Below, piece after piece: positions 1-6,435 of a stretch of 6,435 nt of DNA (positions are counted from its first letter, which is position 1; each line of letters begins with the position of its first letter). Position numbers and translations under genes: made by a program. A model generated the notes under the pieces. The model did not search any database, had not been told where the DNA came from, and saw nothing but the letters and a program-made list of their open reading frames with translations. The stretch is from Candidatus Mcinerneyibacteriota bacterium (lineage in GTDB: Bacteria; AUK180; JAQVHJ01): the NCBI GenBank assembly GCA_030630935.1, contig DAOVMD010000184.1:1-6435 (forward strand), in the 5' to 3' direction.

Positions 1-25
1 AGCGCGTGGCTGGAGTGTAACGGAA

Positions 26-52
26 GTCATCCCGACACGTCGGGACAATGAC
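26..52. repeat. Imperfect inverted repeat / hairpin with CACG centre
   Basis: The core TCCCGA-CACG-TCGGGA (30-45) folds into a 6-bp stem with a four-base loop. The outer arms GTCAT (26-30) and ATGAC (48-52) are also complementary, with a three-base bulge on one side. There is no T-run on either side, so it is not a convincing intrinsic terminator. Its form suits a dispersed intergenic repeat of the kind that occurs in many copies per genome, but only one copy is in this window. A second hairpin at 4968-4987 has the same CACG centre. Confidence 0.55.
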
Positions 53-56
53 AAAT

Positions 57-80
57 AACGTTTGCAGATTCAAAAACGTT
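57..80. repeat. Small inverted repeat AACGTTT/AAACGTT
   Basis: AACGTTT (57-63) and AAACGTT (74-80) are exact reverse complements separated by 10 bases. The stem is AT-rich and weak. It lies right after the hairpin at 26-52 and upstream of the first gene. No function is evident. Confidence 0.3.
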
Positions 81-97
81 GGAGCAGTCGGTTTATC

Positions 98-132
98 AAT
101 TAATAACCATCAACCATAAATCATAAATGTGA
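98..132 (+). repeat. Degenerate 7-nt periodic tract (AACCATN)
   Basis: Reading in steps of seven from 98 gives AATTAAT, AACCATC, AACCATA, AATCATA and AATGTGA. The register is exact over five units while the units drift in sequence. This tract is what produces the spurious GTG-started N-terminal extension of the downstream phosphatase. Confidence 0.6.
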
Positions 133-151
133 AGCGAAGCGTAACTTTTAC

Positions 152-167
152 ATTTGAACACTTGAAC
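152..167 (-). repeat. Two octamer units GTTCAAGT-GTTCAAAT on the minus strand
   Basis: The reverse complement of this segment is exactly two adjacent 8-nt units, GTTCAAGT and GTTCAAAT. They belong to the same family as the large octamer tract at 4992-5170, here in opposite orientation and about 4.8 kb away. Confidence 0.5.
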
Positions 168-174
168 TCTCTAA

Positions 175-203
175 TTGTATTTTTGTTTTTTTTATGCTAT
201 ACT
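175..203 (+). promoter_or_regulatory. Candidate sigma70 promoter of the histidine phosphatase gene
   Basis: A -10 box TATACT (198-203, five of six consensus bases) stands 17 bases after a weak -35 TTGTAT (175-180, three of six). Transcription would begin near 210, just before the Shine-Dalgarno site at 215-220, giving a leader of roughly 18 bases. That excludes the upstream GTG at 129 as a start for this transcript. Confidence 0.4.
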
Positions 204-214
204 ATTTCAAAATC

Positions 215-220
215 AAGGAG
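215..220 (+). promoter_or_regulatory. Shine-Dalgarno site AAGGAG fixing the start at 228
   Basis: AAGGAG lies seven bases before the ATG at 228. No comparable site precedes the GTG at 129, so this decides the start. Confidence 0.8.
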
Positions 221-227
221 TTATGAA

Positions 228-872
228 ATGCCTGATAAATATATTTTTATTGTGCGTCATGGTGAGACAAAACTAAATAAGCAAGTTGTATTCCGTGGTC
301 AGCTTGACGTTGAACTTAATGAGACCGGTCTTTCTCAAGCGCGTTTAGCCGGGGTAAGATTTAAAGACATCAGGATTGATAAGATTTATTCCAGTCCTCT
401 AAAGCGCGCCTATCAGACTGCGAAAGCCATTGCAAAACATCATAATCTTGAGATTGAGATAAATGAATCAATGAATGATATGAATCTTGGTATCTGGCAG
501 GGACTTCCTAAAAAGGAAGTTGCTGAGAAGTATCCTGAGCAATGGGATAAATGGGTCAATCACCCGACTGACCTGGATATACCAAACGGTGAAACTCTTA
601 TTAATGTAAGTGAAAGAGCATTTCGTGAGTTAACCAGGATTGTGAAAGAAGAACCTTTTGAAAACATTGTAATTGTTACACACCGTATTATTTGTAAATT
701 ATTAATATTAAGTTTACTTGGCAGTAACCTGAAAGGTTTTTGGAAGATTCACCAGGATACTTGCTGTATTAACCTGTTCCGTTATAATGATGAAACAGGC
801 TGGAGTATTGTGAAACTTAATGATACAACTCACCTTGATAATGGAAAGATTATTCTGAAAGAAGACTTTTAG
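228..872 (+). CDS. Histidine phosphatase family protein (phosphoglycerate mutase-like, CobC/PhoE type)
   Basis: This is a 214-residue soluble phosphomonoesterase of the branch-1 histidine phosphatase superfamily, near the usual length for single-domain members. The catalytic RHGE signature is at residues 10-13, with His11 the expected phospho-acceptor. SSPLKRAYQTA (55-65) supplies Arg60, Asp84 in the MNDMNLGIWQG segment (82-92) sits where the catalytic acid is expected, PNGET is at 119-123, and the second catalytic His is H152 in IVTHRIICK. Many relatives have HGG after that His; here it is HRI. The NDTTHL segment near the C-terminus (198-203) resembles alpha-ribazole phosphatases and related enzymes, but no cobalamin gene is nearby, so the substrate is left open. 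The ATG at 228 was chosen over the in-frame GTG at 129, which would add 33 residues encoded by repeat and promoter DNA and create a false hydrophobic segment. It appears monocistronic. Confidence 0.9.
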   Translation: MPDKYIFIVRHGETKLNKQVVFRGQLDVELNETGLSQARLAGVRFKDIRIDKIYSSPLKRAYQTAKAIAKHHNLEIEINESMNDMNLGIWQGLPKKEVAEKYPEQWDKWVNHPTDLDIPNGETLINVSERAFRELTRIVKEEPFENIVIVTHRIICKLLILSLLGSNLKGFWKIHQDTCCINLFRYNDETGWSIVKLNDTTHLDNGKIILKEDF

Positions 873-887
873 CTTCGCTTCGCTCAC

Positions 888-929
888 AATTAAGAAGTAA
901 AAATGAACAATGAAGAATGAGTAATGATT
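888..929 (+). repeat. Degenerate 7-nt periodic tract (AATGAAN)
   Basis: Six units keep an exact seven-base register: AATTAAG, AAGTAAA, AATGAAC, AATGAAG, AATGAGT, AATGATT. The tract starts directly after the GCTTCGCTTCGCTCAC copy downstream of the phosphatase gene. A reverse-oriented remnant (TTCTTAATT at 982-990, complementary to AATTAAGAA at 888-896) lies further down the same spacer. The rest of the spacer up to the promoter at 1013 shows nothing recognisable. Confidence 0.6.
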
Positions 930-1012
930 TGCATTAAGTATTTTACTGCTTTGGTTTAGAGTGCTATTTCTTAGTGTAAAATTCTTAATTATTCACTGTA
1001 TCAAATAAATAT

Positions 1013-1041
1013 TTGATTTTACTGAAAATATATGGTATAAT
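1013..1041 (+). promoter_or_regulatory. Extended -10 promoter of the cyclase gene
   Basis: The -35 TTGATT (1013-1018) and a perfect -10 TATAAT (1036-1041) are 17 bases apart. TGG immediately before the -10 makes it an extended -10. Transcription is expected near 1048, with a leader of about 23 bases. A modest Shine-Dalgarno site, AAAGAG (1057-1062), is eight bases from the ATG at 1071. No regulator site is obvious. Confidence 0.7.
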
Positions 1042-1070
1042 TTTTTGAAAAAACAGAAAGAGCTAAAATC

Positions 1071-4000
1071 ATGAAGAATTTAATACCTGGTTTTATAGTT
1101 AATAATTTTAAGAAGGGGAAATTACAGGGTAAATTTAAATCCACAGTAATGTTCATTGATATCGTAGGATTTACGGATATGACCCAGAGACTGATAGTGC
1201 ATGAGAAAGAGGGCATTGAAGTTTTAACCGATATCCTGAACGATATCTTTGGAGGATTAATAAACCTTATATATAATCACAATGGGTGGATAGGTAAGTT
1301 TGAGGGCGATGCTTTTACTGTTTTTTTTAATGATGATAATTTTCAAGATCATTATCAATTGACCAAAAGTATTCAGGATTTCATAAAAAGCTCAGGCAGG
1401 GTTAAAACAGACCAGGGAACCTTTAGATTGAATATTAGAATAGGTGTTGGTGTCGGTGATGTTACTTGGAGAATTTTAATAACAGAATCAAGAAATATTT
1501 TTTACTTTAAAGGAGCAGGAATAGAAGATTCATATAAAGCAAAGAAAAAATGTAAAGCAGGTGAAATCTATTTAAGTAACGGTTTTAAAAAGATATTAAG
1601 TTCAAATAAGAAAACAAGATGGGTTGATAGTAAGATATCCAGTAAAATTACTTACAAGAAGAAAGAACTTTTGAACTTTATTCCGGAAAAGATTTTAAAC
1701 TTTACTGGTCAGGGCGAGTTTAGGGATGTAGTTTCTATCTTTGTTTCATTTGATTTTGAGGAAAAGGTATTTGACGAGTTCATTCAATTTTACTTAAAGG
1801 AATTGACGAAATACAGTGGTTACCTAAATAAACTTGATTACACTGATAAAGGTCCTATCTTACTTACAGTTTTTGGTGCTCCATTCGGGTTAGAACACCT
1901 GGTTTTTAATGCTCTTGACTTCTGTTTAAGTGTTCAGAAAAAGTATCCTGAACTTGCTTTTGGTCTAACCCGTGGTACGGTTTATGCCGGTTTTATCGGA
2001 ACTCGGAAACAAGGCGAGTACACCATCATAGGAGATGAGGTGAATCTATCAGCCAGATTGATGGAGATCGCAAAACAAGGTGAAATTTTGACGGATGCTG
2101 AAATCTTCAAGACTACTTCCGGTAAATTTTCTTTTGAAAATTTTGGAAATAAAAAGCTAAAGGGATTCAAGGAGAGATTTCCGGTTTATAGATTAATGAA
2201 GAAAGAACCCGGTTTTGAACAGGATTTTTTCAGTGGTCCTTTAATTGGCAGGAAAACTGAGCTCAAACTATTAATAAAAAGTCTTGATGCCTTGAAGAAT
2301 GGAAAAAACGCCGGTATTGTTTATATAGACGGTGACCCCGGGATTGGTAAGAGTAAGCTGGTACATGCTTTTTTCAAAGAACTTGATATGAAAAAATATT
2401 ACCGGTTTATATGTCGGAATGACCCGGTTCTTAAAAAACCATTTAATCCCTTCATATATTTTTTAACCGGATATTTTAATTTAAACGATGATGACTCTAT
2501 TGAGAAGCGGAAGGAGAAGTTTCTTAAAAAGTTCTCAACTTTTATAGCGAAAATTCCTGATTCACAGATAAGTTCCCAACTGATTAAATTTAGAGAAGCG
2601 CTTGGCTCTTTATTAAATCTTAAATGGGAAGATTCTCTATTTGAAAAGCTTGATGCAGAGACTAAGTACAACAATATGATTGCCGGTTTGAAGCTGTTTA
2701 TTAAAGGTCATTCATTAATAAAACCGGTGATAATTGAATTTGAAGATGCACATTGGTCAGACCTTGATTCTCAGGGCATTGTCAGATCTCTCACCATTAA
2801 TACACTGGGCTTTCCTATTTTGATTTTAATAATATCCCGATATTTAGATGACGGAAAACCTTTTCGTGTTGAGGGTTTATCTCAAGATATACATGTTAAT
2901 AGCATTAACCTTGGATTATTATCTATCATTGACCTGAAAAAATTGGTTAATACTAACCTGGAATATCCGGCATCGAATAAGCTTCTGGATATAATACAGA
3001 AAAAGAGTGAATATAACCCATTCTTTATTGAACAAATTATTCTATTTCTAAAAGAATCCGGAGTCCTTAAAAAGGGAAGGGACAACTGTACCATTTTGAA
3101 AAAAAGTAATTTCAAAATTCCCAGAAAAATAAATAATATAATTATCTCAAGGATAGATCGTTTGAGTGAAAGTTTAAAGAGAATTATCAAAACCGCATCT
3201 GTAATAGGCAGGGAATTTTCAGTTCTATTATTATCAAGGATACTGAAGAATGAAGATATCACGGATGCTTTAGAAAAAATCGAAAATGAATCTATCTGGT
3301 TATCCCTGTCAGAACTTCACTATCTATTTAAACATATTCTTATCCGGGATGCAGTTTATGAGATGCAGTTGAGAAAGACATTACGAAAACTTCACCTATC
3401 TGTTGCACACGGATTAGAGAAACAATATAAAGGAAATCTGAAAAATTATTACCAGGACCTTGGTTTTCATTATGAAAAAGGGGGGGACATTGTAAAGGCG
3501 ATGAAATATTACAGGTTGGGTGCAGAGTTAGCTGAAAAAGATTATAAAAATCAACAAACAATATATTGTTATAATAAATTACTTGAATATGCAAAAAAGC
3601 AGGATGAAAAATGCATAATAAGAAATAAGCTCGCGCCAATATATTATTTTATTGGCAATGTAACAGAAGCAGAGAAATTATTTAAAAAAAATCTAAAAGC
3701 ATTAAAGAGAACTAAGAAGTTGAAATTATTAGCTGAAACTAAATTATATTATAGTGACTTTTTAAGGAACATAGGTAAGTATGATCTTGCTCTGGAATTA
3801 TTAGAAGATTCAAAGAAAGTTTTCAAGAAACTGCATGATAAATCAAAATATTATGAAACCTTATCTAGTATAGGATCAGTTTATTTAAGGAGAGGGATGA
3901 CTGATAAAGCATTGAAACATTTTAATAAGGCCTATGAATATTCTATTAAAGAGAAGAATATAGAATTAGAAAATGATCTACTGGGAAAGTTGGGAGTCAT

Positions 4001-4943
4001 TGAATATTATGACGGTAATACCAATAAAGCTTATAAACATTTTAAAAGAATGAAAAAACTTTCAGAAAAACTTATAGATCCTGAAGGAGCGCTATTTGCT
4101 ACTGTTTGTATTGGTAATACGTATTATGCACGATATGATTTCGAAACTGCACTTGAATATTATAAAAAAGCAATGTTCGAAGCAATAAATATAAATGATA
4201 TTTCATTAATAGGTGCTTTACATAATAATATAGGTGGAATCCTATATAATCAAGGAAATTTTCAAGAATCAATCAAATTTTATGAGAAATTACTTGAGCT
4301 TTCAAAAGAAACAAATGATAAATTCAGTTTTAATTTAGCAACTTTCAATTTGGGAAATATATTTGTAGATTTAGAAGATTTTGAGAAGGGGTTTGGATAT
4401 TATACTAAAAGTTTGAAAATATCAAAGGAACTTGGAGATTTATATATGGTAGCTTTGGTTTTAATGAGTTTAGGGAAACTATACAGATACCTCAATGATT
4501 CTAAAAATGCGAAAAAGTGTTTTAAGAAATCTATTAACCTGGCTTTAAAGAGTAAAACTAATGCTTTAATTGGTGATATCCTTTTCCGATTCGAAGAATT
4601 TTATATCTATGAAAAGGAATTAAATGAAGCGATGAAACTTTTTAAGAGAGTAAGAGCTTACTTAAAGGATACTGATTACTGGAGTGAAAATTTTGATTTA
4701 ACGATGTTGAGAGTGATATTTAAATCATTTAATGATAAAAATGGCGCAAAAGCGGATTTATTAAATATGTTAAAGTCTTCTTCGTCAGACCTTGAGATTG
4801 CACTATTAAACTATGAATTATTTAATATTACAGGTAAAAATAAATACAAGTCTGGGGCATTAAAGATTTATAAGAAACTTTATCGGCAAATCCCATTCTA
4901 TAAATACAAATTTAAGATTAAGGAACTTGAATCTAGCTTCTGA
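1071..4943 (+). CDS. Soluble adenylyl cyclase-like protein: tandem class III cyclase domains, STAND/AAA ATPase, TPR array
   Basis: This is a 1290-residue cytoplasmic protein with no signal peptide or membrane segment. First cyclase domain C1 (about 20-175): FIDIVGFT (28-35) with Asp30 and KFEGDA (76-81) with Asp80, the two expected metal ligands. Second domain C2 (about 218-376): DKG Lys260, EYT Thr318, Asn325 and Arg329 within YTIIGDEVNLSARLM, the adenine-recognition and transition-state positions. ATPase (about 388-790): Walker A GDPGIGKS (421-428), Walker B ending in Glu558-Asp559 of EDAHW, then NPFFIEQ (649-655) and IGREF (712-716). TPR helices run from about 795 to 1200, ending in a short C-terminal region. 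The order C1-C2-ATPase-TPR is that of animal ADCY10 (about 1610 residues), so ATP to cAMP conversion is inferred; Lys/Thr rather than Glu/Cys at the base-recognition positions favours ATP over GTP. The ATPase and TPR parts probably regulate or scaffold the cyclase. It has its own promoter and no operon partner. A seven-G run at 3480-3486 lies in the reading frame. Confidence 0.9.
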   Translation: MKNLIPGFIVNNFKKGKLQGKFKSTVMFIDIVGFTDMTQRLIVHEKEGIEVLTDILNDIFGGLINLIYNHNGWIGKFEGDAFTVFFNDDNFQDHYQLTKSIQDFIKSSGRVKTDQGTFRLNIRIGVGVGDVTWRILITESRNIFYFKGAGIEDSYKAKKKCKAGEIYLSNGFKKILSSNKKTRWVDSKISSKITYKKKELLNFIPEKILNFTGQGEFRDVVSIFVSFDFEEKVFDEFIQFYLKELTKYSGYLNKLDYTDKGPILLTVFGAPFGLEHLVFNALDFCLSVQKKYPELAFGLTRGTVYAGFIGTRKQGEYTIIGDEVNLSARLMEIAKQGEILTDAEIFKTTSGKFSFENFGNKKLKGFKERFPVYRLMKKEPGFEQDFFSGPLIGRKTELKLLIKSLDALKNGKNAGIVYIDGDPGIGKSKLVHAFFKELDMKKYYRFICRNDPVLKKPFNPFIYFLTGYFNLNDDDSIEKRKEKFLKKFSTFIAKIPDSQISSQLIKFREALGSLLNLKWEDSLFEKLDAETKYNNMIAGLKLFIKGHSLIKPVIIEFEDAHWSDLDSQGIVRSLTINTLGFPILILIISRYLDDGKPFRVEGLSQDIHVNSINLGLLSIIDLKKLVNTNLEYPASNKLLDIIQKKSEYNPFFIEQIILFLKESGVLKKGRDNCTILKKSNFKIPRKINNIIISRIDRLSESLKRIIKTASVIGREFSVLLLSRILKNEDITDALEKIENESIWLSLSELHYLFKHILIRDAVYEMQLRKTLRKLHLSVAHGLEKQYKGNLKNYYQDLGFHYEKGGDIVKAMKYYRLGAELAEKDYKNQQTIYCYNKLLEYAKKQDEKCIIRNKLAPIYYFIGNVTEAEKLFKKNLKALKRTKKLKLLAETKLYYSDFLRNIGKYDLALELLEDSKKVFKKLHDKSKYYETLSSIGSVYLRRGMTDKALKHFNKAYEYSIKEKNIELENDLLGKLGVIEYYDGNTNKAYKHFKRMKKLSEKLIDPEGALFATVCIGNTYYARYDFETALEYYKKAMFEAININDISLIGALHNNIGGILYNQGNFQESIKFYEKLLELSKETNDKFSFNLATFNLGNIFVDLEDFEKGFGYYTKSLKISKELGDLYMVALVLMSLGKLYRYLNDSKNAKKCFKKSINLALKSKTNALIGDILFRFEEFYIYEKELNEAMKLFKRVRAYLKDTDYWSENFDLTMLRVIFKSFNDKNGAKADLLNMLKSSSSDLEIALLNYELFNITGKNKYKSGALKIYKKLYRQIPFYKYKFKIKELESSF

Positions 4944-4967
4944 AAGGCATATGTTGTGTTATTGTAG

Positions 4968-4987
4968 AGACGTGCCACGGCACGTCT
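4968..4987. repeat. GC-rich perfect hairpin with CACG centre
   Basis: AGACGTGC-CACG-GCACGTCT is a perfect 8-bp stem around a four-base loop, 25 bases after the cyclase stop codon. It is the strongest hairpin in the spacer and could act as an mRNA 3' end barrier. There is no T-run after it, so calling it a rho-independent terminator is not justified. It may be a dispersed intergenic repeat; its CACG centre matches that of the hairpin at 26-52. Confidence 0.55.
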
Positions 4988-4991
4988 GATA

Positions 4992-5170
4992 GTTCAACAG
5001 TTAAAAATGTTGCATGAGTTCAAAAGTTAAAACAGGCCTTGATAGTTCAATAGTTTAAGTGTTAATAAGGCGTTTAAGTGTTCATGAGTTGAAATAGTTA
5101 AATTGTTCAAGTGTTATAAAAACCGTTAAAATGTTAAAGATGTGGAGATAGTTAAACTGTTTAAGTGTTA
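4992..5170 (+). repeat. Degenerate octamer tract, consensus GTTNAANN
   Basis: GTT recurs at 4992, 5000, 5009, 5018, 5026, 5045, 5053, 5061, 5072, 5080, 5088, 5097, 5105, 5113, 5125, 5133, 5151, 5159 and 5167. Most steps are 8 bases and a few are 9; the longer gaps are 11, 12, 18 and 19. Typical units are GTTTAAGT (three copies), GTTCAAGT, GTTCAATA and GTTAAAAT. It is not a CRISPR: there are no long identical repeats and no spacers. Two units also occur on the minus strand at 152-167. Confidence 0.75.
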
Positions 5171-5190
5171 TCGTTTTGCTTCTCTCCACT

Positions 5191-5232
5191 TCTGCTCTCT
5201 GTTCTCTGCTCTCTGCTCTCTATTTTCTGTTC
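5191..5232 (+). repeat. 7-nt pyrimidine tract (TCTGCTC)
   Basis: Six consecutive seven-base units keep register: TCTGCTC, TCTGTTC, TCTGCTC, TCTGCTC, TCTATTT, TCTGTTC. On the minus strand this is a purine-rich GAGCAGA repeat read just downstream of the DUF498 gene. Confidence 0.7.
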
Positions 5233-5253
5233 GTTTAACGGAGTTAATCGAAC
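5229..5253. repeat. Hairpin abutting the DUF498 stop codon
   Basis: GTTCG-T-TTAAC, loop GGA, GTTAA-T-CGAAC: two 11-base arms pair except for one central T:T mismatch. The last base of the arm is the last base of the minus-strand TAG stop. It could stabilise the 3' end of the minus-strand operon transcript or act in both directions. Neither flank has the T-run of a classical terminator. Confidence 0.45.
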
Positions 5254-5594
5254 TAGCACGTCAAGTGCAATGCGGCATAAACAGTTTTTTCTTTTGATTC
5301 TTTATTAAATCTCTTGACAGCTTGCTCTGTTTTAAGAACAATCAATTCAATTCCGTGCTCATTCAAATAATCAATTGTTTCCTGTTGTACTTTTAGAATT
5401 CCATAAGCACCAGTCCCGACTATTAAAATATCCGGTTTTTCCTTCAAGGCTTCTTCAATATCTACAATATATAGTTTATGTCCTTCCTTCCGCCACCAGG
5501 AATCAATTACTCTATTTTTCAAAATTATAATATCACTGGTATATTTTGTTCCATCAACCATTATTTTTCCAAATGAATAAGAATCTATTTTCAT
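5253..5594 (-). CDS. Mth938-like domain protein (DUF498 family)
   Basis: This 113-residue protein consists entirely of one Mth938-like domain, the family that includes archaeal Mth938, human AAMDC and the mitochondrial assembly factor NDUFAF3. Recognisable features are the opening MKIDSYSFGKI and VDG (13-15), the VIDSWWRKEGH block (29-39), the glycine-rich VGTGAYG (59-65) after a hydrophobic strand, IELIVLKTEQAV (82-93), and the AALHLTC end (107-113). The fold is known but no enzymatic activity is established, so no function is assigned. It is full length for the family. Its ATG overlaps the TGA of the upstream nucleotidase gene by four bases (ATGA), and a purine-rich AGAGGGG lies five bases before it, so the two are co-transcribed and probably translationally coupled. 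Confidence 0.9.
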   Translation of the reverse strand: MKIDSYSFGKIMVDGTKYTSDIIILKNRVIDSWWRKEGHKLYIVDIEEALKEKPDILIVGTGAYGILKVQQETIDYLNEHGIELIVLKTEQAVKRFNKESKEKTVYAALHLTC

Positions 5595-6172
5595 TTTTTC
5601 CCCTCTAAGAGGTGTTCAAGTGCATCAGCCCAGCCATTTACCCGGTAAATATTTATATGAGTTACATCTTCACCTGTTCTATTCCATGGGTAATCAAATA
5701 ACAAGACCTTAACCCCATTCCTTGCTAACCCGATAGAGAAATAAAGATGGTCTTCAATAAACCATTCAGGTCGGTGCCCGTTATTTAAAAGATGTTCAAA
5801 TTTATCAAGGAAATTTGTCATAAATAATTCGTCGTAATAAACATTGTACTTCTTCAACCAGCCTTCAGTAACTTCTTTTAGTCCATCGGGTCTTCCGGTA
5901 ACGACAAATATTGTATAGAACTTTTTTAACTTCTGAATTGATTCAATTGCCCCTTTTAAAGGTTCAATGGTCAACCATTCACCTTTCTTATAGAAATGGT
6001 TCCAGAAACCTCTCATTTCTTCTTTAGTAATGCCAAATGATTCTTCATACGAGAACGTAAATACGTCTTCCCTATTAAAGTCCTTATTGAAATATTTAGT
6101 CATTGATTCCCTGAACTTAACATCCGAATTTGCAATAACACCGTCAATATCAATGCCGAGAAGCTTTTTCAT
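5591..6172 (-). CDS. HAD-superfamily 5'(3')-deoxyribonucleotidase-like phosphatase (NT5C type)
   Basis: This 193-residue cytosolic hydrolase has the HAD motifs in order: motif I GIDIDGVIANS (6-16) with nucleophile Asp8 and acid/base Asp10; a cap region at about 17-70; WLTIEPLKGA (66-75); motif II VVTGRP (90-95) with Thr92; a possible motif III Lys124; motif IV FIEDH with Glu140-Asp141. The block LLFDYPWNR (157-165) is typical of the NT5C family (Pfam PF06941), suggesting dephosphorylation of a (deoxy)nucleoside monophosphate, with the exact substrate unknown. The ATG at 6172 was chosen because AAGGA lies six bases upstream. A longer frame opening with TTG at 6223 would begin inside the -35 box of its own promoter. 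It is first gene of an operon with the DUF498 gene. Confidence 0.88.
   Translation of the reverse strand: MKKLLGIDIDGVIANSDVKFRESMTKYFNKDFNREDVFTFSYEESFGITKEEMRGFWNHFYKKGEWLTIEPLKGAIESIQKLKKFYTIFVVTGRPDGLKEVTEGWLKKYNVYYDELFMTNFLDKFEHLLNNGHRPEWFIEDHLYFSIGLARNGVKVLLFDYPWNRTGEDVTHINIYRVNGWADALEHLLEGKK
5600..5606 (-). promoter_or_regulatory. Internal Shine-Dalgarno site of the DUF498 gene
   Basis: On the minus strand AGAGGGG lies inside the last codons of the nucleotidase gene, five bases from the ATG at 5594. Together with the ATGA overlap it supports both re-initiation and independent loading. Confidence 0.65.
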
Positions 6173-6178
6173 TACTCT

Positions 6179-6183
6179 TCCTT
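6179..6183 (-). promoter_or_regulatory. Shine-Dalgarno site AAGGA fixing the start at 6172
   Basis: On the minus strand AAGGA is followed by six bases and then ATG. It lies just inside the predicted transcript, whose start is expected near 6188. Confidence 0.75.
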
Positions 6184-6194
6184 TCTTTTTAAGT

Positions 6195-6223
6195 ATTTTA
6201 ACATGAAAATAAAATTTTGTCAA
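6195..6223 (-). promoter_or_regulatory. Strong promoter of the nucleotidase-DUF498 operon
   Basis: The minus strand shows a perfect -35 TTGACA (6223-6218), a 17-base spacer and -10 TAAAAT (6200-6195), with TGT just before the -10 as in extended -10 promoters. The predicted leader is only about 16 bases, just long enough for the Shine-Dalgarno site. Confidence 0.8.
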
Positions 6224-6235
6224 TAGCTCAAAAGA

Positions 6236-6248
6236 CAGAGCAGCTCTG
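6236..6248. promoter_or_regulatory. Palindrome between divergent promoters, possible operator
   Basis: CAGAGC-A-GCTCTG is a perfect 6+1+6 palindrome lying between the -35 boxes of the two divergent promoters (6223 and 6269). The position suits a dimeric regulator acting on both, but no regulator gene is in the window. Confidence 0.35.
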
Positions 6249-6268
6249 AATAGTAAATCAAAAATTGT

Positions 6269-6297
6269 TTGACAAGAATCGAAAAATGTATTAAAAT
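6269..6297 (+). promoter_or_regulatory. Strong divergent promoter reading out of the window
   Basis: A perfect -35 TTGACA (6269-6274), a 17-base spacer and -10 TAAAAT (6292-6297) match the quality of the operon promoter opposite. Transcription should begin near 6304, giving a leader of about 55 bases before the Shine-Dalgarno site and ATG at 6360. Confidence 0.75.
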
Positions 6298-6348
6298 ATG
6301 TATGACAAAAGATGTAGACGGTATTATAGCTCTTTAGAAATTATTTTT

Positions 6349-6354
6349 GGGAGG
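6349..6354 (+). promoter_or_regulatory. Strong Shine-Dalgarno site GGGAGG
   Basis: GGGAGG is five bases from the ATG at 6360, one of the best ribosome sites in the window, yet the reading frame it serves stops after six codons. Confidence 0.65.
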
Positions 6355-6359
6355 ATACG

Positions 6360-6380
6360 ATGGAACACAATATTTTTTAA
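6360..6380 (+). CDS. Six-codon reading frame MEHNIF: leader peptide or frameshifted gene start
   Basis: ATG at 6360 follows a strong promoter and GGGAGG, but reads MEHNIF and then TAA. The stop falls directly on a run of six T (6373-6378). After the TAA the same frame stays open to the window edge (18 codons). Removing one T would instead read on as NQELSNLIWN before TGA at 6409. It may be a regulatory leader peptide, the start of a broken gene, or a sequencing indel. I do not recognise the product. Confidence 0.3.
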   Translation: MEHNIF

Positions 6381-6435
6381 TCAAGAGCTGTCGAATCTGA
6401 TCTGGAATTGACTATTTTCGATAGTTTCTATTTCC

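What the first reader, a model, noticed from the sequence alone, without database searches (positions are those of the whole stretch)
1071..4943. Bacterial protein with the full domain order of animal soluble adenylyl cyclase
C1 cyclase, C2 cyclase, P-loop ATPase and TPR follow in the order of ADCY10 (family knowledge), and all signature motifs are readable in the sequence. Tandem, non-identical cyclase domains in one bacterial polypeptide are less common than single-domain homodimers. This makes it a candidate relative of the ancestor of the eukaryotic enzyme and a possible intracellular bicarbonate, pH or energy sensor.
Basis: partly seen in the sequence, partly recalled or inferred. Interest (0 to 1): 0.6.

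Follow-up and report, generated by a model that had tools for sequence, protein, structure and literature searches.

The report
Bacterial soluble-adenylyl-cyclase-type (sAC-like) protein
This bacterial gene encodes a predicted cAMP-making enzyme built like the human sperm enzyme ADCY10, with two unequal catalytic halves, an ATPase switch and a repeat sensor; the two share ancestry, but the design is widespread and already known in bacteria, and the human enzyme's bicarbonate-binding arginine is missing.

Summary
The ORF at 1071-4943 (+) encodes 1290 aa: cyclase C1, cyclase C2, STAND-type P-loop ATPase and TPRs. Among solved structures, human ADCY10 is the best cyclase match by far, and C1 and C2 match its C1 and C2 in order. 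In trees, human C1 groups with the bacterial C1 domains and human C2 with the bacterial C2 domains, apart from single-domain cyclases. So the tandem pair very probably has one origin.

(1) It is not rare: I found the tandem core in 44 of 386 sampled genomes (about 30 family codes), with 10 copies in this genome. Double-cyclase sAC-like enzymes are documented in bacteria (Kobayashi et al. 2004, Chloroflexus). (2) This protein lies in a bacteria-only subfamily; human sAC lies on the side of other bacterial subfamilies. (3) The bicarbonate-binding Arg176 of human sAC is Tyr155 here and absent in all 80 bacterial doubles compared.

Best model: one asymmetric C1/C2 active site makes cAMP. The STAND ATPase and divergent TPRs gate it in response to an unknown ligand or partner. 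cNMP-binding proteins in the genome receive the signal. Activity and ligand are inferred. It is a new member of a known kind.

The parts
1071..4943 (+). sAC-type class III nucleotidyl cyclase gene, 1290 aa (P0001)
1013..1041 (+). promoter-like site TTGATT-17-TATAAT, 30 bases upstream of the ATG; a consensus match only, such sites being no more frequent in the window than in shuffled sequence
1140..1607 (+). C1 cyclase domain (residues 24-179): metal aspartates D30 and D80 (= sAC D47, D99), K76 (= K95), Y155 (= R176)
1608..1712 (+). C1-C2 linker (residues 180-214), shorter than the human one
   Evidence: inferred
1713..2210 (+). C2 cyclase domain (residues 215-380): K254 (= K334), DKG motif at 259-261, T318 (= T405), N325 (= N412), R329 (= R416)
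2238..3140 (+). STAND-type P-loop NTPase (AAA_16) region, residues 390-690; Pfam match 390-575, C-terminal limit inferred
2331..2354 (+). Walker A GDPGIGKS (421-428)
2730..2762 (+). Walker B-like IIEFEDAHWSD (554-564)
3588..4580 (+). TPR array (residues about 840-1170), the proposed sensor; among the parts most divergent between paralogues

Best explanation
It is a bacterial soluble-adenylyl-cyclase-type enzyme. C1 and C2 of one chain pair to form one complete active site: C1 gives both metal-binding aspartates, and C2 gives the base-recognition Lys/Thr and the catalytic Asn/Arg. The mirror site lacks catalytic residues. The STAND ATPase with its TPR superhelix acts as an ATP-dependent switch: the TPR part binds a signal (partner protein or ligand, unknown), and the ATPase changes conformation and releases or aligns C1/C2 to make cAMP. 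Proteins with cNMP-binding domains in the same genome then read the cAMP. Shown: domains, residues, common ancestry of C1 and C2 with human sAC, paralogue pattern, presence of possible receptors. Inferred: activity, ATP as substrate, switch mechanism, signal.
For: Domains. Best solved cyclase match ADCY10, C1 and C2 in order. A profile of 39 bacterial doubles matches human sAC in one continuous stretch, E 7e-65, against 1.7e-34 for CyaB. Active-site residues: D47 and D99 in 80/80, N412 79/80, R416 78/80, all kept in the window protein; the first metal Asp is missing from the C2 domains compared (38 bacterial plus human), and C1 lacks the Asn/Arg pair, so there is only one site. Trees: human C1 within the C1 group (100/100) and human C2 within the C2 group (97-100), still present at 100 and 91-97 after removing catalytic and motif columns. 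STAND motifs. Engine parts of the six window-subfamily paralogues are 40-45% identical while TPR and tail are 22-24%, as expected of one engine with varied sensors. cNMP-binding domains: 6 in the genome, one a CRP-like regulator with an HTH domain directly after a single-cyclase STAND-TPR gene. Human full-length sAC is described as having a predicted STAND domain with a P-loop: PMC12802110.
Against: No activity data. Single-sequence structure models failed (mean pLDDT 34 and 43), so the C1/C2 geometry is not modelled. No gene next to the window gene, and none seen in the paralogue flanks examined, links it to a cAMP pathway. Only 3 of the 6 cNMP-binding domains keep an Arg at the place of the cAMP-phosphate-binding Arg of CRP-type domains (read by eye). 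Human full-length sAC showed no isoform-specific response to the nucleotides tested (PMC12802110), so the ATPase switch is unproven even there.
Confidence: 0.75

Rival explanations
1. It is a bicarbonate, CO2 or pH sensor like mammalian sAC, with bicarbonate binding at the mirror site of C1/C2.
For: K95 is kept as K76. A Chloroflexus sAC-like cyclase is reported as bicarbonate-activated (Kobayashi 2004, cited in PMC11006738).
Against: The second bicarbonate residue, R176, is Tyr155 here and Arg/Lys in 0 of 80 bacterial doubles. Sea urchin and salmon sACs, which lack one of the pair, do not respond to bicarbonate but to pH (PMC12867704).
Confidence: 0.15
2. The product is cGMP or another cyclic nucleotide and not cAMP.
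For: The Dictyostelium homologue of mammalian sAC is a guanylyl cyclase (Roelofs et al. 2001, title seen). Base-recognition residues vary in the family: K334 in 38 of 80, T/S405 in 71 of 80.
Against: The window protein keeps the Lys/Thr pair (K254, T318) of class IIIb adenylyl cyclases.
Confidence: 0.15
3. The tandem cyclase plus ATPase/TPR architecture arose independently in bacteria and in the ancestor of ADCY10.
For: STAND-TPR parts are widely shuffled, and single-cyclase STAND-TPR proteins exist in the same genome.
Against: Human C1 groups with bacterial C1 and human C2 with bacterial C2. Placing human C1 with single-domain cyclases is rejected (AU p 0.025), but for human C2 it is only disfavoured (p 0.093). 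Shared C2 signature NK-x4-DKG.
Confidence: 0.07
4. It is an anti-phage signalling protein (STAND sensor coupled to a cyclase, Pycsar-like).
For: Weak PycC matches in the C1 domain (1e-8) and a TPR model match; STAND ATPases are common in defence.
Against: The PycC matches are far weaker than the ADCY10 match and reflect the shared cyclase fold. No effector gene next door. Ten scattered paralogues in one genome.
Confidence: 0.06

Closest known systems
Human soluble adenylyl cyclase ADCY10 (sAC), PDB 4clf and related entries
   Same: Tandem C1-C2 with one asymmetric active site, all main catalytic residues, C2 NK-x4-DKG signature; P-loop/STAND region after C2 (the human one by literature).
   Different: Only distant sequence similarity in the cyclase domains; R176 of the bicarbonate site absent; shorter C1-C2 linker; 1290 aa against a 187-kDa protein; C-terminal homology not compared.
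Chloroflexus aurantiacus sAC-like cyclases (Kobayashi, Buck and Levin 2004, Dev Genes Evol 214:503)
   Same: Bacterial; from memory of the abstract: two cyclase domains and similarity to sAC through the C terminus.
   Different: Reported to be bicarbonate-stimulated; sequences not available here, so no direct comparison.
Single-domain class III cyclases (Spirulina CyaC 1wc0, Pseudomonas CyaB 3r5g, PDB 2w01)
   Same: Same catalytic fold.
   Different: Homodimers with two equal sites (family knowledge); they fall outside the C1 and C2 groups.
TOMM system kinase/cyclase fusion proteins (TIGR03903)
   Same: Cyclase followed by ATPase/TPR; partial match of residues 321-846.
   Different: Score 116 against a cut-off of 706, and an N-terminal kinase that this protein lacks; not a member.

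Membership tests
sAC-type (ADCY10-like) class III cyclases | Two non-identical cyclase domains in tandem in one chain | tested here: met
sAC-type (ADCY10-like) class III cyclases | C1 and C2 related to sAC C1 and C2 respectively | tested here: met
   whether human is nested in or sister to the bacterial groups is unresolved (AU p 0.28-0.65)
sAC-type (ADCY10-like) class III cyclases | One complete site: two Asp in C1; Lys, Thr, Asn, Arg in C2 | tested here: met
sAC-type (ADCY10-like) class III cyclases | P-loop (STAND) NTPase after C2 | tested here: met
   homology to the human NTPase region not compared
sAC-type (ADCY10-like) class III cyclases | Long C-terminal region homologous to that of ADCY10 | not testable with these tools
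   TPRs are present, but no ADCY10 C-terminal sequence was available
Bicarbonate-binding (mammalian-type) sAC | K95 and R176 both present | tested here: not met
   K76 present, Tyr155 in place of R176
sAC-type (ADCY10-like) class III cyclases | Adenylyl cyclase activity | not testable with these tools
   needs an enzyme assay
TOMM kinase/cyclase fusion (TIGR03903) | Score over the curated cut-off, with N-terminal kinase | tested here: not met
   115.7 against 705.75 bits; the protein starts with C1

The most novel reading that the evidence does not exclude
The sAC-type C1-C2 pair arose once, in bacteria. It radiated there into many paralogues that share an engine but carry different TPR sensors and mostly lack the bicarbonate site. 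Eukaryotic sAC is one branch of this radiation, in which bicarbonate sensing was gained later.
Probability: 0.4. Interest if true: 0.5.

Novelty: new member of a known kind. Interest (0 to 1): 0.3.

Why it matters
It shows that the two-domain sAC design is broad and multi-copy in bacteria, with the catalytic halves already specialised as in humans. That makes the origin of ADCY10 and of its bicarbonate site testable with bacterial enzymes, and gives many natural sensor variants on one engine. The single gene in this window is ordinary within that family.

Tried and rejected
Genome-contig scan with the whole protein found only a TPR match in Fulvivirga, so named bacterial relatives could not be listed. 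Bacterial 16S was not found in the incomplete genome; sigma factors were used instead. Roelofs and Van Haastert 2002 and Kobayashi 2004 are not held; only citations of them were read. Membership in the TOMM kinase/cyclase family was rejected; a Pycsar role was considered and judged unlikely. No conserved neighbour genes were seen near the paralogues examined.

Full report
What is there. The window is one whole contig (C436) of a 3.16-Mb, 80% complete bacterial genome in 471 contigs; sigma-70 factors show that it is a bacterium. The ORF at 1071-4943 (+) encodes 1290 aa. Pfam finds two cyclase domains, an AAA_16 P-loop ATPase and TPRs. Upstream lies a histidine phosphatase; downstream, on the other strand, a DUF498 protein and an NT5C-like phosphatase. 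None of these points to a cAMP pathway.

Closest structure. Residues 1-400 match human ADCY10 at 4e-25, C1 to C1 and C2 to C2 in order; the next different protein is CyaB at 6e-16. A profile of 39 bacterial double-cyclase proteins matches human sAC in a single continuous stretch at 7e-65, against 1.7e-34 for CyaB.

Active site. Human residues were numbered from the PDB sequence printed (check). Over 80 distinct bacterial doubles, D47 and D99 are kept in 80, N412 in 79, R416 in 78, T/S at 405 in 71 and K334 in 38. The window protein has all of them: D30, D80, K254, T318, N325 and R329. The first metal Asp is missing from the C2 domains compared, and C1 lacks the Asn/Arg pair. So there is one asymmetric site, as in sAC. 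Sixty-eight of the 80 have D47, D99, T/S405, N412 and R416 all complete.

Bicarbonate. Human sAC binds bicarbonate through K95 and R176 (PMC12867704). The window has K76 and Tyr155. R176 is never Arg or Lys in the 80, and K95 is Lys in 16. The same paper shows that sea urchin and salmon sACs, which lack one of the pair, respond to pH and not to bicarbonate. However, a Chloroflexus enzyme is reported as bicarbonate-activated (cited in PMC11006738), so a response by other means is not excluded.

Ancestry. In a tree of 38 C1, 38 C2, 27 single-domain cyclases and human C1 and C2, human C1 sits in the C1 group (100/100) and human C2 in the C2 group (100/98). Removing catalytic columns or whole motif neighbourhoods leaves both splits, at 100 and 91-97. 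In a smaller set, joining human C1 with the single-domain cyclases is rejected (AU p 0.025); for human C2 it is not formally rejected (p 0.093). Bacterial C1 alone or C2 alone as a clade is not rejected (p 0.28-0.65), so nested versus sister is open. In a concatenated tree the window protein lies in a group of 28 bacterial proteins (100/98), while human lies with ten other bacterial proteins, two of them from this same genome; human is a long branch joined to another long branch there, so its exact neighbour is unsure.

How common. The tandem core covers nearly the full profile in 44 of 386 sampled genomes, spread over about 30 family codes (my count; a lower bound, since few candidates per genome were scored, and the sample is not random). 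Counts with all candidates scored: 10 in this genome, 3-15 matches in nine other genomes. Among six window-subfamily paralogues, the cyclase and ATPase parts are 40-45% identical and the TPR and tail 22-24%. This fits one engine with different sensors.

Downstream. The genome has six cNMP-binding proteins: among them a CRP-like regulator placed directly after a single-cyclase STAND-TPR gene, and a ZIP-type transporter with a cNMP-binding domain. By eye, three of the six keep an Arg at the place of the cAMP-phosphate-binding Arg.

Precedent. [quoted passage not shown] 2004, and that sAC is widely distributed in prokaryotes and eukaryotes. From memory, the 2004 abstract describes three Chloroflexus enzymes with two cyclase domains and similarity through the C terminus. 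So the architecture in a bacterium is known.

Verdict. Real, correctly read, homologous to sAC in C1 and C2, but a new member of a known kind. The bicarbonate idea is weakened; the mechanism (one C1/C2 site gated by STAND-TPR) is the best inference and untested.

Noticed in passing
G000, many contigs: PF00211 matches lie on more than 20 contigs of this 3.16-Mb genome, ten of them sAC-type doubles; a large lineage-specific expansion of class III cyclases.
   Followed up: partly
L121 1578-2276 (G000:C465): CRP-like regulator (cNMP-binding plus HTH_Crp_2) directly after a single-cyclase STAND-TPR gene; a likely cyclase-receptor pair.
   Followed up: partly
L123 362-1654 (G000:C300): ZIP-type transporter with an inserted cNMP-binding domain, a possible cAMP-gated metal transporter.
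   Followed up: no
window 4950-5230: Intergenic stretch of AT-rich near-repeats (gttaaaa, gttcaagtgtt) followed by a polypyrimidine ctctctg run.
   Followed up: no
L152 1669-3609 (G000:C380): A protein-kinase-like gene and an HslV-like gene near one of the double cyclases.
   Followed up: no
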